Shown here: in pieces, positions 1 through 64,000 of the stretch
How positions within the stretch are numbered: position 1 is the first letter of the stretch
Layout: each line of letters opens with the position of its first letter
DNA from: Thermosynechococcus sp. NK55a
GTDB taxonomy: Bacteria > Cyanobacteriota > Cyanobacteriia > Thermosynechococcales > Thermosynechococcaceae
Length of the DNA stretch: 64,000 nt
Assembly: GCF_000505665.1 (NCBI RefSeq)
Contig: NC_023033.1
Location: forward strand, 1,178,001-1,242,000
Direction: 5' to 3'
Translations under genes and position numbers: made by a program
The notes under the pieces: generated by a model
What the model was told of the DNA's origin: nothing
Seen by the model: only the letters and a program-made list of their open reading frames with translations
The model's database searches: none

Positions 1-88
1 TCCACAGCAGTTGGGAAATTTGGTTTTCAATAGCTGAGGTTAATACTTGGGTTTCGAGCACCCGTTGCACTAAGCGTTGGATCATCAT
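1..88 (-). CDS. Partial small conserved ORF, 5' end only
   Basis: The reverse strand opens with ATG at 88 (a second ATG at 85) and stays open to the window edge, giving 29 visible codons beginning MMIQRLVQRVLET. The helical, Gln/Leu-rich start resembles short conserved cyanobacterial hypothetical proteins, but I cannot name the family. The rest of the gene lies outside the window, so length and function are unknown. It is divergent from the DUF3155 gene at 323. Confidence 0.45.
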   Translation of the reverse strand, partial: MMIQRLVQRVLETQVLTSAIENQISQLLW

Positions 89-234
89 AGGGGTTTGGCA
101 GCTTAGACAGTTGTTCTCTAGGGTAGCCCATTGGCTGGGGGGGCAGGTAGGGGCACCGGGATCAGCAAAGCGTTGATCCGCAGCGGGGGATCGTTGTCCC
201 GTCAATAAATCGTGTTGCGATAAATTAAGGAAAG

Positions 235-263
235 TTGAAATTCTAGGATACACCAGATATACT
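235..263 (+). promoter_or_regulatory. Sigma-70-type promoter of the DUF3155 gene
   Basis: TTGAAA at 235-240 and TATACT at 258-263 are separated by exactly 17 bp, close to the housekeeping consensus. The likely start point is near 270, leaving a leader of about 50 nt before the TTG start at 323. Seen by eye only; no transcript data. Confidence 0.6.
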
Positions 264-322
264 AAAGGGCAACTTTTGTAAACTCAATCACAGTACTTTG
301 AAGGCAAAGGAGGTAAGGCAAC

Positions 323-628
323 TTGGCCAGAAGACGGAAGCGGAAGAGCCGGCGGCGTCTCGAAGGGCGCAAAATCCTTGAGTGCGTACCTCAATATAGC
401 ATCGAAAGTGGCGAAGATAAACCCGTGACAGCGGCCCGAAAATTCATTCAAGCTAAGGGGATCACCCCGCCCGCTTTAGTTCTTGTTAAGCGGAATGAGC
501 ACACCACCGATCGCTACTTCTGGGCAGAAAAGGGCTTGTTTGGTGCGCAGTACGTTGAAGAAAACCACTTTTTATTCCCTAGCCTAAGGGAACTTGCAGA
601 AGAAAAAATGGCAGCCACCACCCGCTAG
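323..628 (+). CDS. DUF3155 family protein (TTG start)
   Basis: 101 residues, very basic at the N terminus (MARRRKRKSRRRLEGRK), then a compact conserved body with YFWAEKGLFGAQYVEENHF. This matches my memory of the cyanobacteria-specific DUF3155 family, whose function is unknown. The start is TTG: a strong Shine-Dalgarno (AAAGGAGG, about 306-313) sits 9-10 bases upstream, and the usual family N terminus MARRRK begins exactly here. A good promoter lies at 235-263. The Arg/Lys-rich tail suggests nucleic-acid or ribosome contact, but that is inference. Confidence 0.85.
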   Translation: MARRRKRKSRRRLEGRKILECVPQYSIESGEDKPVTAARKFIQAKGITPPALVLVKRNEHTTDRYFWAEKGLFGAQYVEENHFLFPSLRELAEEKMAATTR

Positions 629-1062
629 GCTGTTTTTTACAAGCATCCTTTTTAGGGGGAGTCAGGACTTGCTCTTGGCTCTTTTTGCTTTGGTGGTGAG
701 AGGCCCAAGCTTTGATCTTTTTGCGCCATTTACTTATGGCAATTTGGAAACTGTCCTCATAAAATAGAAATAGCGGAGACACACGTTTCCGTTCACTCCT
801 CACACCACACCCCGCCTGGACAGTTATTGGTTCGGGCGGCTTCCTTTTTGTAAAGGTTTATAAAGGCTGATCACTCCCAAACGTGGTCAGGATCCCTGAG
901 ATAGTCCTTGACTTTGCCAAATCCGCTAGCTGGCTAAAGGGGCTGGTTTGAGCGTATTTTACTCATGTCTCTAAAAGCTCATATTCACTCAGTTGGCTTT
1001 GGGTAGAATACTTTACAGAATTGTACTTGTTGACCTTGGCAGCGTTGTCCTGCCCTGCTTGT

Positions 1063-1164
1063 TCAACTTTCAACTTTCTTCTCGGCTTCTTGAATTTTAC
1101 ACCAGCCTTCGCTAGCAGCGGCCGCTGCTACTGCTGGGAAGATGATAGGAATGATGAAAACCAC
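1063..1164 (-). CDS. Candidate 33-residue small membrane protein
   Basis: Reading from GTG at 1164, the product starts MVFIIPIIFPAVAAAAAS and continues with a charged tail GWCKIQEAEKKVES before TGA. It has one hydrophobic stretch of about 17 residues followed by an amphipathic segment, the layout of small thylakoid or cytoplasmic-membrane subunits. An AAGGA Shine-Dalgarno lies 5 bases before the GTG, and TTGACT occurs further upstream (1224-1229 on the reverse strand). It does not match any photosystem, cytochrome b6f or NDH small subunit I can recall. The Ala run coincides with the palindrome, so a chance frame is possible. Confidence 0.35.
   Translation of the reverse strand: MVFIIPIIFPAVAAAAASEGWCKIQEAEKKVES
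1113..1130. repeat. 18-bp perfect palindrome
   Basis: TAGCAGCGGCCGCTGCTA reads the same on both strands. It lies inside the candidate small ORF, where it encodes the Ala run, so it may be coding bias rather than a protein-binding site. Confidence 0.5.
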
Positions 1165-1274
1165 AGTGATCCTTAAATGAGATGAGCGAGGAGATGTCCA
1201 ACCATTACCACAAAAAGTGATAAAGTCAAGCCATAGAACAACAGATTTTATGTTTTTTAACCAAGAAAATTAAA

Positions 1275-2120
1275 ATGCAATACCGCATTTATCATCAAAC
1301 CACCTACACCTACAGCGCTGCCGTTGCTCTTGCCCCCCACGATTTGCGCTTGATTCCCCGCAGTGATGGCCACCAACGCCTGCGATCGCTCTCCCTGCAA
1401 ATTTTACCGACTCCCCAAGGTCACAGTCCTGTCCTCGATGTCCATGGCAATCACATTCAGCGCTACTGGTGGTTACCGCAGCCCACTGCTTCCCTAACGA
1501 TTCAGGTCACTTCTGAAGTAGAAACCTATTGCGCCAACCCCTTTAACTATTTGCTCGAATCATGGGCAATCACACTCCCTTTTAACTATCCGCAGCGGCT
1601 GGCAACTAGCCTGCATCCCTATCTATCACTGCCAGTGGATCCGGTTGCCTATGAACTGGCTTGGCAAGTTTTAGCCAGTGGCGATCGCCATGTCCTCACA
1701 TTTCTCAGCGATCTCAATAACAAAATTTACCGTACGTGTCAGCACCAAATTCGTGAAACCGGTGCCCCTTGGCCCCCCTGTGTCACTTGGGCAAAACAAA
1801 TGGGTTCCTGTCGCGATATGGCAGTCTTGTTTATCCATGCCTGTCGGGCGGTGGGCCTAGCGGCGCGGTTTGTCAGTGGCTATCAGGAAGGAGACTTGGA
1901 TAATCCTGAACGGCACCTCCATGCTTGGGTGGAAGTGTATTTGCCGGGGGCAGGCTGGCGGGGCTATGATCCCACCCACGGCCTAGCGGTGAGCGATCGC
2001 CACATTGCCCTTGTGGCTGCCGCTGATCCGGCGGATGCTGCCCCCATTGAAGGTGCCCTACGGGGACAGGGGGTCACCTCAACCATGACCTATCAACTAC
2101 AGATTCAGCGCCTCTCCTAG
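1275..2120 (+). CDS. Transglutaminase-like cysteine protease family protein
   Basis: 281 residues. The N-terminal third (about 1-90) looks like the bacterial transglutaminase N-terminal beta domain (MQYRIYHQTTYTY). The core carries a Cys-His-Asp triad: Cys in MGSCRDMAVL (about 180), His in HLHAWVEVYL (about 215), Asp in YDPTHG (about 236). Family members are cytoplasmic peptidase or amide hydrolase candidates; the substrate is unknown. There is no signal peptide. Its stop codon interlocks with that of caxA on the other strand (shared CTAG, 2117-2120). The ATG follows an A/T-rich leader without a clear Shine-Dalgarno. Confidence 0.88.
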   Translation: MQYRIYHQTTYTYSAAVALAPHDLRLIPRSDGHQRLRSLSLQILPTPQGHSPVLDVHGNHIQRYWWLPQPTASLTIQVTSEVETYCANPFNYLLESWAITLPFNYPQRLATSLHPYLSLPVDPVAYELAWQVLASGDRHVLTFLSDLNNKIYRTCQHQIRETGAPWPPCVTWAKQMGSCRDMAVLFIHACRAVGLAARFVSGYQEGDLDNPERHLHAWVEVYLPGAGWRGYDPTHGLAVSDRHIALVAAADPADAAPIEGALRGQGVTSTMTYQLQIQRLS

Positions 2121-3184
2121 GTATGGAAGAAAAAGGCGGTGCCGAGAATCCCATAGGTGGCCAAAAGCAGCGCTCCCTCTAGCCAGTTGGAGCGGCCATC
2201 TAGGCTAATCACATTGGCAATTACAACCGCAATAATCACCGTCACCACCTCAAAAAGGCTAAAGTTCAAATCCATCGGCTGACCAATGAACTGGCCAATG
2301 AGCACAAGAACCGGTGCCACCAAAAGCGCCACCAAAAGGGATGAACCCAAGGCAATGGAAACGGACAGATCCATATTGTTTTTCAGGGCAACCCCCACAG
2401 CGGTCACATATTCCGCTGCACCACCCACCAATGGCAAGAGGATGACCCCAGTAAATAGGGGCGTCAAACCCAGTCCCGCCGTTGCCTCCTCGACAGCACC
2501 AACAAAGATTTCTGACTCAAAGGCCACCCCAATGGTGGCAATGATAAGAACATTGATCCAAAGGGGTAGGTTGGGCCTTTCGTAGTGTCCTTCCACGCCC
2601 CCTAGTTCCACCTCACTAACATCGTAAAGATAGCTGTGGGTTTTCAGGGAAAAGAGTAACGTGAGCCCATAAACCAGAACCAGAATGATGGATACCACAA
2701 CTGACATTTGGGAAACTGCGGTTGGCGGCACTCTATCGGAGGTGTAAATCACCATTGCTGGTAAAAGAATGGCAGCGATCGCCACCGTCATCGAGGAGGC
2801 ATTCACCCGTGCCACCACTGGGGCAAAGGATTGTTCCTTGTAGCGAATGCCCCCCAGCAACATGGATAGCCCCATCACCAGCAAAAGGTTCGCCATCAGG
2901 GTTCCCGTAATACTGGCTTTGACAATATCCACTAAACCCGCTCGCAGCGCCACAATAGCAATAATGAGTTCGGTGGCATTGCCAAAGAGGGCATTCAAGA
3001 GGCCACCGATCGTCGGACCCGTGGCCAGCGCCACCTCTTCTGTGGCGGTGCTCAACCAAATCGCTAAGGGCACGATCGCCAGTGCTGCCAAAATAAAGAC
3101 GGTGAGAGCGCCCCATTCCAGTTTTTCCGCAGCAACGGAAAGGGGAATAAATATCAAGAAACCAATCGAAACCAGTCGCCTCAT
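2117..3184 (-). CDS. Calcium/proton antiporter, CaxA family
   Basis: 355 residues with about 11 hydrophobic segments. The two cation-exchanger repeats are clear: GNATELIIAIVAL in the first half (about 68-80) and GGAAEYVTAVGVALKN in the second half (about 251-266), each with the acidic residue that coordinates Ca2+. An acidic loop (VSEVELGGVEGHYE) separates the halves. The expected role is H+-driven Ca2+ export across the cytoplasmic membrane. Length is normal for bacterial CAX proteins. ATG at 3184. A 21-bp tandem repeat lies just upstream at 3225-3266. It is convergent with the transglutaminase gene, and the stops overlap by 4 bp. Confidence 0.92.
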   Translation of the reverse strand: MRRLVSIGFLIFIPLSVAAEKLEWGALTVFILAALAIVPLAIWLSTATEEVALATGPTIGGLLNALFGNATELIIAIVALRAGLVDIVKASITGTLMANLLLVMGLSMLLGGIRYKEQSFAPVVARVNASSMTVAIAAILLPAMVIYTSDRVPPTAVSQMSVVVSIILVLVYGLTLLFSLKTHSYLYDVSEVELGGVEGHYERPNLPLWINVLIIATIGVAFESEIFVGAVEEATAGLGLTPLFTGVILLPLVGGAAEYVTAVGVALKNNMDLSVSIALGSSLLVALLVAPVLVLIGQFIGQPMDLNFSLFEVVTVIIAVVIANVISLDGRSNWLEGALLLATYGILGTAFFFHT

Positions 3185-3224
3185 GGGGGCACCCCTTACA
3201 TGGTGAAAAAAGAAAAATTTTCTC

Positions 3225-3266
3225 TATCCTAGCCTGTGGTTTTATTATCCTAGCCTGTGGTTTTAT
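3225..3266. repeat. 21-bp direct tandem repeat, two exact copies
   Basis: Two consecutive 21-bp units, each containing CCTAGCCTGTGGTTTTA, at 3225-3245 and 3246-3266. They fill the space between the DUF3084 gene's 3' end and caxA's 5' end, about 40-80 bp upstream of the caxA ATG. They could be an operator or simple slippage. Confidence 0.9.
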
Positions 3267-3302
3267 AGCTCCACGCCAAGGGGCGAGAAATCGGGTCAGC
3301 AC

Positions 3303-4742
3303 CTAGCCACTGCGGAGGATCACTCGCTGATTTTGGCGGGCGACAAGGGAGAGGGTGAGCGGGCCAGCGGTATAAACCGAGGTGGGAGTGACTGCACTAA
3401 TATCAACCGTCCCTTGGTGATCCTTGAGGTCAAGGACAAATTTCACCAGTTCAATTTGGCGAAACGAGCCAACAGTGCCAGTGACCGGATCTGGGAGCAC
3501 ACCGGAGGCGATCGCCCGTTGATTACTTACCGTAAATAACTGATCCAAACGTTGCAAAATCTGCTCATCGGTCATCTGGCTGGGATCCAAAGAGATGGTG
3601 GCCAGATTCTCACCCTCGCGGAAGACCTGCTGATTGCGCGCCACTTGGGGCACCACAAGAATATTGCTTTCCCCCTGTAGATAATTGGCCGCTGCTAGAA
3701 TGCGCACCACATAGGGCTGACCATCACTAATTTGGCTGCGCAGGCGGCGCACATCTTCGGTGGTGATTTGAATCACCTGATCCGTTGGCTTGAGGTCCTG
3801 GGGACTATTGAGAACGATGGCATTCCGTCGCGCTTCCCGCAGGAGTTCCTCAATGACTTGGGTGGCTTGAGCCGGATCTTTGACATTTTGAATCACTGCA
3901 GAGGCCAAAACTTGCCCCGTGCGAATGGCGATCGTCCCCCGCCGTAGTCCCAAAAGCAGGATGCTCACGTTTTCTTCAAGGCGTTGGCGACTGGCCTCAA
4001 GGGCAGCAATTTCCTGCTGAAGACTACGCTGTTGATTCCGTAACACCTGCTGCTGCTGATTGGCCACGGCCAGTTGATCCTGAATGCGCTCAATCTCTGC
4101 TTGGAGGCGATCCTTTTGGGCTTCAACTTCGGCAAGGCGTTGTTGAGCTGTGCGAATGGCGGTTTCTAGGGCTACTTTTTGCCCAGCCACATCCTCGAGG
4201 CGACTTTGGATGGCTTGTCGCTCCCGTTGCAGGCGCTGGATTTCCTGCCGCAGGCGTGCCCCTTGGGCTTCAAAGTTCTCGAGGTTTTTTTGGGCTTGGG
4301 TGTAGCGGTCTTGGAGTTGCTTGAGTTCTGCTTCTGTAAGGGTTTGACGATTGACGGCCTGCTCTAGCACTTGGTTCGTTTGATTGAGGCGTTGGCGAAT
4401 ATTGGCCAGTTCAATTTGCGATTGTGCCAGTTCCGCTTCAATTTTGTCCTTTTGGGCACGGGTTTCCGCTAGTTCCTGTTCGGCAGCCGCTTGTTGACGG
4501 CGAATCGTATCAATGCGCAGGACACCATCGCGCAATTCACGACTGAGGGCAAAGAGGATGGCCAAAGTGGAGGCAGAAATTAAGCTCCCCGTGAGAATGG
4601 TGATCAAAACAGCGGTCTGTCGGGGCCGCAAATTAAACCAACTCAATCGAGCCTTGCCCACTTTTGAGCCCAGGCGATCGCCCACTGTGGCGATCGCGCC
4701 CCCAAGAATAATCACCGCCAAGACGAGAACATACCCAGCCAT
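3303..4742 (-). CDS. DUF3084 membrane-anchored coiled-coil protein
   Basis: 479 residues from ATG 4742 (an upstream in-frame TTG at 4769 would add nine residues). Two transmembrane helices lie near the N terminus (YVLVLAVIILGGAIATVGD and TAVLITILTGSLISASTLAI), with the motif GDRLGSKVGKARLSWFNLRPR between them. About 190 residues of heptad-rich coiled coil follow (positions 80-270, Gln/Glu/Arg-rich), then a globular C-terminal domain. This architecture matches the cyanobacterial DUF3084 family. Its function is unknown; it is probably an envelope-spanning or scaffold protein. Divergent from xthA, with about 100 bp shared upstream. Confidence 0.85.
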   Translation of the reverse strand: MAGYVLVLAVIILGGAIATVGDRLGSKVGKARLSWFNLRPRQTAVLITILTGSLISASTLAILFALSRELRDGVLRIDTIRRQQAAAEQELAETRAQKDKIEAELAQSQIELANIRQRLNQTNQVLEQAVNRQTLTEAELKQLQDRYTQAQKNLENFEAQGARLRQEIQRLQRERQAIQSRLEDVAGQKVALETAIRTAQQRLAEVEAQKDRLQAEIERIQDQLAVANQQQQVLRNQQRSLQQEIAALEASRQRLEENVSILLLGLRRGTIAIRTGQVLASAVIQNVKDPAQATQVIEELLREARRNAIVLNSPQDLKPTDQVIQITTEDVRRLRSQISDGQPYVVRILAAANYLQGESNILVVPQVARNQQVFREGENLATISLDPSQMTDEQILQRLDQLFTVSNQRAIASGVLPDPVTGTVGSFRQIELVKFVLDLKDHQGTVDISAVTPTSVYTAGPLTLSLVARQNQRVILRSG

Positions 4743-4844
4743 ATTTCGGGTACTGCTGCCACTCCCCAACTATACTTTTTACAGTATGTGCCGATGCTGA
4801 CCCCTATAACGGTTTGGGCAAACCACTTTGACTGCAATCAAGCG

Positions 4845-5630
4845 ATGCCAAAAATTGCTACTTGGAATGTCAACTCAATTCGCACCCGCCTTGACCAGGT
4901 GTGCCAGTGGTTGGATAGTACTGGGGCGGACTATCTCTGTCTTCAGGAAACCAAAGTCACAGATGCTGAGTTCCCGCGGCAGCCCTTTTTGGATCGTGGA
5001 TATCAAGTTTATTGTAGTGGCCAAAAGGCCTACAATGGGGTGGCCATTCTCAGTCGTCAGCCCCTTGTGGGGGTAGAGGCAGGCTTTGCCCCCCAATTAC
5101 CCAGCCACAGTGAGTTGGATACACAAAAACGAATCATTCGCGCCCAATTGGCCCCTGAGGTGATCTTAGTGAATGTTTATATTCCCAACGGCGGCGAGTA
5201 CGACAGTGAGAAATACCACTACAAGCTGCACTGGCTGAAAACTCTGTATATCTATCTCGAGCAACTCACCGCCCAAGGGGAGGTGATTCTCTGTGGCGAT
5301 TTTAATATTGCCCCTGAAGATAAGGACCTCTTTGATGCTAGCGATCGCGCCACCAAAGTGGGGGCCACCGATGCTGAACGCAACCTTCTGGCAGCCATTC
5401 GCGATCTTGGCTTCTATGATGCCTTTCGCCACTTTACTGAAGCGCCAGGGCACTACTCTTGGTGGGATTATCGGGCAGGTGCCTTTCGCCGCAATCATGG
5501 CTGGCGCATTGATCACCTCTACATTACCCCCGGTGTCAAAGCCCGTGCCTGCAACTGTCACATCGATATTGCCCCTCGGCGCTTACCCAAGCCCAGTGAC
5601 CATGCACCCGTGATCCTAGAGATTGAATAG
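4845..5630 (+). CDS. xthA: Exodeoxyribonuclease III (AP endonuclease)
   Basis: 261 residues. It starts [16 protein letters not shown], the canonical N terminus, so ATG 4845 is preferred over the in-frame upstream start at 4788. Catalytic motifs of the exonuclease III/DNase I superfamily are present: NVNS (Asn), LQETK (metal-binding Glu), [19 protein letters not shown] (Asp/Asn pair), and the C-terminal SDHAPV with the catalytic His. It cleaves abasic sites and trims 3' ends in base-excision repair. The last 15 bp overlap the 3' end of surE on the opposite strand. Confidence 0.96.
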
Positions 5631-6413
5631 GGGCTGTACGGTGGGCAGCCACCCCGTCAAATCCTGTACCCCTTGGCCATAGGTGAGATCAAAGGTCAGT
5701 GGCGTAATACTAATCAAATTTTGGGCAATGGCTTCCACATCCGTGGGCGCTTGATTGGGGTCTTGGGGATATTCTTCGACCACCTCACCTGCAAGCCAAT
5801 AGTAGGTTTTGCCGCGAGGGTCAATGCGCTTTTGGAAAAGGTCATGGTAGCGCCGAATCCCCTGCCGGGTAATAACAACCCCAGCAATTTCACTGGCGGG
5901 CAAAGCAGGCACGTTGACATTGAGGAGCATTTTGGGAGGAAGGGGGTCGGTTTCCAGTGCTTTGAGGAGACGATTGGCAAACTCAGCGGCCGGCTGAAAG
6001 TCATGAACCGTGAAACTGGCGAGGCTGATGGCAATACTGGGAATGCCCTCAATCACCCCCTCCATAGCAGCAGACACTGTGCCGGAGTAGAGAATATCTG
6101 TGCCGAGGTTGGAGCCTTGGTTAATCCCAGAAACGACAAAATCGGGAGGTTCCTCTAGGAGAGCACCCAGGGCTAACTTCACACAGTCGGAGGGGGTACC
6201 AGAGCAGGCCCAGGCCTTAATCCTGGGGTGAAAGAGATCCCTCACGACTTCTGCGCGAATCGGATCAAACACCGTGAGGCTATGCCCTGTAGCAGAGCGT
6301 TCGCGATCCGGACACACGACCACCACTTCATGGCCAGCGATCGCCAGTGTATCTGCCAACGCCCGAATACCGGGGGCAAAGACCCCATCATCATTGGCAA
6401 CAAGTAACCGCAT
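5616..6413 (-). CDS. surE: 5'-nucleotidase SurE
   Basis: 265 residues from ATG 6413 ([15 protein letters not shown]); the in-frame extension to 6446 lacks the family start. The signature NDDG near the N terminus supplies the metal-binding Asp pair. [12 protein letters not shown] and [19 protein letters not shown] supply the Ser/Asn ligands and loop. SurE removes the phosphate from nucleoside 5'- and 3'-monophosphates and is linked to stress survival. Its C terminus overlaps xthA by 15 bp, tail to tail. Confidence 0.95.
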
Positions 6414-6632
6414 TTCTCGCCCCCTGAATCCTGAAGTATTGGCCAAACATTACAGTTGATTGCAAATTGCAGCACACTCCCTGAGAAATGTTAACCTCTA
6501 AAAGGGTTAAGTGGCGCACTCCGTGGCCCACCCTGCCAAACAGTTTGGACGCACCATTCCTGACAAGACCGCTTTTAGGGATTGACAGGATCGATGGGGC
6601 GCTTACTGAACCATCAGTTGAAGGAGAACACT

Positions 6633-6830
6633 GTGTCTGTGCATCAAAGTCATCCATTCCTCCGTGAAGACCTCAGTGAATACGTTGCCCATTTGCAACT
6701 GCACATGGCACTTCAAGCACGCAATTTGGTGCCCGCCCTGAAACACGCCGGCGACAGCCGTGAGCAACTTCTCCATCAAACCCAAGCTAACTTCGAGAAG
6801 CACGTCTCCCGTCAAAGCTATATTGGCTAA
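6633..6830 (+). CDS. Small 65-residue conserved-looking protein (GTG start)
   Basis: AAGGAG at 6621-6626 is followed 6 bases later by GTG at 6633, giving VSVHQSHPFLREDLSEYV and a His/Gln-rich helical body of 65 residues ending SRQSYIG. No Cys, no membrane segment and no motif I recognise. It stands alone between divergent surE and its own intrinsic terminator (6874-6899), so it looks like a monocistronic gene. The good ribosome site, the terminator and soluble composition support it being real. Function unknown. Confidence 0.65.
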   Translation: MSVHQSHPFLREDLSEYVAHLQLHMALQARNLVPALKHAGDSREQLLHQTQANFEKHVSRQSYIG

Positions 6831-6873
6831 AGCACTTTTCCTCTGTGTTCAAAAATCAACAGCTACGCTCCCT

Positions 6874-6899
6874 AAGCAGCAGTGATCTTGCTGCTTTTT
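6874..6899 (+). terminator. Intrinsic terminator after the 65-residue gene
   Basis: An 8-bp perfect stem AAGCAGCA / TGCTGCTT with a 7-nt loop (GTGATCT) is followed by TTT, giving a five-T tract with the stem's end. It sits 44 bp past the stop at 6830 and upstream of the thioredoxin-fold gene. Confidence 0.75.
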
Positions 6900-7019
6900 G
6901 CGTTTGTTGGGGTTTGGGGGAGTCGCTTCTGCCACCACTTTGAGGCACACTTGCAACAGAGTACACTAGGGGCGATATTGCTATTTGTAACACTCTTGCC
7001 AGCGTTCTCAGGAGGTTTT

Positions 7020-7601
7020 ATGGCCCGGACAGAGTCCACAATGCTTGCCCTTGGTACCGTTGCTCCCGATTTTCAACTGCCCGATGTGGTGAGCGGGCAA
7101 ACCATTTCCCTCAGCACCTTTGCCGATAAGAAAGCCCTACTGGTGATGTTTATTTGTCGCCACTGTCCCTATGTAAAGCATGTCCAAGAGGAACTGGCGA
7201 AGCTGGGGCGCGACTACAAAGAGACAGGCCTAGGAATTGTGGCTATTAGTGCCAATGACGCTGCCAACTATCCCGATGATGCTCCAGAGTCCCTGAGGGC
7301 GATGGCCACGGAGCTAGGGTTTACATTTCCCCTTTGCTACGACGAGAGCCAAGAAACGGCCAAGGCCTACACCGCAGCCTGTACACCGGATTTCTTCCTC
7401 TTTGATAGCGATCGCAAGCTTGTGTATCGCGGACAACTTGATGACAGCCGTCCCCAGAATGGCCTACCGGTGACTGGAAAAGACTTGCGGGCAGCCATTG
7501 ATGCCGTGTTAGCCGGTCAAACCCCCAGCGAGGATCAAAAACCAAGTCTCGGCTGTAATATCAAGTGGAAACCGGGGAATGAACCGGCCTATTACAGCTA
7601 A
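7020..7601 (+). CDS. Thioredoxin-fold protein, AhpC/TSA-like (CRHC motif)
   Basis: 193 residues from ATG 7020, with AGGAGG at 7010-7015 fixing the start; the longer in-frame reading from 6882 would be through leader sequence. The fold is evident from APDFQLPDVVSGQ, FADKKALLVMFICRHCPYVKH (CxxC as C-R-H-C, about residues 43-46) and GIVAISAND. A C-terminal PSLGCNIKWKPGNEP segment is typical of this cyanobacterial subgroup, often annotated simply as thioredoxin family protein. It is likely a thiol-disulfide oxidoreductase or peroxidase. No signal peptide, so cytoplasmic. Partner unknown. Confidence 0.85.
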   Translation: MARTESTMLALGTVAPDFQLPDVVSGQTISLSTFADKKALLVMFICRHCPYVKHVQEELAKLGRDYKETGLGIVAISANDAANYPDDAPESLRAMATELGFTFPLCYDESQETAKAYTAACTPDFFLFDSDRKLVYRGQLDDSRPQNGLPVTGKDLRAAIDAVLAGQTPSEDQKPSLGCNIKWKPGNEPAYYS

Positions 7602-7716
7602 TCCTGGAAAGGGAAAGAGAGGGGCACTTTTATTGCCGCTTTGCAGTCGTTGGCCTATGTTATATCAATGCCAATGGGTTTGGCCGTGTTGACGCGATTG
7701 TTTTTAGGTGTGAGCA

Positions 7717-9744
7717 GTGAATAACCAACTTTTTTTGCCAGTGCAAATGCAGTCAATGGGGGCTGCCCTGAAAACCGTAAAAGTGGCAATAGCAACGGTG
7801 GCGATCGCCCTCGGTCCTTTGAGTCCCAGCCGTGGCCAAGCAGCCCCCACCCCTCCTGTCAACACACCCGCTGAGACGCCAGCATCGCCAACATTACCAT
7901 CGGCAGAGCCTGTGCCTGAAAGCCCCCCAGCGGCACCCCCCATCCCCCCCTCTGTGAGTCAGCCCCCCGCTGATGAACCCCAAGTGCTGATTGCTGAAGT
8001 GGTGGTTGAAGGAGCCACTCCTGAACTGGAGCAATTGGTCTATCAAGTCATTAGCACTCGACCGGGCAGTACCACCACCCGCACGCAACTCCAACAGGAT
8101 ACCAACGCCATCTTTGCTACGGGCTTTTTTGCTGATGTCAATGCCGTCCCCAGCGATACCCCCCTCGGTGTGCGGATTACGTTTATCGTGCGCCCTTATC
8201 CGGTACTGCGAGCTGTTCAAGTAGCGGGCAACCAAGTCCTCCCCCAGGAGAAAGTTCAGGAAATCTTTGCGCCGCAAATTGGCCGCACCCTCAATCTCCG
8301 GGAGCTACAGGCTGGAATTGAAAAAATTAACACCTTCTATAGGGATAAGGGCTATATTTTGGGTCAAGTCGTTGGCACCCCCCAAATCGATCCCGATGGT
8401 GTGGTGACGTTGCAGGTAGCTGAGGGGGTGGTTGAACAGGTCACCTATCGCTTTCTAAATAAAGAAGGGGAGCCCACGAAACAACGTACCCGCGACTTTG
8501 TAATTAGCCGGGAAATGGACACCCAACCCGGGGTAGTCCTTAACCAAAAGACAGTGCAGGCAGACTTGCGACGCCTCTTTGAACTGGGACTTTTTGAGGA
8601 TGTGCAAGTTGCCCTTGAACCCGGCCAGGATCCCCGCAAGGTGAACTTGATTCTCAATATCAAAGAGCGCAATACGGGCAGTGTCTCTGCGGGGGCGGGC
8701 TATAGCTCGGCCGCAGGTCTATTTGGAACCGTAGCATTCCAGCAAAACAACCTCTTTGGCCGCAACTGGAAATTTAGTGCGGAAGCCCAAGGGGGGACTG
8801 AAGGGGAATTTCTCTTTGACGTTAGCTTCACCGATCCGTGGATTAAAGGGGATCCCTACCGCACCTCCTACACAGTCAGTGCCTTCAACCGCCTGACGGT
8901 TCCCTATACCTTCAGTAATGGCCCAATTGATGTTCGTTTGGCCAATGGGGATTCTCCGCGGATTAACCGCTTGGGTACTGCGGTCTTTTTTACCCGTCCC
9001 TTTACCAAGAATCGCGATCAGGTGCGTACCGCTTGGACCGGTTCCCTTGGCTTGCAATATCAACGCGTCACATCCCTAGACGGCGGTTTTACTCGCTTTA
9101 ATACCGATGCCTTAGGCAACTGTTTAACCTTTCCAGACAACGGCGTCTGTCGTGGCTTCAATGATCTGTTTACGGTACAAGCGGCGATTCTGCGGGACTT
9201 GCGCAATGATCCCCTGCGTCCCACCAGTGGCCAAGTGATCCGCCTAGGTGTGGATCAGTCGCTTCCCATTGGTGCGGGTAGCATCTTGATGAGTCGGGTG
9301 CGGGGTAGCTATAGCTTCTATATCCCAGTGAAGTTTCTGCGCATTGAGGGGCCGCAAACCTTTGCCTTCAATATTCAAGCGGGGAACATTTTTGGCGATT
9401 TGCCCCCCTATGAATCCTTTACCTTAGGGGGTGCTAACTCGGTGCGCGGTTGGGAAGAGGGGGCGATCGGTTCTGGACGTGCCTTTGTGCAGGGGACCGT
9501 GGAGTATCGCTTTCCCATTTTCAATATTGTGGGTGGGGCGCTGTTTGTTGATGGCGCCAGTTTGCTCGGTACCCAAAGCAGCGTACCCGGCCAGCCGGGG
9601 ATTGTGCGCGGCAAGCCGGGAGAGGGTTTAGGTTATGGAGCAGGGCTGCGGGTAAATACGCCTTTGGGGAATATCCGCATTGACTTTGGCTGGAATAATG
9701 AAGGGCGTAGTGTCTTCAGCTTTGGTATTGGTGAACGCTTCTAG
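7717..9744 (+). CDS. Omp85/BamA outer-membrane assembly protein
   Basis: Up to 675 residues from GTG 7717; ATGs at 7747 and 7756 are alternative starts giving a more compact signal peptide. After the signal sequence comes a Pro/Ala-rich linker (about 45-85). Three POTRA repeats follow (about 88-330: [46 protein letters not shown]), then a 16-strand beta-barrel domain with [15 protein letters not shown] and a C terminus ending FGIGERF. It inserts beta-barrel proteins into the outer membrane and is the cyanobacterial relative of chloroplast Toc75. It heads a cluster with lpxC, fabZ and lpxA, tying outer-membrane protein and lipid A assembly together. Confidence 0.93.
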
Positions 9745-9755
9745 GAGAAAGATCG

Positions 9756-10613
9756 ATGAGCGCAGCCTCTGGACCGACAGCATTGGCGGCAACAACTCAA
9801 CAGACCCTTGCTGGCACTGCCCAATGGTCAGGGGTGGGCTTGCATTCAGGCCAGTGGGTTGCGCTCACCCTTCAGCCGGCATCCGCCAATACCGGACGCC
9901 AGTTTGTACGCCTTGATTTGGAGGGGCAGCCCGTCATTCCTGCTCAGATTGAGGCTGTGAAGTCCACTCAGTTGGCAACGGAGTTGGTGGCCAAGGGCGC
10001 TAGTGTGCGTACAGTTGAACATCTATTGGCGGCGCTGGCGATCGCCGGCATTGATAATGTCACGATTCAGATCACAGGTCCTGAGGTGCCCGTGCTCGAT
10101 GGCTCGGCACAACCTTGGCTAGAAGGCATTCAGAGGGTAGGTGTTGTCCCTCAGGAGGCCCCTCGGCCAGCAGTCATCTTAAAGGAACCTGTCACCATTT
10201 ACGAAGGAGACGCCTTTGTCAGTGCTATTCCTGCTCCTGAGCTGCGCCTCACCTATGGCATTGACTTTTCCTATGGGGCGATTGGTCGGCAGTGGTGTAG
10301 TTTTACGCCCTCAGAACTAGCAGCGGAGGTCGCTCCCGCTCGCACCTTTGGTTTTGCTGAACAAGTGGACTATCTGCGCAGCCAAGGTCTGATTCAAGGG
10401 GGCAGTTTAGAGAATGCCCTTGTGTGCAGTGCCAGTGGTTGGATCAACCCGCCGTTACGCTTTGCCGATGAACCTGTTCGCCACAAGTTACTCGATCTCT
10501 GGGGAGATTTAGCCCTCCTTGGGACACCCCCGATCGCCCATTATGTGGCCTATCGCGCCAGTCATCATCTGCATACCCAATTGGCCCGGGCGATCGCCCA
10601 CCAGAGGGTTTAG
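9756..10613 (+). CDS. lpxC: UDP-3-O-acyl-N-acetylglucosamine deacetylase
   Basis: 285 residues. Zn2+-binding motifs of LpxC are present: TVEHLLAAL (His, about residue 88) and [14 protein letters not shown] (His and Asp, about 247-251). [10 protein letters not shown] matches the conserved catalytic Glu/Asp region, and [10 protein letters not shown] is the C-terminal His motif. It performs the committed step of lipid A synthesis in the cytoplasm. AGGAGAAAG just upstream serves the ATG at 9756, 11 bp after omp85's stop, so the two are likely co-transcribed. Confidence 0.95.
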
Positions 10614-10674
10614 GGGCAGCCATTCTCCCCTATGATTTGGTTATATCTTTAATTTGCAGCCGACACCGATCCCT

Positions 10675-11136
10675 ATGCCAACGTTGACTGATTCCCCACC
10701 AACCACTGTGCTGACGGTCACTGAGCTACAGCAGTTGCTCCCCCACCGCTACCCCTTTTTGCTGGTGGATCGGATCATTGACTACGTGCCAGAAAAGTAT
10801 GCTGTGGGGCTGAAAAACGTCACAATCAACGAACCCTTTTTTCAAGGGCACTTTCCGGGTCGCCCCATCATGCCGGGGGTGCTCATTGTGGAAGCCCTTG
10901 CCCAAGTGGGCGGGGTTGTGCTGATGCAGATGAACTGGGCAAAGGATAAACTTTCTGTGTTTGCGGGCATTGATAAGGTGCGCTTTCGCCGTCCAGTCGT
11001 CCCCGGAGATCAGTTGATTCTGCGGGCGGAGCTTCTTGTTGTCAAACAACAGCGCATCGGCAAAATGCAAGGACGGGCTGAGGTGAACGGTCAATTGGTC
11101 TGTGAGGGCGAGATGATGTTCTCGCTGGTGGACTAG
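10675..11136 (+). CDS. fabZ: 3-hydroxyacyl-ACP dehydratase FabZ
   Basis: 153 residues from ATG 10675 (an upstream in-frame TTG at 10654 is less likely). The hot-dog fold signature is clear: [14 protein letters not shown], then the catalytic His in [23 protein letters not shown] with the active-site Glu. It dehydrates 3-hydroxyacyl-ACP in fatty acid elongation and competes with LpxA for hydroxyacyl-ACP. That explains its position between lpxC and lpxA, an arrangement conserved in many Gram-negative bacteria. Confidence 0.96.
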
Positions 11137-11145
11137 TCACAATCA

Positions 11146-11955
11146 ATGATGCAAACACTGATCCATCCTACTGCTGTCATTCATCCCAGTGCTGAACTGC
11201 ATCCCACAGTTCGAGTCGGTCCTTATGCTGTGATTGGTGAACAGGTGCGCGTCGGCGCCCATACGGAAATTGGTGCCCATGTGATTATTGAAGGGCCAAC
11301 GGAGGTGGGGGTAGGCAATCGTATCTTTCCGGGAGCGATCATCGGCACTGCCTCTCAGGATCAAAAATATACGGGTGCCAATAGTGCCCTGCGCATTGGT
11401 GATTACAACACGATTCGCGAGTTCGTGACCATTAACCGCGCCAATGGTGAAGGGGATGCCACAATTATTGGTAACCACAATCTGCTCCTGGCCTATGTTC
11501 ATGTAGCCCATGATTGCGTGATTGAGGATCAGGTGGTGATTACGAATGCCGCCTCGATCGCTGGCCATGTTTGCATTGAATCAAAGGCGCGCATTGGGGG
11601 TATGGTGGGTATTCACCAGTTTGTCCATATTGGTCGCTTGGCGATGGTGGGAGCCATGGCACGGGTGGATCGGGATGTGCCTCCCTATATGCTGGTGGAA
11701 GGTCATCCGGCACGGGTTCGTGCTCTCAATCAGGTGGGACTGCGGCGGGCAGGTGTTACAGAGGCAGAAATGCGCGACCTCAAGGAAGCCTTTCGCATTC
11801 TTTATCGCCGGGAGTTGCCCCTTGCCCAGGCGATCGCCCAATTGGCAACCCTACCCCCTTCTGAGCATTTAGAGCATCTGCAGCGCTTTTTAACCTATGC
11901 CCGCGAAGAGGGACGGCGGGGCTTAACCCCCGGTGGTCGGGCAACGACGGATTAA
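11146..11955 (+). CDS. lpxA: Acyl-ACP--UDP-N-acetylglucosamine O-acyltransferase
   Basis: 269 residues. The N-terminal two thirds are left-handed beta-helix hexapeptide repeats (IHPTAVIHPSAELHPTVRVG and onward). The catalytic His is in LLAYVHVAHDCVIED (about residue 123), and GGMVGIHQFVHIGRLAMVGA is the conserved core. The C-terminal helical domain runs from about 195. It catalyses the first step of lipid A synthesis. The gene starts 9 bp after the fabZ stop. lpxD and lpxB are not in this cluster within the window. Confidence 0.96.
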   Translation: MMQTLIHPTAVIHPSAELHPTVRVGPYAVIGEQVRVGAHTEIGAHVIIEGPTEVGVGNRIFPGAIIGTASQDQKYTGANSALRIGDYNTIREFVTINRANGEGDATIIGNHNLLLAYVHVAHDCVIEDQVVITNAASIAGHVCIESKARIGGMVGIHQFVHIGRLAMVGAMARVDRDVPPYMLVEGHPARVRALNQVGLRRAGVTEAEMRDLKEAFRILYRRELPLAQAIAQLATLPPSEHLEHLQRFLTYAREEGRRGLTPGGRATTD

Positions 11956-11982
11956 GTCTCTAGTTGCCACTTGCTCAATGCC

Positions 11983-12444
11983 ATGCCTGCTGTGGTGCTT
12001 GTCCATCCCCAAATTCCCCCCAATACCGGTAATATTGCCCGCACCTGTGCTGCCACCCAGACACCGCTGCACCTGATTGAACCCTTAGGGTTTGAACTCA
12101 GCGATCGCTACCTCAAGCGCGCCGGTCTAGACTATTGGCCCTACGTCACCTTGTATTGCCACCCCGACTGGGCAACATTTCTGAAAACAGCCCACCGCCA
12201 CGGCCGCTTAATTGCCTTTGAACCTGCCGCCCAGCAGATTTACTGGGACTTCACCTTCACTGAGAGCGATTGGCTGGTCTTCGGCAGTGAACCCGATGGT
12301 ATTCCTGCTGATGTTTTAGCCAGCTGCGATGCCTTCCTCAAAATTCCCATGTGGCAGCCTGCTGTCCGCAGTCTGAACCTCTCGGCATCGGTGGCGATCG
12401 CCCTCATGGAAGTTTACCGCCAACTCTATTCCTCAACTGCTTGA
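11983..12444 (+). CDS. trmL: tRNA 2'-O-methyltransferase TrmL (SPOUT)
   Basis: 153 residues from ATG 11983; an in-frame TTG at 11971 is possible. The SPOUT knot motifs are present: VVLVHPQIPPNTGNIARTC (motif 1), LVFGSEPDGIPADVL (motif 2) and IPMWQPAVRSLNLSASVAIAL (motif 3). TrmL methylates the wobble nucleotide (position 34) of certain leucine tRNAs using S-adenosylmethionine. It follows lpxA by 27 bp and probably rides on the same transcript, with no obvious functional link. Confidence 0.92.
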   Translation: MPAVVLVHPQIPPNTGNIARTCAATQTPLHLIEPLGFELSDRYLKRAGLDYWPYVTLYCHPDWATFLKTAHRHGRLIAFEPAAQQIYWDFTFTESDWLVFGSEPDGIPADVLASCDAFLKIPMWQPAVRSLNLSASVAIALMEVYRQLYSSTA

Positions 12445-12756
12445 TGACTACCATATCAAAGCGCGCATCTCGTTCCTGATCCTCGCCCTTCCCTTTCGGG
12501 TGTAGTTTACGGTTGTACTGAGGCGACGACTAGACTTCTACGATTGAATAGGGAAGGGATATTACCGCCATAAATATAACGTCCACGGGTCAGGCAATGA
12601 CGGCTCTGACCTAGGTTGCAGGGGAGGATTTTATTGATGAAATCCTGTGGCCTGTAGAGACAATTCTCAACGGGCCAAAAACGGGGCAAAGGAGCACGGG
12701 CTTGCCGTTGATTAGATGGCTGAGTTGGCTGAGTTGTGAAAGTGGAGAGAGCGAAT
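12445..12756. other. 312-bp gap before the cellulose genes
   Basis: No credible gene in this stretch. It separates the lpx cluster from the HlyD-cellulose synthase pair and so should carry that pair's promoter. I could not pick a convincing -10/-35 pair or a known riboswitch. A GAGGATTTTATTGATGAAATCC partial inverted repeat lies near 12625-12650. Confidence 0.4.
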
Positions 12757-14007
12757 ATGAATACCTTATCTTCCAGTTCAGTTGCCACCAAACCCCCACC
12801 CACTAACGAACGACGCCGCATTTTTCGTATCGTTCGTATAGGTCTTGGCATCACCCTGATTGGCCTAGCTGTGTATCTCCTCTGGTGGCGACACCGGAAT
12901 GTGGTCAGCCGCGTCGGCTACCTCAATGGCACAGTGATTACGCTCTATGCCAGAATTCCTGGTACATTAACCCTGCAACCGCTGCGCCCCGGCGAGCTCC
13001 TGAAAGCAGGAACGAAAATTGGCTTTATCCGCAACGATCGCAATCCTCAACTGGAAACCGATCGCCAGAATTTGGAAACTCGACTCGGTGTTGCCCTTGC
13101 CCAGCAGCGCAGTTTGCAAGAGAAACGGAACAGCCGCATGGCCTTGATTGCCCAACTGGAGCGCTATCAGCAAAGTCAACACATCCTTGAAACCCGCTTT
13201 GCCCAAGAAGCGGTGCAGCGCACCCTAGGGGAACTCCGCCAAGCCCAAGAAGCTCTGGCCATTGCCCGCATTGAAGCCGATCGCTATACCAGTTTAGTGG
13301 AAGCAGGGGCTGTGGCTCGCCAACTCGCCGATGAAGCCGTTTCCCGTGCCAAGCAAGCGGCGAAATTTGTTGAGAGTAAACAGGCCGAGCTGCGCCGCCA
13401 ACAAACAGCTCTCCAAGCGGCTCGCCAAGGACTGCAACTGGATGCTGCGCGTACCTTTAGCTTTCCCCAAATCCGCCTCATTGATTTGCAAATTGAAGTT
13501 GTTGATATTGATGCTGAACTGTTGGCAGTAGCCACAACCATTGCCGAGCTACGCCGTGAAATTGCCAATATTAAACAGCAACTCTCCCTGCAACGCCTGG
13601 CGACTGTGAAAGTACCGACGACCGCAGTTGTCTGGTCAGTGATCCACAAAACAGGGGAGTTGGGTATTCCCCTAGCAGCGGGTGATCCGATCGTTAAAGT
13701 TCTAGATTGCACTGATGTCTGGGCAACGGCATTGGTGGCCGAGCGAGAAAATCCTCGTCTGCGGGTGGGTCAAGAGGCTACTGTGCGCTTGCTGGATGGG
13801 AGCGATCGCCGACTTAGCGGCATTGTGCGGGCGATTCGTGGTGGCCCTGGTAAGGTCGAAGTGGGGGAAAACGTGGCCGTGCCCCCTCCCGATCTGGTGC
13901 GCAACGAACTGGCGGTTGACGTTCAACTCCACAACCTACCGGAGGACTTCAGCGCCGAACGTTTCTGCGGTGTCGGTCAAAGTGTTGAAGTGGTGTTTAG
14001 AAGCTAA
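12757..14007 (+). CDS. HlyD-type membrane fusion protein paired with cellulose synthase
   Basis: 416 residues from ATG 12757 (an in-frame GTG at 12736 would add seven). One N-terminal transmembrane helix (RIVRIGLGITLIGLAVYLLWW, about 28-50) is followed by a split biotinyl-lipoyl domain (GYLNGTVITLYARIPGTL; VPTTAVVWSVIHKTGELG). A long alpha-hairpin coiled coil (about 100-280) and a beta-barrel end the protein (ALVAERENPRLRVGQEATVRL). Such adaptors bridge inner-membrane exporters to TolC-like channels. Only 3 bp separate it from the cellulose synthase gene, so it likely forms the periplasmic part of a cellulose exporter. Confidence 0.88.
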   Translation: MNTLSSSSVATKPPPTNERRRIFRIVRIGLGITLIGLAVYLLWWRHRNVVSRVGYLNGTVITLYARIPGTLTLQPLRPGELLKAGTKIGFIRNDRNPQLETDRQNLETRLGVALAQQRSLQEKRNSRMALIAQLERYQQSQHILETRFAQEAVQRTLGELRQAQEALAIARIEADRYTSLVEAGAVARQLADEAVSRAKQAAKFVESKQAELRRQQTALQAARQGLQLDAARTFSFPQIRLIDLQIEVVDIDAELLAVATTIAELRREIANIKQQLSLQRLATVKVPTTAVVWSVIHKTGELGIPLAAGDPIVKVLDCTDVWATALVAERENPRLRVGQEATVRLLDGSDRRLSGIVRAIRGGPGKVEVGENVAVPPPDLVRNELAVDVQLHNLPEDFSAERFCGVGQSVEVVFRS

Positions 14008-14010
14008 ACC

Positions 14011-16179
14011 ATGCCCCTCAAGTTGTTGCAAACCGATGGCTGGCTTTTGCTCCTAGGCATTCTAGCCCTCTTAGGAGTATTGCTTTGGCAACTGGACTGG
14101 CGGGATTTACTACCGAATCTTGTCAGTTTTTGGCATGGGGGACAGGCCATCATGCGACCCCAAGGAACTACGCTTGAAGCCCTGCTGTTGCCCGCCTTTG
14201 TTTGGCTTGCCATCACATTTTTACTCAAGGAACTCTCCCCCCAACCCACTTTTTGGTCACGGCTGATTGTCAGTTTGGGGCTAGCCCTGTTGGCGGTGCG
14301 CTATATTCTCTGGCGCTTTTTCAATAGCCTGAACTTGGATGATCCCCTCAATGGCACAGTCTCAATTCTTCTATTTGCGGCTGAGTTGCTGACCCTGATC
14401 AACACGATTTGCTTCTTTGTGCTGTCTATCTTTTCCAAAAACCGCACCCCCGAAGCCGATCGCCTGAGTCAAGCAGTGATTCGCGGTGAGTATCTGCCCT
14501 GGGTGGATGTCATTTTACCCACCTACAACGAAGGCGTAGAGATTTTGCGCCGCTCCGTGATTGCCTGCCAAGCCATGGACTACCCCCACAAGCGCATTTA
14601 CCTGCTGGATGATACCCGTCGCCCAGCGGTGCGCGCCCTTGCCGCAGAACTGGGCTGTGAATATCGCGATCGCCCCGACAACCGCCATGCCAAAGCAGGG
14701 AACATTAACCATGCTCTGCCCACGCTCACGGGGGAACTCATTGCTGTCTTTGATGCCGACTTCATGCCGACGCGGAACTTCCTCACCCGCACTGTGGGCT
14801 TTTTCCAAGATTCCAAGACCGCCATGGTGCAGACGCCGCAGCATTTTTTCAATGAGGATCCGGTCACTGTAAATCTTGGCCTAGAGGGAATTGTCAACAA
14901 CGAGCAGACGCTATTCTTTCGCTTTATTCAACCCAGCCGTGACTTCTTCAACGCCGTGGTATGCTGTGGCACCTGTTTTGTGATTCGCCGCAGTGCCCTC
15001 GATGAGATTGGGGGCATTCCCACCGATAGCATCACCGAAGACTACCTGACTTCTCTGTACTTGCAGGGGCGTGGTTATCAGATCAAGTATCTGAATGAAG
15101 CGCTCTCAGCGGGAATGTCGCCGGAAACTATTAGTGCCTACATTAACCAGCGATTGCGGTGGGGTCAAGGTACACTGCAAATGCTTTTTCTCAAGCAGAA
15201 CTTTTTTACCATTCCTAACCTCAATTTGATTCAGCGTTTTTACCATAGCCTTGGTGTATTGTATTGGCTGCTGTCCATTCCCCGGGTCATTTCTCTTTTG
15301 GCACCCTTGGCCTTTTTACTCTTTGGACTCGCCCCTTTGCGGGCCACAGTGAACGAGATTCTCTACTTTTATTGTCCCTACTACTTGGGGAATATCATGG
15401 CCTTTTCATGGCTCACGGAGGGTCGCCGCTCTGCCTTTTGGTCCGATGTCTATGAAACAATGATTGCCTTTCCCATGGCGATCACGGTGATTCGTACCTT
15501 CATCAGTCCCAAGGGCAAGCCTTTTAAGGTAACGCCCAAAGGTATCGTTGATCCCCACCGTATCCATATTAATTGGCCTTTGGTGCGACCTTTGCTGGTG
15601 ATTGCGGTTTTAGTCATCCTTGGTCTCATCTGGCGCAGTTCTCCCTTGCAAGAAACACAGGTCAATCCAGATAGTTTGGCAATTAACATGTTCTGGTGCA
15701 GTTATAATCTGGCGTTAATTCTTATCTGTACCCTAGTGGCTATCGATGTGCCCCAGCGGCGCCATCCGCGTTTCCTGCGCTCTGAGCCCTGTGAATTGAT
15801 TGTTGGGGGCGATCGCTACCGTGGGCAAACGGTTGATATTTCCGAAGAAGGGGTACGGATACGCCTCAACCGTTTTCCTCCAGAATCGTTCCCTCAGTCA
15901 GTGGGTGAATTGCACTTTCTTGCGCCTAGCCCCCTAATCAGCCTACGCTTACCGGTCCAAGTGCGTTGGTCAAGAACTGCGAACCTAGGCAGCAAGAGCC
16001 TAGTCCTAGAAATTGGTCTCCAATTTCTCTCCTTGTCTATTGCACAACAACGGCACCTGATTAACTATCTCTACTGTCAACCAGGTCAATGGGATGAGGT
16101 GCGTGTTCCTGAAATTAAAACCGCTTGGGCACTCCTTCAGAGTATTTTTCGCTTGCATCCCCTTGCCGAGAGCCGCTAA
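14011..16179 (+). CDS. Cellulose synthase catalytic subunit with PilZ domain
   Basis: 722 residues. Four N-terminal transmembrane helices precede a GT2 domain with every processive-synthase motif: LLDDTRR, VFDADFMP, SITEDYLTS and the product-binding QRLRWGQG. QTPQHFFN is the substrate-gating region. More membrane helices follow (about 410-570), then a C-terminal PilZ domain with QRRHPRF (RxxxR) and VDISEEG (DxSxxG). So c-di-GMP should activate it. Thermosynechococcus cells aggregate by making cellulose with such an enzyme (XcsA/Tll0007 in the literature, from memory); whether this is that ortholog I cannot tell. No bcsB, bcsZ or bcsC lies nearby; the HlyD partner takes their place. Confidence 0.93.
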   Translation: MPLKLLQTDGWLLLLGILALLGVLLWQLDWRDLLPNLVSFWHGGQAIMRPQGTTLEALLLPAFVWLAITFLLKELSPQPTFWSRLIVSLGLALLAVRYILWRFFNSLNLDDPLNGTVSILLFAAELLTLINTICFFVLSIFSKNRTPEADRLSQAVIRGEYLPWVDVILPTYNEGVEILRRSVIACQAMDYPHKRIYLLDDTRRPAVRALAAELGCEYRDRPDNRHAKAGNINHALPTLTGELIAVFDADFMPTRNFLTRTVGFFQDSKTAMVQTPQHFFNEDPVTVNLGLEGIVNNEQTLFFRFIQPSRDFFNAVVCCGTCFVIRRSALDEIGGIPTDSITEDYLTSLYLQGRGYQIKYLNEALSAGMSPETISAYINQRLRWGQGTLQMLFLKQNFFTIPNLNLIQRFYHSLGVLYWLLSIPRVISLLAPLAFLLFGLAPLRATVNEILYFYCPYYLGNIMAFSWLTEGRRSAFWSDVYETMIAFPMAITVIRTFISPKGKPFKVTPKGIVDPHRIHINWPLVRPLLVIAVLVILGLIWRSSPLQETQVNPDSLAINMFWCSYNLALILICTLVAIDVPQRRHPRFLRSEPCELIVGGDRYRGQTVDISEEGVRIRLNRFPPESFPQSVGELHFLAPSPLISLRLPVQVRWSRTANLGSKSLVLEIGLQFLSLSIAQQRHLINYLYCQPGQWDEVRVPEIKTAWALLQSIFRLHPLAESR

Positions 16180-16187
16180 CCATTAAG

Positions 16188-17438
16188 CTAACCATTAAGA
16201 AGGGTGAGGAGATTTTGAATTGCCATACTGGTTGACCGAATTGCGGCATGAATATTGGCATTTTTGGGCTCAACTTGCAGCAGATAGGCCAAGCTGGATT
16301 GGAGATACGTCAGCGCCATCTGAGTGTTGGGATCAATGTGCTGGTAGGCTTGGGGTGAGTAGGGCGGGCCATAACTGGGATGGGGATAGCCCACGGAGTG
16401 CTCATAGTTTGCCCCTGCGTATCCTTGGGAATAGTCGTAGTTGGAATGGGGATAGCCGACGGAGTGCTCATAGTTTGCCCCTGCATATCCTTGGGAATAG
16501 TCGTAGTTGGAATGGGGATAGCCGACGGATTGCTCGTAGTTTGCCCCTGCATATCCTTGGGAATAGTCGTAGTTGGAATGGGGATAGCCGACGGATTGCT
16601 CGTAGTTTGCCCCTGCATATCCTTGGCTAGCTTCAACTGGTTGTGCAGGCTCAGAGGACGCTGAAGCCGTTGCTGCCGCAGCAGGTACCTGTGGCGCTGC
16701 AGGCAAAATAACGGCCTCCTCTGTTTCCTCTGGTTCACTAGCAGGGGAGCCGATTGGGCTGGATGGGGTACCACTGGCCTTGGCAGCCATAATTTCCGTG
16801 GCCTCGAGGATTTGGGTGGGCTCACTGTCGATTTCTCCCATACGTTCTCCCCGTTTGTAGGCACTGATCTGACTGTGACTCTGTGCAGTATCTTTTTCCT
16901 CTTTTTTCAGCCACACAAGAAAGTCCGAGGCGCTGTAGGTGGCTTCTCCCCCCAAGGTACGAATGGCAACAAAGCCATTGGCAGCATTGGCGCTTTGAAT
17001 AGGATACCAGGTGCCCCGATAAAGAATCATCGCATCCATGGCGAGGGAGTTGCCTCCTGTAAGAGCACCGCGTCGCTTACCCCGTGCCCAGCGGTCTTTC
17101 CACAGCACTCCCGCTTCGGTGTATTGGATGACATAGCCTTCGGGAACAGTGCGATGTTCGTAACGTAAAAATCCGGGGGTTTGAGCTATGCCAACTTGGA
17201 AGATTTCATAATCTACCATTACCTCTTGAATCAGAGGTCGATAGGGGGATGCATCCCGTACCTCAATGGCAAGGGTGGGGGCATCTGTTTTCACCCGTGC
17301 AACAATGCCATCTTTGTAGGAAATGAGCTGAACTTCATCAAATGTTGTTTCTACACGCAGGTGCCGATTCGAGAGCATTCGCGAATTTTTCTGAATCAAG
17401 TCTTTAATAAATTGGTCTATTAATTCGCGATCGCCCAT
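16188..17438 (-). CDS. Tandem-repeat protein with Tyr/Gly-rich repeats, function unknown
   Basis: 416 residues. The N-terminal domain (about 1-190) is globular and unrecognised (MGDRELIDQFIKDLIQKN; LWKDRWARGKRRGALTGGN). A Pro/Ala/Glu-rich linker (about 200-270) leads to four copies of a 22-residue repeat beginning SQGYAGANYE and continuing SVGYPHSNYDY. A short C-terminal helical region follows (MALTYLQSSLAYLLQVEPK). There is no signal peptide or membrane helix. The repeats are rich in Tyr, Gly, Asn and Ser, resembling low-complexity self-association segments. It is convergent with cellulose synthase, 8 bp apart. A link to aggregation is conjecture. Confidence 0.85.
   Translation of the reverse strand: MGDRELIDQFIKDLIQKNSRMLSNRHLRVETTFDEVQLISYKDGIVARVKTDAPTLAIEVRDASPYRPLIQEVMVDYEIFQVGIAQTPGFLRYEHRTVPEGYVIQYTEAGVLWKDRWARGKRRGALTGGNSLAMDAMILYRGTWYPIQSANAANGFVAIRTLGGEATYSASDFLVWLKKEEKDTAQSHSQISAYKRGERMGEIDSEPTQILEATEIMAAKASGTPSSPIGSPASEPEETEEAVILPAAPQVPAAAATASASSEPAQPVEASQGYAGANYEQSVGYPHSNYDYSQGYAGANYEQSVGYPHSNYDYSQGYAGANYEHSVGYPHSNYDYSQGYAGANYEHSVGYPHPSYGPPYSPQAYQHIDPNTQMALTYLQSSLAYLLQVEPKNANIHAAIRSTSMAIQNLLTLLNG
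16365..16628 (-). repeat. Four 66-bp tandem repeats inside the 416-residue protein
   Basis: Units at 16563-16628, 16497-16562, 16431-16496 and 16365-16430 keep an exact 66-bp period. The first three are nearly identical; the last diverges at its end. Each encodes 22 residues, and Q/H alternates at one position. The opposite strand is also open across the array because of the repeat, which creates false reading frames there. Confidence 0.95.
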
Positions 17439-17659
17439 AGTTTTTGCTTTGAATCACGGCAAGAAGCCTGCTAGCCACTGGGCCAAGGGACCCTATCCCT
17501 TTGTTTTATTATATTCCCTATGAGTCTCTTTCTATGAAGGGCATTGCTTAATGCAACTCTGGGACACTAGACCCATTCCTGCATAGTGGCCACAGGTTAG
17601 CTTAGGAACATTACCGATGTCAGTCTAGGACAAAAAACTTCCTGGCAACAACCGTAAAT

Positions 17660-18244
17660 CTACGGATTGAAGGTCTGGAAATACTCCCGCAGCCGCTGCA
17701 GAGCCTGACCGCGATGACTAACTTGTTGCTTTTCGACGGGACTCATCTCGGCAAAGGTACGCTGCTGACTGGGTACCCAAAAGACAGGATCGTAGCCAAA
17801 CCCCCCCTGACCCCGGGGAGCGGTTAAAATCTCGCCTGCACACCGTCCCTCGGTTGTAACGGCAATCGTGCCATCGGGACGGGCGAGGGCAATGACACAA
17901 ATAAATTCAGCGGCGCGATCGCTCACGTCGGCCATTTCCCGCAATAGCCGCTCAATGCGCTCAGCATCCGTCGCACCATAGCGAGCCGAATAGATTCCCG
18001 GTGCCCCCTGAAGAGCATGAACTGCTAGCCCCGAATCGTCGGCGATCGCCCACTGTCCCATTTGCTTGGCGGCAGTAGCGGCCTTCAAACAGGCGTTGCC
18101 CACAAAGGAATCCGCAGTTTCAGCAATCTCAATGGTGACTGGCAGGGCTAGCAACTCCCCAATCCACGGCTGTAACCAGCCTTGAAACTCCTTGACTTTG
18201 CCAGCATTGTGGCTCGCTAAGACCGCTTGGGCAAGAATGGGCAT
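17660..18244 (-). CDS. rdgB: XTP/dITP diphosphatase (RdgB/HAM1)
   Basis: 194 residues. It starts with MPILAQAVLASHNAGKVKEF, carrying the family's nucleotide-binding SHNAGK motif. It also has AIADDSGLAVHALQGAPGIYSARY (catalytic Asp) and GQGGFGYDPVFWVP, and the C terminus has VSHRGQAL. It hydrolyses non-canonical purine triphosphates such as ITP and XTP to keep them out of DNA and RNA. The ATG at 18244 lies 3 bp after the stop of the retropepsin-like gene, suggesting one transcript. Confidence 0.95.
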   Translation of the reverse strand: MPILAQAVLASHNAGKVKEFQGWLQPWIGELLALPVTIEIAETADSFVGNACLKAATAAKQMGQWAIADDSGLAVHALQGAPGIYSARYGATDAERIERLLREMADVSDRAAEFICVIALARPDGTIAVTTEGRCAGEILTAPRGQGGFGYDPVFWVPSQQRTFAEMSPVEKQQVSHRGQALQRLREYFQTFNP

Positions 18245-18247
18245 TTC

Positions 18248-18901
18248 CTATGGACGACGCTGCAACTGAATATGATCTTGCCGCAAACTGACATCAAAGT
18301 GCTGGAGAAAATCCTGCCCCAAAAGCCCAATCCTCATTTCAGGCCCAGCCACGGCAACGGGCAATTGCTTACGATGGACGCCACCGACACTTATGGATTG
18401 GACATAGACAACTGGCAGCACCACTTGACCATTGGCAGTATAAAACACGCGATTATCCACCACTTGAGCTGGGGTAATGCCCAAAGCCCGTGCCATCGAT
18501 CGCGTAATCACTGTCATGCTGGCTCCTGAGTCCACCAGCATCTCAAACTGCAGTCGTTGGTTAAACGTAACTTGAATAACGGGAATCCCCTCTTGCCGCC
18601 GCAGAATCGGTATAATACCCCTGGGCTGAGTGATCACCGTTGCCATTGACGGAGCAGGGGTTGGGGGCAGTTGTTGCAATCGCAGCAATTCTTGACGATA
18701 GCTACCAAGGGCTTGGGCCTGTTGGGGATGGGCACGAATGACCTGATCGAGAATTTGCACCGCTGTCGCCCAGTCTTGGTTGGCGATCGCCCGATAAAAA
18801 CTTTCTGGCAGTACAACCGCAGGCCCTCCCCTGGCTGGGGTAATCAGGAACACCATGCCCGCCAGCGTCGCTAGTACCCAATATCCATGTTCTTGGGCCA
18901 T
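18248..18901 (-). CDS. Retropepsin-like aspartic protease with signal peptide
   Basis: 217 residues. An N-terminal hydrophobic segment (about 7-25) looks like a signal peptide or anchor. Residues 30-85 resemble a tetratricopeptide-like helical repeat (FYRAIANQDWATAVQILDQVI). The C-terminal half is a clan AA aspartic protease fold with the catalytic triad LVDSGASMTVITR (about 120), a flap-like YTANGQVVLPVVYV and GLLGQDFLQHFDV. Such single-domain enzymes act as dimers. The substrate is unknown; the predicted location is periplasmic or membrane-facing. It lies directly upstream of rdgB. Confidence 0.82.
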   Translation of the reverse strand: MAQEHGYWVLATLAGMVFLITPARGGPAVVLPESFYRAIANQDWATAVQILDQVIRAHPQQAQALGSYRQELLRLQQLPPTPAPSMATVITQPRGIIPILRRQEGIPVIQVTFNQRLQFEMLVDSGASMTVITRSMARALGITPAQVVDNRVFYTANGQVVLPVVYVQSISVGGVHRKQLPVAVAGPEMRIGLLGQDFLQHFDVSLRQDHIQLQRRP

Positions 18902-18972
18902 GATTTTCCTCGTACCCTAGGATCAATAAGTTCAATAGTAGCGAGATAACCGCTGACTATTCCAAAGTGCCA

Positions 18973-19556
18973 ATGAGCACGCAACCTTCGCCGCCACTGA
19001 GTCCTGAAGATTATTGATAATGGGAAACCCAAAATGGGGCTAAGCACGACTACAGCAACGGCCAAGTGTATGCAATGGCAAGAGCTACTGATGCCCACCT
19101 CACCCCGGCCTTGAATTTGGCCACCCTTCTACACCCCCCTGTGCGGCAACGGGGTTCTCGTCTTTACATTTCAGATATGAAAGTGCGCCTAGAAGAGCGC
19201 AACTGCTTTTACTATCCAGATATCCAGATTCAGATCTACTTGTGACCTGTGATCCACGGGATCGGCAAACACTGCTCTATAAATCCTTCCCTTGCTTGGT
19301 GATTGAGCTGCTCTCTCCCTCAACAGAGGCCTTTGATCGCGGCGATAAGTTCATTGACTATCAAAGCCTTGAGAGCCTTGAGGAATATGTACTGGTTCAT
19401 AGCCGCCAACAGCAATGGGAAAGCTTTCGTCCCAGTGCCTCGGGGTTGTGGGTTTGGCAGGCCTACTCCCCTCCAGAAGATGCGGTTGAACTCAAGAGCA
19501 TTGGCTGGCAAGGCCACCTATCTGCGATTGATGAAGAGGTTACCCTAGAGCCCTAA
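18973..19556 (+). pseudogene. Broken Uma2-family gene
   Basis: From ATG 18973 the reading gives MSTQPSPPLSPEDY, then two consecutive stops (TGA TAA, 19015-19020) where the family normally has a few residues before the Glu-rich segment. It resumes in the same frame with GQVYAMARATDAHLTPALNLATLL. A 14-bp insertion built of repeated CAGAT around 19221-19240 then shifts the frame. The C-terminal part (PRDRQTLLYKSFPCLVIELL and on to stop 19556) follows in the new frame. Uma2 proteins are PD-(D/E)XK nuclease-like proteins expanded in cyanobacteria. With two independent lesions, this copy is almost certainly dead. An intact relative is at 34479. Confidence 0.85.
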
Positions 19557-19562
19557 TCTCAA

Positions 19563-19967
19563 TCAAAAGTTTGTGTGAATCGCCTCCATCGGACAGGCGG
19601 CAACACATTGCTCACAGACAATGCAACGGGAGCGGGTAAATTGGAGTTGAAACGTTTCTGGATGGAGCGTCAGCGCCTGAGTGGGGCATACCCCTGTACA
19701 GAGCCCACAGTGGACACAGGCCTGCTCATCAATCACAATTTCACGACTGGCAAGGGACACCTCAATATTCTGCTGCCGCAACCATTCGAGGGCGGCCTCC
19801 ATTTGGTCAATGTCTCCAGCCAATTCTAGAACCAGTTTGCCCACTTGGTTAGGTGCCACTTGGGCACGGATGATATTGGCGGCGATATTAAAGTCCTTGG
19901 CTAAGCGATAGGTGACGGGCATTTGAATCGTCCGCCGGGGAAATGTCAATGTCACTCGCTTTTTCAC
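19563..19967 (-). CDS. NIL domain plus two [4Fe-4S] ferredoxin protein
   Basis: 134 residues. Residues 1-75 match the NIL domain, a ligand-sensing ferredoxin-like fold first seen in methionine ABC transporters (VTYRLAKDFNIAANIIRAQV). Residues 80-134 hold two 4Fe-4S motifs: CVHCGLCTGVCP and CIVCEQCVAACP. This fusion is widespread in cyanobacteria and suggests a redox or iron-sulfur carrier coupled to a small ligand such as a sulfur amino acid. The partner is unknown. It is convergent with the broken Uma2 gene, 6 bp apart, and has the long AT-rich gap upstream. Confidence 0.9.
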   Translation of the reverse strand: MKKRVTLTFPRRTIQMPVTYRLAKDFNIAANIIRAQVAPNQVGKLVLELAGDIDQMEAALEWLRQQNIEVSLASREIVIDEQACVHCGLCTGVCPTQALTLHPETFQLQFTRSRCIVCEQCVAACPMEAIHTNF

Positions 19968-20638
19968 TGCTTGAAGATTTGGATCGTAGCACAGCTCTTT
20001 TGATCAGTATGGCACACTCCCGACACTGCGAAAGTTATAGCTATTCCAATAAAGAATGAGAAATTGGGCGGCACAATAATTGCAACTCACCTCATCTTTG
20101 CCACCTTACTTGACATAGGAGACAACCTGATCTCCTAAATTCAGTCTATAGCTCCTGTTCTTTAAGGATATTGAGGACGCTTCAAGGGTAATCTATCTCT
20201 CTTTGCAATATCTCACTCTCTTTCGAAATAGCCATAATGCACAGCCTTTTTCATAGGAATTGAAAAATGAAAAAAATATTAAATTTTATTTACTAGTCTA
20301 TAAACGCAAAAGTGATATCCACAGTAAAATTATTACCCTGCTAGATAGGAACTAGATAGATTATTATTTGTCAGAATTTAATAAATTATTAAAATAGGAG
20401 ATTGCAGATAAAAATGAATCTCAAATAAAATTAGAGGACTCATCTGTTGCCAATGAAATGGCTCTTTTATAAATGCTTGCTAGCTTAATAGCCATTTGTT
20501 TTAACTTATACTTTTCTTCGATCCTTTCAGTGCCGTTGAGTTGTCAGCGCACTGGCAGTGAAAATATGACTCCTACTGTCTAGTGCTTAGTTAAAGCATA
20601 TTGATTTTGGGGATTGTGTAAACGGAATCAAAGGAAGA
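19968..20638. other. 671-bp AT-rich intergenic region
   Basis: No open frame above about 25 codons with a ribosome site was found on either strand. From about 20240 to 20530 the sequence is strikingly A/T-rich compared with its neighbours, and no GCGATCGC octamer occurs in it. It contains the upstream region of the NIL-ferredoxin gene (left end) and the downstream region of the CapA-like gene. It could hold a regulatory RNA or be the relic of inserted DNA, but nothing specific is visible. Confidence 0.5.
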
Positions 20639-22162
20639 CTAGGATTGGGAATGGCTGTTGATAATCTCGCCGAAGCGTTCAATCCGCAAGGGAGTGTTAT
20701 GAAAGTCGGCTTGGATTAAACGGCGAATCAGTTGCACACTGGCAAAGTTTTGATCAATATGGGGAATCCCTTTGGCATCTAGGCGTACAGGAATGACTTT
20801 TCCTTGAATAAAGCGACCAGAACTGTCGAGTTCAATATCGAGAATCAGCGACTTGCCAAGGGGGCCGTGACTGCTTAGAGTCTGATAGCCGACAAAGTTC
20901 CCCAAGGAATAGGCAATGAGGCGGCCTTTGTATAATTCAAGGGCACGGGGAACATGGGGGCCGTGACCCAAAATTAAATCGGCACCATTGTCAATCATGG
21001 TGCGGGCAAACTGAACTACATTGCCCCGGTCTTCCCCATAGAAGTACTCAGTGCGATCGCGGGTATAAATTTGATCGCTACCTTCGGCGCCGCCGTGGAA
21101 ACTGACAACCACAATATCAGCGTTTTTCTTAGCCTCCCGCACAAGGGCGGCACTGGCCTTGAGGTCTTGGATGCGATTTTGGCCGTAGTAGGTGCCAAAG
21201 CCAATAAATGCGGTTTTCAGGCCATTGGCTTCGAGGTAGGTAATTTGATTGAGATCACCAATGGCGGTCATGCCAGCGGCGTTGATGTGGCGAATCGTAT
21301 CGCGAAATCCCTGTTCGTTGAAGTCGTAGCTGTGGTTGTTGGCGATGTTGAGGACGTCAAAACCAGCTTGGCGTAACACCTGTGCATAACTGGCCGGTGA
21401 GCGAAAGACAAAACTGCGACCCCCCTGGGTGTTTTTGTAGGGATGGGGATGATCGGTAAGGGTACTTTCATAATTGCCAAAGAGGAAATCTGCCCCCTGA
21501 AGATAGGGTTTTACTTGGGCAAAGAGCTTTTGGGGATCCGCAGGCAAGCGGTTACTGGGAAAATTGGTGCCAAGGACAATATCGCCAACCGCCTTAATCC
21601 GCAAGCGGCGATCGCTAGGGGCGAGTGGGGGGGACACAAGGGGAACATCGGGTTCAGGGGGTGTAATGGCTGGACTGGGTTCTGCACTGGGCGGGGCATC
21701 GACACTGAGTTGATTTTGCAACGTCAGGGCAATGGCACTGGTGCTGGCGATCGCCAGCACACTGAGGGCAAAGGCACTCACCGCCTGATGAGACCATGGC
21801 GTGGTAGGTATAGCTGCATTTGAGCTGGAACTTGCTTGAGGAGGCGGTGCCGCTGGTAAGGTCTCCCGTAAGTCAACGGTCTGTGTCCATTCTGGCCATT
21901 CTTCGCCAAGTAGCCGAGCATGGAGACGCACCCGCAGAACGCCTTGGGGCGCCAATTGCCTGAGACCTCGGCAAACAAACTGAACACAGACTTGTGGGGG
22001 GAGCGATCGCGCTGCTTCAAACATAATTTGTAAACAGTCGCCCCGCCGCCGCACGAGGGCGCGCACCCCCTTGGCTTGGAGTGCGCGGTTCATCAAATGG
22101 GCAATCGCCTCTGCTTCACCCTGACGTGCCTGCTGCCAAATCAAATCAAGGGAAGCGGTCAT
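20639..22162 (-). CDS. CapA-family (PgsA-like) metallophosphatase-fold protein
   Basis: 507 residues from ATG 22162. Residues 1-100 form an N-terminal cytoplasmic domain of unknown type (MTASLDLIWQQARQGEAEAI). A single transmembrane helix lies near 130-148 (AVSAFALSVLAIASTSAIAL), then a Pro-rich linker. The C-terminal CapA domain starts about 185 with IKAVGDIVLGTNFP, FGNYESTL, NIANNHSYDF, VVVSFHGG and LILGHGPHVPRALELY, the metal-binding motifs of this phosphoesterase-like fold. Homologs take part in poly-gamma-glutamate capsule synthesis, but no capB/capC are nearby. The first six codons lie inside the duplicated segment, so a 5' fragment recurs at 24835-24852. Confidence 0.85.
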   Translation of the reverse strand: MTASLDLIWQQARQGEAEAIAHLMNRALQAKGVRALVRRRGDCLQIMFEAARSLPPQVCVQFVCRGLRQLAPQGVLRVRLHARLLGEEWPEWTQTVDLRETLPAAPPPQASSSSNAAIPTTPWSHQAVSAFALSVLAIASTSAIALTLQNQLSVDAPPSAEPSPAITPPEPDVPLVSPPLAPSDRRLRIKAVGDIVLGTNFPSNRLPADPQKLFAQVKPYLQGADFLFGNYESTLTDHPHPYKNTQGGRSFVFRSPASYAQVLRQAGFDVLNIANNHSYDFNEQGFRDTIRHINAAGMTAIGDLNQITYLEANGLKTAFIGFGTYYGQNRIQDLKASAALVREAKKNADIVVVSFHGGAEGSDQIYTRDRTEYFYGEDRGNVVQFARTMIDNGADLILGHGPHVPRALELYKGRLIAYSLGNFVGYQTLSSHGPLGKSLILDIELDSSGRFIQGKVIPVRLDAKGIPHIDQNFASVQLIRRLIQADFHNTPLRIERFGEIINSHSQS

Positions 22163-22258
22163 GATCAAGGAACCTTCCAGCGATCGCGAGCAAACCTGTG
22201 GCTATTCTATGGAAAGTCACTCGTCTTGAAAGTTAGGCTCAGGCCAATTTGACAAACG

Positions 22259-22729
22259 TCACGCAGAGCCCTCTTGGGCATGCAAGGCTCGCAACAGATC
22301 ATGGCGGCTAATGATGCCCACTAACTCCCCCTGATCGTTCAAAACCGGTAGGCGACTAATGTGGTGATTGACCATGAGGCGAGCTGCTTCGGAAATGGGT
22401 GCATCCACGTTAATTGTGTGGGGGTTGGGGGTCATGACGTCCTGCACCTGTTGGCCGAGGGTTTTCTTAAGGTGTTGGTGAAAAGACTCTGGAGACTCAA
22501 AGTAGATGATGCTCCCTAGGAACGTAATGTATAACGGCGGCTCTAGGGGTGCTTCGCGCACGATCAAGTCCGCCTCACAGACCAGTCCCACCAATTTGCC
22601 CCTATCATCCACGACGGGGAGGCCGCGCACTTGTTTTTCTTCCATGAGACGAACTGCTTCTGAAATCGGGGCAGCGGCACGAATGGTAAAGGGGTTGGGG
22701 GTCATGTAATCACGGACAAGAGCGCTCAT
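22259..22729 (-). CDS. Two-CBS-domain protein, copy 1
   Basis: 156 residues from ATG 22729 (MSALVRDYMTPNPFTI); a longer in-frame reading runs back through aroH and is not credible. Two CBS motifs are present: one near residues 5-60 (VRLMEEKQVRGLPVVDDRGKLVG-type) and one near 95-150 (VQDVMTPNPHTINVD; ISRLPVLNDQGELVGIISRHD). Such stand-alone pairs bind adenine nucleotides and regulate partner enzymes. The gene begins 2 bp after the aroH stop, so the two are co-transcribed. Its sequence is identical to copy 2 at 24949-25419. Confidence 0.9.
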   Translation of the reverse strand: MSALVRDYMTPNPFTIRAAAPISEAVRLMEEKQVRGLPVVDDRGKLVGLVCEADLIVREAPLEPPLYITFLGSIIYFESPESFHQHLKKTLGQQVQDVMTPNPHTINVDAPISEAARLMVNHHISRLPVLNDQGELVGIISRHDLLRALHAQEGSA

Positions 22730-22731
22730 AG

Positions 22732-23163
22732 TTAATCTAGGGAATGAGAGGACAGTTCGAGGGGATGGTAGTCGCCACGCATGGCTAGATCGGGGCGGAG
22801 GCTTTGGGCATGGCGTAGGTAGGCGTGGTAAATCGGTTGATCTGGGTTGGGGGTGTTGAAGTAAATCAAGCAGCGGATACAGCGGGGTAGGTCTCCCTCT
22901 ACGTGCATTTGCTGGACATCGAGGAGGGGAATGTTCCGCCAATGGGGGCATTCACGGGCGATCGCCGCCGGAAAAATCTGATCGAGGTCACGGGTGACAG
23001 AAAAGGTGACACTAATTACTTCCGATAAATCAAGGGCATTGCGCCGCTCAATCTCGCTGAGGAGTTCCAAAACCGCCTCACGGATTGCGGGAATTGAATT
23101 TTCAGTGGCGGTAGTTGCTCCACGAATTGCTCGGACGCGCCAGCCCACAGTATGCTCCTCCAT
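22732..23163 (-). CDS. aroH: Chorismate mutase AroH type, copy 1 (native upstream region lost)
   Basis: 143 residues from ATG 23163: MEEHTVGWRVRAIRGATTATENS, with Arg residues of the AroH active site and CIRCLIYFNTP near the C terminus. Monofunctional AroH-type chorismate mutase converts chorismate to prephenate for Phe/Tyr synthesis. In this copy the DNA upstream of 23170 is foreign, so the gene has been cut off from sppA and its natural promoter. Expression would depend on whatever lies in the insert. The protein is identical to copy 2. Confidence 0.92.
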   Translation of the reverse strand: MEEHTVGWRVRAIRGATTATENSIPAIREAVLELLSEIERRNALDLSEVISVTFSVTRDLDQIFPAAIARECPHWRNIPLLDVQQMHVEGDLPRCIRCLIYFNTPNPDQPIYHAYLRHAQSLRPDLAMRGDYHPLELSSHSLD

Positions 23164-23172
23164 CAAGACAAA

Positions 23173-23371
23173 GAGCCTGAGTTTGCAAGCTATGTCGTGC
23201 TTATGTCGACCTTTGAGGTAAAATTTCAAGAGGCAAGAGAGCCTTTGGAAGAGAGGGAGCTTATGTGGGTTGAAGCTGATGAAGAGGTTTTTAAAAGATG
23301 AGGATTTAAGAAGATGTTATGCCCAAAAAGCGGTAGAAAGGCTAAGGAGTTTAAAATTGAAAAAATTGTAG
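23173..23371 (+). pseudogene. Tail of an unidentified gene, frameshifted
   Basis: From the left junction the frame reads EPEFASYVVLMSTFEVKF and on for 42 codons to TGA at 23299. If one base is removed from the TTTTTAAAA tract (23288-23296), the frame continues DEDLRRCYAQKAVERLRSL to TAG at 23371. This looks like the C-terminal end of a foreign gene whose start was lost at the junction. I cannot identify the family. Confidence 0.4.
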
Positions 23372-23427
23372 AGTAGTGGAAGGATGTTTTGAGTTTGAGT
23401 TTATAGAATGATTTTAGGAGGTTTGAA

Positions 23428-24171
23428 ATGGAGAAGCCAAGAGGTTATAACGAGAGAATTTTTAGTGGATATTTAAGAAGTTATTTTCATACACGAAGAT
23501 ATATATGGCTTAAAAGCAATTTGCTTAATTTATTAGGAAAAGATAAGATTAGTAGTCTAGCTATTCTGGAAATTGGCTGTGGTGATCTAAGAACACTTGA
23601 ATTTACAAAGATAAATCCAAAAATTTATGTAGGAATAGATAGCAACTGGGAAAATTTATTAGATCAAGCTAAGAGTAAATATAGAGGCTTAAATAACATT
23701 ATTTTAATTGAAGCAAAAAATCCATCAAAGATTACTCAAGAGTTTAATTTGTTTAATAATGATTTCTTTTTTGATGTCTGCATATCTTTAGAAACCTTTG
23801 AACACTTACCAAAACCTATTCTTGAAGAATATGTTGAATTTATTTCTAAATATCTCAATGGTCTAATATTTATTACAGTTCCTATAGAGTTTGGTCCTAT
23901 CTTTTTGATCAAACACTTCGTAAAACGATTTAAATATAAAGATGATTCAGAAACTTTCAAATATAAGTTATCCGAAATTTTCTTTGCGTCGATTGGTATA
24001 ACTAAAAAAGTAAAAAGGATAGAAGGAGGGCATAAAGGTTTTGATTATAGAGTTTTACTTGAATATTTATCATCTAAATTTGAATTAATAAAGGTGGAAG
24101 GTATACCATTTAATTATTTACCAGCTTTTATGAACTTTCAAGTTGGTATGATATTTAAAACAAAGCATTAA
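23428..24171 (+). CDS. SAM-dependent methyltransferase (class I), foreign
   Basis: 247 residues. AGGAGG at 23417-23422 precedes the ATG by 5 bases. The SAM-binding motif I is ILEIGCGDLRTLEF (about 47-60), with YVGIDSNWENL (acidic loop) and FFDVCISLETFEHLPKP (motif for the class I fold, about 108-124). It resembles methyltransferases from cell-surface polysaccharide or glycosyl-modification clusters. Codon use is very A/T-rich, unlike the host genes. The frame is intact although both neighbours in the insert are broken. The acceptor substrate cannot be told. It lies next to an asparagine-synthetase-like gene, a pairing common in surface-glycan loci. Confidence 0.8.
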   Translation: MEKPRGYNERIFSGYLRSYFHTRRYIWLKSNLLNLLGKDKISSLAILEIGCGDLRTLEFTKINPKIYVGIDSNWENLLDQAKSKYRGLNNIILIEAKNPSKITQEFNLFNNDFFFDVCISLETFEHLPKPILEEYVEFISKYLNGLIFITVPIEFGPIFLIKHFVKRFKYKDDSETFKYKLSEIFFASIGITKKVKRIEGGHKGFDYRVLLEYLSSKFELIKVEGIPFNYLPAFMNFQVGMIFKTKH

Positions 24172-24182
24172 GTAAGCTTAAA

Positions 24183-24834
24183 ATGTGCCGGATAGCGGGA
24201 TTTTGGGACTCTAATTATAGGGGTAATCTTGCCCATGGTGGACCCGACGATGGAGGTATTTTTTTAGAACCTTCTTATGGGCTTGCCCTTACTGACAGAA
24301 GGCTTTCCATCCTTGACCTTTCTTCCGCAGGACACCAGCCAATGGAATTTAAAAATCTTGTGATCACTTACAATGGAGAAGTTTATAGCTTTAGAGAAAT
24401 AAGGCAAGAGCTTGAAAAAGAAGGCTATAAATTCTCCAGCTCAGATACCGAAGTAATACTTAAAGCTTTTCATAGATGGGGGTTTTGAGGCGGTGCATCG
24501 CTTTAGGGGTATGTTTGCCTTTGCCCTTTGGGATAAAAAAGAGAAAAAACTTATACTCTGTAGAGACAGGATTGGGGTAAAACCTCTTTACTATTACACT
24601 AAAGATGAACTTTTTATGACTGCTTCTGAGCTCAAAGCCTTTCATAAACACCCTAAGTTTAAAAAAGAGCTCAGTCCTTTAGCCCTTTCTTTGTTTCTTT
24701 GTTTCTTCAATATGGCTATATCACTGCCCCATACAGCATATTTGAAGACACCTATAAGCTTGAGCTCGGGCACTTCTTGATAGTTGATGATAAGGGTAAG
24801 CTTTTAAAGTTTGCCTATTGGAAAGTGGAGGACT
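24183..24834 (+). pseudogene. asnB: Truncated, frameshifted asparagine synthetase (glutamine-hydrolysing)
   Basis: It starts MCRIAGFWD, keeping the N-terminal nucleophile Cys2 of the glutaminase domain, but position 3 is Arg rather than the usual Gly. About 30 residues seem deleted before GGPDDGG. The reading ITYNGEVYSFREI, AFHRWGF breaks at an extra G (about 24478-24482), then continues FRGMFAFALWDKKEK and RDRIGVKPLYYY. An 8-bp tandem duplication (TGTTTCTT, about 24696-24711) breaks it again before QYGYITAPYSIFEDTYKL. The gene ends abruptly at the repeat junction 24834, well before the synthetase domain. It is a remnant and non-functional. Confidence 0.88.
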
Positions 24835-24948
24835 ATCAAGGGAAGCGGTCATGATCAAGGAACCTTCCAGCGATCGCGAGCAAACCTGTGGCTATTCTAT
24901 GGAAAGTCACTCGTCTTGAAAGTTAGGCTCAGGCCAATTTGACAAACG

Positions 24949-25419
24949 TCACGCAGAGCCCTCTTGGGCATGCAAGGCTCGCAACAGATCATGGCGGCTA
25001 ATGATGCCCACTAACTCCCCCTGATCGTTCAAAACCGGTAGGCGACTAATGTGGTGATTGACCATGAGGCGAGCTGCTTCGGAAATGGGTGCATCCACGT
25101 TAATTGTGTGGGGGTTGGGGGTCATGACGTCCTGCACCTGTTGGCCGAGGGTTTTCTTAAGGTGTTGGTGAAAAGACTCTGGAGACTCAAAGTAGATGAT
25201 GCTCCCTAGGAACGTAATGTATAACGGCGGCTCTAGGGGTGCTTCGCGCACGATCAAGTCCGCCTCACAGACCAGTCCCACCAATTTGCCCCTATCATCC
25301 ACGACGGGGAGGCCGCGCACTTGTTTTTCTTCCATGAGACGAACTGCTTCTGAAATCGGGGCAGCGGCACGAATGGTAAAGGGGTTGGGGGTCATGTAAT
25401 CACGGACAAGAGCGCTCAT
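24949..25419 (-). CDS. Two-CBS-domain protein, copy 2
   Basis: 156 residues from ATG 25419, identical in sequence to copy 1 at 22259-22729, with the same two CBS motifs. It follows aroH copy 2 by 2 bp, giving the native order sppA-aroH-CBS. Downstream it runs into the insert instead of the CapA gene. Both copies are intact, so gene dosage is doubled. Confidence 0.9.
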   Translation of the reverse strand: MSALVRDYMTPNPFTIRAAAPISEAVRLMEEKQVRGLPVVDDRGKLVGLVCEADLIVREAPLEPPLYITFLGSIIYFESPESFHQHLKKTLGQQVQDVMTPNPHTINVDAPISEAARLMVNHHISRLPVLNDQGELVGIISRHDLLRALHAQEGSA

Positions 25420-25421
25420 AG

Positions 25422-25853
25422 TTAATCTAGGGAATGAGAGGACAGTTCGAGGGGATGGTAGTCGCCACGCATGGCTAGATCGGGGCGGAGGCTTTGGGCA
25501 TGGCGTAGGTAGGCATGGTAAATCGGTTGATCTGGGTTGGGGGTGTTGAAGTAAATCAAGCAGCGGATACAGCGGGGTAGGTCTCCCTCTACGTGCATTT
25601 GCTGGACATCGAGGAGGGGAATGTTCCGCCAATGGGGGCATTCACGGGCGATCGCCGCCGGAAAAATCTGATCGAGGTCACGGGTGACAGAAAAGGTGAC
25701 ACTAATTACTTCCGATAAATCAAGGGCATTGCGCCGCTCAATCTCGCTGAGGAGTTCCAAAACCGCCTCACGGATTGCGGGAATTGAATTTTCAGTGGCG
25801 GTAGTTGCTCCACGAATTGCTCGGACGCGCCAGCCCACGGTGTGCTCCTCCAT
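25422..25853 (-). CDS. aroH: Chorismate mutase AroH type, copy 2 (native context)
   Basis: 143 residues from ATG 25853, the same protein as copy 1; three synonymous differences separate the genes. It lies 30 bp downstream of sppA on the same strand and is followed by the CBS gene. It should supply prephenate for aromatic amino acids and be driven by the sppA-side promoter. A TTG codon directly precedes the ATG in frame, but the ATG fits the family start. Confidence 0.93.
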   Translation of the reverse strand: MEEHTVGWRVRAIRGATTATENSIPAIREAVLELLSEIERRNALDLSEVISVTFSVTRDLDQIFPAAIARECPHWRNIPLLDVQQMHVEGDLPRCIRCLIYFNTPNPDQPIYHAYLRHAQSLRPDLAMRGDYHPLELSSHSLD

Positions 25854-25883
25854 CAAGACATCCGCAAGGGTACTGTATCCAGC

Positions 25884-26708
25884 TTAGGGGCGATAGAGCC
25901 ACAGGGGAAGCCCATTGGTGGTCATTTCAAATTCCAGCCAATCCAGACCCGCTTGCCACGGGAAAGGGAGGCGCTCCTGCTGACGGGGAAACAGCCGAGC
26001 CAAGGGAGACTTCGGTTCTTCGATGGTTTGCACCTTGGTTTTGTCGGGGTCAAGGCCGGCCAGTTCTGCCAGCCAGCGGCGGGCATCCTCCTCAGTACCC
26101 AAGCGATCTACCAGTCCCAAGGCAAGGGCCTGCTCACCCGTAAAGACACGGCCATCGGCAAAACTGCGCACCGTTTCCACATCGAGGTTGCGGCCTTCGG
26201 CCACGGTTTGGACAAATTGGTGATAGCTGGTGTCAATCAGGTCTTGCAGAATACGGATTTCCTCCTCCGTGAGGTCGCGATCAAAAGCCAGAATGTCCTT
26301 GTAGGGACCGGACTTGATCACCTTGAAGGAGACCCCCACCTTATCGAGGAGCCGTTGCAAATTGTTGCCCCGCAGGATGACGCCAATACTACCCGTAATG
26401 GTGCCGGGGTTGGCCATGATGTGCTGTGCCCCCATGCCGATATAGACTCCGCCGGAGGCCGAGATATTGCCAAAACTGGCCACGATTTTCATTTTCGACT
26501 GCAAGCGCTTGAGGGCAGCATAGATTTCTTGGGAGTCGCCTACGGTACCGCCGGGACTGTCAATGCGCACGAGCAGCGCTGGGTAGCCCCGTTCTTCAAT
26601 GGTTTTCAGGGCTTTGAGGACACGCCGGCGAGTACCTCCAGCGATCGCCCCCGTAATCTCGAGGCGGGCAATTTGACGACGGTAACCACGGGATAAGGGC
26701 CAAGGCAT
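25884..26708 (-). CDS. sppA: Signal peptide peptidase SppA (short form)
   Basis: 274 residues from ATG 26708; a GTG at 26744 would add twelve, but the family starts like MPWPLSRGYRRQIARLEI. The serine nucleophile is in SASGGVYIGMGA (about residue 85) and the catalytic Lys in KSGPYKDI (about 136). LLVRIDSPGGTVGDSQEIY and GSIGVI are further conserved blocks. SppA digests cleaved signal peptides at the membrane; cyanobacterial SppA forms are also linked to light acclimation. It heads the sppA-aroH-CBS string. Confidence 0.93.
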   Translation of the reverse strand: MPWPLSRGYRRQIARLEITGAIAGGTRRRVLKALKTIEERGYPALLVRIDSPGGTVGDSQEIYAALKRLQSKMKIVASFGNISASGGVYIGMGAQHIMANPGTITGSIGVILRGNNLQRLLDKVGVSFKVIKSGPYKDILAFDRDLTEEEIRILQDLIDTSYHQFVQTVAEGRNLDVETVRSFADGRVFTGEQALALGLVDRLGTEEDARRWLAELAGLDPDKTKVQTIEEPKSPLARLFPRQQERLPFPWQAGLDWLEFEMTTNGLPLWLYRP

Positions 26709-26768
26709 AGGCAACAAGTAGCTCAGCAAATCGTGACAATTCACTCGAATTTCTAATCTAGCAAGGTT

Positions 26769-27968
26769 CTAGGAGGGGGAGGGCGGTGCCTGCTTGACCA
26801 TTGCTGCTGAGAGTCCCTCTGTGCCGTTGCCGATATACCACAGAGCTGCTGCGGCTTCAGCATGGGTAACGGGTTTCTGGGGCTGCAGCAAGAGGGTTTC
26901 TCCCCAAACGCGGCGAATGTTCGAGAGATCCCCCGCGAGGTAGTCAGCAGCCACGGCATTGATGGCAGTGGGAGCAATCCGTTGACTGTCCTTGAAGCCC
27001 CATGTTTGCTGAATGCGATCAATCGTGCTGGGACTCAGCCGCCCCTGTTGATCGAGGGGAACTTTCCACTGCAATAGTGTTTCGCGGGTGAGGGGAGCTT
27101 CAGGGCGAAAGAGAGCACTGGTATCGCCAGTGAGGGAACTGGGCAAAAATCCTGCCATTGCCAGTCCTTGAATATAGGGAAAATCGGGATGATCAGGGGG
27201 AACATCTTGGAAAAGGGGTGTGTCATTGCGGCTGCCGAGGCGGATTTGCCGTGCGGGGCGATCAGCATAAAAGCGGTTGTAGGTAGTGACTAACCAGCGC
27301 ACAAACTGGCCACGACGGATGGGGATATTGGGTTGCAGGCGATCGCCGGTCGTGGGAAGCACCCCCAGTTCGGCTAAATCGCGAATGGCGGGTTGGAGGG
27401 GAGCGGGGGCCTGGTCGAGATCGGTAAAGACTTGGGGGGCGTTGGGGTTGGGTTGGGGAGCCCCTGTGGCCGTGGGGCGCTTGACGGGTGTGTAAGCCAC
27501 GGTGAACATTATCAGGTTATTTTCTGGCAGCGTGTTGATAGCGACATTCACTTCCAGTTCAGAATTGCGCCCCTTGAGGGTGATGGTATTATCAGTCACC
27601 TGTTGCTCCACCAGTTGCCAGCCCGATTGTTGAAATTGCTGACTATAGAATTGCTGGATGGCGATCGCCGGCGCTGCTACTTGCCAGCGGGTTACTGTAG
27701 TTTGGGGAGCTTCCGGCTGCGGTTGAGTGCTTAGGAGGGTGGCATTGGGAAACCGTAAATTTTCTGGCAGTGTTGCTGGGGCTGGCGCAGAGGGTATTGC
27801 TGTCGGGGATTGGCTTGCCCATTGGTCAGCATTGGGATCCGCAGCAAACCAATTTTGTAGCCCACTGCCCTCACAACTACTCAGAAGCAGGGCACTGAAG
27901 AATAAAATCCATCCCAATTGGCGCGATCGCTTCAACGTTCCTCGACCCTCAGCTAGATACTGTTTCAC
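26769..27968 (-). CDS. SLH-domain lipoprotein
   Basis: 399 residues from GTG 27968. The N terminus has a lipobox (LLLSSCEGSG, Cys near residue 32), so it should be lipidated. After a Pro/Ala-rich linker and a small alpha/beta domain (about 75-160), two or more S-layer-homology motifs occur (FTDLDQAPAPLQPAIRDLAE; FQDVPPDHPDFPYIQGLAMA; KPVTHAEAAAALWYIG). SLH domains bind peptidoglycan-linked polymers, so this protein probably tethers the envelope. Its start overlaps the end of the upstream SRPBCC gene by 20 bp. Confidence 0.85.
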   Translation of the reverse strand: MKQYLAEGRGTLKRSRQLGWILFFSALLLSSCEGSGLQNWFAADPNADQWASQSPTAIPSAPAPATLPENLRFPNATLLSTQPQPEAPQTTVTRWQVAAPAIAIQQFYSQQFQQSGWQLVEQQVTDNTITLKGRNSELEVNVAINTLPENNLIMFTVAYTPVKRPTATGAPQPNPNAPQVFTDLDQAPAPLQPAIRDLAELGVLPTTGDRLQPNIPIRRGQFVRWLVTTYNRFYADRPARQIRLGSRNDTPLFQDVPPDHPDFPYIQGLAMAGFLPSSLTGDTSALFRPEAPLTRETLLQWKVPLDQQGRLSPSTIDRIQQTWGFKDSQRIAPTAINAVAADYLAGDLSNIRRVWGETLLLQPQKPVTHAEAAAALWYIGNGTEGLSAAMVKQAPPSPS

Positions 27969-28335
27969 TCAGCACTGATTTCAGCCGCCATAGGAGGAAA
28001 GTCTGCCCCAACTCCAAAGGCAGCGGCGTCACCCCCTCAATACAGGACTGTACCCAGCCATCGCCCCAAGACCACTCCTGCCAGCCCTCAATGGCCTGGC
28101 GCAACACCAGTACAAGTCGCTCTGCTGTGAGTAGTTCCACGCGATGTTCCAGTTTTAACCACAGGAATTCACTGGTGAAGGTATCCCCCACTTGCAGGCG
28201 ATCGCCTGTCCTCTGGAGCTGTAGAGGCCACAACCACTGCCGCAGCTTGGCCGGCTGCGTCAAATGCTCCCGCAGTTGGTCTGTCGTGGCCGGCACCTCA
28301 ATACGCAAATAACTTGACTGAAATGTTCCCAGCAT
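27949..28335 (-). CDS. SRPBCC (START-like) fold small protein
   Basis: 128 residues from ATG 28335 (MLGTFQSSYLRIEVPATTDQ). The pattern of an N-terminal strand, a DQLREHLTQPAKLRQWLWP helix with Trp, then alternating strands (GDTFTSEFLWLKLEHRVELL) fits the SRPBCC ligand-binding fold. No catalytic residues can be assigned. It sits between speA (8 bp upstream) and the SLH gene (20-bp overlap), so all three likely share a transcript. Confidence 0.65.
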   Translation of the reverse strand: MLGTFQSSYLRIEVPATTDQLREHLTQPAKLRQWLWPLQLQRTGDRLQVGDTFTSEFLWLKLEHRVELLTAERLVLVLRQAIEGWQEWSWGDGWVQSCIEGVTPLPLELGQTFLLWRLKSVLSETVSS

Positions 28336-28343
28336 AGTGTTCC

Positions 28344-30278
28344 CTAGGAGCATAGGTAGGTGTAGCTGCGCAGACTCCGCTCATAGTTTTCTAGCAAGTG
28401 CTGCGCCTCGGCCAAGGTAATTTGTTCTTCCGCCAGCGCCGCCTCCGTGCGACAGCGAATTTTTTCCAGCAGAACATCCCCTTGGTACTGCACATAGCCG
28501 AGGACTTCTTGCATTGTATCGCCCCGCACCAAATGCTCAATTTCGTAGCCTTTGGGGGTTAGACGGATATGAACAGCATTCGTATCCCCAAAGAGATTGT
28601 GGAGATTGCCCATGATCTCTTGGTAGGCACCGTTGAGAAAAAGGCCAAGGTAGTAGGGTTCGCCCGGACGAAAGGGATGCAGTTCTAAGACTGATTTCAC
28701 ATCCCGCAGGTCAATGAACTGGTCAATTTTGCCGTCGCTGTCGCAGGTGAGATCCGCAAGAATGCCTCGTTCCGTGGGTTCTTCATCAAGGCGGTGGATC
28801 GGCATAATCGGAAACAGTTGATCGATCGCCCAGCTATCGGGCACCGACTGAAACACCGATAGATTGATGTAGTAAATCGAAGCCATGATTTTCTCAAGGT
28901 CTTCGAGATCGTCGGGCACATATTCCTGCTGGCGAGCAATGCCGAGGATCTTGGCACAACAGGCCCAAAAGAGACTTTCTGCCCGTGCCCGCTCCGGCAA
29001 ACTCAAATAGCCAAAGTTAAAGAGACTGATGGCTTCCCCCTTAAATTGCAGGGCGTCGTTGTAGGCCTCTTGGTAGTTGTTCTCATCAATTGTTTGGTAC
29101 GTGTCGTACAGGTTGCGGATGATGAGGTGCTCCTCGTCAGTGGCAGGCTCGGGGGTCATTTTGGGCACTTCACTGACCCCCAAGACATTGAAAATTAACA
29201 CCGATTGATGGGAGGCGATGGCACGACCACTCTCACTAATGAGGATCGGATCGGGGATGCCCCGCTGCCGACAGGCATCCTTAATGCCAGCCACGACGTC
29301 ACTGGCATAGTTTTGCATACTGTAGTTTTTTGAGGCATGGAAATTGGTTTTGGAGCCGTCGTAGTCCACCCCCAAGCCACCACCTACATCGAGGTACTGC
29401 ATATTGGCGCCAAGGCGGACCAGTTCACCGTAAATCTGCCCCGCCTCGCGAATCGCATCCTTGATGACGCTAATGGCAGAGATTTGCGAGCCAATGTGAA
29501 AGTGCAATAGTTGCAGAGAATTGAGCATCCTCGCTTCTCGCAGTTGCTCGACTGCCGCTAAAATCTCTGGCACCGTCAGACCAAACTTGGCGCGATCGCC
29601 CGCGGAGGTGCCCCAGCGCCCCACCCCTTGGGTACTGAGTTTTGCCCGCACACCCACAATCGGCTCAATGCCCAAGGCCTGACTAACAGCAATCACTTCC
29701 GCCACTTCTTCAGGCTGCTCAAGGACAATGATGGGGGTGTGGCCAAGGCGACGGGCCAGAATAGCCGTTTCAATGTAGCTGCGATCCTTATAGCCATTGC
29801 AGATCAGCAGTGCCCCTGGTGTATTCAGCATCGCCAAGGCAATCAGGAGTTCCGGTTTTGATCCCGCCTCTAGGCCAAACTGATGGGACTGACCAAAGCG
29901 CACGAGGGCTTCGATGATGTGGCGCTGTTGATTGCACTTGATGGGAAAGACCCCCTTGTAGGCTCCCTGATAGCCATAGCGGGCAATGGCTCGGGCAAAG
30001 CAGGCATTCAGTCGCTCAATGCGATCCTCAAGAATATCGGAAAACCGCAGCAGCAGGGGGAGGCTAATGTTGCGCTGTTGGAGCGCCTGTACCAGTTCAT
30101 AGAGATCCAACGACCCACCGCGATCGCCCTTGGGAGAGACAGTGACATGACCCGCAGCATTAATACCAAAGTAGGGTTCACCCCACCCCTGAATACGGTA
30201 GAGCTGCTCGCTATCCTCAATTGTCCAATTGCTGGTTTTCGTAACGGTCAATGCCATCGTGGGTGACACAGCAGCCAT
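28344..30278 (-). CDS. speA: Biosynthetic arginine decarboxylase
   Basis: 644 residues, the normal length for SpeA. The PLP-binding Lys is in GVFPIKCNQQRHIIE (about residue 114). HFHIGSQISAI and YLDVGGGLGVDYDGS form the cofactor pocket, and LTCDSDGKIDQFID carries the conserved Cys/Asp that completes the active site across the dimer. It converts arginine to agmatine for polyamine synthesis. ATG 30278, divergent from accC with a 147-bp shared upstream region. Confidence 0.96.
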   Translation of the reverse strand: MAAVSPTMALTVTKTSNWTIEDSEQLYRIQGWGEPYFGINAAGHVTVSPKGDRGGSLDLYELVQALQQRNISLPLLLRFSDILEDRIERLNACFARAIARYGYQGAYKGVFPIKCNQQRHIIEALVRFGQSHQFGLEAGSKPELLIALAMLNTPGALLICNGYKDRSYIETAILARRLGHTPIIVLEQPEEVAEVIAVSQALGIEPIVGVRAKLSTQGVGRWGTSAGDRAKFGLTVPEILAAVEQLREARMLNSLQLLHFHIGSQISAISVIKDAIREAGQIYGELVRLGANMQYLDVGGGLGVDYDGSKTNFHASKNYSMQNYASDVVAGIKDACRQRGIPDPILISESGRAIASHQSVLIFNVLGVSEVPKMTPEPATDEEHLIIRNLYDTYQTIDENNYQEAYNDALQFKGEAISLFNFGYLSLPERARAESLFWACCAKILGIARQQEYVPDDLEDLEKIMASIYYINLSVFQSVPDSWAIDQLFPIMPIHRLDEEPTERGILADLTCDSDGKIDQFIDLRDVKSVLELHPFRPGEPYYLGLFLNGAYQEIMGNLHNLFGDTNAVHIRLTPKGYEIEHLVRGDTMQEVLGYVQYQGDVLLEKIRCRTEAALAEEQITLAEAQHLLENYERSLRSYTYLCS

Positions 30279-30330
30279 AGTGCGCTCCCAAACAAAACCG
30301 TGCTGATCCTAACTTGTTTTTGCCAGTGGC

Positions 30331-30354
30331 ACCAATGCAATTACCAATGCAATT
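30331..30354. repeat. 12-bp tandem repeat between speA and accC
   Basis: ACCAATGCAATT occurs twice back to back at 30331-30342 and 30343-30354, in the divergent promoter region of speA and accC. It is a possible binding site or slippage product; no regulator can be named. Confidence 0.8.
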
Positions 30355-30425
30355 ATGGTCGGCTTTTCGGAAGCGTTCGGCTGGCATGGTAGCATTAGGG
30401 ATCGCTTCCCCTACCGTTAAGCGCC

Positions 30426-31787
30426 ATGGCCTTTACGAAGATTTTGATTGCCAATCGTGGCGAAATTGCCCTACGGATTCTGCGTACCTGCGAGGAACTG
30501 GGCATTGCAACGGTTGCTGTCTATTCCACGGTGGACCGCCATGCGCTGCACGTGCAATTGGCCGATGAGGCGGTGTGCATTGGCGAAGCCCCCAGTAGCC
30601 GCAGCTATCTCAATATTCCTAACATTATTGCTGCTGCCCTCACCCGCCATGTCTCAGCGATTCACCCCGGCTATGGCTTTTTGGCGGAAAATGCCCGCTT
30701 TGCTGAGATCTGCGCCGATCACAAAATTACATTTATTGGTCCGAGTCCCGCTGCCATGCGTGCCATGGGGGATAAATCCACCGCCAAAGCAACAATGCAA
30801 CGGGTGGGGGTGCCGACGATTCCCGGCAGTGAGGGACTGGTGCAGGATGAGGAAACGGCGCGGGCGATCGCCCGTAAAATTGGCTATCCCCTGATGATCA
30901 AAGCCACGGCTGGCGGAGGGGGTCGCGGGATGCGCTTGGTGCGTTCTGAGGAGGAGCTGGGGCGCTCGTTAAGTGCCGCCCAGGGAGAAGCGGAAGCTGC
31001 CTTTGGCAATGCCGGCGTCTATCTGGAGCGATTTATTGAAAATCCCCGCCACATTGAATTCCAAATTCTCGCGGATAGCTATGGCAATGTCATTCACCTA
31101 GGGGAGCGCGATTGCTCTGTACAACGGCGTCACCAAAAGCTCCTTGAGGAGGCCCCTAGCCCTGCCCTCACCCCAGAACTGCGCGCCAAGATGGGGGAAG
31201 CCGCTGTCACCGCTGCCAAGGCTATTAACTACGTCGGTGCTGGCACAATTGAATTTCTCCTTGACGGCCAAAACAACTTTTACTTTATGGAGATGAATAC
31301 CCGCATTCAGGTGGAGCACACCGTCACAGAAATGATTACGGGTCTCGATCTGATTGCGGAGCAAATTCGCATTGCCCAGGGGGAACCCCTCAGCTTGACC
31401 CAAGAGCAGGTTCAGTTGCAGGGACACGCCATTGAGTGCCGCATCAATGCCGAAGATCCAGAGCGTAATTTCCGTCCCCATCCGGGTCGCATTAGTGGCT
31501 ATTTGCCCCCTGGAGGGCCGGGGGTACGCATGGATTCCCATGTCTATACTGACTATGAAATCCCCCCCTACTATGATTCCCTCATTGGGAAGTTAGTTGT
31601 GTGGGGGAGCGATCGCCCCGCTGCCATTGCCCGCATGAAGCGTGCCCTCCGGGAATGTGCAATTATGGGGGTGCCGACCACCATTCCCTTTCATCAGCAG
31701 GTGATGGACACACCGGAGTTCCGCAGCGGTATTGTCTATACCAACTTTGTGGATAAGCTCATGACCACCTTGGGCTGGAATGTTTAA
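30426..31787 (+). CDS. accC: Acetyl-CoA carboxylase, biotin carboxylase subunit
   Basis: 453 residues. [20 protein letters not shown] opens the biotin carboxylase N-terminal domain. The ATP-grasp domain has [14 protein letters not shown] (glycine-rich loop), HIEFQILAD and [20 protein letters not shown]. The catalytic segment is [14 protein letters not shown]. It carboxylates biotin on AccB, the first half of malonyl-CoA formation. Its TAA stop shares one base with the murG ATG, so the two are translationally linked. Confidence 0.97.
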
Positions 31788-32857
31788 TGCTTAGGCAAAG
31801 GAAACTACTGATTGCAGCCAGTGGCACGGGGGGACATCTTTTTCCGGCGCTGGCGGTGGCAGAGGAGTTACCTGAATATGAGATCCATTGGTTGGGGGTG
31901 CGCGATCGCCTCGAAAACCAGCTTATTCCCCCCCATTACCCGCTACATAGGGTGAACTTTAGTGGACTGCAGAGCAAAACACCCTGGGCTAAGTTGCGCC
32001 CCCTCTGGCAATTTTGGGGCGCCTTTTGGCAAACCCGTCAGCTACTCAAGCAGGGAGACTTTCAGGGGGTGTTTACCACAGGGGGATACATTGCTGCCCC
32101 TGCCATTCTGGCCGCCCGCAGTTTGGGACGCGTGGCCATCCTCCATGAATCCAACGCCCTACCGGGCAAAGTCACCCGCTGGCTGGCGCCTTGGTGTACG
32201 TTGGTGGCCCTGGGGACCCCTGCGAGTTTGGCCTATCTCAAATCGAAACGCGTGAATCTACGGGTCACTGGCACACCGGTGCGTCCCGATATTCTCCATC
32301 CCGGCAACCTGGCGTTACCGATTCCCAAGGAGGTGCCCCTGATTTTAGTGATGGGAGGCAGTCAAGGGGCAGTGGCCATCAATCGCCTTGTACGGGCAAC
32401 TGTTCACCGCTGGCTCGAGGCCGGGGCTTGGGTCGTACATCTCACGGGCAACAATGATCTCGATGCTCACACTATTCAGCATCCCCACTATCTCGTCTTT
32501 CCCTTTTTTGAACCCATGGGACCTTTACTCCATCGCGCTGATATTGCGATTAGCCGAGCTGGCGCCAGTGCCCTAGCAGAACTCACGCTGACGGCAACCC
32601 CTGCCCTGTTGATTCCCTACCCCTATGCCGCTGAGGATCACCAAACGGTGAATGCCGAAGTGCTGGTCAGGGCCGGGGCGGCTGAGATGATTCCCCAAGC
32701 GGCATTGACGGGCGATCGCCTTGGACAGATCATTTTAGAATGGCTAGGGCAGCCGCAAAAATTACAAGCCATGGCAGAGAATGCCCGCCAATTGGCAATC
32801 TCCAACAGCAGTCAGCAGGTCGCTGATCTCATTCGTACGCTGATTCCCGCCCCCTAG
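31787..32857 (+). CDS. murG: MurG glycosyltransferase of peptidoglycan synthesis
   Basis: 356 residues. The GT-B fold is shown by [20 protein letters not shown] (donor loop), [29 protein letters not shown] and [13 protein letters not shown], with [21 protein letters not shown] and [12 protein letters not shown] in the UDP-GlcNAc-binding C-terminal half. It adds GlcNAc to lipid I at the inner face of the membrane to give lipid II. The start codon overlaps the accC stop by one base. Confidence 0.96.
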
Positions 32858-32867
32858 GAAACGTGCT

Positions 32868-33362
32868 ATGCCCATCCGTCTTCTCTTTGTTTGTCTTGGT
32901 AATATCTGTCGCTCCCCTGCTGCCGAAGGGATTATGAAGGACTTGGTGAAAAAGGCAGGTTTAGAGCATGAGATTCAGTGCGATTCCGCTGGCACCAGCA
33001 ACTTCCATGTGGGGGATCCACCGGATGCACGGATGGTCATGACGGCACGGCAACGGGAACTGCACTTGATCCACCGAGCCCGCCAATTTCATGCTGCTGA
33101 CTTTGAGGAATTTGATCTGATTTTGGCGATGGATCGGGAAAATTACTACGATATTTTGCGCCTTGATCCCGCGGGGAAATACCGCGATAAAGTGCGGCTG
33201 ATGTGTGATTTTTGCCGTCACCACGACGCGAAGGAAGTGCCCGACCCCTACTACGGCGGTCGTCAAGGGTTTGAGAAGGTGTTGGATCTGCTCACCGACG
33301 CCTGTGAAGGCCTACTGGAGTATCTCAAGGCCAACTATCCCCAACTACAGGAGCAGCATTGA
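32868..33362 (+). CDS. Low-molecular-weight protein tyrosine phosphatase
   Basis: 164 residues. The phosphate loop CLGNICRSP (C-x5-R) is at residues 9-17. The general acid Asp is in VPDPYYGG (about 127), and [17 protein letters not shown] follows the family. Bacterial relatives dephosphorylate tyrosine kinases that control exopolysaccharide export. Its stop overlaps the purM start (TGATG), and it follows murG by 10 bp, so it is part of the accC-murG-purM string. Confidence 0.94.
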
Positions 33363-34387
33363 TGGACTATCGCAGTGCCGGTGTTGATGTGGCCGCTGGC
33401 CGCGCTTTTGTTGAGCAGATTCGTCCCTTGGTGCAGCGAACCCAACGCCCTGAAGTGGTGGGACGACTGGGGGGGTTTGCTGGGCTGTGTCAAATTCCCA
33501 AGGGCTATCGTCAACCCCTTTTGGTCTCAGGAACTGATGGGGTGGGCACTAAGCTAAAACTGGCTCAAGCCCTCGATCGCCACAATACTGTTGGCATTGA
33601 TCTAGTGGCTATGTGCGTCAACGATGTTCTCACCTGTGGTGCTGAGCCACTCTTTTTCTTGGACTACATTGCCTGTGGCCGCCTGGCGTCAGAGATGATG
33701 ACCGCTGTGGTGGCGGGTATTGCCCAGGGGTGTGAAGCAGCCGGTTGTGCCCTTTTGGGGGGGGAGACAGCGGAAATGCCGGGATTCTATGCCGAAGGGG
33801 TCTATGACCTTGCGGGATTCTGTGTGGGTATCGTTGAGCAGGATCAGGTGCTAGATGGTACGCAGGTGCAGGTGGGGGATGTGGTCTTGGGATTGGCCAG
33901 CTCTGGGTTGCACAGTAATGGCTTTAGTCTGGTGCGCAAAATCGTCAGCGATCGCCAGCTCAGTTGGCAGGATACCCCCCTTGGCTCCACTTCCCTTGGC
34001 GAATTATGCCTAGAACCCACCCGTATTTATGTTCAGCCCATCCGCGCCGCCCTAAGCCAAGGGATTCCTATCCACGGCATGGCCCATATCACCGGCGGCG
34101 GTCTGCCTGAAAATTTGCCCCGCTGCTTGGGCGAAGGGCGATCGGCACAACTGGATCCACAGGCTTGGCCAATCCCGCCTCTGTTTCACTGGCTAGGGGA
34201 GATGGGAGAAGTCAGCTTGGGTGAACTCTTTAACACCTTCAATATGGGCATCGGGTACACCGTTGTTTTGCCGGCCTCAGCCGTTGCAGCGGCGCAGACC
34301 TGCTTTGCTAAGTGGGGGATTGAGAGTTGGCCGATTGGCACCGTTGTTGCAGGCACCGGTGAGGTGTTGGGATTACCTGCTGCCTAA
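33362..34387 (+). CDS. purM: Phosphoribosylformylglycinamidine cyclo-ligase
   Basis: 341 residues from ATG 33362. [13 protein letters not shown] is the typical start. ATP- and substrate-binding blocks include [50 protein letters not shown], and [13 protein letters not shown] near the C terminus. It closes the imidazole ring to give AIR in purine synthesis. The other purine genes here, purB and purD, are not linked to it. Confidence 0.97.
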
Positions 34388-34478
34388 TTGATTCCCATTT
34401 GGCATTCAGCGTTTGGCTCACGCCTAAAAGACACGCCTAGAATAAAAGTGCTGGGTGCTATCAGGGACTGTGCGAAAA

Positions 34479-35153
34479 ATGATGGCTCATCTCCTCACCC
34501 TTGAAAGTGGCGATCGCCTAAGCCGCGAGGAATTTGAATACCGCTATAGGCGCTCTCCCCACATTAAGAAAGCTGAACTGATTAACGGAGTGGTGTTTGT
34601 GGCCTCCCCTGTACGCTACCGCCTGCATGGTGTGCCCCATAGTCAAATGATGGTCTGGGCAGGCAACTATTGCATCGCCATACCCCACCTCTTGATGGCT
34701 GACAATGCCACCGTCAGACTCGATGACAGGAATCAAGTACAGCCCGATATCATCTTGCGCCTGGAAGAATCAGCGGGGGGACAGTCGCGCATTAGTGCCG
34801 ATGACTACATCGAAGGGGCACCAGAACTAGTGATTGAAATTGCCTCTAGTCGTGCTGCCTATGATCTCCACGATAAGAAAGACCTCTATTGCCATTTTGG
34901 CGTTAAGGAATATCTAGTGTGGGTGGTCTCAGAACAGGCCTTCTACTGGTATCACCGCGAGCAGGGAAGCTATGTTCAGCAACAGCCCGATCGCGAGGGA
35001 GTGCTTCGCAGCCAAGAGTTTGGCGGCCTCTGGCTCAATTTGCCTGCCCTTTTGCAAGGGGATATGCAAAGGGTGATGCTAACATTGCAACAGGGACTGG
35101 CAAGAAGAAGCAATTTGGTTCGCGAGCCAGGGGGATACACAACGAGGGTCTGA
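34479..35153 (+). CDS. Uma2-family PD-(D/E)XK nuclease-like protein, intact
   Basis: 224 residues from ATG 34479 (34482 also possible). The fold is evident in KKAELINGVVFVASPV, NQVQPDIILRLEES (PD motif), YIEGAPELVIEIASSRAAYD (E-x-K-like core) and KKDLYCHFGVKEYLVWVV. Uma2 proteins are abundant in cyanobacteria; their biological role is not settled. This one is longer at the C terminus than many. It follows purM by 91 bp, and an intergenic stretch with short repeats lies after it. The broken relative is at 18973. Confidence 0.85.
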   Translation: MMAHLLTLESGDRLSREEFEYRYRRSPHIKKAELINGVVFVASPVRYRLHGVPHSQMMVWAGNYCIAIPHLLMADNATVRLDDRNQVQPDIILRLEESAGGQSRISADDYIEGAPELVIEIASSRAAYDLHDKKDLYCHFGVKEYLVWVVSEQAFYWYHREQGSYVQQQPDREGVLRSQEFGGLWLNLPALLQGDMQRVMLTLQQGLARRSNLVREPGGYTTRV

Positions 35154-35537
35154 TATTATCTGGCGATCGCCCCCCCTGGCGTGGACGTTGAGGAATATCT
35201 ACCGCCACGGCCTGAACTGGTCGAGCTAAACATTTCCTATATAGTGAACTTGCTATATAGTGAATAGTGAACTTGATATAGTGAGCTGACTTGAGCAGAT
35301 TTTTGATAGGCGCCACAGGAAAATATCCGTAATGAAGGGCAGATTTTGTATAAATTTTGTATGAATTTTCTATCAAGCAGCATCCTTGCAGATGACGGAG
35401 CAACTGTAGTCAATGCCTAGCAAATCGTCTAAACAGATAATAATCCCATATCTCCCTCTAGTTCCTCAGTGGTCAACTTTGGCATTCGCAGTACCTCGCC
35501 GCAACTCCGCTTAGTGAACTTCTACATGACGATTAGA
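35154..35537. other. 384-bp gap with short direct repeats
   Basis: No convincing gene. Around 35237-35290 the word TATAGTGA and variants recurs (TAGTGA at 35242, 35258, 35265 and 35279). At 35343-35375 an 11-bp unit, ATTTTGTATAA, repeats three times with small changes, a period close to one helical turn, as in bent DNA. It separates the Uma2 gene from the 3' end of the Mrp operon. No terminator with a clean stem and T tract was found. Confidence 0.5.
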
Positions 35538-36197
35538 TTAGAGCAGGCCGCGATAGCGAATAAACGTCAGCACCGCCGCCCAGGACCCCAAGGCCACTTT
35601 CAGGGCAATGAGGATATTCAGCCAAGGAATCCAGCCACCACTGAGGAGTGTGCCAAACCGACCCGCAGGCAATGCCACCCCCATCAACAGGCTGGCGCCG
35701 CAGAGAATGAAAACAACCACGGAGATTTTTTCCCATGTGGCGGCATGAAAGCGACGATAAATGCTCTCTAACCACTCTGGGGCTGAGGTAATGGCCACAA
35801 GACCGATCGCCGTTCCACCAGCAACACCAGCGGCAAATCCACCCCCCGGACTCAGGTGTCCCCGCAAGGCTAACTCAATACACACAAGGGAGCAAATGGT
35901 GGCGCCAAATCTTGCTAAAACAATCGAAGGTTGATCATTGAAGCGGCTAACATGGCCAAGGGGTTTTTCATTACTGAGCAGATACTGTGCCCCCATGATG
36001 GCAAGGGTGAATACCAGCACTTCAAAAATGGTGTCGTACAGGCGATTGCGCAAAATGATGGCTGTGACTGCATTGGGAATTGCGCTCTCTGTGACTAGAG
36101 TCTCAACAATCCCGATAGCTGGTATCGCTGGAATGGTGGGAATCGTCAAAATTTTAAGCAGCAGCAGTAGCGCCGCAATTCCATAAAGCCAAATCAT
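35538..36197 (-). CDS. mrpB: Mrp antiporter subunit MrpB
   Basis: 219 residues. An N-terminal hydrophobic extension with two helices precedes the MrpB/MnhB domain: LYDTIFEVLVFTLAIMGAQYLLS and ELALRGHLSPGGGFAAGVAGGTA (the GHxxPGGGF signature, about 130-145). It is the last gene of a seven-gene Na+/H+ antiporter operon. The ATG overlaps the end of the preceding MrpA-like gene by 4 bp. Confidence 0.9.
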   Translation of the reverse strand: MIWLYGIAALLLLLKILTIPTIPAIPAIGIVETLVTESAIPNAVTAIILRNRLYDTIFEVLVFTLAIMGAQYLLSNEKPLGHVSRFNDQPSIVLARFGATICSLVCIELALRGHLSPGGGFAAGVAGGTAIGLVAITSAPEWLESIYRRFHAATWEKISVVVFILCGASLLMGVALPAGRFGTLLSGGWIPWLNILIALKVALGSWAAVLTFIRYRGLL

Positions 36198-36724
36198 GCG
36201 GCCGACTCCTCTTCACTGGGCAAGGGGTAGTATACAAGTTCTGTGAGAGTCGTGAGGTGGGGCTTGAGGATGGTGTAGAGGCGCGGTACACGAGTCATTG
36301 TTAGCAGTTGTGCCTTCTCCTCAGCACAAAGAGCGTGAATCTCGCGATCGCGGAGCGCTATTTGGAGTTGCTCAAACGTGGGATAAATGATTAATTCAAC
36401 ACGCAAATGATAGGGGGCAAGGGCTTCACGAATGGCTGCCAATAAGTGATCTAAACTATCGGTGGACAGGGACGAAGCTAAGATGCCCAATCGCAGCACC
36501 AAAGAAGAGCGTACTGCAACTGCGTAGAGCATAATTGAGAGCATCGTTCCCACCAGGGCTTCGGTTAGCGCCACATCGGCAGCTCCGAGAACAGCATAGA
36601 GAAGGGCAGCCACGGCACCAATAATGCCGCGAATCACAAGAGCATGGTAGGGATTCTCCTGGAAAACCAACATGAGAGCCGTTAGGGGCAAGAGGGCAGT
36701 GACCGCAATGAGCCAGCTATCCAT
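36194..36724 (-). CDS. Headless MrpA: DUF4040-type C-terminal domain only
   Basis: 176 residues. It matches only the C-terminal part of the large MrpA subunit: LMLVFQENPYHALVIRGIIG, AVLGAADVALTEALVGTMLSIMLYAVAV (the DUF4040 core), with a soluble tail (about 100-176). The 14-helix NuoL-like body of classical MrpA is absent. Cyanobacterial mrp operons are known to have such a reduced MrpA. It overlaps mrpB by 4 bp and mrpG by 8 bp. Confidence 0.85.
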   Translation of the reverse strand: MDSWLIAVTALLPLTALMLVFQENPYHALVIRGIIGAVAALLYAVLGAADVALTEALVGTMLSIMLYAVAVRSSLVLRLGILASSLSTDSLDHLLAAIREALAPYHLRVELIIYPTFEQLQIALRDREIHALCAEEKAQLLTMTRVPRLYTILKPHLTTLTELVYYPLPSEEESAA

Positions 36725-36998
36725 CAGTGTCCTCCCCTTGGGAGCAGTAGGCTAAAACGTAGCCCAGAATGGTATTCCAAAGGGCAAGGGAGATCAATGC
36801 CAAGACCAGAAGAGGCCATTCGCGGGGAATACGCAGTAACACCCCGATCATGATCGCCATCGAACCCAAGGTATCGGAGACTGACAAAAAATGCAGTTTA
36901 TAGAGGGGCGATCGCCGGCTCACCAGCGGCCAAGTTCCCCACAGCCAAAGAAAAAGACCAAAACTAATACAGGTATAACTGATCCACTGTAAAATCAC
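36717..36998 (-). CDS. mrpG: Mrp antiporter subunit MrpG
   Basis: 93 residues from GTG 36998. Three transmembrane helices and the MnhG pattern (SYTCISFGLFLWLWGTWPLV; LHFLSVSDTLGSMAIMIGVLL) are present. It is a small subunit of the Mrp complex. It starts 10 bp after the mrpF stop and overlaps the next gene by 8 bp. Confidence 0.88.
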   Translation of the reverse strand: MILQWISYTCISFGLFLWLWGTWPLVSRRSPLYKLHFLSVSDTLGSMAIMIGVLLRIPREWPLLVLALISLALWNTILGYVLAYCSQGEDTDG

Positions 36999-37008
36999 TG
37001 ACTCCTCC

Positions 37009-37269
37009 CTAAAGATTGGCTACATCCCGTAGTCGCCGCAGAATCTGTGCGAGGAGCATCAGGGCACCATTACCCACACTGAGAATGATTACGCCCACAA
37101 TGCCAATCATCCAATCATCCCGCTGCACCGACACTAGCAAAATCATCATCGCCGCCTTTGTGGCAATACTGGCAAAGGCCAACATCTTCGACCAGATGTG
37201 CTCCCCTTTCCAAGCAGCATAGAGGGGAATGCCCAGAATCAGCAGCATGATGACTAAAAAGGCCGTCAT
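37009..37269 (-). CDS. mrpF: Mrp antiporter subunit MrpF
   Basis: 86 residues, three hydrophobic helices. The pattern LILGIPLYAAWKGEHIWSKM and WMIGIVGVIILSVGNGALML fits the MnhF/PhaF family. ATG 37269 overlaps the mrpE stop by 4 bp, a sign of translational coupling. Confidence 0.85.
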   Translation of the reverse strand: MTAFLVIMLLILGIPLYAAWKGEHIWSKMLAFASIATKAAMMILLVSVQRDDWMIGIVGVIILSVGNGALMLLAQILRRLRDVANL

Positions 37270-37655
37270 TTTTCAGGTCGGCGCTCCACTAGTTGATGCA
37301 CTTCAAACCAGCCCTCCTCGTCGTAGCGCAGTACGATTGTCTTGGGGGTGAAGGTAATCGTAAAAATATCCAGAAAAATCAGACCAGGGGCACGGGTAGG
37401 ATCAACGGGTTCACGGAGGATCGCTTCATGGCGATGGGGACGCACTATCATTTCAATTGCCTCAAGGTAAGCCCGAGGAACAGCCATCGCCACTTTTCCT
37501 AGGGTACTGAGCCACTCTTGCAGTGTTGCCCCACCCCCCCGCCCTTGGGGCAGCAGGAGTGAAACCAGAATACCAATCACCAGATTGACCAGACCAAAGT
37601 CTGCCGTCAGTAGCAGCCAAATCGTCAGGCACAGGGCGACGTTCAAATAATTCAT
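37266..37655 (-). CDS. mrpE: Mrp antiporter subunit MrpE
   Basis: 129 residues from ATG 37655 (MNYLNVALCLTIWLLLTADF); the longer in-frame reading upstream lies inside mrpD and is discarded. Two N-terminal helices are followed by the soluble MnhE part with AYLEAIEMIVRPHRHE and DIFTITFTPKTIVLRYDEEG (TxTPGT-like region, here TFTPKT). It overlaps mrpD by 4 bp and mrpF by 4 bp. Confidence 0.88.
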   Translation of the reverse strand: MNYLNVALCLTIWLLLTADFGLVNLVIGILVSLLLPQGRGGGATLQEWLSTLGKVAMAVPRAYLEAIEMIVRPHRHEAILREPVDPTRAPGLIFLDIFTITFTPKTIVLRYDEEGWFEVHQLVERRPEK

Positions 37656-39076
37656 AGGGCTAACCCCACCAAGCCAAGTGACAGCAACAGCATCACCCCT
37701 AGAAGATGCTCTAGACGTTCCCAAGCCCCTCGCCAAGACGATTCCCAGCGCGAGACTCCCAAGGCCACCAGACCACACCCCACCAAGGGCGGCAAAAGGG
37801 CGCGTACCAAGCTCATGCCACTACTGTAGGCTTCCATGTAGCCCGCATTGGCCAGAAATAGCCCACCCAGGAGCACCACTGTGGCAGCGCCATAGCCTAT
37901 AGAGGTCTTGCTAGGATAGCGGGGCAAAAAGAGGAACTTGCTATAAATTGTGGCGGACAAAAAGCCAGCACCATAGAGGAGTCCTTGGTGCCACGGGTCA
38001 AGGTAACTCAATGTCAAGGCCTTAGCGGGGAAGCCAGCAAGGAAGGGCACACCGACAATGCCATAACCAGCAATCATCAGGGCGATCGCCACTAGGCGTG
38101 GCAAACCCTCCTGGCGTAATTCACTCAGACGATAGTGGCGCAGTTCCCCCACGCTTAAAAAAAGACTGGCCTTTGCCAAGCCGTGCATGAGGGCATACAA
38201 ACCCGCCGCTGGAGGGGCTATGACTATCCATCCCAGTTGGCCAAGGGTACTAAAGCTGAGCATCCGTCGTACATCATCGGCCACCAAGGCAAATATTGAG
38301 CCAAAAAAGATTGAGGCAAGAGCAAAAAGCCGCACAATATCAGCAACGTTACTATAAAGCAGACTGACGCGAACAAGGCTAAAAACTCCAGTATTTTCGA
38401 CAATACCGGCTAGGAGAGCAGCAACAAGAGGCGCAGCAACGACGTTAGTTTGGGGCAACCAAAGCCCACTGATGAAAATGGCGCCCTTTGCCAACAATCC
38501 CATCAAAATCAGAGCCACAGCCTCTGGCGGGGCTTGCATCAGGGCACGAAAGGCAAAGGTATGGTTTGTCTGATAAACCAGCGCTACCCCCATTAAATAA
38601 AAGAGCATGGCCACATTGCTCACCATCAGGTAGCGCAGGCCAATCCAGAGGGAGCGATCGCTGCGGGGATAGGCAATCAGCAGAAAGACGACAATCCCCA
38701 GCACCTCAATATTCACGTAAAGACTGAGGAAATCCGCTGAAATAAAGACGGTGTTGGCACAACCGTGGAGTAGACATAGCAGCACATAGAAGAACGCCTT
38801 GTGGCTCTCCTGCCATGTATATAACAGGGCTGCGCAAATGACGAGGGCAGTGGTGACAATAAAGTAACCACTAAGGGGGTCAATGCTCAGGGAAATGCCA
38901 AAACTATCGAGAAGAACAAAGGCAGTGTTGACTTGGTTGATGGTGATCCCTAAGCCGACACTGAGGGAAACAAGGGCGATCGCCAGCGTTAGACCCCGCG
39001 CCAAGGGGGGCAGCAGATAAAGGGTTAAGCCGCCCACGAAGGGCAACAAAATCCAAGCGATCGCCAGCTCCGTCAT
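37652..39076 (-). CDS. mrpD: Mrp antiporter subunit MrpD (NuoM/NuoN-like)
   Basis: 474 residues from ATG 39076 (a GTG two codons upstream is possible). About 14 transmembrane helices of the proton-pumping antiporter fold. The key region SADFLSLYVNIEVLGIVVFLL carries the conserved Glu of TM5, and MGLLAKGAIFISGLWLPQTN the Lys of TM7. LHGLAKASLFLSVGELRHY holds the TM8 His and Lys. With MrpC it forms the antiporter core. An AGGAAG Shine-Dalgarno lies 9 bp after the mrpC stop. MrpA's second antiporter module is missing from this operon. Confidence 0.92.
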   Translation of the reverse strand: MTELAIAWILLPFVGGLTLYLLPPLARGLTLAIALVSLSVGLGITINQVNTAFVLLDSFGISLSIDPLSGYFIVTTALVICAALLYTWQESHKAFFYVLLCLLHGCANTVFISADFLSLYVNIEVLGIVVFLLIAYPRSDRSLWIGLRYLMVSNVAMLFYLMGVALVYQTNHTFAFRALMQAPPEAVALILMGLLAKGAIFISGLWLPQTNVVAAPLVAALLAGIVENTGVFSLVRVSLLYSNVADIVRLFALASIFFGSIFALVADDVRRMLSFSTLGQLGWIVIAPPAAGLYALMHGLAKASLFLSVGELRHYRLSELRQEGLPRLVAIALMIAGYGIVGVPFLAGFPAKALTLSYLDPWHQGLLYGAGFLSATIYSKFLFLPRYPSKTSIGYGAATVVLLGGLFLANAGYMEAYSSGMSLVRALLPPLVGCGLVALGVSRWESSWRGAWERLEHLLGVMLLLSLGLVGLAL

Positions 39077-39085
39077 TGACACTTC

Positions 39086-39427
39086 CTACAAATACTTTTG
39101 ATCAATTTCTGGGGTTTCTAAAGTCGGGTTATCCCGCGCTAGCTTCATTGCCGCTACTAGCATCAGCGTTTGAATCGACAGGCCAATCACAATCGCGGTC
39201 AAAATTACGGCTTGGGGCACCGGATCCGCATAGGCAGTATCAAAGACACCTCCCCGGGCAATGGGCGTGACCAGACCACTGTGGGTGGCAATGACCACAA
39301 ACAAAGCCACTATTCCAGTGCCCATGACATCCATCGTCACAATCTTCATCAGCAGGTTTTTCTTGACAATCGTTCCCAGAAACCCGACCAGGATAGTGAC
39401 AAAAACACTTGCTTCCAAGAAAATCAT
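39086..39427 (-). CDS. mrpC: Mrp antiporter subunit MrpC (NuoK-like)
   Basis: 113 residues from ATG 39427 (MIFLEASVFVTILVGFLGTI); an upstream in-frame reading to 39529 adds an unlikely Cys/Gly-rich leader. Three helices with NLLMKIVTMDVMGTGIVALFVV and AVILTAIVIGLSIQTLMLVAAM, where the conserved Glu of NuoK is partly replaced. First gene of the operon; its promoter should lie in the 39428-39751 region shared with ndhD. Confidence 0.88.
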   Translation of the reverse strand: MIFLEASVFVTILVGFLGTIVKKNLLMKIVTMDVMGTGIVALFVVIATHSGLVTPIARGGVFDTAYADPVPQAVILTAIVIGLSIQTLMLVAAMKLARDNPTLETPEIDQKYL

Positions 39428-39751
39428 CAGACCCAACCCGCAGACACCGTAGTATTTGGAACAAACTGTAGCATTCTGTTTTCCCGTTGCACCTCCCCCT
39501 TTGTCGTAGAACTGCACCGCTGTAGCCAAGGGTTAGGAACCTAATGAGGAACATTAAGGCCGCCAACCTCCATCTTAACTTTATTTATATCAATATTAAT
39601 TCTTTATTGAATAGACTTTTATCAATAGTATTGTCGCAAACTTTATAATTTAGAAAAATGCTTAACAATTTGCAACATTCCGCAAATAGGTATATATTCT
39701 TACTCAGATACTTGAACAGATTACTGGACTCGTCCCTTGGGGGGTTGTCTG
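39428..39751. promoter_or_regulatory. 324-bp divergent region between the mrp operon and ndhD
   Basis: The right half, from about 39570, is A/T-rich and contains TATATATTCT near 39692, a plausible -10 area for ndhD. No -35 partner is certain. It should also carry the mrpC promoter on the reverse strand. No gene was found in it. Confidence 0.45.
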
Positions 39752-41353
39752 ATGAATGTCCAATTTCCTTGGCTGACTGTACTGACACTGCTGCCTTTAG
39801 TGGCAGCCTTTTTCATTCCCGTGTTGCCCGACCGTGAGGGGAAGACAGTCCGCTGGTATGCCCTAGCGATCGCACTCCTCGAATTTGGCCTTTCGGCAAT
39901 GGTTTTCTGGCAGCATTACAATGCCCAATCCGCCCAGTTCCAAATGGTGGAAATCCTGCCTTGGCTGCCGCAAATCGGCCTGAACTGGTCCCTAGCGGTT
40001 GATGGCCTTGCGGTCCCCCTCATTTTGCTGACGGGTCTGGTCAACACACTGGCAATCTTTGCGGCTTGGCAAGTAAAGCAGAAGCCGCGTTTATTTTATT
40101 TCCTGATGTTGGCGCTCTACAGTGCCCAAATTGGCGTCTTTGCGGCCCAAGATCTCATCCTCTTCTTCCTGATTTGGGAATTGGAACTGGTGCCCGTCTA
40201 TCTGCTGATTTCCATCTGGGGAGGTGCCAAACGCCAATACGCCGCTACAAAATTTATCCTCTACACTGCCGTTGGTTCCCTCTTTATCCTCATTGCCGGC
40301 CTAGGGATGGCCTTCTATGGCGGTGACTTTACCCTCGACATGGCGGCCCTAGGGCTCAAAAACTACCCCTTGGCCCTCGAACTCCTTGCCTATGCTGGCT
40401 TCCTCATTGCCTTTGGTGTCAAGCTGCCCATTTTTCCACTGCACACTTGGTTACCCGATGCCCATGGTGAAGCTTCGGCTCCGGTCTCAATGGTGCTAGC
40501 GGGCGTGCTCCTGAAAATGGGGGGCTATGGTCTCATTCGCTTTAACCTGCAAATGCTCCCGGATGCTCACATTTACTTTGCCCCTGTCCTGATTGCCCTT
40601 GGGGTCGTGAATATTGTCTATGGTGCCCTGACCGCCTTTGGCCAAGAAAACCTGAAGCGGCGACTGGCTTACTCCTCCATTTCCCACATGGGCTTTGTGC
40701 TGCTGGGCATTGGCGCCCTCAATGGCATTGGCCTCAATGGGGCGATGTTGCAAATGCTCTCCCACGGTCTGATTGCGGCGGTTCTCTTCTTCTTGGCTGG
40801 GGTGACCTATGATCGCACCCACACACTGGCTATGGAAAAAATGAGTGGGATTGCCCAATCCATGCCAAAAACCTTTGCCCTCTTTACCGCTGGCGCTATG
40901 GCCTCATTGGCTCTGCCCGGTATGAGTGGCTTTGTCAGTGAACTCACTGTCTTTTTGGGCTTGACCAACAGTGACGCCTACTCCACAACCTTCAAAGTGG
41001 GGGTGATGTTCCTCGCTGCCGTAGGGGTGATTATTACGCCCGTCTATCTGCTCTCGATGGTGCGCCGGGTCTTTACGGGCAAACAAGCGGGCGATATGTT
41101 TGACAAGCTGCTTTTGGACATCAATCCTCGTGAAACCTTCATTGCCCTATCCCTCCTGGTGCCGATTATTGCTGTGGGGATGTATCCCAAAGTGGCTACC
41201 CAAACCTACGATGTGACGACGACGGCGATCGCCAGCCATGTCCATGCGGCTCTGCCTGCTGTGGCGCAGCACCATCTGCCCCTCTATGCCCAACTCACCC
41301 AATCTGCCCCCCGCCCCTTCAGTGAAACAACAGTTGCCGACAATACCCTCTAG
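39752..41353 (+). CDS. ndhD: NDH-1 subunit 4 (NdhD)
   Basis: 533 residues from ATG 39752, with about 14 transmembrane helices. Proton-channel motifs: [24 protein letters not shown] (TM5 Glu, about 138-144), [24 protein letters not shown] (TM7 Lys), [19 protein letters not shown] and [17 protein letters not shown] (His). The [11 protein letters not shown]-type block marks NuoM. It is a membrane-arm subunit of the photosynthetic complex I used in respiration and cyclic electron flow. Length and sequence fit the NdhD1/NdhD2 class rather than the CO2-uptake NdhD3/D4, but I cannot separate D1 from D2. It is monocistronic as far as can be seen. Confidence 0.94.
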
Positions 41354-41486
41354 GGGTTCGAGGTGGGGATGCCCCTTCTCCAACTGGCAGTCTTGGGCAT
41401 TCATTGCTAGAGTGGAGTAACGGCATTCCTGCCCTCGGGCAGATTGCATAAACTGAAGACGGTGATTCAATTTCAATAAAGGCTCT

Positions 41487-41714
41487 ATGAGTAATCTCGA
41501 GAAACAAATCGAACAAGCCCGCGAGGAAGCCCACAAAATCTGTGACACCGAAGGGGCAACCTCTGGACAGTGTGCCGCCGCCTGGGATGCCCTTGAGGAG
41601 CTACAAGCGGAAGCTGCCCACCAACGGGCTGAGCAGCAGGATCACAAAACCTCCTTCCAGCAGTACTGTGATGACAACCCTGATGCTGCTGAGTGTCGCA
41701 TTTACGACGACTAA
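41487..41714 (+). CDS. cp12: Calvin-cycle regulator CP12
   Basis: 75 residues, the classic CP12 length. The N-terminal Cys pair is in ICDTEGATSGQCAAAWDALEEL, with the central AWDALEEL motif. The C-terminal pair is in YCDDNPDAAECRIYDD, which binds GAPDH. In the dark the disulfides form and CP12 links GAPDH and phosphoribulokinase into an inactive complex; thioredoxin reverses this. It sits 133 bp after ndhD, with a CTGCCC/GGGCAG inverted repeat at 41429-41442 in its leader. Confidence 0.97.
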   Translation: MSNLEKQIEQAREEAHKICDTEGATSGQCAAAWDALEELQAEAAHQRAEQQDHKTSFQQYCDDNPDAAECRIYDD

Positions 41715-41725
41715 GGGTTGAGGGT

Positions 41726-42583
41726 GTGAGTCGCTGGCAACAGTTGTGGGATCAATTTGCCGCAGCGACGGGTCGGCGGCTCCATGGGGGTAAAGCCCTG
41801 GCGGTGGGAGGCGGCAGTATCAACACCACCTATGTGTGGCAACATCCGGAGCAAACCCTCTTTGTTAAATTTAATCGCCCTGAACGGCAGGCTATGTTTG
41901 CTGCTGAAGCCAATGCCCTGGGGGCGATCGCTAAGGTTCAAACGATTCGCGTTCCCCTTCCCCTGCTCTGGGGGGTAGTTGAGGACGCCAGTTTTTTAGT
42001 TTTGGAATACTTGCCCCTCACCCAGGCTGGGGATTGGTGGCAGATGGGGGTAAAGCTGGCACAGTTGCACCTTAAGGGCACCGGCGATCGCTACGGCTGG
42101 TCAGAAAACAACACCATTGGTGCCACCCCTCAAATGAACCCTTGGTCAGACAACTGGGGGGAGTTTTTCCGCGATGCTCGGCTGCGTTATCAGTTTGATC
42201 TGGCTCGCCGTCGGGGTGGATACTTTCCCAAGGCGGAGAAGCTTCTCGCAGTGATTCCAGAACTCCTAAACCATGAGCCAACCCCCACCTTGGTGCACGG
42301 CGATCTTTGGTCAGGCAATGCCGCCTTTTGCTCTACGGGGGAACCCGTGATTTTTGACCCCGCTAGTTATTATGGCGATCGCGAAGTAGATTTGGCCATG
42401 AGTGAACTTTTTGGTGGCTTTCCGGCTGCCTTTTATGAGGGCTATAACGCCACCTATCCCCTAACAGCGGGCTATGAGCAACGGAAAACCATCTACAACC
42501 TGTACCACATTCTTAATCACTTTAACCTCTTCGGCGGCAGCTACGCTGCCCAAGCCCAGTCCATGATCGAGCAGATCCTTTAA
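41726..42583 (+). CDS. Fructosamine-kinase family protein
   Basis: 285 residues from GTG 41726. The protein-kinase-like fold shows a nucleotide loop VGGGSINTTYVW, Lys in TLFVKFNRPERQ, and the phosphotransfer loop LVHGDLWSGNAAF (catalytic Asp, about 197), then VIFDPASYYGDREVDLAM. Family members phosphorylate ketoamines (fructosamines or ribulosamines) on glycated proteins so they can break down. It starts 11 bp after the cp12 stop, so it is likely on the same transcript. Confidence 0.9.
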   Translation: MSRWQQLWDQFAAATGRRLHGGKALAVGGGSINTTYVWQHPEQTLFVKFNRPERQAMFAAEANALGAIAKVQTIRVPLPLLWGVVEDASFLVLEYLPLTQAGDWWQMGVKLAQLHLKGTGDRYGWSENNTIGATPQMNPWSDNWGEFFRDARLRYQFDLARRRGGYFPKAEKLLAVIPELLNHEPTPTLVHGDLWSGNAAFCSTGEPVIFDPASYYGDREVDLAMSELFGGFPAAFYEGYNATYPLTAGYEQRKTIYNLYHILNHFNLFGGSYAAQAQSMIEQIL

Positions 42584-42715
42584 CCGGAAGCAACCCTGTG
42601 GAACAGAACGTTGCCCAAAGCACTCTAAGAGCAAACAGTGACCGCTAACCTCACATCGCTGTAGTATCGTGGAGTGCATGGCTTTAGTTTTTGAGTGTTT
42701 GCGAGATTCCTTCCT

Positions 42716-43363
42716 ATGTCCGATGGCAAAGTGCCACCCACAAATGCTTCAGCCCCTAAATCAGGGATAGCCAAAACAAAAGGGGCCACAGAACCCTGGT
42801 GGCTAGAGATGGCTAAAACCTTAGGACTGGCGGCTGCCCTTGCCTTTGGCATTCGCACATTTGTGGCCGAGGCGCGTTATATCCCCACCGGGTCCATGGA
42901 GAACACCCTCCTGATCAACGATCGCCTGATTATTGAAAAAATCAGCTACTATTTCCATGCCCCCCATCGTGGCGACATTATTGTGTTTAATCCAACCCCC
43001 ACGCTTCAGCAGGCGGGCTTTCGTGATGCCTTTATCAAACGGGTGGTGGGCTTACCGGGCGATCGCGTAGAACTGCGCCAAGGACGCGTCTATGTCAACA
43101 ATCAACCGCTGCCCGAACCCTATCTTGCGCCCTCAACCTTTACTTCAGTGGATACCTGTGCTGGTATGCAGCCCTACCTTGCTCAACCCCAAGTGATTCC
43201 TGCCAACAGTTACTTGGTGTTGGGGGATAACCGCAATAACAGCTTTGATGGCCGCTGCTGGGGAGTCGTACCCCGCAGTTACATTATTGGCCGTGCTGCG
43301 ATTCGCTTTTGGCCCCCCAATCGCTGGGGGCTGATTACCGATCCCAAGGAACCCCAACGGTGA
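42716..43363 (+). CDS. lepB: Signal peptidase I
   Basis: 215 residues from ATG 42716; an in-frame GTG at 42695 would add seven residues. One N-terminal transmembrane helix ([20 protein letters not shown]) precedes the catalytic Ser in [15 protein letters not shown] (about 60), with Lys in [17 protein letters not shown] (about 103). The C-terminal [25 protein letters not shown] box is canonical. It cleaves signal peptides on the periplasmic or lumenal face. Its stop overlaps the GTG start of the next gene. Confidence 0.96.
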
Positions 43364-45098
43364 GGCAAACCCTCCATACCGCGGTGCTCGTCGTTGGCGG
43401 TGGGACAGGGGGAGTCGCTGCTGCCCTAACGGCGGCTCGAATGGGGGTTCAAACAGTGCTGGTCAGTGAAACCCCTTGGCTAGGGGGCATGCTCACCAGT
43501 GCCGGGGTAGCGGCCCCCGATGGCAATGAACTCATGGCGTGGCAAACAGGGCTGTGGGGCAAGTTTCTACGGGCGATCGCCCACCGCCAGCCAGGGGGTT
43601 TGGATCATGCTTGGGTGAGTTTTTTACCTTTGAGCCCAAGGTTGCCGCTGATCTGTTTGCCGAGTGGGTCAAGGCAACCCCAAACTTGGTTTGGATGGTC
43701 GGTGAAGTTCCCCAAGCGGTCTTGCGCCAGGGCGATCGCATCTGCGGTGTGGAATTCACTACTCTGACGATCCATGCCCAAATCACCATTGACGCCACGG
43801 AACTTGGTGATCTCCTGGCCTTAGGGGAGATTCCCCATCGTTGGGGCTGGGAGTGGCAAACAGACACCCAAGAACCCTCAGCGCCGCCAGCACCCACCCC
43901 TCTAACCGAAGCCTACCCTATTCAAGCCCCCACATGGGTTGTGGTTCTACAGGACTATGGTGAGGGTGCCACTGCCCCGGAGATTCCCCCTTCCCCCCTT
44001 TGGGATGAACGCAAGTTTGACGGGGCTTGGGCAGGCTACGACCCACAGCACTTCCTTAACTATGGCCGTTTGCCGGGGAACCGCTTTATGCTCAACTGGC
44101 CGCACCACGGGAATGACTACGGTGTTGGCCTCCAGCGGTTGGTTGGCTCTGCCCAAGAGCGAAAAGCCTTTTGTCAAGAGGCCCGCTGGCATGCTCAGGA
44201 TTTTGCCTGCTATATCCAACGCCACTTGGGTCGTCGCTATGGTTTAGCGGAGGAAACTTTTCCAAGATTCCCTGGCCAGCTAGGAGGTGGTGCCTATGCT
44301 CTCCATCCCTACTACCGCGAAAGTCGTCGCCTAATTGGCCTCACTACAATTCAAGAGCAGGATATTCTCCCCAGTGCCCCACCGCCCATTGATGCCCAAG
44401 GTCACTACACTGGTATTGCCATCGGCAACTACCCGAACGATCACCACTATCCAGCAATGGAACTCCCCTTGATGCCTAAGGCCATCCGCTGGGGTGGTCG
44501 TTGGACAGGGACGCCCTTTGTGATTCCCTATACCGCTCTGATCCCGCAGCGGGTGGAGGGCTTTTTAGTGGCGGAAAAAAACATCTCCGTGACCCATATT
44601 GCCAATGGTGCCACCCGCTTGCAACCGCTGGTGATGGGCATTGGGCAGGGAGCAGGGTGGCTAGCTGCCACTGCTGTTCGCCAAGGCAAATCTCTGCACC
44701 AATTGGTGGACACCCTTGATCTAAAGTCCATGATTCAGCGGTGCCGGCAGGCTATTTTTCCTTTCTTTAATCTGCCACCCCAACACCCTGAATGGGAAAA
44801 GTGGCAACTGCGGGCATTGGAGACCTTTGATCCGTCCCTAGCGCAGCCGGTGGCGGTGGCGATCGCTCAACCAACCCCGATGACCAAGAGCGTAGGAATG
44901 CAAACCGTCACGGGCGAATTTCTAAAATTGGGGGAGCAGACCTATCAACTGCGCACGGATCAACAGTCTTGGCCTTTGGTGACCCTCCACCCCACAGTGA
45001 ATGATTGGCTGCAAACCTATAGAAATGGGCAACCGATCACCGTCACGGGCTTTATCAACCCCTATGCCCCTTGGATACGGGTAGAGCACCTCGCCTAA
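43360..45098 (+). pseudogene. FAD-dependent oxidoreductase split by a one-base frameshift
   Basis: From GTG 43360 the frame reads [18 protein letters not shown], a Rossmann FAD-binding motif, to LDHAWVSF. At the T6 run 43620-43625 one missing T shifts the frame. The remaining 490 or so residues ([16 protein letters not shown] through GYDPQHFLNYG, GQLGGGAYALHPYYRESRR and EKNISVTHIANGATR) continue in the next frame to TAA 45098. With one T restored, a single protein of about 580 residues results, matching the FAD-dependent oxidoreductase (PF12831-like) family. It may be a sequencing error, so function is possible. Confidence 0.85.
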
Positions 45099-46732
45099 GT
45101 GTCGCAGCTTAGCTCGCCAAGACGTTGGTTAAAGCGCAGATTTTCACTATAGTCCACAGGAACATCAATGATAGTGGGGACATCCTGTGCCAGAGCAGTT
45201 TTTAGGGTTGGGATAAAGTCAGCGGTCTCCTCAATGCGATAGCCTTTGAGTCCCATGCTCTCGGCTAACTTGACAAAATCGGGGTTCCCAAAGTGCACAT
45301 AGACGGATTCACCAAAGTAGCGCTGCTGCTTCCACTCAATGAGGCCATAGCCGCCATCATTAAAGATAATGGTTGTGAAGTTTGTGCCTATGCGCAGGGC
45401 CGTCTCCAGTTCTTGGCAATTCATCATGAAACCACCATCGCCGGTGACTGCCACCACCTGCCGCTGGGGACAGACCAATTTTGCGGCTATTGCCCCCGGT
45501 ACGGCAATTCCCATGGCCGCAAAGCCATTGGAAATCAAGCAGGTGTTGGGGCGATCGCAGTGGTAGTGACGGGCAATCCACATCTTATGGGCACCCACAT
45601 CAGAAATAACAATGTCCTCTGGCCCCATGACTTGGCGCAAGTCATAGATTAGCTTTTGGGGCTTAACGGGAAAACTCTCATCCTGGGCATATTGGCAATA
45701 GTCCGCCACAATCGCCTGACGCAGTGCCACTGCATAGGGGGTGGGTTTATCTTGGCGTTCGGCCCGCTTAAGAATTTCATAGAGGGAGTCAGAAATATCG
45801 CCAACAACCTCAACGACAGGGATGTAGCTGCTGTCAATTTCCGCAGGGGTGGCCGCAATATGGATAATGGGCAAGCGGCCATCGGGGTTCCAGCTTTTCG
45901 GGGAATACTCAATTAAGTCATAGCCAATGGCAATGACTAAGTCGGCATGATCAAAGCCGCAGCTAATATAATCCCGCTGTTGAAGTCCCACGGTCCACAG
46001 GGCAAGGGGGTGTTGATAGGGAATGACCCCTTTGCCCATGAAGGTATTGGCCACGGGAATATTCAGCTTTTCAGCAAAATGGGTGAGGGCAGCGGCAGCC
46101 TGGGCGCGAATGGCGCCATTCCCCACTAGGATCAGGGGGTTTTCGGCAGTATTGATGAGTTCAGCAGCCTTGAGAATACTCTGGAAGGAGGCATAGGTTT
46201 TTTCGGGCGAGCTGGGCTTGAGGGGATAGCCCTCGGCTTCCATGGCGGCAATGTTTTCAGGCACATCAATGTGAACCGCACCGGGCTTCTCATTCTGGGC
46301 AATTTTAAAGGCCTTGCGGACAATTTCCGGGGTAATGCTGGGGCGGACAATCTGGGCATTCCATTTGGTTACTGGGCTAAACATGGCCACCAAGTCCAGA
46401 TATTGGTGGGACTCGATGTGCATGCGGTCCGTCCCCACTTGCCCTGTAATAGCCACCAGAGGAGCGCCATCGAGGTTAGCATCAGCAACGCCGGTCATTA
46501 AATTTGTGGCACCAGGGCCGAGGGTAGAAAGACACACCCCTGCTTTGCCAGTGAGCCGACCATAGACATCGGCCATAAAGGCTGCCCCCTGTTCATGGCG
46601 GGTGGTTATAAATTCAATCTGAGAGCGACGGAGGGCCTGGAGGACATCGAGATTTTCTTCCCCTGGCAGGCCAAAAATATATTCAACGCCTTCATTTTCA
46701 AGGCATTTCACGAGTAATTCGGCGGTATTCAT
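45095..46732 (-). CDS. Acetolactate synthase, large-subunit type
   Basis: 545 residues from ATG 46732 (MNTAELLVKCLENEGVEYIF). Thiamine-diphosphate enzyme motifs: FGLPGEENLDVLQAL, catalytic Glu in TTRHEQGAAFMADVYGR (about 48), and the Mg/ThDP motif GDGGFMMNCQELETALRIG...NDGG (about 432-460). The GLPGEEN form resembles the AlsS/IlvG-type enzymes that condense two pyruvates to acetolactate. No small regulatory subunit is adjacent. Stop codons interlock with the FAD oxidoreductase gene (CTAA, 45095-45098). Confidence 0.9.
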   Translation of the reverse strand: MNTAELLVKCLENEGVEYIFGLPGEENLDVLQALRRSQIEFITTRHEQGAAFMADVYGRLTGKAGVCLSTLGPGATNLMTGVADANLDGAPLVAITGQVGTDRMHIESHQYLDLVAMFSPVTKWNAQIVRPSITPEIVRKAFKIAQNEKPGAVHIDVPENIAAMEAEGYPLKPSSPEKTYASFQSILKAAELINTAENPLILVGNGAIRAQAAAALTHFAEKLNIPVANTFMGKGVIPYQHPLALWTVGLQQRDYISCGFDHADLVIAIGYDLIEYSPKSWNPDGRLPIIHIAATPAEIDSSYIPVVEVVGDISDSLYEILKRAERQDKPTPYAVALRQAIVADYCQYAQDESFPVKPQKLIYDLRQVMGPEDIVISDVGAHKMWIARHYHCDRPNTCLISNGFAAMGIAVPGAIAAKLVCPQRQVVAVTGDGGFMMNCQELETALRIGTNFTTIIFNDGGYGLIEWKQQRYFGESVYVHFGNPDFVKLAESMGLKGYRIEETADFIPTLKTALAQDVPTIIDVPVDYSENLRFNQRLGELSCDT

Positions 46733-46817
46733 AGGATGGGCGATCGCGGGCACTACCTCCTATCGTAATTTTGCTTTCTTTGCCCAATCCTTAAATGTTG
46801 GCAAATGCTGACGAAAT

Positions 46818-47105
46818 TTATGCCGCTGCCAGATTGGAAATGACCTTGGCTAAATCAATATCCTTTTGGGTAATCCCCCCAGCATCATGGGTGGTGAGAC
46901 AGACTGTGACCCGATTCCAAGAAATGGATAAATCAGGGTGATGCCCAGCCTGCTCAGCGGGATCCACAAGGCGATTGACAAAGGCAATGGAACCTAGGAA
47001 GTTCTTGAAGGTGAAGGTTTGCTCAAGGCGATCGCCCACCTGTTTCCAGCCGGGTAGGCTAGCTAACTGTGCCTGAATCTCCTCTGGAGATAATCGCTCT
47101 GCCAT
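46818..47105 (-). CDS. phhB: Pterin-4a-carbinolamine dehydratase
   Basis: 95 residues. The active-site motif EQAGHHPDLSISWNRVTVCLTTHDAGG contains the two adjacent His residues and the downstream His that define the fold. It dehydrates 4a-hydroxytetrahydropterin; in cyanobacteria that make tetrahydropterin glycosides, the physiological substrate is uncertain. It stands alone between the acetolactate synthase and rpsN genes, on the same strand. Confidence 0.94.
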   Translation of the reverse strand: MAERLSPEEIQAQLASLPGWKQVGDRLEQTFTFKNFLGSIAFVNRLVDPAEQAGHHPDLSISWNRVTVCLTTHDAGGITQKDIDLAKVISNLAAA

Positions 47106-47148
47106 CGTTTTGCCTCAGTGCTATTAGCTGTAGGGTAGCAACGTCAAG

Positions 47149-47449
47149 TTACCAACTGGACTTGACAACCCCGGGCAGTAATCCTTGGTGAGCCATTTCC
47201 CGCAGGGCATTGCGGCAGAGGCCAAAATCGCGATAGTAACCACGAGGACGACCCGTCAACCAGCAGCGATTCCGCAGCCGCGAAGGGGCACTGTTACGGG
47301 GCAACCGTTGCAGTTGCCGATGGATGCTCATGATCTCTTCTTGGGTTTCGGCACTGGCCAGTTGAGCTTTCAGTTCTTGGCGTTTGCTGGCGTATTTCGC
47401 AACGAGCCGTTGCCGCTTTTTTCCCGTTCGATCATGCTTTTTTGGCCAT
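47149..47449 (-). pseudogene. rpsN: Ribosomal protein S14, frame broken twice in A6 runs
   Basis: From ATG 47449 the read begins MAKK, then hits TGA because the run at 47438-47443 has six A's (coding strand) where seven are needed for MAKKSMIER. A second A6 run at 47417-47422 also needs a seventh A to enter the frame [19 protein letters not shown]. From there on the S14 sequence is perfect to GVVKSSW. With both bases restored the protein is exactly 100 residues, the normal S14 length. S14 is essential for 30S assembly, so two base-calling errors in homopolymers, or slippage, are likelier than true loss. Confidence 0.9.
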
Positions 47450-47547
47450 GGGGGTGTGTTTGTCCTCGATAATGATGAATTTGGTATTCTATATCCTATC
47501 AAAGAGCGATTTGCTGCTGCAACTGTTGATCCTTGCGGGGTGTTTCT

Positions 47548-49008
47548 GTGCCCTTACATCTGTACAACACATTGTCTCGCCACCTTGAACCCTTTTCGCC
47601 CCTGCACCCAGAGCGGGTGACGATCTATGCCTGTGGTGTTACAGTCTATGACTATTGCCATTTAGGGCACGCCCGTTCCTATGTAGCTTGGGATGTGCTG
47701 CGCCGTTATCTCACGTTCTTGGGCTACACAGTGCACTATGTGCAGAATTTTACCGATATTGATGACAAAATTCTGCGCCGTGCCCATGAAAACGGTGAAA
47801 CCATGGCGACGGTTAGCGATCGCTACATTGCCGCCTACCACGAGGACATGGCGGCTTTGAATATCCTGCCCGCCAGTGCTTATCCCCGCGCCACAGAGGT
47901 GATTCCAGAAATTATTAACCTCATCCAAGGGCTGCTGGATCGGGGCTATGCCTACGTGGCTGGGGGAGATGTTTACTATGCGGTGGCGCAATTTCCCAGC
48001 TATGGCAAGCTCTCGGGGCGCCAGCTTGAGCAATTGATGGCCGGTGCCAGTGGTCGCATTGAGGAAGAGGAGGAGCAGCGCAAACGCCATCCCCTGGATT
48101 TTGCCCTCTGGAAAGCGGCAAAGCCAGAGGAAATGAGGGTCTATAATCCTTGGGAAGCCCCTTGGGGTAAAGGGCGCCCCGGCTGGCACATTGAATGCTC
48201 AGCAATGGTGCGGCAGGCCTTTGGGGCCACAGTGGATATCCACTGCGGCGGTATGGATTTAATTTTTCCCCACCACGAGAATGAAATTGCCCAATCGGAG
48301 GCGGTGACGCAACAGCCCCTAGCGCGATTTTGGCTCCACAACGGCTTTGTTACCGTCAACACTGCGAAAATGTCCAAGTCCTTGGGGAATTTCACGACCA
48401 TTCGTGACCTGCTGGCTCAGGGGGTGGATCCCATGGCCTTGCGCCTATTGGTCTTGCAGGCTCAGTACCGCAAACCCTTGGACTTTACGCCAGAGGCACT
48501 GACTGCCGCTGCCAAGGGCTGGCAAACCCTAGGGGAAGCACTGCACTTGCATCAGCAGATTCCCCTGCCCCCCATAGATGCAGATGCGGTGAGGAGCCAC
48601 CCCAGTACTCAAGCCTTTTGCCAAGCCATGGATGAGGACTTGAACACCGCAGCGGCTCTAGCAGTGATCTTTGAGCTGGCAAAAACCCTCAATCGTGAGC
48701 AGCATCGCTATCTCCATGGGGGAGAGGGGCGGCGATCGCCCGCCGAGGTTAGCCGCGATTGGCACACCTTAGTAACCCTGGCTCAGGTCTTGGGTCTGGA
48801 GGCGAAAGCGGAGCGCAACCCTTCGCCAACAGTGGGACTAACCGATGAGGAGATTCAAGAGTTAATTGCGGCTCGCACGGCTGCCCGCCAAGCCAAGAAT
48901 TACGCCGAGAGCGATCGCCTGCGGGATCTCCTTTTGGCTCAAGGGGTCAAGCTCGTGGATCAAAAGGACGGCACCACCCATTGGTTTCGCGTGCCCTCAG
49001 CCCCCTAA
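47548..49008 (+). CDS. cysS: Cysteinyl-tRNA synthetase
   Basis: 486 residues from GTG 47548 (an in-frame TTG at 47533 is an alternative). Zn2+ Cys in [20 protein letters not shown], where HLGH is the class I signature. IECSAM and [21 protein letters not shown] hold the other metal ligands, and KMSKSLGNF is the KMSKS loop. It charges tRNA-Cys. It is divergent from rpsN with under 100 bp between. Confidence 0.96.
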
Positions 49009-49022
49009 CACTGGAGAACACC

Positions 49023-49592
49023 ATGGACGATTCCCTTGTTGACCTGCGTCAGGAACTCTTGGCACTTCTTTGCCGCGATGCCTACCGTGCCGGCGAGTTT
49101 ACCCTGGCCTCTGGCCAAAAAAGCCACTACTACATCAACTGCAAACCCGTCACCCTCTCGGCGCGGGGCGCTTACCTTGTGGGGCGGCTCTTCTTGGAGC
49201 AGTTAGCCCCTGAAGCGGTGGCGGTGGCAGGTCTCACCCTTGGGGCAGATCCCTTGGTAGTAGCGGTGAGCGTACTTTCCAATTTAGCGGGGCAGGATCG
49301 GGCGGCGCTGATTGTGCGTAAGGAAGCCAAAGGCCACGGCACGATGAGCTTTATTGAAGGCCCCCCCTTGCCCCAGGGGGCAGTGGTCACAGTGCTTGAG
49401 GATGTGATCACAACGGGGGGGTCTGCCCTCAAGGCCGTTCTGCGTCTCCAAGAGGCGGGCTATGTGGTGAATGAAGTCCTAGCGATTGTGGATCGCCAAG
49501 GGGGGGGAGCAGCGGCCTTTGCGGCTCAGGGGGTACCCCTGCGATCGCTCTTCCAAATCAGTGACTTAGAAGCCTATCTCAATCACACTTAA
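49023..49592 (+). CDS. pyrE: Orotate phosphoribosyltransferase
   Basis: 189 residues from ATG 49023. FTLASGQKSHYYINCKPVTL is the N-terminal orotate-site block, IVRKEAKGHGTMSFIEG the catalytic Lys loop, and VTVLEDVITTGGSALKAV the PRPP-binding motif. It forms OMP in pyrimidine synthesis. It starts 14 bp after cysS and interlocks its stop with purB (TTAA, 49589-49592). Confidence 0.96.
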   Translation: MDDSLVDLRQELLALLCRDAYRAGEFTLASGQKSHYYINCKPVTLSARGAYLVGRLFLEQLAPEAVAVAGLTLGADPLVVAVSVLSNLAGQDRAALIVRKEAKGHGTMSFIEGPPLPQGAVVTVLEDVITTGGSALKAVLRLQEAGYVVNEVLAIVDRQGGGAAAFAAQGVPLRSLFQISDLEAYLNHT

Positions 49593-50884
49593 ATTCCCAA
49601 GCGCTGGTAAATTTCCTCCAAGTGCCGCAGGTGGTGCTCTGGGTTAAAGCAGGCCTCTAATTCCTCAGGACTGAGATACCGCTGAATTTGAGGGTCTGCC
49701 TTTAGGTTGGCGGCAAAGTCCCCCTGGGGTTGATTCCAAGCGGCATGGGCATGTTTCTGCACAAGGGCATAGGCCGCTTCACGGCTGAGGCCTTTTTCCA
49801 CCAAGGCCAAGAGCACCCGCTGACTAAAGATCACACCGCCGTAGCAATTCATATTGCGGCGCATATTCTCGGGATAAACCTGCAGCGTTTGCACCAAGTC
49901 AGTCATTTCCACCAGCATAAAGTGGGTGAGAATCGAGCTGTCGGGCAAAATTACCCGTTCCACTGCACTGTGGGAAATATCCCGCTCATGCCAAAGGGCA
50001 ACATTTTCCAGGGCAGCCAAGGCATTGCCCCGCAGCACCCGCGCTAGACCCGTGAGCCGCTCGGAACGAATGGGATTGCGTTTGTGGGGCATAGCTGAGG
50101 AACCTTTTTGACCCTTCGCGAAAAATTCCTCCACTTCCAGAACATCGGTGCGCTGTAGATTGCGAATTTCAACGGCAAAGCGCTCCAGACTGGCGCCTAG
50201 CAGGGCAAGGGTTTGCACATAATCTGCATGGCGATCGCGGGAAATGACCTGGGTAGAGGCGGTATCGGGTTGCAGTCCTAGTTTTTGGCAGGCGATCGCC
50301 TCTACCCGCGGATCGACATTGGCATAGGTGCCCACTGCGCCGGAGATTTTGCCCACCGCCACTGTGCGCTGTAACTGACACAGGCGATCGCGATGGCGCA
50401 GCAGTTCCGCCAACCAACCCGCCAGTTTGAAGCCAAAGGTAATGGGTTCAGCGTGAATGCCATGGCTGCGTCCCACCATCACTGTATAGCGATGTTCTTG
50501 GGCACGGTGGCGCACCGCCTGAATGAGATGCTCCAACTGCTCTTGAATCAGTCTTAGACTGGCCACCAGTTGCAGGGCTAAACCAGTGTCGAGAACATCG
50601 GAGCTAGTCAAGCCAAGGTGAATATAGCGCCCAGCATCGCCGACATGCTCGTTGACGTTGGTCAGGAAAGCAATGACATCGTGCTTCACCTCCGCTTCAA
50701 TTTCCTGTACCCGTTGGGGGTCAAACTTGGCCTTGGCTTTGATCTCGGCAACGGCCTCCGCCGGAATATGCCCCAGGTCGGCTTGGGCTTCACAGACGGC
50801 AATCTCAACATCAAGCCATGTTTTGAATTTGTAGGCATCCGTCCAGAGATTCCCCATCGGGGCAAGGGTATAGCGTTCGATCAT
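49589..50884 (-). CDS. purB: Adenylosuccinate lyase
   Basis: 431 residues, the usual length. MIERYTLAPMGNLWTDAYKF is the standard N terminus. The signature loop is GSSAMPHKRNPIRSERLTGLARV, VGRSHGIHAEPITFGFKLA carries the general-acid His, and HLGLTSSDVLDTGLAL binds substrate. It acts twice in purine synthesis (SAICAR to AICAR and adenylosuccinate to AMP). Tail-to-tail with pyrE. Confidence 0.97.
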   Translation of the reverse strand: MIERYTLAPMGNLWTDAYKFKTWLDVEIAVCEAQADLGHIPAEAVAEIKAKAKFDPQRVQEIEAEVKHDVIAFLTNVNEHVGDAGRYIHLGLTSSDVLDTGLALQLVASLRLIQEQLEHLIQAVRHRAQEHRYTVMVGRSHGIHAEPITFGFKLAGWLAELLRHRDRLCQLQRTVAVGKISGAVGTYANVDPRVEAIACQKLGLQPDTASTQVISRDRHADYVQTLALLGASLERFAVEIRNLQRTDVLEVEEFFAKGQKGSSAMPHKRNPIRSERLTGLARVLRGNALAALENVALWHERDISHSAVERVILPDSSILTHFMLVEMTDLVQTLQVYPENMRRNMNCYGGVIFSQRVLLALVEKGLSREAAYALVQKHAHAAWNQPQGDFAANLKADPQIQRYLSPEELEACFNPEHHLRHLEEIYQRLGI

Positions 50885-50935
50885 GGGCGTGTGTTTAGCT
50901 AGAGTGATGAAAAACTGGAATTGAATGGCGATCGC

Positions 50936-52024
50936 CTATTTACGTTCGGGATGGTACACCGTCGCCGCTGTGGCAAAGCCGTTGAGGCGATAGATGAGTT
51001 GGTAAAGACGGCTGTAATCCCGCTGGTTAAAGTGCAAGATCAATCGCGGTAGGTGGAGCGTGTGGGTCAAGGCAGGGTGGTTGATGGGTTGCTCGTCTTC
51101 TACTTCCCGAGGCAACGGTTCAGTCCGTTCAATCTGCCCCGATACGAGAATGTCTTGAAAATCCCGATTGAGTTCTGCTAAGGCAGCATCACTAATGTCT
51201 TGGTTCAACCGCAGCACCAAGCGATCGCCCACATAGCGGCTGGAGTGATAGACCCGATAAAAGCCACTCAGATAGGCTAAGCCTTCGTCCACACTAGTGC
51301 AGATGCGGTAAAGTTCCTGATCTTCTCCATTAATTAGCCCCTTGGCCGCCAATTCCTCGCGAATAAACCGATCCCAATGCTGCCAGTAGGTACCACCGGG
51401 AACGTCCATCAAGGCCAAGGGTTTAGGGGGGGCCTTACCCGTTTGGCACAGGGTCAAGCATTCGAAGGCTTCATCTTGGGTGCCAAAGCCACCGGGAAAG
51501 ACGGCAATGGCATCGGTTTCCTTAAGCAAAAAGAGCTTGCGCGTAAAAAAGTACTTAAAGTGAATCAGGCGCGGATCCCCTTCAATGTAGGGATTGGCAC
51601 CCTGCTCAAAGGGCAGTTCAATGTTGAGGCCAAAGGACTTATTGGGGCCTGCCCCTTTGTTACCAGCCTCCATGATGCCGCCCCCGGCACCGGTGATAAT
51701 CATAAACCCCACCGCACTCGCGGCTTGGGCAAAGCGCACCGCCATTTCATAGACGGGCGCGCTGGAGGGGGTGCGGGCAGAGCCAAAGATCGATATTTTG
51801 CGGGTATGGCGATAGGGGGCAAAGACCCGCAGGGCTTGGTGCATATCCCGCAGACAGGAACGCAGAATTTTCCAATCTAGTCGTTCCAGTTCCTCATCGG
51901 CAATCTCCAGAAAAAGCTGCAGGGCTTGGTAAATCACGTCGCCGTGGGGCACCTTATCCAAGCGACTAATTAACTCGTCGACGTCTTGCTGTAGGCTACT
52001 TAAAGCGACTCGCGAAAGGGTCAT
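50936..52024 (-). CDS. LOG-family protein with N- and C-terminal extensions
   Basis: 362 residues. The central Rossmann domain matches the LOG (lonely guy) family: ISIFGSARTPSSAPVYEMA, IITGAGGGIMEAGNKGA, and the PGGFGTQDEAFECLTLCQTG motif (PGGxGTxxE), about 200-215. The N-terminal 80 residues form a helical extension and the C-terminal 110 an extra domain. LOG proteins release free bases from nucleoside 5'-monophosphates, including cytokinin nucleotides. The larger bacterial forms are of unsettled specificity, so I give no activity. Confidence 0.88.
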   Translation of the reverse strand: MTLSRVALSSLQQDVDELISRLDKVPHGDVIYQALQLFLEIADEELERLDWKILRSCLRDMHQALRVFAPYRHTRKISIFGSARTPSSAPVYEMAVRFAQAASAVGFMIITGAGGGIMEAGNKGAGPNKSFGLNIELPFEQGANPYIEGDPRLIHFKYFFTRKLFLLKETDAIAVFPGGFGTQDEAFECLTLCQTGKAPPKPLALMDVPGGTYWQHWDRFIREELAAKGLINGEDQELYRICTSVDEGLAYLSGFYRVYHSSRYVGDRLVLRLNQDISDAALAELNRDFQDILVSGQIERTEPLPREVEDEQPINHPALTHTLHLPRLILHFNQRDYSRLYQLIYRLNGFATAATVYHPERK

Positions 52025-52055
52025 GGCACCCTAAAAACGTTAGCACCCTATTTTA

Positions 52056-54200
52056 TCAGGTGGAGGGATCGCCTGTGGCAAGGGGTAGGCTGAGGGTAAA
52101 GGTGGTCATGCCTGCTGCACTGTCGGCGCTAATTTCACCCTGCAATTGCTCTACGAGTTTTTGGGTGAGGGCGAGGCCTAAACCCGTTCCCCCCTGTTGC
52201 CACGGATCGGCATTGGGAATGCGATAGAACTTTTCAAAGATGCGCGGCAGCTCTTCGCTGGGGATCTCTGAGGGATTGCTCACCTGAATTTGCAGGCGAT
52301 CGCCCCCGATTGGATCAAACCGGACAACAATCTGTGCGCCAGCAGGGCTATACTTACAAGCATTGTTGAGCAACTCTGCTAAGATGCGGGCTAAGGCATG
52401 GCGGTTGGAGAGGAGGGGGGGCAACGTGGCGGGGCGCAAAACCTCAAGGGATTGCTGCCGCTGTTGCATGCGGTTGCGAAAGGGTTCGAGCACCGCAGGC
52501 AGCCAACTGTTGAGATCAATCACCTCCTGTTGAATCTGGCTGCGCCCTGCCTCCAGGCGTTGCAGATCTAATAAATCATTGATCAGTTCGGTTTCGCGGT
52601 TGCACTCATTGGCGAGAATGTCGAGGTAGCGTTTCTGGCGATCGTCGGTGGCAAATTGCTTCAGCATATAGATGGCCATTTTCATATTAGCCATGGGCGT
52701 ACGCAACTCGTGGGAGACGGTACTCAAGAAATCATCCTTAATGGCATTAAGCCGCTCTAGCTCCTGCATTTTCTGTTCCAGTTCGGCGGTACGGGCACGC
52801 ACTTGTCGCTCCAAATCTGCATTGAGTTCTTGCACCTGTTGGTAAAGCTGGGCTTGGTGAATGGCAAGGGCACACTGATCGGCAATGGTTTTGAGGAGGC
52901 CTAAATCTTCCGGTGTCCAAGACTTGGGCAAGGTTTGTTGCCAAAGGGGGCGATCGCTCGCCAAAACTGACGTTGCCTCACTCGGTTCCCACTCACAATC
53001 TAGAAGCGTAATTTGCCCCAGGAGTTGGCCGAGGTAAACCAGCGGCGTGATCACCAAGGCGTTGACATTTAAGCTTCTCAGAGCCCTTTGCAGTGGCTCC
53101 GGCAAATCCGGACCATCAACCGCCAAAACCACCTGTTCACCCTTCCTGAGGGTGGGTTCAAAAAGGGCGATCGCCTGCTGGTTGAGAGCAATCAAGTCCT
53201 CGGGTAAGCTGACAAAGGGAGGACGGCTTGCAGAGGTAGGGCTATGGGGAGCATGGGTTTGTGTAATCAGGCAGAGGGTCGAACCTAGGGCTTCTAGGAG
53301 TAAATCAGCGGTAATTTGCAGAACCTCCGCTGCTACCATGGTGGTCCGCATGGCTTGAATGATGCGGTTAATGATGGCCTCGCGGCGGGCTTGGTTGCGC
53401 AGTTGTTCCTCGGCTCGCTTGCGATCGGTTACATCCATGACATAGCTGCGGATCAGCTCACTTTCATAGATGTAGTGGATCGATTGCTCGTAGATGCGTC
53501 CTTGGTACTCCACCTCCCGCACATGGACTTTTTCTTGGGTTTGCTTCATGTAGCGTGCTAGTTCCGGCAGTCCCAATAGCAGGGGATGAGCCAACTTCTG
53601 TTGTTGCAAGTCCCGAAACTGCATCACCGCCGCTGGATTGAGATACGTCACCTTCCCCTCCAAATCCACCTCTAAAATCGGGTTGGGCGTCAGTTCCGGA
53701 TAGGAAGCCAGGCGCACCAAGGCTGCTTCACTAAAATTCTCGATATTGCCCTCACTGAGGGGAACGAGCGTTGCAAAGGGATTGGTGCTTTTAGAGAGAA
53801 ATCCTAAGACATCGGTACTGCGGCAAAAATCCTGAAACTCGGTATCCGTCATGTTGGTCAGGGTCAGGTAGCGGGCACGCACATCACCGCCAAACACAAT
53901 CATGTCGCCAGTGCGCAAGTCATGGGCAACAATCCGCTGGCCATTGACCAAAGTCCCATTCGTACTGCGCTTGCCCTGTAAATCGCCATCAATCAGGCGA
54001 AAAAGATAGCTATTGGTCTCAGGACTAGTCACTCGGAACAAAATCGCGTGCTGCCGTGAGACCATCTTGGAGTGGAGCACAATTGAATTCGTCGGATCAC
54101 GGCCAATGGAGTAGGTGGCTGCCTCTAGCAAAATGGGTCGCCGTCCCTCACTGTCTTCGAGGACTAATAGGTGGCGGACTGCCTGCCGCTCATCGCTCAC
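52056..54200 (-). CDS. Sensor histidine kinase: FHA-PAS-GAF-HisKA-HATPase
   Basis: 714 residues from GTG 54200, chosen because AAGGAGG lies 7 bases before it; the longer frame to 54269 overlaps ftsH. Domains: FHA (about 10-115: YSIGRDPTNSIVLHSKMVSRQHA), PAS (about 165-260), GAF (about 275-440), coiled coil, then the H-box FLSTVSHELRTPMANMKM, N-box ELLNNACKYSPAG and G-box GTGLGLALTQKLVE. No transmembrane helix, so it senses inside the cell. FHA domains read phosphothreonine, hinting at cross-talk with Ser/Thr kinases. No response regulator is adjacent. It begins 14 bp after the ftsH stop. Confidence 0.92.
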   Translation of the reverse strand: MSDERQAVRHLLVLEDSEGRRPILLEAATYSIGRDPTNSIVLHSKMVSRQHAILFRVTSPETNSYLFRLIDGDLQGKRSTNGTLVNGQRIVAHDLRTGDMIVFGGDVRARYLTLTNMTDTEFQDFCRSTDVLGFLSKSTNPFATLVPLSEGNIENFSEAALVRLASYPELTPNPILEVDLEGKVTYLNPAAVMQFRDLQQQKLAHPLLLGLPELARYMKQTQEKVHVREVEYQGRIYEQSIHYIYESELIRSYVMDVTDRKRAEEQLRNQARREAIINRIIQAMRTTMVAAEVLQITADLLLEALGSTLCLITQTHAPHSPTSASRPPFVSLPEDLIALNQQAIALFEPTLRKGEQVVLAVDGPDLPEPLQRALRSLNVNALVITPLVYLGQLLGQITLLDCEWEPSEATSVLASDRPLWQQTLPKSWTPEDLGLLKTIADQCALAIHQAQLYQQVQELNADLERQVRARTAELEQKMQELERLNAIKDDFLSTVSHELRTPMANMKMAIYMLKQFATDDRQKRYLDILANECNRETELINDLLDLQRLEAGRSQIQQEVIDLNSWLPAVLEPFRNRMQQRQQSLEVLRPATLPPLLSNRHALARILAELLNNACKYSPAGAQIVVRFDPIGGDRLQIQVSNPSEIPSEELPRIFEKFYRIPNADPWQQGGTGLGLALTQKLVEQLQGEISADSAAGMTTFTLSLPLATGDPST

Positions 54201-54214
54201 CGTTGCCTCCTTAC

Positions 54215-56143
54215 CTAGGACGGCTGGGCATCCTGACGAAAGGACACGGGGGTAGCCGTCGCCTTCCAAGGGGGTTCTTTGACAGGTAGGGTGGTATATT
54301 GACGCACCAGGGCACGGAACTCATCACCGTCAATGGTTTCCTTGTCAAGGAGCAGCTCCACCAGCTTGTCAACGGCCCCCCGATGCTCGCGGATCAGTTT
54401 GCGGGCAATCTCGTAGCAGTGCATAACAATCTCACGCACTTGGCGGTCAATTTGCACGGCCACGGCTTCAGAATATTCAGCGCGGGGCATGAGATCTCGA
54501 CCCAGAAAAACCTCGTTGCCTGTTGTTTCAAGGGCTAGGTGTCCCAAATCCGACATACCGTAACGGGTCACCATTTCCCGCGCCAGATTGGCTACGGCTC
54601 GCAGGTCGCTACTGGCACCGGCAGTGACCTCAGCATCACCAAAGATTTCCACTTCGGCAGCGCGCCCCCCCAATAGGATGGTAATCTCATCGAGGAGCCA
54701 AGCACGAGTATAGAGGCCACTATCTACCCGCTCTTCATCAAAGATCTGCTGAGCAAAGCCACCAACGCCCCCAGAACGGGGAATAATCGTCACTTTATTG
54801 AGGGGATCGGCATGTTTTAGAAGTGTCATCAACAGCGCATGCCCCACTTCGTGGTAGGCAATCAGCCACTTTTTCTTACTGTCGAGGAGGGGGGTAAGCG
54901 TCATGCCAATGGTGACCCGGTCAATGGCATCGTCAATTTCCGCATTGGTCATGGCGGGTTTGCGGCGGCGCGCTGTGAGGATGGCGGCTTCATTGAGAAG
55001 GTTAGCCAATTCGGCACCAGAAAAACCGGGGGTACGGCGGGCGATCGCCTCTAGGGACACCTCAGGGGCAATTTTTTTGTTGCGCGCATGGACTTGGAGA
55101 ATTTGTAGGCGTCCTTTGTAGCTGGGCAAATCAACGGTAATCTGGCGGTCAAAGCGGCCAGGGCGCAGTAGGGCAGCATCCAAAACGTCGGGGCGGTTTG
55201 TTGCCGCAATTACAATAATGCCCGTATTGCCCTCAAAGCCATCCATTTCCGTCAGGAGTTGGTTGAGGGTTTGCTCGCGCTCATCATTGCCACCGCCAAT
55301 CCCCGCACCCCGTTGGCGACCAACGGCATCAATTTCGTCAATAAACACCAAGCAGGGGGCGTTTTCCTTGGCCTTTCTAAAGAGATCCCGCACGCGAGAA
55401 GCCCCAACGCCGACAAACATTTCCACAAATTCAGAGCCAGAAATGGAAAAGAAGGGTACCCCGGCTTCACCGGCGATCGCCTTGGCAAGGAGCGTTTTCC
55501 CAGTTCCCGGCGGCCCAATCAGCAGGACCCCCTTGGGAATACGGGCACCAATAGAGGTAAATTTCTCTGAATTCTTGAGAAAGGTGACGACTTCCTGAAG
55601 CTCTTCTTTGGCTTCTTCAATTCCTGCCACATCGCCAAAGGTCACCCCCGTTTGTGCCTCCATTTGAAAGCGGGCGCGGGATTTGCCAAAGTTGAGAATC
55701 TGCCCAGGGCCGCCAGGGGCATTACTGACCCGCTGCAAAATCATCAGGAATAAAATCAGCAGAAAGAAGCCCAGCACCAAGTTGGAAATTAGGCTGAAAA
55801 GGGCGCTCTCATTGCCTGAGGGCACCACCCGCACCGTCGTGTCATAGCGACTGCTCACTTGGCGCAGCAGTTCCACCAGTTCGGGATTGCGATCAAAAAG
55901 CCGTACCTCTTGGGGAGGCGATTGTTCTGGCTGATTCTTGCGGCGAAACTTGGCTAGCCCCTGTTCCTGATAGAGTTCGACGGAGCGAACTTCACCGGCT
56001 TTAAGGGCATTGAGGAATTGAGTGTAGGAAACGGTGTTATTGTTGCTCGACTGCGCTAGACCCATGTTGGTGGGGGCTAACGAGAGACCCACGACCAAAG
56101 CCAGTTGACTCAGCCGTTGGCAAAGGCGTTGAGCGTATTTCAT
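54215..56143 (-). CDS. ftsH: ATP-dependent membrane protease FtsH
   Basis: 642 residues. An N-terminal hydrophobic signal or anchor (residues 10-32) and a second helix ([20 protein letters not shown], about 120-140) flank a lumenal or periplasmic domain. The AAA+ module has [13 protein letters not shown] (Walker A), [15 protein letters not shown] (Walker B), and SRH residues in [18 protein letters not shown]. The zinc protease site is [10 protein letters not shown] (HExxH), with Asp in the C-terminal helix. Cyanobacteria have several FtsHs, some repairing photosystem II; which one this is cannot be fixed from sequence alone. Divergent from lysC. Confidence 0.95.
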
Positions 56144-56279
56144 CGAGACCCGTTTCCGAAATTCAGTTCCAATTTCCAGTTTAACAGCGATTTTTCAGTT
56201 CCCTGGCGCCACGGATCAGCCACAGCCCAGAATCGCCGCCCTGAATATAAAATAGGACAGCATTCTTTTTAGAACGCCC

Positions 56280-58079
56280 ATGGGACTGATTGTACAAAAG
56301 TATGGCGGCACGTCCGTCGGTAGTGTCGAGCGCATTCAAGCGGTAGCCCGTAGGATCAAGGCAACTGTGGCAGCAGGACATCAGGTAGTGGTGGTGGTCT
56401 CGGCCATGGGCAAAACGACGGATAGCTTGGTGCAACTGGCCTATGCCATTAGCGATCGCCCCAGTCAGCGGGAAATGGATATGCTTCTTTCGACGGGGGA
56501 GCAAGTCTCGATCGCTCTATTGACAATGGCTCTCCATGCCTTGGGGGAACCCGCTATCTCCCTGACCGGCGCCCAAGTGGGAATTGTTACTGAACCGGCC
56601 CACACCCGTGCCCGCATTCTCCACATTGAGACCCAGCGCCTCGAACGGCACCTCAAAGAAGGACAAGTGGTGGTTGTGGCCGGTTTTCAGGGGATTACTG
56701 CTGCTGCCGATTTTGAAGTCACCACCCTTGGGCGTGGCGGGTCGGATACCTCAGCTGTGGCTTTGGCGGCTGCCCTAGGGGCGGATTGCTGTGAAATTTA
56801 CACCGATGTCCCCGGCATTTTGACCACCGATCCCCGGCTAGTGCCCAAGGCTCAACTGATGAGCGAAATTACTTGCGATGAAATGCTGGAGTTGGCCAGC
56901 TTAGGGGCAAAGGTCTTGCACCCCCGCGCGGTGGAGATTGCCCGCAACTATGGTGTCGATTTGGTGGTGCGCTCCAGTTGGACGGATGATCCTGGTACTC
57001 GCGTTATTGCACCATCGCGGCCGCCGCGTCCCGTGGAAAACCTTGAATTGGGCAAGCCCGTGGATGGTGTAGCCCTTGACACAGATCAGGCAAAGGTGGC
57101 ACTGCTGCGGGTGGCCGATCGCCCCGGTGTTGCGGCGCAGCTTTTTGGTGAACTGGCACGGCAAAACCTGGATGTGGATTTGATTATCCAATCTATCCAT
57201 GAAGGGCAAACGAATGATATTGCCTTTACAGTGCAAAGGCGGGTTCTGAAGCAAGCCGAAGCCATTGCCCTGGCCTTTTATCCCCGCCTGAGTTCCCGGG
57301 TTGAAGAGACGGATGTGCTCGTGGATGCCGATATTGCCAAGGTGAGTATTACCGGCGCCGGCATGATTGGCCGACCGGGGGTGGCAGCTCAGATGTTCTC
57401 AGCCTTGGCGGCAGCGGGTATTAATCTGCAAATGATTTCCACCTCTGAAGTGAATGTCAGTTGTACAGTGGCCGCAGCGGATGCCGGTCGAGCCATTGCC
57501 GTCCTCTCCCAAACCTTTGATGTGGAAGCTGCCACCACTGTCCCTCAAGAGACTCCCGCTGCCCCACCGGTGCGGGGCGTTGCCCTTGATCCGAAGCAGG
57601 CGCGGATTGCCATTCGGGATGTGCCCGATCGCCCTGGCATGGCGGCAGCCATTTTCCAGACCCTTGCGGATGCGGCCATTAGTGTCGATATGATTATCCA
57701 ATCCCAGCGATCGCGCTCCCTGGGGGGTGTGATGACCCGCGACATTGCCTTTACGGTCGCCTCTGCCGATGCCGAAAGAGCCACGGAACTGCTCAGAGAA
57801 GTTCAGGCCCAATTGGGCTACGGTGACATCCTCGTCGACACCGCGATCGCCAAAGTGAGCATTGTCGGTGTGGGGATGATCCACCGGCCGGGGATTGCTG
57901 CCCAAATGTTTGCTGCCCTTGCCCGTGAAAACATCAACATTCAAATGATTGCCACCTCAGAAATTCGCGTCAGTTGTGTCGTAGCAGAATCAGAGGGGGT
58001 GCGGGCGCTGCGGGCAGTGCATACGGCCTTTGGGCTGGATGGGGAGACACCTGTCGTCGTTCCCGATGTCGGTCAATAG
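56280..58079 (+). CDS. lysC: Aspartate kinase with four ACT domains
   Basis: 599 residues. The kinase domain (about 1-245) starts MGLIVQKYGGTSVGSVERIQ and has TLGRGGSDTSAVALAAAL (catalytic region) and VLHPRAVEIA. Two pairs of ACT domains follow (about 270-425 and 440-590), the second pair a near repeat of the first (VSITGAGMIGRPGVAAQMFSAL versus VSIVGVGMIHRPGIAAQMFAAL). Four ACT domains are typical of cyanobacterial aspartokinases and bind Lys/Thr as feedback effectors. A TATAAAAT element at 56246-56253 is a likely -10. The next gene starts inside its last 14 bp. Confidence 0.95.
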   Translation: MGLIVQKYGGTSVGSVERIQAVARRIKATVAAGHQVVVVVSAMGKTTDSLVQLAYAISDRPSQREMDMLLSTGEQVSIALLTMALHALGEPAISLTGAQVGIVTEPAHTRARILHIETQRLERHLKEGQVVVVAGFQGITAAADFEVTTLGRGGSDTSAVALAAALGADCCEIYTDVPGILTTDPRLVPKAQLMSEITCDEMLELASLGAKVLHPRAVEIARNYGVDLVVRSSWTDDPGTRVIAPSRPPRPVENLELGKPVDGVALDTDQAKVALLRVADRPGVAAQLFGELARQNLDVDLIIQSIHEGQTNDIAFTVQRRVLKQAEAIALAFYPRLSSRVEETDVLVDADIAKVSITGAGMIGRPGVAAQMFSALAAAGINLQMISTSEVNVSCTVAAADAGRAIAVLSQTFDVEAATTVPQETPAAPPVRGVALDPKQARIAIRDVPDRPGMAAAIFQTLADAAISVDMIIQSQRSRSLGGVMTRDIAFTVASADAERATELLREVQAQLGYGDILVDTAIAKVSIVGVGMIHRPGIAAQMFAALARENINIQMIATSEIRVSCVVAESEGVRALRAVHTAFGLDGETPVVVPDVGQ

Positions 58080-58980
58080 GCCGCCCTACTGGCAAATTGC
58101 CCTTGTGCTCGGCGGGGGGGTGTTGGCGGTTTCTATGGCTGCTGTGCTGGTGCGCTGGGGTATGACTGGTTTACCTACCCATTCCCTAAGGACAACCGTA
58201 GGGTTGAGCATTTTCCTTGCCAGTGGTCGCCTGAGTTTGGCCGCCCTCTTTTTGACCCCGCAACTGTACGCTTGGCCATGGCTGGACCTGACTCGGCAAA
58301 ATCTGCGTTGGGCGGTGGCTGCGGGGATTGCTCTTGCGGCACACTTTAGCCTTTGGTTCACTTCGCTGCACTACACATCGGTGGCGGCCTCGACGATGCT
58401 GGTGACGACCACCCCGATCTGGTCGGCGCTCGTGGGGTACCTTTGGCAGCGACAAACCCTTAAATTCCGTGCTTGGGTAGGCCTGGCGATCGCCCTTGGT
58501 GGCAGTGCCCTAATTGGCACGGGAGAACTGACGAGTGCTGTGGCAAGGAATCCCCTACTGGGAAATGGGCTAGCGATCGCTGCGGCCTGGGCGGTCAGTG
58601 CCTACTTTATTTGTGGTCAGGCTGCCCAAAAGGCCGGTCTGTCGATTCACCACTACGCCCTTGTTGCCTATGCCACTGCTGCGGTGGGGCTCCTACCCCT
58701 GCCGCCTCTCCTGGGCCTTGCCTACACAGGTTGGCCGCTAAAGCTCTATGGCGCTATTGTCCTACTGGCGTTGATTCCCCAGTTGGTGGGGCACACCAGT
58801 CTCAATTGGTGCCTGCGTTGGCTGTCCCCCACATGGGTAACCCTTCTAGTGTTGGCAGAACCAATTGCTGCGAGTCTCTTTGCTTTGCTGCTGTTTGGTG
58901 AAGTGCCGACAACGGCAGTGATCATGGGGGGCACTCTTGTGCTGGCGGGTTTAAGCGTGGCACTGTGGCCAAGTCCTTAG
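58066..58980 (+). CDS. EamA-family (DMT) transporter
   Basis: 304 residues from ATG 58066, overlapping lysC by 14 bp. Ten transmembrane helices in two EamA repeats (first half to about 150, second AAAWAVSAYFICGQAAQKAG onward). TTTPIWSALVGYLWQRQTLK and LLVLAEPIAASLFALLLFGE are the repeat signatures. Drug/metabolite transporters of this type often export amino acids or metabolites. Placed after lysC, an amino-acid role is plausible but unproven. Confidence 0.88.
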   Translation: MSVNRPPYWQIALVLGGGVLAVSMAAVLVRWGMTGLPTHSLRTTVGLSIFLASGRLSLAALFLTPQLYAWPWLDLTRQNLRWAVAAGIALAAHFSLWFTSLHYTSVAASTMLVTTTPIWSALVGYLWQRQTLKFRAWVGLAIALGGSALIGTGELTSAVARNPLLGNGLAIAAAWAVSAYFICGQAAQKAGLSIHHYALVAYATAAVGLLPLPPLLGLAYTGWPLKLYGAIVLLALIPQLVGHTSLNWCLRWLSPTWVTLLVLAEPIAASLFALLLFGEVPTTAVIMGGTLVLAGLSVALWPSP

Positions 58981-59330
58981 GGTGGTTTTGGCGATCGCCG
59001 CCGCTGTTTGAGGGTATCCAAGGCATCCCCCAAGGCGGCAATTAACCCCTCACGGGTGCGGGCATGATTTTGCCGTTCCTCCTCTAGGGCACGTCGCAGC
59101 CGTTGATTTTCCAAGAGAGCTTCAATCAGTTGAACCTGAAGTTGGGCAACGGAGGTTTCACTGCGCACGCGGGCTTCAATCTGTGCCCGTTCATCTGCCC
59201 ATTCTGGGGCTGCGGGATCCACAGGCGGCGGGGGTGGTTCAGGAATCAGTGACGGCAGCTCATTAGCTCGCGCCTGTGCCCGCTGTAGTTGCTCTTGCAG
59301 ACGTTGAAGCTGTTCCTGAAAATCTGCCAC
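58977..59330 (-). CDS. Coiled-coil protein of unknown function
   Basis: 117 residues from GTG 59330. An N-terminal helix rich in Gln/Leu (FQEQLQRLQEQLQRAQARAN), a Pro-rich break (EPPPPPVDPAAPEW) and a long C-terminal helix (EARVRSETSVAQLQVQLIEA) ending basic. No enzymatic motif. Its stop interlocks with the EamA gene (TTAG, 58977-58980). Probably a small scaffold; I do not recognise a family. Confidence 0.7.
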   Translation of the reverse strand: MADFQEQLQRLQEQLQRAQARANELPSLIPEPPPPPVDPAAPEWADERAQIEARVRSETSVAQLQVQLIEALLENQRLRRALEEERQNHARTREGLIAALGDALDTLKQRRRSPKPP

Positions 59331-59417
59331 AGTGGGTAAGGCACAGTTAGGAATCCTAGGGCTATTTTGATACGAGTATCCTCAGAAAACAAGGGTCAAG
59401 ATATACAAGATATAGTC

Positions 59418-60293
59418 GTGAGTGGTGAGGCGCTCCAAGGATGGTGGCACTGGGCTCAGGCGATCATTCCCGCTTCTGAGCGCGAGAGTGGCCTGCGGGA
59501 GTTAAAACAATTTCTCAGTGCCTTTACAGTGCTGAGTCCCCTTGAAATCACACTGCGCCGATTCCCGCCCCAGATTCATCTGAAACTTCCCCTTGCAGAA
59601 CTCCAAGAGCGCTGGCAACGCCGCTGGCAAGAGCGAGTCCCCCTGCAATATCTGATTGGTGTGGCTCACTGGCACGATCTCGAATTAGTCGTTACCCCCA
59701 GCGTGCTGATTCCTCGGCCAGAAACCGAGGAGTTACTTGAAGTAGTCGCGGCAACGGTACCCCCTTGGCAACAGCAGGGGCATTGGCTGGATTTGGGTAC
59801 GGGGAGTGGCGCGATCGCCATTGGGTTGGCGCGGTTCTTTCCGACAGCGCTGATTCATGCCGTGGATTGTAGCCCTGAGGCCCTAGAGGTCGCGCAAGTT
59901 AATATTCAAAAGTACGCTTTGGGCGATCGCGTGCGGTGCTACGTCGGGAATTGGTTTGACCCCATTGTGCCACTGCAAGGGCAAGTGCAGGGGATTGTCA
60001 GTAATCCCCCCTATATTCCCACTAGCCTAGTGGCCACCCTCCAACCGGAGGTGCAGTACCATGAACCTTTCCTTGCCCTCGATGGCGGTACTGATGGCTT
60101 GCAGGCCATTCGTCAGATTCTTGAGACGGCGCCAGAGTATTTGCAACCCCAAGGCTGGCTCTTTATTGAATTGATGGCCACCCAAGGGGAAGCAGTGGCA
60201 GCGTTGGCAATGGCCACCCAAGCCTATGAACGGGTGGAAATCCTTCGAGATCTTAGTGGCCACGATCGCTTTTTGCTTGCTCAAACACCTTAG
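59418..60293 (+). CDS. prmC: Release factor glutamine methyltransferase
   Basis: 291 residues from GTG 59418 (VSGEALQGWWHWAQ), preferred over TTG 59367 because the family starts here. An N-terminal helical domain recognises release factors. The methyltransferase core has VLIPRPETEELLEVV, LDLGTGSGAIAIGLA and the catalytic VSNPPYIP (NPPY, about 196-199). It methylates the Gln of the GGQ motif in RF1/RF2. Tail-to-tail with the DUF3493 gene (TTAG overlap). Confidence 0.95.
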   Translation: MSGEALQGWWHWAQAIIPASERESGLRELKQFLSAFTVLSPLEITLRRFPPQIHLKLPLAELQERWQRRWQERVPLQYLIGVAHWHDLELVVTPSVLIPRPETEELLEVVAATVPPWQQQGHWLDLGTGSGAIAIGLARFFPTALIHAVDCSPEALEVAQVNIQKYALGDRVRCYVGNWFDPIVPLQGQVQGIVSNPPYIPTSLVATLQPEVQYHEPFLALDGGTDGLQAIRQILETAPEYLQPQGWLFIELMATQGEAVAALAMATQAYERVEILRDLSGHDRFLLAQTP

Positions 60294-60553
60294 CCGCGAT
60301 CCCAACGCCAGAGGGCAACCATTAGGGCAACCACGCCGATTTGTAATGCCAGATTCCACACCCAGTCATCACCTGCGGTGCCCGCCAATCCCTTGAGGCC
60401 AAGGATAAAGGCACCCATGAGGCCGGAGGCAGCAAAAACGGCATAGAAAACACGCCGTAGTCCCCGATAGGGCGCTGCTGCCTCGGCTCGCAGGCGATCG
60501 CGCAGGGTTGACTGAGTCACTTCAACCTGTTGCTTGGGTTCCTGAGCAGCCAT
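60290..60553 (-). CDS. DUF3493 (LPA3-like) small membrane protein
   Basis: 87 residues. A conserved LRDRLRAEAAAPYRGLRRVF segment is followed by two transmembrane helices (AVFAASGLMGAFILGLKGLA; NLALQIGVVALMVALWRW). This matches DUF3493, whose plant homolog LPA3 helps photosystem II assembly; a similar role here is inference. Divergent from the M23 gene, with an inverted repeat at 60586-60601 between them. Confidence 0.82.
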   Translation of the reverse strand: MAAQEPKQQVEVTQSTLRDRLRAEAAAPYRGLRRVFYAVFAASGLMGAFILGLKGLAGTAGDDWVWNLALQIGVVALMVALWRWDRG

Positions 60554-60585
60554 TTGATTTTTCCGTCACCTGAAAATATTCTACG

Positions 60586-60601
60586 TCCCTAATAATAGGG
60601 A
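60586..60601. promoter_or_regulatory. 6-bp inverted repeat between divergent genes
   Basis: TCCCTA / TAGGGA with a 4-base loop (ATAA) lies 32 bp upstream of the DUF3493 gene and 59 bp upstream of the M23 peptidase gene. It has the size of an operator half-site pair, but no regulator can be named. Confidence 0.3.
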
Positions 60602-60660
60602 ACGGTGTGCATCAATGAGGGTCTAAGGCCGTAGGCCCAAAAAGACGCGAGGAGTTTAGT

Positions 60661-61239
60661 ATGCATTGGCAGCGAATCAGTCTGGCACTCTCGATCGCCT
60701 TGGGTACCACGGTTGCAGTTCCCCAACTCAGTCAACCCTCCCAAAATACAAGTGCAGGGACACTCCGCTGGAGCGATGCTTCATTTCCTGTGGAAAATTT
60801 CCAAGGCTATACCTCTCCCTTCGGCTACCGGCGATCGCCCACAGGGGAAACCACAACCGAATTTCACAATGGCCTTGATTTTGCGGCACCCCAAGGCAGC
60901 TATATCCGCAATTGGTGGACCGGGCAGGTAATTGAAGTTTCCGATCACACTGCCTGTGGCACACTGGTACGGATTCAATCGGGGGCTTGGGAACACGTTT
61001 ACTGCCACATGATGGGGCAGGTTGAGCAGACCCCCCAAGGACGAGCCATCGTCGATCGCGCGGGTGGCATTTTAATCCTAGAGGGGCAACGAGTACCTAC
61101 GGGGGCACGTATTGGTCGAGTGGGCATGACGGGGCGCACCACCGGGCCCCACCTTCACTGGACGCTCCGCTACCGAGGGCAATTGGTCAATCCTGCCGTG
61201 GTTCTACAGGCCATGTATGGTAGCCAAGCTCAGCGGTAA
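60661..61239 (+). CDS. M23-family peptidase (LytM-like)
   Basis: 192 residues with an N-terminal signal peptide (ISLALSIALGTTVAVPQ). The Zn2+ ligands of M23 metallopeptidases are visible: EFHNGLDFAAPQG (His and Asp, about 68-72) and GPHLHWTLRYRG (HxH, about 161-163). YTSPFGYRRSP opens the domain. Such enzymes cut peptidoglycan cross-bridges or activate amidases in the periplasm. No SH3 or LysM domain is attached. Confidence 0.92.
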   Translation: MHWQRISLALSIALGTTVAVPQLSQPSQNTSAGTLRWSDASFPVENFQGYTSPFGYRRSPTGETTTEFHNGLDFAAPQGSYIRNWWTGQVIEVSDHTACGTLVRIQSGAWEHVYCHMMGQVEQTPQGRAIVDRAGGILILEGQRVPTGARIGRVGMTGRTTGPHLHWTLRYRGQLVNPAVVLQAMYGSQAQR

Positions 61240-61460
61240 CCCTAAGCAGAGAATTGTTTTGGTTTGCGCTAGTAACACCGATGAAACTTGAAAGCTTTTT
61301 CTTGCCCATCATTTGCACATTTCAATTATCCATGGCACCGAAGCGATCAATCACTCGGCCAAAATAGTGCACCTATGGAGTTATCCAGTACTCAAAACGC
61401 GACTCTGCAGATTGTCCCTGAAGAATTCAACGTAAATAACGTAAAATTGTGTAACTTTGA

Positions 61461-61534
61461 CGGGACTGACGGGGCTCGAACCCGCAACTTCCGCCGTGAC
61501 AGGGCGGTGCTCTAACCGATTGAACTACAGTCCC
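61461..61534 (-). tRNA. tRNA-Asp (GTC)
   Basis: 74 nt on the reverse strand. The acceptor GGGACTG pairs with CAGTCCC, followed by the discriminator G. The anticodon arm is CCGCC-CTGTCAC-GGCGG, with anticodon GTC. The T arm is GCGGG-TTCGAGC-CCCGT. The 3' CCA is not encoded. It is isolated between the M23 and purD genes. Confidence 0.97.
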
Positions 61535-61735
61535 AATTTTTGAGCGATTTTTAGCGTATCAGGAAAATCATGGACTTGTCAACTGGTTGCATTTCCCCTG
61601 CAGGGCGATCGCCCTCTATCATTTCTTGTTGCCTTTGGGGAGAACGTTGCCGGTTGACTGATAAACTTGGTAAGCTCCTGAAAATTGATTTGAATTGATT
61701 TGAAAAATGATCGCCTATCTTTTGGGAGTACGTCT

Positions 61736-63040
61736 GTGAAGGTCGTTGTCGTTGGTAGTGGTGGTCGGGAGCACGCGATCGCTTGGAAATTACTCGATTC
61801 TCATCGCGTGACACAGGTTTACTGTTTACCAGGGAATGGGGGCACAGCCTGCTTAAAGCGGTGTGAAAATGTTGCCATTGAAGCCACCGACCTCACAGGC
61901 ATTAGTGAATTTGCCAAAGAGAATAACGCTGATCTAGTCGTCGTTGGCCCAGAGGTACCCCTTGCAGCCGGTTTAGGCGATCGCCTACAGGCGCTCAAGA
62001 TTCCGGTCTTTGGCCCTGGCCAAGCAGGGGCACAAATTGAAGCCAGTAAAGCCTGGGCAAAGGCGCTCATGGAGGCGGCTCAGATTCCTACGGCCCAGGC
62101 AGCAGTGTTTGACAATTATGGGGCGGCCTCCCGTTATGTTCAAGCCAAAGGGGCCCCCATTGTTATTAAGGCCGATGGTTTAGCAGCGGGTAAAGGAGTG
62201 ACGGTAGCAGCTACAGAAGCAGAGGCGATCGCGGCCCTCGAGCGAATTTTTGGGGGCGAATTTGGTGTTGCTGGTCAAAAGGTGGTCATTGAATCAGTGC
62301 TGGAGGGGCAAGAGGTCTCCGTACTCGCCGTTACAGATGGCAAAACAATTCTGCCGCTGCTGCCTGCCCAAGACCATAAGCGCATTGGCGAAGGGGATAC
62401 CGGTCCGAATACCGGGGGAATGGGAGTCTATGCCCCTGTACCTTGGGTAACACCAGAGCTAATGCGACGGATTCAAAGGACAATTCTCGAACCGGCCCTT
62501 GGGGCTTTACAGGATCGCGGCATCCACTACTGTGGGGTGCTCTATGCGGGTCTGATGGTGACGCCCGCAGGGGATCCCTACGTGGTGGAGTTTAACTGTC
62601 GCTTTGGTGATCCCGAAACCCAAGTGGTGCTGCCCCTTTTGGAAACCCCCTTGATTGATGTGATCCTAGCCTGTGTTGAGGGACGCTTAGCCAGTTTGGG
62701 AACCTTGCAATGGCGCAATGAAGTGGCGCTATGCGTTGTCATGGCAGCAGGAGGTTATCCGGGCAGTTACCGCAAGGGGGATGTGATTCAGGGGATTCCA
62801 GAAGCAATGGCCCAGGGAGTTCTGGTCTTCCATGCGGGTACCCGTTGGCAGGAGGGGCAGTGGTACACCAATGGTGGGCGGGTTCTCAACATCACTGCTT
62901 TGGCCCCTGACTTTGCCACGGCGCAAGCCAAGGCCTACGGGGCGGTCAATGTTATTGAATTTGCCGACTGCTACTATCGTCGTGACATTGGCTACCGTAT
63001 TCTAGAATCATCGGCCCACAGAGGTGAATACCGTCCATGA
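61736..63040 (+). CDS. purD: Phosphoribosylamine--glycine ligase
   Basis: 434 residues from GTG 61736 (VKVVVVGSGGREHAIAWKL), the family N terminus; the in-frame extension to 61700 is discounted. ATP-grasp motifs: KADGLAAGKGVTVA, LLPAQDHKRIGEGDTGPNTGGMG, and the metal-binding VEFNCRFGDPETQVVLPLL. It makes GAR in purine synthesis. The stop overlaps the DUF3082 start by 4 bp. Confidence 0.97.
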   Translation: MKVVVVGSGGREHAIAWKLLDSHRVTQVYCLPGNGGTACLKRCENVAIEATDLTGISEFAKENNADLVVVGPEVPLAAGLGDRLQALKIPVFGPGQAGAQIEASKAWAKALMEAAQIPTAQAAVFDNYGAASRYVQAKGAPIVIKADGLAAGKGVTVAATEAEAIAALERIFGGEFGVAGQKVVIESVLEGQEVSVLAVTDGKTILPLLPAQDHKRIGEGDTGPNTGGMGVYAPVPWVTPELMRRIQRTILEPALGALQDRGIHYCGVLYAGLMVTPAGDPYVVEFNCRFGDPETQVVLPLLETPLIDVILACVEGRLASLGTLQWRNEVALCVVMAAGGYPGSYRKGDVIQGIPEAMAQGVLVFHAGTRWQEGQWYTNGGRVLNITALAPDFATAQAKAYGAVNVIEFADCYYRRDIGYRILESSAHRGEYRP

Positions 63041-63330
63041 CCCTTCTCACTTCCAAAACTGACCCATTGCGCTGCTTAACCGGCGCGTTAATTGCTGGTA
63101 CCCTTGGGATTCTCCTCTATCGGCTCACAGGGGCGATCGCCTACCTCCTTGCTACCCATGCCGTCAGTCCTCACAATCAACTGGTTTATAGCTTGGCAGT
63201 TGCCGTGCGCACCCTCGTGGTCGGTTTGTGTACCCTGGCAACGGGTGTCTTTAGCATTATTGCGCTGGGGCTAGTGGCCCTGACGCTGCAACTCCTTTGG
63301 GAACGCTGGATACAACGGGAGCAAGCTTAA
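63037..63330 (+). CDS. DUF3082 small membrane protein
   Basis: 97 residues with two transmembrane helices: GALIAGTLGILLYRLTGAIA and LVVGLCTLATGVFSIIALGL. The pattern PLRCLTGALIAGTLG matches the cyanobacterial DUF3082 family, function unknown. It overlaps purD by 4 bp (ATGA), so it is translationally coupled, and interlocks its stop with the ABC gene (TTAA, 63327-63330). Confidence 0.82.
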   Translation: MTLLTSKTDPLRCLTGALIAGTLGILLYRLTGAIAYLLATHAVSPHNQLVYSLAVAVRTLVVGLCTLATGVFSIIALGLVALTLQLLWERWIQREQA

Positions 63331-64000
63331 CTGTTGCTGATTTTGCCATCCTCAATTTTGGTGATGCGATCAGCAATAGCTGTAATACGGGGATCATGGG
63401 TAACAATCAATACCGTGCAGTCGTTTTGCTTGGCCAGCTTGTCGAGAATCTTGATCACCTGTTGGCCATTTTGGGAATCAAGGGAGGCTGTGGGTTCATC
63501 GGCAAAAATGATCTTTGGCTCACCGGCCAAGGCACGGGCAATGGCAACCCGTTGTTTTTGTCCTCCGGAGAGGTTGGCGGGCACAAAGTCGCAGCGATCG
63601 CCCAAGCCAACTGCCTCGAGAAGCGCTGCTGCCTGTTCCTTCGCTTTTTTGCCTTTAATGCCCTTAAGATTGAGGGCAATTTCAACATTTTCCAGTGCGG
63701 TCAAGGCAGGGAAAAGATTAAAACTCTGAAAGATAAAGCCAATATTTTGCAGGCGGAATTTTGCCAGTGCGACCTTGGACAGTTGGGTTATCTCTTGGCC
63801 TAAGACAACCACTTGACCACTGGTGGGGGCAAGAATGCCGGCCAAAATCGAGAGCAGAGTGGTTTTCCCCGACCCCGAAGGTCCCATCAGCAGATGGATA
63901 TGACCGGCTTCGATTTGTAGATTGATTCCCTGCAGAACAGGGGTCTCCTGATGACCAGAACGATAAACCTTGGTTAGATTGGTGGTGGCGATCGCCAGCC
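63327..64000 (-). CDS. ABC transporter ATPase (DevA/LolD-type), 5' end beyond window
   Basis: About 224 residues visible, open at the right edge. Walker A is GPSGSGKTTLL, Q-loop IFQSFNLFP, signature LSGGQKQRVAIARAL, Walker B IIFADEPTASLD, and switch His in VTHDP. The N-terminal part reads LAIATTNLTKVYRSG. The sequence resembles DevA, the ATPase of the DevBCA exporter of cyanobacteria, and LolD. The partner genes would lie beyond the window, so substrate cannot be set. Confidence 0.9.
   Translation of the reverse strand, partial: LAIATTNLTKVYRSGHQETPVLQGINLQIEAGHIHLLMGPSGSGKTTLLSILAGILAPTSGQVVVLGQEITQLSKVALAKFRLQNIGFIFQSFNLFPALTALENVEIALNLKGIKGKKAKEQAAALLEAVGLGDRCDFVPANLSGGQKQRVAIARALAGEPKIIFADEPTASLDSQNGQQVIKILDKLAKQNDCTVLIVTHDPRITAIADRITKIEDGKISNS

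Follow-up and report, generated by a model that had tools for sequence, protein, structure and literature searches.

Foreign DNA between two copies of a CBS-aroH segment in Thermosynechococcus sp. NK55a: a possible natural insertion-duplication

Introduction

How could a piece of foreign DNA come to lie between two nearly identical copies of a host segment in the chromosome of Thermosynechococcus sp. NK55a, with no host gene lost? Integrase-free entry of non-homologous DNA is known mainly from selected laboratory crosses. An earlier note on a 64,000-nucleotide stretch of this chromosome (NC_023033.1, positions 1,178,001 to 1,242,000; hereafter the window) had read the locus as the footprint of one crossover with a circular molecule, with chimeric assembly as the main alternative. 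We hypothesize that the locus is an insertion-duplication, in which foreign and host DNA were joined illegitimately before one homologous crossover took place, and on the evidence presented below we give this reading an about even chance of being correct.

Structure of the locus

The features of the locus are collected in Table 1. The borders of the 1026-bp repeat are exact, and its copies are 99.7% identical, differing at three positions (copy 1/copy 2: 22825/25515, G/A; 23149/25839, A/G; 23152/25842, A/G), all of which are synonymous third positions, in aroH codons 114, 6, and 5 (numbered from the TTG of the listed frame), in agreement with the earlier note. A whole-genome search located the segment at two places only. 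In a sample covering 34% of the genome, this pair was the sole near-identical, non-adjacent direct repeat of at least 200 bp; the other matches were adjacent or of lower identity within two stretches (L112 and L120), or joined L116 and L125 at 70% identity, and one further stretch overlapped the window. Repeat copy 2 leaves sppA-aroH-CBS intact, and aroH copy 1 must depend on a promoter within the foreign DNA; a search for this promoter across 22100-26000 returned 8 consensus matches, compared with 5.8 (sd 2.0) in shuffled sequences, an uninformative difference.

Table 1. Features of the duplicated locus (window coordinates)
Feature	Position	Strand	Remarks
CapA-like protein (PGA_cap), complete	20639..22162	-	only 6 CapA codons within repeat copy 2
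Repeat copy 1	22145..23170		first 6 CapA codons, CBS gene, and aroH; stops 7 nt upstream of the aroH ATG
CBS-domain protein, copy 1	22259..22729	-	domain match
aroH copy 1 (chorismate mutase type I)	22732..23163	-	now preceded by foreign DNA
Left junction	23169..23170		2 bp (CA) common to host and donor-like sequence
Foreign insert	23171..24834		1664 bp, GC 0.338 (33.8%), without HIP1 site
GT4-type glycosyltransferase gene, 3' tail	23171..23400 (right end approximate)	+	two frameshifts and a nonsense codon; 84% DNA identity to G054 (insert positions 1-220)
SAM-dependent methyltransferase ORF, intact	23428..24171	+	247 aa, GC 0.27, AGGAGG upstream of start; Pfam matches below curated cut-offs
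asnB-family gene, 5' part (glutamine amidotransferase domain)	24183..24834	+	ends at repeat border; 89% DNA identity to G054 (insert positions 1057-1662)
Right junction	24835..24836		2 bp (AT) common to host and donor-like sequence
Repeat copy 2	24835..25860		3/1026 mismatches to copy 1; native link to sppA kept
CBS-domain protein, copy 2	24949..25419	-	domain inferred from copy 1
aroH copy 2	25422..25853	-	native position after sppA; domain inferred from copy 1
sppA (peptidase S49)	25884..26744	-	domain match

The AT-rich composition and the missing HIP1 sites reported in the earlier note were both recovered. Compared with 518 windows of 1664 bp taken from 864 kb (34% of the genome, one all-masked window included), which have a mean GC of 0.535 (sd 0.038), the insert at 0.338 lies about 5 sd low. 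HIP1 (GCGATCGC) occurs 94 times in the window and not once in the insert, but its absence alone is a weak sign, because 7.2% of the 1664-bp windows also lack it. Such AT-richness is not unique: 500-bp windows below 38% GC also mark six unmasked stretches elsewhere in the sampled DNA and another within the window.

The gene order in the insert is a glycosyltransferase tail, a methyltransferase gene, and the start of asnB. The insert now contains one intact gene, encoding the methyltransferase, and two dead gene ends. In the asnB part, an 8-bp tandem duplication comes on top of deletions and a frameshift. Taken together, the two end genes show this duplication, a deletion of 39 nt, and a nonsense codon; in addition, two changes in the insert ends hit residues conserved without exception in 34 homologs. 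Of the insert ORFs, the domain scan covered the three main ones and the glycosyltransferase tail; its only matches were to methyltransferase and amidotransferase domains, with none to a recombinase. A mobile element, plasmid, or phage was rejected on this ground and because the insert DNA matched none of 72,556 plasmid or 50,697 phage records, a result still compatible with a transient circle. In viral contigs, neither relatives of the methyltransferase (peptide-pattern scan) nor the exact 29-base asnB pattern were found, and the only phage likeness was 27% identity to one phage (two records).

The single-copy state in relatives

In the comparison with other Thermosynechococcus genomes, which the earlier note had proposed, CapA, CBS, aroH, and sppA were found in one copy and with no insert at all eight congener loci examined, confirming the native order deduced there, and no host sequence is missing at the repeat borders relative to these loci. 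The insert is missing from 10 of 10 congener genomes (one per species), two of which have just 35-48 bp matches in its asnB part.

The congener rows also bear on the three repeat mismatches. At 22825/25515, all ten agree with copy 2; at 23149/25839, eight agree with copy 1, and only the two most distant agree with copy 2; at 23152/25842, six agree with copy 2, two with copy 1, and two with neither. Derived bases are thus assigned to copy 1 at two sites and to copy 2 at one, two of the three calls being less clear, and with this distribution over both copies the suggestion in the earlier note that the mismatches mark a copy donated by a close relative is not supported. The repeat identity, however, equals the published strain-level ANI (99.7%; PMC8209445), so that one copy may still derive from a related strain.

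Origin of the insert

The two insert ends match, in the same order and on the same strand, the glycan locus of a Thermodesulfobacteria-class genome (G054), the glycosyltransferase tail with 84% and the asnB part with 89% identity, which points to a bacterium of this class as the donor group for both ends and, together with the empty congener genomes, upholds the foreign origin claimed earlier. The genus of G054 is possibly Caldimicrobium, which has been reported from the Nakabusa hot spring, where NK55a came from, and the donor probably inhabited the host's own spring. An 8.3-kb part of the G054 locus showed high identity within the NK55a genome to the insert only, with four other short matches of 66-78%.

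G054 was the best result of a wider donor search. In the T. hveragerdense class, nine of 41 genomes matched the insert DNA (up to 89%); matches also came from 24 of 136 genomes of the class to which L028, titled Aquificales, belongs (best-scoring 76% with the top two candidates scored per genome, many others spanning just 20-60 bp), and from three of five genomes of the HRbin19 phylum (best-scoring 72%). A peptide-pattern scan of genome contigs for asnB, which depends on perfect short-peptide matches and missed the G054 locus, yielded 30 loci (best 71-72%). The methyltransferase is absent from the G054 locus; it matched none of 41 genomes of G054's class, in an empty search run without a positive control, and three of the 136 genomes of L028's class, with at best 43% identity. 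The order glycosyltransferase, methyltransferase, asnB is repeated in L027 with a different methyltransferase. A truncated T. hveragerdense glycosyltransferase, considered as a precedent for decay in the donor, shares 57 bp with the insert in DNA and was dropped, the protein match comprising only 11 residues, at chance level.

Long homology is absent from both junctions when the locus is compared with the donor-like one. The insert ends at the repeat borders as the earlier note had stated, except that about 2 bp at each border may be assigned to either side, an overlap measured against a donor relative only 84-89% identical.

Possible routes of entry

According to the insertion-duplication reading, part of a locus for glycan synthesis would have reached the host from a bacterium of the Thermodesulfobacteria class, and both of its ends would have been joined to a 1026-bp segment of host or near-host DNA across at most about 2 shared bp. 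A single homologous crossover would then have integrated the resulting hybrid molecule, which is most simply pictured as a small circle, so that the host segment came to flank the foreign DNA on both sides and no host gene was lost. What we infer from the anatomy of the locus is the circle, the succession of these steps, and entry by natural transformation. The genome encodes a ComEC-family homolog, and natural transformation is reported for T. elongatus BP-1 in the pertinent part of PMC6567925. In the E. coli experiments described in PMC3240628, a duplication-diagnostic PCR product was obtained from 56 of 60 clones, the 14 sequenced duplications measured 109-950 bp, and they were attributed there to a single crossover of a re-circularised molecule. 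Against this reading, the end-gene remnants seem to have decayed further than the apparent age of the repeats would allow, a conflict that it does not settle. No circle of this kind is known from the plasmid and phage records searched, and the nearest donor-like genome found, at 84-89% identity, does not carry the methyltransferase. Repeats of 1 kb are also expected to recombine, with loss of the insert, and transformation usually brings in single strands, which are poorly suited to circle formation.

The crossover with a circle and without a recombinase put forward in the earlier note fits the locus, but template switching and end capture leave the same scar, so sequence cannot separate them. 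We regard such a template switch or end capture as a real possibility, though one that falls short of probable. A host strand end near aroH would have moved to foreign single-stranded DNA over 2 shared bp, copied 1664 nt, and moved on to the sister chromosome 1026 bp behind, a broken or stalled end thereby yielding a tandem duplication and a templated insertion in one event. No circle is needed, single-stranded uptake is accommodated, and the two bases common to host and donor-like DNA at both junctions agree with it, although this overlap is near the chance level (about 1 in 16 per junction). We know of no cyanobacterial precedent for capture by template switching, which counts against it. 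A sister template would be available, given the several genome copies per cell (about 3 to 5.5) recorded for strain E542 in the corresponding part of PMC8091003.

Chimeric assembly, the main alternative of the earlier note, would mean that the insert and a second repeat copy were misjoined in the 454 assembly or during gap closure. The genome was obtained from 454 reads (mean 282 bp, about 26x) and closed by Sanger sequencing (PMC3907722); reads of mean length are too short to span the 1026-bp repeat, one homopolymer shift in asnB is consistent with 454 error, and a T-run shift in mutS1 may have the same cause. The 2 bp common to host and donor-like DNA are, however, too little for an overlap join, the repeat copies differ at three positions, and the 39-nt deletion, the 8-bp duplication, the nonsense codon, and the two changes at invariant residues are unlike the genes of a living contaminant. 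If the donor was C. thiodismutans, described in PMC6543001 as growing anaerobically, it would be an unlikely companion of an oxygen-producing culture. We therefore consider an artefact unlikely, because the end genes are broken partly by changes atypical of 454 error.

Capture and decay of the foreign DNA elsewhere in a T. nakabusensis chromosome, with later transfer to this site together with sister-strain host DNA, would explain why decayed remnants lie between near-identical repeats and would suit a repeat identity at strain level (PMC8209445), but no second insert copy was found elsewhere in the genome and derived bases fall in both repeat copies, which makes this history very unlikely. 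The most improbable of the routes is homology-facilitated illegitimate recombination of linear DNA, with homology at one end and an illegitimate join at the other: it explains a foreign insert without a recombinase and is known in three naturally competent species, but it is disfavoured because no host DNA was deleted here, the deletion being generally about as large as the insertion, with mostly 3-10 bp shared at one junction (none in three of four E. coli events; PMC3240628), and because the locus has a duplication and no long homology at either insert end.

More generally, and only as a tentative proposal, transformable multi-copy hot-spring cyanobacteria may gain genes of unrelated mat neighbors through joint molecules built by chance, whether by template switching or single crossover; scraps would enter as cost-free insertion-duplications and later be pared down to one useful gene, here perhaps the methyltransferase between its dead ends. 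Here a single natural case identifies the donor group and the recipient together with both junctions and the unoccupied site, and since a single spring is the reported source of both groups, the proposed steps are testable in a transformable genus. Closed genomes of the 454 era can also contain structures beyond the reach of their reads.

Comparison with known systems

The locus appears to be a clear example, arisen in nature, of an already known type of event, and its novelty is modest. NK55a has been described to carry a roughly 8-kb Roseiflexus-like segment (PMC3907722), likewise DNA resembling another bacterium of hot-spring mats. In Streptococcus pneumoniae, transformation-induced merodiploidy is likewise a tandem duplication set off by DNA uptake and uses sister chromatids; in the account given in the relevant part of PMC3784515, however, it needs a pre-existing chromosomal repeat, produces duplications of about 100-900 kb, and leaves a hybrid repeat rather than foreign DNA at the junction. 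No such pre-existing repeat is found at the borders in NK55a, the segment being confined to its two present places and single in relatives. As set out in PMC3240628, homology-facilitated illegitimate recombination resembles the present case in that foreign DNA is captured without a recombinase and the illegitimate join shares few or no bases, whereas the NK55a locus has a duplication instead of a deletion and lacks long homology at both ends. The closest counterpart is the single-crossover insertion-duplication treated in the same source, which likewise places foreign DNA between direct host repeats of about 0.1-1 kb without host loss; by comparison with that laboratory form, the NK55a event is natural, links two phyla, carries no selectable cargo, and would have passed through a putative circle.

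Structure of the duplication and its distribution

The earlier note's description of the 1026-bp repeat, with its borders and three mismatches, and of the AT-rich insert held when the sequence was re-examined, and the mismatches are, as claimed, synonymous, falling at third positions of aroH. The genome is a single contig of 2,520,064 bp that contains the window, and a whole-genome search placed the repeat segment at two sites only, both in the window. Comparison with other Thermosynechococcus genomes supported the native order proposed in the note: a single CapA-CBS-aroH-sppA arrangement is present in all eight congener loci fetched, and measured against these the window has lost no host DNA at the borders of the repeat. 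The insert was absent from all 10 other genus genomes searched, a set holding one genome per species and no sister strains of NK55a; its asnB part, and nothing else in it, gave matches of 35-48 bp in two of the ten. Copy 2 keeps sppA-aroH-CBS and copy 1 keeps aroH-CBS-CapA with new upstream DNA, and no native gene has been lost. The locus is not mentioned in the NK55a genome paper (PMC3907722) and is undescribed in the titles and abstract openings of the papers listed for NK55a or for gene transfer, Caldimicrobium and T. nakabusensis.

Coordinates of the features discussed
Feature	Sequence	Coordinates	Remark
Repeat copy 1	window	22145-23170	6 CapA codons, CBS gene, aroH
Insert	window	23171-24834	1664 bp
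Repeat copy 2	window	24835-25860	6 CapA codons, CBS gene, aroH
AT-rich stretch	window	19968-20638	35% GC; between ferredoxin-like gene (our reading) and CapA
AT-rich stretches	L108 (own genome)	7201-8000; 10801-12600	near 807-813 kb of genome
100-N gap	L120 (own genome)	7713-7812	amid tandem repeats
mutS1	G000:C1 (own genome; L137, L139)	1625139-1627582	one T missing from run of six
Two similar glycosyltransferase genes	L081 (donor-like glycan locus)	7597-8799; 10202-11398	each ~84% to tail in insert

Self-comparison of the window and 40 sampled 20-kb stretches, together 34% of the genome (864 kb), yielded no other near-identical, non-adjacent repeats of at least 200 bp; the remaining self-matches comprised adjacent or lower-identity repeats in L112 and L120, a single pair at 70% identity, and the part of the window that one sampled stretch also covers. 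GC below 38% over 500 bp also occurs in six unmasked stretches of other samples and once more in the window. The AT-rich stretch near CapA varies among congeners and aligns throughout with L019, a locus of one of the closest, and the DNA between the two in L108 has no more than 66-67% identity to the donor-like glycan locus. The published NK55a assembly measures about 2,519,964 bp and leaves a single gap open, in a hemagglutinin-like gene rich in repeats (PMC3907722).

Gene content and source of the insert

On the left the insert opens with a glycosyltransferase gene tail (GT4 type); an intact methyltransferase gene (247 aa, AGGAGG ahead of ATG) follows, then the beginning of an asnB-family gene that ends abruptly at the repeat border. 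The tail, on which Pfam found nothing, was assigned by homology to complete glycosyltransferases near asnB in three loci (L027, L028, L054) and to that of G054, a protein with matches to glycosyltransferase families. For the methyltransferase, Pfam gave methyltransferase domains, all scoring below curated cut-offs, and NCBIfam gave no family.

The search for a donor raised in the earlier note identified G054, a 1,814,952-bp contig from the same class as T. hveragerdense, as the best DNA relative (asnB part 89%, tail 84%), with both genes in the same order and strand as in the insert. Its methyltransferase slot holds a gene whose translation we read as UDP-sugar dehydrogenase-like, and that of L027 a different methyltransferase. 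The slot between glycosyltransferase and asnB thus varies in content, and this may be why the methyltransferase gene has 27% GC and its flanks 38-40%. One best match of this protein (43% over nearly the full length) lies in a genome of the L028 class, the other (38%) on a Caballeronia plasmid. The paired glycosyltransferase genes of L081 suggest that the donor locus itself is prone to duplication. G054 may be Caldimicrobium thiodismutans, described as a Nakabusa isolate (PMC6543001). A study of one small Nakabusa mat gradient reported Caldimicrobium-like as well as Thermosynechococcus-like sequences (PMC4103544); in a Nakabusa mat experiment, Caldimicrobium is described as increasing alongside Chloroflexus and Roseiflexus, and Thermosynechococcus is not named as co-rising (PMC5790269).

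Decay of the end genes and age of the duplication

Compared with G054, the tail carries two frameshifts and one nonsense codon; the asnB part has two deletions (39 nt and 3 nt), a one-base frameshift in a G run and a tandem duplication of 8 bp. A 454 error could account for the G-run shift; the 39-nt deletion, the tandem duplication and the nonsense codon are not typical of that method, and this speaks most strongly against the assembler having joined in a contaminant. Among 56 changed codons without gaps in the asnB part, 37 are synonymous and 19 nonsynonymous, two of the latter at residues invariant in all 34 homologues and others at strongly conserved residues, a count that overstates decay because several changes produce the family's commonest residue. 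If six lesions were placed randomly over the insert, all six would miss the methyltransferase with P = 0.03, a post hoc value for a gene in which, there being no donor copy, only truncating lesions are detectable; this is weak evidence that it has been retained.

Judged against 10 congener rows, the derived base lies in copy 1 at two sites and in copy 2 at one (the first site clear, the other two less so). Both copies have thus probably changed, which is what a duplication would lead one to expect. With three changes over ~301 third positions, divergence is estimated at ~0.5% per lineage, or ~4.5 neutral changes in the 0.9 kb of remnants. The probability of at least six lesions is then 8e-6 to 3e-4 if, as we assume, 10-20% of changes are lesions, 0.03 at a share of 50% and 0.29 at 100%. 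This excess implies that the end genes were broken before capture, that gene conversion homogenises the repeats, or that repair is defective. The mutS1 gene is split by its missing T and is whole in nine of 10 congeners (no full match came from the tenth, whose genome is fragmented), and a 2016 survey lists NK55a among genomes without mutS1 (PMC5101192); the frameshift may reflect a real mutator state or a 454 error.

Mechanism of integration

Recombination between repeats this long would be expected to remove the insert; that it is still present implies that the event is young, that the insert is beneficial or that the culture is mixed. We give about an even chance to a route in which foreign and host DNA would have been joined in a circle that then entered the chromosome by one crossover. 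Template switching onto imported single-stranded DNA, which would produce an identical scar from one fewer participant, is a serious but clearly less probable explanation, and both routes need two illegitimate joins. Against G054, host and donor-like sequence share 2 bp at each junction (CA left, AT right); since 2 bp is often chance and the true donor may differ from G054, the junctions show only the absence of long homology. The lack of any host deletion counts against classical homology-facilitated illegitimate recombination.

A ComEC-family homologue is encoded in this genome, and relatives within the genus are described as transformable (PMC6567925) and multi-copy (PMC8091003). For the circle with one crossover there is a laboratory precedent in E. 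coli, where a duplication-specific PCR product was obtained in 56 of 60 clones (PMC3240628).
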